DNA from: a candidate division WOR-3 bacterium
Lineage (GTDB): Bacteria; SDB-A
Assembly: GCA_016934535.1 (NCBI GenBank)
Contig: JAFGSQ010000032.1
Span: 1-9,171 of the forward strand
Length of the DNA: 9,171 nucleotides
Direction: 5' to 3'
The position numbers and the translations under genes are program-made. The notes below the pieces were generated by a model that saw nothing but the letters and a program-made list of their open reading frames with translations, had not been told where the DNA came from and ran no database searches. Positions 1-9,171 of this stretch are shown here, piece after piece (the stretch's first letter is position 1; each line of letters begins with the position of its first letter).

Positions 1-97
1 CTGCAAATTTTATAACTTCGTGCAGTTCTCTTATTTGCTTTGGTAAATATGAGAGCCTTCGTGGTAAAAATTGTATTATTTCTTAAATTCAAAAACG

Positions 98-1537
98 TCA
101 ATCCAACCAAAAAAAATATTTCGCATCAAACGGTTCGCCTGTAGCGTTGAATAAAATGTCCCTGAAAGAAACTTCGTTTCCCATGGCGTAGACCTTTTCT
201 TTCATAAATCCAAATACCTCTGGTCTTAGATAACTGCCGAATTTCTTGTATATGCAAGAAGCCAACTGGTTTGAAATTACGTGGCCGACGAGGTAAGAAT
301 AACCGTAAAATGGATATCTCGCAGTTCCCATTATGGAATCACCCCAATTTCTCCTTCCCTCAATACCCGTCCAGTCTTTTATCAAATTTTCGTAATAATC
401 GTCTGCCTCATCAACGGTTAAATCCTTTGAATGAAGTTCGAGTTCGAACAAAGTGCTTATCACATTGCCTAAAAAAACGTTGTAGTTATTGCTGAATACT
501 TTTTTAGACATAATATCAATGTCGCCTGAATCTTTTACACTTTGGCCAAGACTCTCTTTTAAAACGAGCAATTTATCTACAATGCCTGCCATTGCTTCGC
601 AAAAATGACCGGGCATTTCCTTGAAAATAAAATCCTTGGCCTCGATGTTTGAATGGTGAAGAGCATGACCGAATTCATGAAAAATGCAATACAAATAATC
701 GGAAAGACTTTTGTCGGTGTTTATGAATACCCTGACATCATTAGGCACAGACACGTCAATACATTCGGTCGTTTCATGATGAGCGGATCCCTCTTCTGTC
801 TCGAAGATTTGAATATTTTTATAAGAAGAGTCTATACCCCAATGACTTAAAAATCCGTTCAGCAAATCTTTTCCTTTTTCTCTGCAAAAGTATTTGCTCA
901 TTACCGAGTTGTTTTCATTGAACTTTTTTTGAACATTGTTTTCGGCAATGTCTTTGCGCGTTCTCTTTATTATTTCGTCTTTCAGAGAATCAAACATATC
1001 TCTCAATTCTTTTTCAGTCATGTCTTTGTCGCTGAAATATAGATCGGAATACGATGAATATCCCTCCTGCACCGAGAGAATGTTCCTCCTTTTTGCTAAC
1101 CCTAAAATGTTCTGTTTAAATTTTTCGAAAAATTTGTACAAAACACTTCTGTAGTATTTGACTTCTTCTTCGTTTTCGCCGGAGTAAATCTTGTGTTGGA
1201 GTTCCATGAAACCGAATTTCTTACTCTCTATTTCGATTGCGCCCGAAAGCATCATATTTGAAGCGGTTTCGTATATAGCTGATAATTCGGGGTCTGATTC
1301 GAGACGTTTTTTAGCGAAATATACGTTTAGCAGAGACCACTTGCGTTTATCTATTTCGTCGGCGGCGTTTTTTAAACCAGATTTAATAAAACAGTCAATA
1401 TTTTTGTCGAAGAAAAAATCCCTGTATTTGTTATCCTTTCCGAGAGGTTCGTTTTTCGACAAATGCCGCCAGTAATTCAATTTGGTTTCAGTGTGAATTC
1501 TTTCGAGTTCGCTGTTTATGTATTGATAGGTGATCAT
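98..1537 (-). CDS. M3-family zinc metallopeptidase (oligoendopeptidase F-like)
   Basis: A 479-residue protein with the zinc-binding motif HEFGH at residues 287-291; H287 and H291 would bind zinc and E288 would be the catalytic base. E314, in the segment MPGHFCEAMAG, is the likely third zinc ligand. A C-terminal stretch YPFYGYSYLVGHVISNQLAS (408-427) resembles the helix that closes the active site in oligoendopeptidase F proteins. There is no signal peptide, so it is probably cytoplasmic and cleaves short peptides. It is shorter than typical PepF (around 600 residues), the difference being mainly N-terminal. The start is well supported: AGGAGG lies at 1545-1550, seven bases upstream of the ATG. 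It ends with a normal UGA stop and a second in-frame UGA follows almost at once, so no readthrough is suggested. The gene appears to stand alone. The family call is firm; the substrate is unknown. Confidence 0.9.
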   Translation of the reverse strand: MITYQYINSELERIHTETKLNYWRHLSKNEPLGKDNKYRDFFFDKNIDCFIKSGLKNAADEIDKRKWSLLNVYFAKKRLESDPELSAIYETASNMMLSGAIEIESKKFGFMELQHKIYSGENEEEVKYYRSVLYKFFEKFKQNILGLAKRRNILSVQEGYSSYSDLYFSDKDMTEKELRDMFDSLKDEIIKRTRKDIAENNVQKKFNENNSVMSKYFCREKGKDLLNGFLSHWGIDSSYKNIQIFETEEGSAHHETTECIDVSVPNDVRVFINTDKSLSDYLYCIFHEFGHALHHSNIEAKDFIFKEMPGHFCEAMAGIVDKLLVLKESLGQSVKDSGDIDIMSKKVFSNNYNVFLGNVISTLFELELHSKDLTVDEADDYYENLIKDWTGIEGRRNWGDSIMGTARYPFYGYSYLVGHVISNQLASCIYKKFGSYLRPEVFGFMKEKVYAMGNEVSFRDILFNATGEPFDAKYFFWLD

Positions 1538-1727
1538 TTATTTTCCTCCTCAATATAAATTTTCAATGCGGCTAGATTTAAGGCATTAAGCTCAAAACAT
1601 AATGCACTAATTGTTTTTTCTTTTTTACCGGGAAAATATATAATCAGGTATCTACAAATTCATAATTGAAATTATATGGCATTTTAGGAATATTTCAATG
1701 ATTATTCGCGGAAACTTGATCAAAGCA
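1538..1727. other. Intergenic gap between the acetyltransferase and M3 peptidase genes
   Basis: About 190 AT-rich bases with no convincing reading frame, RNA gene or terminator. It must hold the promoter of the M3 peptidase gene unless that gene is read through from the acetyltransferase gene. No -35/-10 pair stands out clearly on the minus strand. Confidence 0.5.
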
Positions 1728-2192
1728 CTATATAGTCTTACGCATTTTATAGTGTTTTTTGTCTCTTTGGCCGGATATTTTAAATCCGGATTTTTCGTAA
1801 AATTTTATTGCGCAGGTATTCTTTTTTGAAACATCCAGTATAATTTCATTACAGCCCTGTCCTTTTAAGATATCGACCACATAGTCCATCAGATTCCGGC
1901 CCTGACCCATGCCTCTTTTACTTTCAATAATATAATCGAAACAAAGACAGCCGATCTCTTTATGCTTTTCCAATGGAAAACAAAAGACAAATCCGATTTT
2001 TTCCGTTTCTTCGAGCATGACAGAAGCAAAGACAGGGTTTTTCTCCTGGATTTTAGATATTCCTGCTATCAATGATTCTCCGTCTTTTAAAGGATCATCA
2101 GGCAATTCGCCGGTCAAACTCTTCGTGTCATAAAGAGCATTAATGACAAAATCTCTGTCCATACTGACGTCAAAGGGTCGAAACGTATTCAT
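1728..2192 (-). CDS. GNAT-family N-acetyltransferase
   Basis: A 154-residue protein with the GNAT fold. The acetyl-CoA pyrophosphate-binding loop (motif A) is ESKRGMGQGRNL at residues 90-101, fitting R/QxxGxG/A, and follows a beta strand (residues 80-89). Motif B, NTCAIKFYEKSGF at 125-137, is the usual asparagine-to-FYEKxGF signature. It should transfer an acetyl group from acetyl-CoA to an amine; the acceptor cannot be read from the sequence. It is cytoplasmic. The purine-rich AGAGGA at 2205-2210 is about 12 bases from the ATG, a longer spacing than usual, so initiation may be modest. It is transcribed divergently from the secreted repeat protein, sharing a gap of about 115 bases, and points toward the M3 peptidase gene 190 bases downstream. 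It ends with TAG. Confidence 0.88.
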   Translation of the reverse strand: MNTFRPFDVSMDRDFVINALYDTKSLTGELPDDPLKDGESLIAGISKIQEKNPVFASVMLEETEKIGFVFCFPLEKHKEIGCLCFDYIIESKRGMGQGRNLMDYVVDILKGQGCNEIILDVSKKNTCAIKFYEKSGFKISGQRDKKHYKMRKTI

Positions 2193-2295
2193 GCTTATGA
2201 TACATCCTCTGTTTAATTACAAAACTTATATTATCATTTTCAAATCCCGGATTTAAGAATAAAATCAAGTTTCCGGATAGTCGTTATAAATGTTT

Positions 2296-2302
2296 AAAGG
2301 AG
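2296..2302 (+). promoter_or_regulatory. Ribosome binding site fixing the start of the YD-type repeat protein
   Basis: AAAGGAG with a five-base spacer to the ATG at 2308. An in-frame ATG at 2290 lies upstream of this site and would use it as coding sequence, so 2308 is the more likely start. It also places the hydrophobic signal peptide directly at the N terminus. Confidence 0.8.
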
Positions 2303-2307
2303 AAAAT

Positions 2308-3045
2308 ATGAGAATATTTTTATTTGTGCTGACGACGGCGGCGATTGCTATGAATTTATTTTCATCCGACACGCAGATCGCAGAGATAATTGAAACTCAT
2401 TATTCTGTAGCGATCTCAGGCGGGGATTTTGTCAAAAACTCAATCATGTATTCTTTTCAAAACTTCTACGATTCATCGGGCAACAAAGTTCTCGATGTAA
2501 GATTCGATTCGCTCGGCGTCGAAATAAAAAGATACGTCTACGAGTACGACGAATCAGGCAACAGGACCGAACAGAATCAGTTCATACCGGAAGGCCTTCT
2601 CGTGCGAAAAATAGTTTACACTTACGACGACGCAGGAATGCTGACCGAAGACAACAGTTACGACTCTCTCGGCAACCACGAAAAAAGATACACCTATATT
2701 TATGATGCCAAAGGCCTTCTCGTAGAAGACAGAAGCTATTCAAATTCAGGGCAATTATTAAAAAAGCATGTTTATTATTACGACGAAGAAGGATCGAAAA
2801 CCAGTTGTGAAATTTCCGATTCGATTGGATCACTCGTGGTAACCATCGAGTATTCATTTTATACAGTAAATGAAAATACGATTTACACTGAAGAACGATA
2901 CATCGATTCTGAAGGTGTTATAATTCAAACAGTAGATTTTGATTTTGAATACGACGAACACGGAAGATGGACTGTTAAAAAGGTATACATAGATGAAGAC
3001 GTCGTAGAAATCATCGAACGGCAATACATTCCTGCCGCGAGATAA
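2308..3045 (+). CDS. Secreted YD-type (RHS-like) repeat protein
   Basis: A 245-residue protein counted from the ATG at 2308. Residues 1-20 (MRIFLFVLTTAAIAMNLFSS) form a signal peptide, so it is exported. The rest is mostly tandem repeats of about 26 residues with the pattern Y-x-Y-x-Y-D-x-x-G followed by an acidic or polar stretch and S-x-G. Four clear copies lie at about 76-101, 102-127, 128-153 and 154-179, with degenerate copies on either side. This resembles the YD repeats of RHS/Tc toxins and of short secreted proteins, which form a rolled beta sheet. There is no toxin domain, RHS core motif or sorting domain, so it is not a full RHS toxin. A surface or carbohydrate-binding role is possible but unproven. 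Selenoprotein A follows after 61 bases with its own candidate promoter. Confidence 0.75.
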   Translation: MRIFLFVLTTAAIAMNLFSSDTQIAEIIETHYSVAISGGDFVKNSIMYSFQNFYDSSGNKVLDVRFDSLGVEIKRYVYEYDESGNRTEQNQFIPEGLLVRKIVYTYDDAGMLTEDNSYDSLGNHEKRYTYIYDAKGLLVEDRSYSNSGQLLKKHVYYYDEEGSKTSCEISDSIGSLVVTIEYSFYTVNENTIYTEERYIDSEGVIIQTVDFDFEYDEHGRWTVKKVYIDEDVVEIIERQYIPAAR

Positions 3046-3050
3046 ACTGT

Positions 3051-3079
3051 TTGACCTTTGTTATATGATGAATTAGTAT
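3051..3079 (+). promoter_or_regulatory. Candidate sigma-70-type promoter of selenoprotein A
   Basis: TTGACC at 3051-3056 (five of six matches to TTGACA), a 17-base spacer, and TAGTAT at 3074-3079 (four of six matches to TATAAT). It lies just after the stop of the repeat-protein gene and about 27 bases before the selenoprotein start. The position and spacing are right, but this is judged by eye only. Confidence 0.45.
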
Positions 3080-3106
3080 TTTTTAACCTTTAAAAGTGAG
3101 GTACTG

Positions 3107-4141
3107 ATGAAATTTGCCCTCGCTCTCCTTTTAGCCGTTTCTCTGTCCGGATCGTTGTTCGGAGCCCAGAGAATGGCGGTCCTCGAAGAATTCACAAGTC
3201 ACACCTGACCTTCGTGCGCAAACGCCAGCCGTGAGCTGGATTCTCTTGCAGTTCAATACGCAGACTGCACTGCCGTCATCGCCTATTACATAAGCAACGG
3301 TTTACCATATTATTCGGCTGAAGGCAGGCAGAGGTTGAATTTTTACCCTCCGCCTTACTGGTATAACGGTTCGTTTGTTTACGCGACACCCTGGCTTTGG
3401 TTGGACGGAAACAAGGACCCCGGATACAGTTACTCTGGCTGGGAGACTTATTTGACAAACAGGCTGTCAGTCCCTTCCCAGCTCGATATAGACATGTACG
3501 CCGAATTCAACTCCCAAACGAACGCGGGATTCGTCGACATCTGGGTCTACAACGAAGGAGCGGACACACTCGTTAGAAAGCTAGTCTGCGTCCTCACTGA
3601 GTCGGGTCTTTATTATGTCGCGTCTAACGGCCTTCAGTGGCACGACCATGTGTGCAGGGATATGATACCGGACCAAAACGGGACGCAAATCACCCTTTAT
3701 CCCGGCGACACTACTTATGTCCACCTCGACTTCACCTTCGATCCGACTTGGGTGGCAGCAAACTGCGAAGTTTTGTGCCTGGTTCAGCACGATTCCCTGA
3801 CCGCCGACAGCATAAAGGACATCATGCAGGGAGGAAAAACTTCATTGGTTGCAAACGCTGTTGAAGAACAGCCCGTATCACTTCCCCGGGAATTCAAATT
3901 TTCAGTCTGTTATACAAACGATATCACCGTCGAATACGCCCTTCCGTTTGCCTCCCGTGTAAAATATGAAATAGTTGACGTATCAGGCAGAGTTCTTCAA
4001 ACGCGCAATCTCGGCGTCCAGAATGCGGGACAGAACTTTTTGAGAATAAACAGATCGGAAATCAATTGCTCTTCAGGGGCGGCTTTCCTGATAATGAAGA
4101 TAGACGACACCGAATACACTGAAAAACTTATTTTCTTTTAA
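3107..4141 (+). CDS. Exported Omp28-like thioredoxin-fold selenoprotein (in-frame UGA = Sec34)
   Basis: Read through the UGA at 3206-3208, the gene encodes 344 residues. GAGG at 3098-3101 supports the ATG at 3107. Residues 1-20 are a signal peptide, probably cleaved after LFGA. Next comes a beta strand MAVLEEFTSHT, then U34-P-S-C37 where thioredoxin folds carry CxxC. ATPW with P95 is the likely cis-proline, followed by LWLDG, as in Omp28 proteins. Residues 180-240 match the second half of that family (HDHVCRDMIPDQNGT; later W-x-A-x-N-C-E-V-L-C-L-V-Q). From about 250 to 344 lies a FlgD/T9SS-type C-terminal domain (EYALP, VDVSGRV), so the protein may be surface-sorted. Stopping at the UGA would leave 33 residues. 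The first start codon after it, TTG 3335, has no ribosome site and would remove the signal peptide and active site. The likely role is extracytoplasmic thiol redox chemistry. A pseudogene is the main alternative, but the intact frame and the hairpin argue against it. Confidence 0.85.
3206..3239 (+). promoter_or_regulatory. Bacterial-type SECIS element of selenoprotein A
   Basis: Downstream of the UGA, CCAGC (3225-3229) pairs perfectly with GCTGG (3235-3239) around the five-base loop CGTGA. The loop starts 21 bases after the UGA and has G as its second base, followed by U. This fits the published general bacterial SECIS model as I recall it: a short stem, a small apical loop with a G among its first two bases, and a distance of roughly 16-37 bases from the UGA. 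The bulged U that SelB contacts in E. coli fdhF is not obvious. The element lies inside the coding sequence, as in other bacteria. Confidence 0.75.
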
Positions 4142-4148
4142 TAGGCTC

Positions 4149-4186
4149 AACCGCGGATTTTCCGCTGAAAATCCGCGGTTTTCTTG
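4149..4186 (+). terminator. Rho-independent terminator of selenoprotein A
   Basis: A perfect 13-bp inverted repeat, AACCGCGGATTTT (4149-4161) and its complement (4168-4180), encloses the six-base loop CCGCTG. The run TTTTCTT follows on the plus strand. It begins eight bases after the selenoprotein stop. The minus strand has no matching U-run, so it mainly serves the plus-strand gene. Because it also lies just beyond the 3' end of the RAYT gene, a REP-like role cannot be excluded. Confidence 0.85.
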
Positions 4187-4233
4187 GTAAACAATATATT
4201 TCATAATCCCAAAGATTCTCAGCGCGAACAGCG

Positions 4234-5160
4234 TCAGAGAGGTCTGTTGAGGCTCCTCAGGCATTTTGCGAAAACATCGTCTCTTATTTTTCTTTCGAGA
4301 TGAGGAATGTTTCGCGGGACCCGGTTCAGATATTGAGCGATGTCTTTTCTTTTACTTGCAGTAAAATGAAGCGCGAGCCTGACGAAAAGAGCGCGGGCTC
4401 CGACAATTTCATTTCTGCGTTTGATTCCTTTTAAATCAAATACCGGAATGCCGGTTATCTTTTCTGTCATTTCGGCGACTTCGTCGAGAGTTTTGGTTTT
4501 TTCGGTCTGGATCACTATATTTCTGCCTTGTGTCCTTTTGACCTGTTCAATGAACTCTTCATTTCCAAGTATATTTCCGTCCGTCGATATATCTAATGAG
4601 AATTTATTTTCTTTGACCGCTGATTCCAAAATGTATTCGTTGTATTTTTTTATCGCGGCTTCAGGATCCGGATCGAACCTCGGCAATACTTTGTCTTTGT
4701 CAACGAGGCCGCTTTTTTCGGCGCTGATATAGGTTTTGTGAGAACTCCATTCATACAGAGAAGGATCTTGAACGGCGCCTGTCAACAAGCATTTCAAATG
4801 TATATAACTGATGAGAGAGAGCAATAACGACTCTTTGTCGCAAAGCACGGCTTTGTACCTGCCTTGAAACAGGTGTCCTTCTGTGTCGTGCTGTTTGTTG
4901 AACCATTGAGTATAAGACTGCATCAATCCCTGCATAATCCTCGATAGCGGAACCAAATCGGTTTCTATAAGCAAATGAAAGTGATTTTCGAAAAGGGAGT
5001 AAGCATAAACGGCAAAGTTGTATTTTTCCTTGTAATCTTTCAGCTTTGACAAAAACTTTCTTTTGTCCTCATCGTTAAGGAAAACAGGCGATCCGTGATT
5101 GCCCCTCGCCTTGACGTGATAAAGGGCTCCCGGGAATTCAATTCTTCTTTTTCTTGACAT
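4234..5160 (-). CDS. REP-associated tyrosine transposase (RAYT; IS200/Y1 family)
   Basis: A 308-residue single-strand DNA nuclease of the Y1 HUH superfamily. The N-terminal domain opens with RRIEFPGALYHVKARGNHG (5-23), has the HUH motif H60-F-H62 in ENHFHLLIETD, and carries Y83 in MQSYTQWFN as the likely nucleophile. GHLFQGRYKA (95-104) is a typical family signature. The C-terminal part (about 224-292, ending ASKRKDIAQYLNRVPRNIPHLERKI) resembles the DnaA-like helix-turn-helix found in a subgroup of these proteins. Such proteins nick and join REP palindromes and are usually single-copy chromosomal genes rather than active insertion sequences. No flanking IS ends are visible, and the only strong palindrome nearby is the terminator hairpin at 4149-4180. 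It looks intact. The ATG has no clear ribosome binding site. It ends with an ordinary UGA stop. Confidence 0.88.
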   Translation of the reverse strand: MSRKRRIEFPGALYHVKARGNHGSPVFLNDEDKRKFLSKLKDYKEKYNFAVYAYSLFENHFHLLIETDLVPLSRIMQGLMQSYTQWFNKQHDTEGHLFQGRYKAVLCDKESLLLSLISYIHLKCLLTGAVQDPSLYEWSSHKTYISAEKSGLVDKDKVLPRFDPDPEAAIKKYNEYILESAVKENKFSLDISTDGNILGNEEFIEQVKRTQGRNIVIQTEKTKTLDEVAEMTEKITGIPVFDLKGIKRRNEIVGARALFVRLALHFTASKRKDIAQYLNRVPRNIPHLERKIRDDVFAKCLRSLNRPL

Positions 5161-5165
5161 ACTAT

Positions 5166-5194
5166 TTTGTATCAGGTCAATTGACTTTAATCAA
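5166..5194 (-). promoter_or_regulatory. Candidate RAYT promoter with an embedded palindrome
   Basis: On the minus strand, TTGATT (5189-5194), a 17-base spacer and TACAAA (5166-5171) precede the RAYT start by only five bases, so the transcript would have almost no leader. The spacer contains the perfect 10-base palindrome GTCAATTGAC (5176-5185), which could be an operator. The box matches are moderate. Confidence 0.3.
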
Positions 5195-5227
5195 GCATTA
5201 TTGCTATTTTTCAGAACGACCCCATGG

Positions 5228-5268
5228 AATGTAAATATTACTTGACAAAATGTAAACAATACTTTACT
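5228..5268 (+). repeat. Tandem operator-like repeats upstream of the XRE regulator
   Basis: Two related 20-base units start at 5228 and 5249, both opening AATGTAAA and containing TACTT. Each holds an 11-bp imperfect palindrome of the form GTA-N5-TAC: GTAAATATTAC (5231-5241) and GTAAACAATAC (5252-5262). Their 21-bp spacing is two helical turns, so two repressor dimers could bind the same face. They surround the -35 box of the regulator's promoter, which suggests autorepression. Confidence 0.6.
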
Positions 5269-5270
5269 AA
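5242..5270 (+). promoter_or_regulatory. Promoter of the XRE regulator operon, possibly giving a leaderless mRNA
   Basis: A perfect -35 box TTGACA (5242-5247), a 17-base spacer and TACTAA (5265-5270, four of six) as the -10. Transcription would begin about seven bases later, at or next to the GTG at 5277. No ribosome binding site precedes that codon, which fits a leaderless message. The -35 box sits between the two palindromes of the tandem repeats. Confidence 0.6.
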
Positions 5271-5276
5271 TTGCTT

Positions 5277-5480
5277 GTGAAAAACAAAGTAAAACAGTTC
5301 CGGTTTCAAAAAAATGAAATGACTCAACAGAAACTTGCTGAATTAACCGGCGTGTCGAGGCAGACAATAATAGCAATAGAAAAAGGGGCTTTCAACCCTT
5401 CAGTAAGACTCGCTCTGAAAATAGCAAAAATATTAGAAACCGGCGTCGAGTCGCTTTTCTTTTTGGAAGAAAAAGATTAA
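5277..5480 (+). CDS. Small XRE-family (YozG-like) transcriptional regulator
   Basis: A 67-residue DNA-binding protein consisting of one helix-turn-helix domain. The recognition region TQQKLAELTGVSRQTIIAIE (residues 16-35) followed by KGAFNPSVRLALKIAKIL is the standard signature of this small cytoplasmic repressor family. The GTG at 5277 is preferred over the TTG at 5271 because family members begin M-K-N-K/R-[IV]-K. The promoter also appears to start transcription about there, and no Shine-Dalgarno site favours either codon. A membrane-protein gene follows after 14 bases. This pairing of a small XRE repressor with a multi-spanning membrane protein is common in bacteria and archaea. The GTA-N5-TAC repeats just upstream are its likely operators. 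Confidence 0.88.
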   Translation: MKNKVKQFRFQKNEMTQQKLAELTGVSRQTIIAIEKGAFNPSVRLALKIAKILETGVESLFFLEEKD

Positions 5481-5494
5481 AAAGTGAGGATAAA

Positions 5495-6175
5495 ATGAAA
5501 ATATCAGAAAGCGTTTTAAGGAACATCTGGCTTATATTCCTCGTCATTTTGCTTTTTTTGGCCAACGCCGTTCCATATTGGGTCTTTGTCGCTTCAGCGT
5601 CCGTTCTTTTTCTTTCCCCTGTTTTGCTGGAATTCAACAGAAAGAGGTTAATAGACGAAAGGCAGATCCAGATAAGCCATTTCTCGAGCCACGTATCTTT
5701 TTACGTTGTTTTGGCTCTTTTGTTCCTTGTAATAAATAGAGAGTACATTTCAAAAGGCGTAAATCCTCCCCCTCAGTTCTATGCGCTGATCGTTGTACCC
5801 TTTGTCTTGAAAATGCTTATAAGTCTGTATCAAAACTACGGCCCGGTTCCGACTGCGCAGTGGACCGGATACTTTTTTTCGTTTTTCTGGCTTCTTTTTG
5901 TAGTTCTTTCTCACGGCTTCAGCGCCGCGACTCTGATAGAGTCCGTTCCATTTGTCGTTATTTTTCTCGTCTCGTTGTTTTCTAAAAAATTTCCTCTTGC
6001 CGGAGGCATCCTTTTCCTTCTTCTGACTGCGGCTTTGCTCGCATTTTTCAGAGGCTGGTGGCGGCTTGACGTCTACGTAAGACTGCTGATGTATTCGCTC
6101 ATTCCGCTTCCGCTTTTTATGAGCGGATGCGGGCTCCTCTATCATTATTTCGCCGGCAGAAAGCATGATGCGTAA
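5495..6175 (+). CDS. Polytopic membrane protein (DUF2178-like), partner of the XRE regulator
   Basis: A 226-residue integral membrane protein with about seven or eight hydrophobic segments, near residues 10-27, 28-46, 66-82, 95-113, 124-147, 150-163, 168-186 and 196-217. After the second segment comes a charged stretch, NRKRLIDERQIQIS (48-61). It resembles the DER-type motif of DUF2178-like proteins that are often encoded beside YozG-type repressors. The function is unknown; no catalytic motif or transporter signature is visible. GAGG at 5486-5489 gives a good ribosome site five bases from the ATG. It is almost certainly co-transcribed with the regulator (14-base gap) and overlaps the next gene by 11 bases. 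Confidence 0.8.
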   Translation: MKISESVLRNIWLIFLVILLFLANAVPYWVFVASASVLFLSPVLLEFNRKRLIDERQIQISHFSSHVSFYVVLALLFLVINREYISKGVNPPPQFYALIVVPFVLKMLISLYQNYGPVPTAQWTGYFFSFFWLLFVVLSHGFSAATLIESVPFVVIFLVSLFSKKFPLAGGILFLLLTAALLAFFRGWWRLDVYVRLLMYSLIPLPLFMSGCGLLYHYFAGRKHDA

Positions 6176-6449
6176 ATTTATTTTTGTAGCAATGATGTTG
6201 TTTTCATATATTTCAGCGAACTCTGCAGGGAGAGATCAGGTTGATCTGTCAGTTGTTTTCAGCGGACACGTACTCGTTGGAACAGGTTACACGCGCTTTT
6301 TCGACGAAAGAAATGCGCTTCACGCAACGGCGTATCTGATACCTGCAAACGGAATGCCAATGGCTTTTGACGTCGGATACTTGCGGTTTACTGTGGGTGT
6401 CGTTATTTCTAAACAGATCGAGCCCGTTGATAATTCCGACCGGAATTAA
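6165..6449 (+). CDS. Small exported protein, function unknown
   Basis: A 94-residue protein (93 if the ATG at 6168 is used; two ATGs are adjacent). The N terminus, MMRKFIFVAMMLFSYISANS, looks like a signal peptide with cleavage around ANSAG. The mature part has alternating aromatic and hydrophobic strands with glycines (GTGYTRFF, HATAYLIPANGMPMAFDVGY, FTVGVVIS), suggesting a small beta-barrel or outer-membrane-type fold or a fragment of one. I do not recognise the family. It overlaps the membrane-protein gene by 11 bases in another frame and has no strong ribosome site, so translation is probably coupled. It is the last gene of the XRE unit. Confidence 0.65.
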   Translation: MMRKFIFVAMMLFSYISANSAGRDQVDLSVVFSGHVLVGTGYTRFFDERNALHATAYLIPANGMPMAFDVGYLRFTVGVVISKQIEPVDNSDRN

Positions 6450-6479
6450 ACTAAATTACGGAAGAAGATTTTAGTTTTT
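6431..6479. terminator. Two weak hairpins between convergent genes
   Basis: The first is TAATTCCG (6431-6438) pairing with CGGAATTA (6441-6448) around a two-base loop, and it overlaps the end of the small-protein gene. The second is AAACTAAA (6448-6455) pairing with TTTAGTTT (6470-6477), followed by more Ts. They share base 6448 and could serve as a weak terminator for the XRE unit and the oppositely oriented NTF2-fold gene. The pairing is short and partly AT-only. Confidence 0.35.
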
Positions 6480-6494
6480 ATCCACAATAAAACT

Positions 6495-6890
6495 CTAATG
6501 CGGCTGAGGCTTCGCCGATGAATGATGATGGATTATTTCCCAATTACCTTCATCTGAAAGCCTCCAGCAAAACGTAAAACGGGCATTCACTATTTCTCTT
6601 CCCGAAGACGAATCGATTTCGAAATTGTAGTGCCCGGAATGGACATAAAATTTATCCGATAATACATGCAACTCTTCTTCCTCGATCGTTCCCGCAGGAT
6701 TTTTCTCAAGGAAATGTATGAAATAGTCACGTGCACCTTTTTTGCCTTTTTTGAATTCGCCAGAGACTGTTGGAAGAAAAGTGGAATCTTCCGAATAAAG
6801 TTCCGCAACTTTTTCAGGATCAAGCGTTTTAAGTGAGGTCAGCCATTTTACCGAGTTGTTTTCAGCAATTTCTTTTATTATATCCTTCAT
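6495..6890 (-). CDS. NTF2-fold (SnoaL / CaMKII-association-like) protein
   Basis: A 131-residue single-domain protein of the NTF2/ketosteroid-isomerase-like superfamily. It starts with a helix containing W16 and TLDPEKVAELYSEDSTFLPTVSG, the usual entry to the cone-shaped fold. It ends with WEIIHHHSSAKP (117-128), the signature of the CaMKII-association-domain or SgcJ/EcaC-like branch. Many such proteins are small ligand-binding proteins or hydrolase-like enzymes, but the substrate cannot be deduced. No signal peptide is present, so it is cytoplasmic. The start is well supported by AAGGAG at 6897-6902. It stands alone, convergent with the XRE unit and divergent from pstS, and ends with TAG. 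Confidence 0.82.
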   Translation of the reverse strand: MKDIIKEIAENNSVKWLTSLKTLDPEKVAELYSEDSTFLPTVSGEFKKGKKGARDYFIHFLEKNPAGTIEEEELHVLSDKFYVHSGHYNFEIDSSSGREIVNARFTFCWRLSDEGNWEIIHHHSSAKPQPH

Positions 6891-6956
6891 TTTATTCTCC
6901 TTCTCAGAAATATAATATTATCATTCAGCTTTTTCTCCGTATTCTTGAGGAAAATA

Positions 6957-6984
6957 TTAACACTTTTTTAATAAATATTTTATC
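6957..6984 (+). promoter_or_regulatory. Possible Pho-box-like direct repeats upstream of pstS
   Basis: TTAACA (6957-6962), five bases, TTAATA (6968-6973), five bases, TTTATC (6979-6984). The 11-bp period and TT-x-A-x-A pattern resemble PhoP/PhoB boxes, which would fit phosphate control of pstS. The region is AT-rich and the third unit is poor, so chance is a real alternative. Confidence 0.3.
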
Positions 6985-7047
6985 CCAAAAAAATATTTAC
7001 AAAATAAACTTCTCCAAAACTCAACAGAAACTAAAAGGAGGTTTAAA

Positions 7048-8076
7048 ATGAGGAAATTTTTGACACTGTTGTTTGCAGGAACAGTCGTTCTGAGTTCCGG
7101 CTTGTCGTCCATGGAGATAAAAGCTGCGGGAGCTTCCTTCCCGTATCCTTTTTATTCAAAAATCTTCGACGTCTACAATAAACTTACGGGACATCAGATC
7201 AACTACAACCCTGTCGGTTCAGGAGGAGGAATAAATCAGCTCATAGAAAAAACGGTCGATTTTGCAGGAACGGACGCGCCGATGAAAGACGAAGAAATAC
7301 AAAAGGCAGGTGCTGATATCATTCACATACCAACTTGTCTCGGAGCAGTTGTACTGACGTACAATCTGCCGGGAAATCCCTCGCTAAAACTTACACCGGA
7401 AATCATTGCAGGAATATTCCTGGGTGAAATAACCAGATGGAACGACCCGAAAATAACTGCTCTCAATTCAGGTGTTGAACTGCCTAATTCAGATATAGTA
7501 GTCGTCCACAGAGCTGACGGAAGCGGTACAACATACATATTCAGCGATTATCTGACAAAAGTCAGTCCTGAATGGGAGTCAAAAGTCGGCCGCGGAAAGT
7601 CTCTGGAATGGCCCACCGGACTCGCCGGAAATCAAAATCCCGGCGTGGCCGGTCTGATTCAGGCAACACCAGGATCTATCGGATACGTCGAACTCATATA
7701 TGCTCTATCAAACGGCTTACCTGTCGCCACGATAAAAAATAAAAGCGGCAGATTTGTATATCCGAGCATCGAAACAGTCAGCGCGGCGGCAAACGTCGAG
7801 ATGCCTTCAGATATGAAGGTTTCCATAACAGATACGGATGCAGAAGAAGGCTACCCGATAAGCGGCTTCACGTGGATTATTCTCTATCAGGAGCAGTATT
7901 ATCAGGGCAGAAACAGAGAAAAAGCCGAAACCGTAATCAATTTAATCTGGTGGATGATTCATGACGGGCAGAGTCACGCGGAAACCCTCCTGTACGCGCC
8001 TCTTCCCCAGAGCGCCGTTAGAAAAGCCGAGGACCTTCTCAAATCCGTCACATTTAACGGCGCTAAAATTCTATGA
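7048..8076 (+). CDS. pstS: Phosphate-binding protein PstS of the Pst ABC transporter
   Basis: A 342-residue periplasmic binding protein that captures inorganic phosphate for the Pst importer. The N terminus is a signal peptide (about 1-21, MRKFLTLLFAGTVVLSSGLSS). The phosphate-site motifs are in order: AGASFPYPFY (27-36), VGSGGGI (56-62), FAGTDAPM (72-79, with D75), HRADGSGTTYIF (154-165) and TPGSIGYVE (207-215). The length is normal for the family. AAGGAGG at 7035-7041 gives a strong ribosome site. Unlike a usual pstSCAB cluster, no permease or ATPase gene follows. A strong terminator comes directly after the stop and the next gene is an unrelated selenoprotein, so this is an orphan pstS whose partners must lie elsewhere. 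The UGA stop runs into the terminator and is a true stop. Confidence 0.95.
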   Translation: MRKFLTLLFAGTVVLSSGLSSMEIKAAGASFPYPFYSKIFDVYNKLTGHQINYNPVGSGGGINQLIEKTVDFAGTDAPMKDEEIQKAGADIIHIPTCLGAVVLTYNLPGNPSLKLTPEIIAGIFLGEITRWNDPKITALNSGVELPNSDIVVVHRADGSGTTYIFSDYLTKVSPEWESKVGRGKSLEWPTGLAGNQNPGVAGLIQATPGSIGYVELIYALSNGLPVATIKNKSGRFVYPSIETVSAAANVEMPSDMKVSITDTDAEEGYPISGFTWIILYQEQYYQGRNREKAETVINLIWWMIHDGQSHAETLLYAPLPQSAVRKAEDLLKSVTFNGAKIL

Positions 8077-8077
8077 A

Positions 8078-8118
8078 AAAGAGGAGGCCAGCCCATATAA
8101 ACGGCTGGCTTCCTTTTT
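8078..8118 (+). terminator. Rho-independent terminator of pstS
   Basis: A 16-bp stem (8078-8093 with 8103-8118, including two G-U pairs) has the GC core GCCAGCC/GGCTGGC, a nine-base AT-rich loop and a run of five Ts closing the 3' arm. It begins one base after the pstS stop. The matching A-run on the 5' side could let it work in both directions. Confidence 0.92.
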
Positions 8119-8119
8119 C

Positions 8120-8332
8120 ATCCCATTTTATTTCAAACGAGATGTCAAAAAAAAGTTCCCTCTCAAAAGGGGAAAGATAATATAATTTTATACTACCCTC
8201 TTTCGATCTGAGGTGGGATTAAATATTAATGTTGTTGTTCTATGCCGCGATTTATCGTTTCTAATAAAAAGTATATATAATAGTATTGCATTTATAATAA
8301 AATCCCGTTCATTCAAATTCAGGGAGGTAAAC
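8120..8332 (+). other. Intergenic region carrying the promoter of selenoprotein B
   Basis: About 210 AT-rich bases without a convincing gene. Three exact TATAAT hexamers occur (8181-8186, 8276-8281, 8293-8298), but none has a good -35 box at 16-18 bases. The two nearest the gene are the better candidates. A small hairpin, TTCCCT (8156-8161) with GGGGAA (8169-8174), lies near the left end. The long leader leaves room for regulation, but no known riboswitch is recognised. Confidence 0.4.
8321..8327 (+). promoter_or_regulatory. Ribosome binding site fixing the TTG start of selenoprotein B
   Basis: AGGGAGG with a five-base spacer to the TTG at 8333. This supports TTG over the in-frame GTG at 8213, which has no ribosome site and would add a non-signal N terminus. 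Confidence 0.8.
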
Positions 8333-9171
8333 TTGAAGAAAAAAGTTTTGGTCCTCGGAATTCTCGGTGTGTTTCTATTGCCGATGATTCTTTCCTCGGC
8401 GGTCAGAAGACCGCTCCTTGAAATACACTCGGGAGCATTTTGAAGCGGATGCGCTTCATCTGCAGGTCTGCAGAATACTTTCATCTCGACAAATCAGGAC
8501 ACTCTGACAGCTCTCAAGTATCAGCTCTATTCAAATGAACCACTGTATAGCCCTGACGGTTGGGGAAGATTTCAGTTCTACGGGGATTCAGTAATTCCGC
8601 GCGCGAACATGGACGGAGCCGCCATGTTTTCTCCGACTTCCATCGCCACACTGAACTCTCAATACGCGACGGCAATGACAGTGCCCTGTTATGTTGATAT
8701 CTTGCTCCAGGGAACTGCTGAACCCGATCTCATGTCAGGAACACTGAACATAACAATAATAGCCGAACAGGAACCCGGAGCCAGCCCCTATTATCTGCAC
8801 GTGGCCGCTTGTTCTTACCATGTTCCTTATGGCGCCGGAAATTTTTCAGAATTTCATTATCCACTGAGAAAAATGTATCCGAATTATAACGGCACTGCCG
8901 TAACTTTTACAGGCGTTTACCCGGAAACTCTTCAGTTTAATATTCCTTTCACCTTTTCTTCCTCCTGGTGGCATTTCGAAGCTGACGACGTCTATTTCGC
9001 AGTGTGGCTTCAATCCAACAAAGCCACAGACAAACAAGTTCACCAGAGCAACATGATTGACATATCAGGTCTTAACGCCGTAGAGGAGACGCCTTCCTCG
9101 CCGGTTATGTCAAATACATTCGGACTCGGCAATTTCTATCCCAATCCATTCATCGGCACAGCCTTCATACC
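8333..9171 (+). CDS. Exported Omp28-like selenoprotein (in-frame UGA = Sec37), 3' end outside window
   Basis: The frame opens at TTG 8333 and, read through the UGA at 8441-8443, stays open for about 240 codons to the window edge. Residues 1-23 are a signal peptide (KKKVLVLGILGVFLLPMILSSA). A short strand RRPLLEIHSGAF leads to U37-S-G-C40, the place of CxxC. The sequence then parallels selenoprotein A: LKYQLYSNEPLYSPDG matches IAYYISNGLPYYSAEG, and VIPRANMDG (likely cis-Pro) matches ATPWLWLDG. YPLRKMYPNYNGTAVTF matches CRDMIPDQNGTQITL, and PFTFSSSWWHFEADDVYFAVWLQ matches the closing strand of the fold. Near the edge, NAVEETP followed by FYPNPF looks like the start of a T9SS/FlgD-type C-terminal domain. 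The likely role is extracytoplasmic redox chemistry. It is transcribed apart from pstS. Taken as a stop, the UGA would leave only 36 residues. Confidence 0.85.
8441..8474 (+). promoter_or_regulatory. Bacterial-type SECIS element of selenoprotein B (fdhF-like apex)
   Basis: TCTGCA (8459-8464) pairs with TGCAGA (8469-8474) as a perfect 6-bp stem capped by the loop GGTC (8465-8468), which starts 21 bases after the UGA. The 12-base core TGCAGGTCTGCA (8461-8472) is, from memory, identical to the apex of the E. coli fdhF SECIS hairpin, where the loop G and U bind SelB. The fdhF bulged U is not clearly reproduced, and the loop sits three bases further from the UGA than in fdhF. Confidence 0.85.

Follow-up and report, generated by a model that had tools for sequence, protein, structure and literature searches.

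An Omp28-like exported protein that probably carries selenocysteine at an in-frame UGA in a candidate division WOR-3 bacterium

We consider it very probable that the gene at 3107-4141 (+ strand) of the window, the 9171-nucleotide stretch of DNA from a candidate division WOR-3 bacterium analysed here, is intact, that its UGA at 3206-3208 is read as selenocysteine (Sec) by means of SelB, tRNA-Sec and a hairpin downstream, and that its product of 344 residues (counting the UGA as Sec) is an exported oxidoreductase joining a thioredoxin-like part to an Omp28 domain. Comparison gives strong support to the selenoprotein reading; from relatives we infer both the redox role and the route of export. 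The initial annotation had proposed an Omp28-like exported selenoprotein hidden by an in-frame UGA. The columns of the homologues, the hairpins and the sel genes support that proposal.

The open reading frame starts at an ATG (3107), 4 nt after a Shine-Dalgarno-like GAGGT (3098-3102, + strand), and ends at a TAA (4139-4141). The hydrophobic, signal-like N-terminus of the product, MKFALALLLAVSLSGSLFGAQ, and homologues with a similar N-terminus point to a signal peptide in codons 1-20 (3107-3166), which contains no Cys and hence no lipobox; indeed no Cys codon occurs ahead of residue 37. The only in-frame stop is the UGA itself (context FTSHT-U-PSC). It is residue 34 and takes the first Cys position of a thioredoxin-type motif, U-P-S-C, whose putative resolving Cys37 is encoded by TGC at 3215-3217 and belongs to a column that is invariant in alignments A1 and A3. 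Between the UGA and the terminator lie 310 codons. They include the Omp28 domain (PF11551; residues 93-230, 3383-3796), matched by the readthrough product with 41.6 bits (gathering cut-off 34.9), and a C-terminal sorting-like domain (residues 272-342, 3920-4132) that scores 15.7 bits with Por_Secre_tail, below the cut-off of 23. The initial annotation had read this region in the same way: a start codon with its ribosome site, then a signal peptide, one UGA on the first Cys of the motif and about 310 stop-free codons of Omp28 type.

Annotation routinely reports genes for selenoproteins as pseudogenes or fragments. Under table 11 the only open reading frame listed here is a 268-aa fragment from TTG 3335, exactly the truncated call that had been predicted for standard gene calling. 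It is this listing that speaks for the UGA being a true stop and the downstream fragment being the functional product, a possibility that we regard as extremely improbable: protein conservation is unbroken across the UGA, the invariant Cys37 falls between the UGA and the TTG, and a 33-residue signal-peptide ORF has no evident function alone. The mismatches that separate the gene from two orthologues, both with UGA, fall predominantly at third positions on either side of the UGA, and this excess indicates coding pressure before as well as after the codon.

The first of these orthologues (L020, 50% identity) was found in a search of 98 sampled genomes and belongs to another genus of the same family, the second (L049, 46% identity) came from a scan of genome contigs and belongs to an Eisenbacteria MAG. 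In each of them UGA occupies the codon equivalent to 3206-3208, and Cys follows three residues later. A profile of 19 Omp28-like members (A1), searched against 386 genomes, matched in 94 of them, at least 28 of which hold UGA forms. At the loci read out, UGA stands in column 34 and Cys in column 37 at 45 of the 45 distinct UGA-containing homologous sites (from the 28 sampled genomes plus one Eisenbacteria MAG), and the remaining family members have Cys in both columns (CxxC). Each of the matches listed is free of internal stops or contains a single TGA; TAA and TAG do not occur in them. With all UGA sites in a single column and neither TAA nor TAG among the matches listed, the placement of UGA is far beyond chance. 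Since Cys is found there wherever UGA is not, the pattern is, as judged from sequence comparison, one of Sec/Cys exchange, not decay. Random stops or frameshifts in relatives had been named beforehand as findings that would count against Sec; instead, Cys or UGA is aligned exactly at residue 34 in all family members examined. The sole apparent exception, L078 (G137:C176), has its UGA two codons after a Cys (CGUAAC) and a strong hairpin; it also reads as U-x-x-C once the alignment is shifted.

The same comparison bears on the idea that the gene is a pseudogene or the product of a sequencing error, with UGA 3206 arising by chance as a nonsense mutation or by misreading of TGC or TGT. TGA is one base away from a Cys codon and the assembly is a draft, both of which fit this idea. 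We nevertheless judge it very improbable and rejected it because independent genomes keep UGA at codon 34: the orthologues from another genus and from the Eisenbacteria MAG have it at the same codon, the 45 UGA sites share one column with no TAA or TAG among the matches listed, and hairpins are enriched in the UGA genes, as described in the following.

A bSECIS-like hairpin, CCAGC-CGUGA-GCUGG, is located at 3225-3239 (+ strand) and would direct insertion of Sec at UGA 3206. It consists of a 5-bp stem and a 5-nt loop, CGUGA (3230-3234), which lies 21 nt after the UGA and has G at position 2, followed by U. Bacterial SECIS elements are described as having a loop of 3-9 nt, a stem of 4-16 bp, a G among the first two nucleotides of the loop and a distance of 16-37 nt from the UGA (PMC13188914), and the hairpin is within all four limits. 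In single-sequence folding, its whole-fold energy showed no extra stability over shuffles (z near 0). We therefore compared UGA with Cys genes and count the hairpin as evidence only through its homologues. It is identical at the nucleotide level in L020 and L049. In seven related sequences it is fully paired, whereas slid versions are 0-40% paired and none of them fully. A compensatory change from G-C to A-U occurs in the stem of L080, L088 and L089 (one compensatory pair in all). A scan for hairpins of the bSECIS type gave a mean z of -2.36 for 45 UGA genes versus +0.04 for 34 Cys-column sites; the enrichment in UGA genes has a Mann-Whitney p of about 1e-8, with one of the 34 Cys-column sites left out of the test. 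A hairpin at SECIS distance, which the initial annotation had pointed out, is thus present, fits the published model and is of a type enriched in UGA genes. Taken alone, its support for Sec is moderate, because the stem overlaps codons that are themselves conserved. A scan of the hairpin region with Rfam gave no match except for a chance hit to mir-33. Two sister members of the family, L089 (Sec) and L073 (Cys), differ at this site: L073 keeps a hairpin-like stem with a loop that lacks GU, as expected if a change from Sec to Cys had occurred recently.

Decoding of UGA 3206 as Sec would require SelB and tRNA-Sec. Absence of selB and selC had been set out in advance as a finding against Sec; both are present in the same genome, together with selA and selD. 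In this assembly of 76 contigs, selA and selB are adjacent on contig C53, and tRNA-Sec (selC, anticodon TCA) is found at two contig ends, on C53 adjoining selA and on C71. The association extends to the sample. Among the matches listed, selA occurs in 27 of 28 genomes with UGA-Omp28 versus 15 of 34 genomes with Cys forms only (Fisher p 6e-6), the latter class being defined from these matches, so that a few of its genomes may hold weak UGA forms; overall, selA is found in 171 of the 386 sampled genomes. The one UGA-Omp28 genome without a selA match (G289) has selB over its cut-off.

Several genes of the source genome contain an in-frame UGA, as would be the case if the organism read UGA as Trp or Gly throughout. 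Such a change of the genetic code is scarcely credible. The other complete genes of the window are free of in-frame UGA and three of them terminate in it, the residue of the homologues at the site in question is Cys, neither Trp nor Gly, and the genome has the full Sec set. We rejected a code change because UGA serves as terminator and is absent inside most conserved genes of the source genome. Two further genes with in-frame UGA were noted in the course of this analysis. selD itself (L018, G000:C43:23941-24861) has one near the N-terminus (EKAGUAAK), which makes SelD of this genome a selenoprotein candidate. Adjoining selC on C71, an exported-looking ORF with a sorting-like tail (L001, 208-1395, G000:C71) has one at residue 90 (C-U-G-G) and is another candidate.

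Selenoproteins related to Omp28 have been catalogued before. Our literature search for Omp28 together with selenoprotein or selenocysteine returned no relevant paper; it was a match to the NCBIfam model NF045500 ('Omp28-related selenoprotein') that led to the known family. A 2026 review lists it as 'hypothetical protein GOS_C' with a UxxC motif (PMC13188914, Table 1), and the GOS_C selenoprotein was predicted in 2008 from ocean metagenomes (PLoS Genet, PMC2398784). The initial annotation, made without a literature search, knew of no described Sec-containing Omp28 protein; the novelty that this suggested does not hold. The protein encoded at 3107-4141 shares with NF045500/GOS_C the UxxC motif, a predicted thioredoxin-like fold and the Omp28 relationship. 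However, it scores only 20.4 bits with the NF045500 model (aligned with residues 21-230; curated cut-off 200) and is nearer to the non-seleno model NF033782 (Omp28 family outer membrane lipoprotein), although with 44.3 bits it is below the cut-off of 150 there too. The 43 UGA members scanned, this protein included, all stay far below the NF045500 cut-off (the best has E 4.5e-22), and the 386 sampled genomes gave no match above it. As the kind is catalogued, yet the protein and its UGA relatives score so far below the model, we place the protein in a variant branch of the catalogued Omp28-related Sec-x-x-Cys thioredoxin-like selenoproteins. With the NF033782/PF11551 family, that of Porphyromonas gingivalis Omp28 (PDB 2R2C, which our family profile matches), it has the Omp28 domain in common; it differs in having Sec for the first Cys and no lipobox Cys, as well as in its score. 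Bacterial Sec-thioredoxins and DsbA/DsbG-like selenoproteins differ in domain architecture and are not known to have an Omp28 domain or a sorting tail. They resemble the protein described here in that Sec lies N-terminally in a thioredoxin-type motif and in their use of SelB and a bSECIS (PMC13188914).

The product is predicted to consist of an N-terminal thioredoxin-like domain with the active site Sec34-Pro-Ser-Cys37, the Omp28 domain and the sorting-like tail. In the PDB, the family profile finds P. gingivalis Omp28, P. gingivalis HBP35 (5Y1A) and a large number of thioredoxins. With the single protein as query, phmmer returned nothing useful from the PDB, and a search of viral contigs gave no match. 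AlphaFold, run on a four-row alignment, produced a model of low confidence (mean pLDDT 40.9), too low to confirm the thioredoxin fold. HBP35 resembles our protein in being exported, in its length (about 344 residues), in its N-terminal thioredoxin motif and in its Omp28-like middle; it differs in having Cys48/Cys51 instead of Sec and in binding hemin, and the sequence similarity is distant. Recombinant HBP35 is active as a thioredoxin in vitro, which requires both C48 and C51 (PMC2907840). By analogy with HBP35, we infer for the product a role as an exported disulfide oxidoreductase of the Sec-x-x-Cys type. It would most likely act as an extracytoplasmic thiol/selenol-disulfide oxidoreductase, with Sec34 as the residue that attacks a disulfide and Cys37 as the one that resolves the resulting selenenyl-sulfide. 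An unlikely alternative is a genuine selenoprotein in which Sec has no part in thiol-disulfide exchange and serves instead to bind a ligand (heme or a metal) or to reduce a small molecule, peroxide for example. The family has no known substrate, and HBP35, a characterised relative, binds hemin besides its thioredoxin activity. Against this alternative, UxxC in the position of a thioredoxin-type motif is the arrangement classically associated with redox function. In HBP35, moreover, the hemin site is outside the CxxC motif (PMC2907840).

The C-terminal domain of HBP35 is needed for its transport to the outer membrane (PMC2907840), and the product of 3107-4141 likewise has a C-terminal domain. 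Its tail resembles type IX sorting domains, the tails of orthologues L020 and L049 score above the Por_Secre_tail (TIGR04183) cut-off of 23 (24.9 and 27.9 bits), and the source genome contains a gene for the SprA translocon, over its cut-off. These data suggest that the product is probably sent outward by type IX secretion and delivered to the surface.

The window contains a second Omp28-like selenoprotein gene (8333-9171, + strand), which starts with TTG and runs off the contig end. Its UGA (8441-8443) lies in FUSGC and is followed by a hairpin, TCTGCA-GGTC-TGCAGA, at 8459-8474. Of the further paralogues on C38, C49 and C43 (L052, L082 and L051), two carry UGA at the motif and one carries Cys. 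Counting the two genes in the window, the UGA-Omp28 genes of the source genome thus number at least four, besides one Cys paralogue. A tree of 75 members implies at least 14 changes between Sec and Cys, at least five of which are forced by well-supported branches; the protein of 3107-4141 groups with those of L020 and L049 (support 100/100). It is quite likely that Sec-containing Omp28-like proteins form a broad and largely unannotated superfamily that is exported and in part type-IX-secreted, often with several paralogues per genome and repeated Sec/Cys exchange, and that the members described here escape current curated models. Relatives from many bacteria, 3107-4141 included, are outside the NF045500 listing, and annotation would show them as fragments. 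If surface delivery holds true, poorly known bacterial lineages spend selenium on exported redox chemistry, and the many Sec/Cys pairs offer a direct route to what Sec buys an extracytoplasmic thioredoxin-like protein.

The surroundings of the gene recur in a genome of the same genus. Contig C63 of G002 (L021, L083) carries an Omp28 gene, g5495, g6165, a PstS-like gene and a second UGA-Omp28 gene in the same order as the window; the N-terminal part of its first Omp28 gene is beyond the contig, and the visible portion starts after codon 34. In the window, 4234-5160 (- strand) encodes an IS200-like Y1 transposase, whose C-terminal part resembles the DnaA helix-turn-helix domain with a score below the Pfam cut-off. 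The syntenic stretch of G002 has the same gene order without this transposase, which suggests that the transposase is a later insertion in the window.
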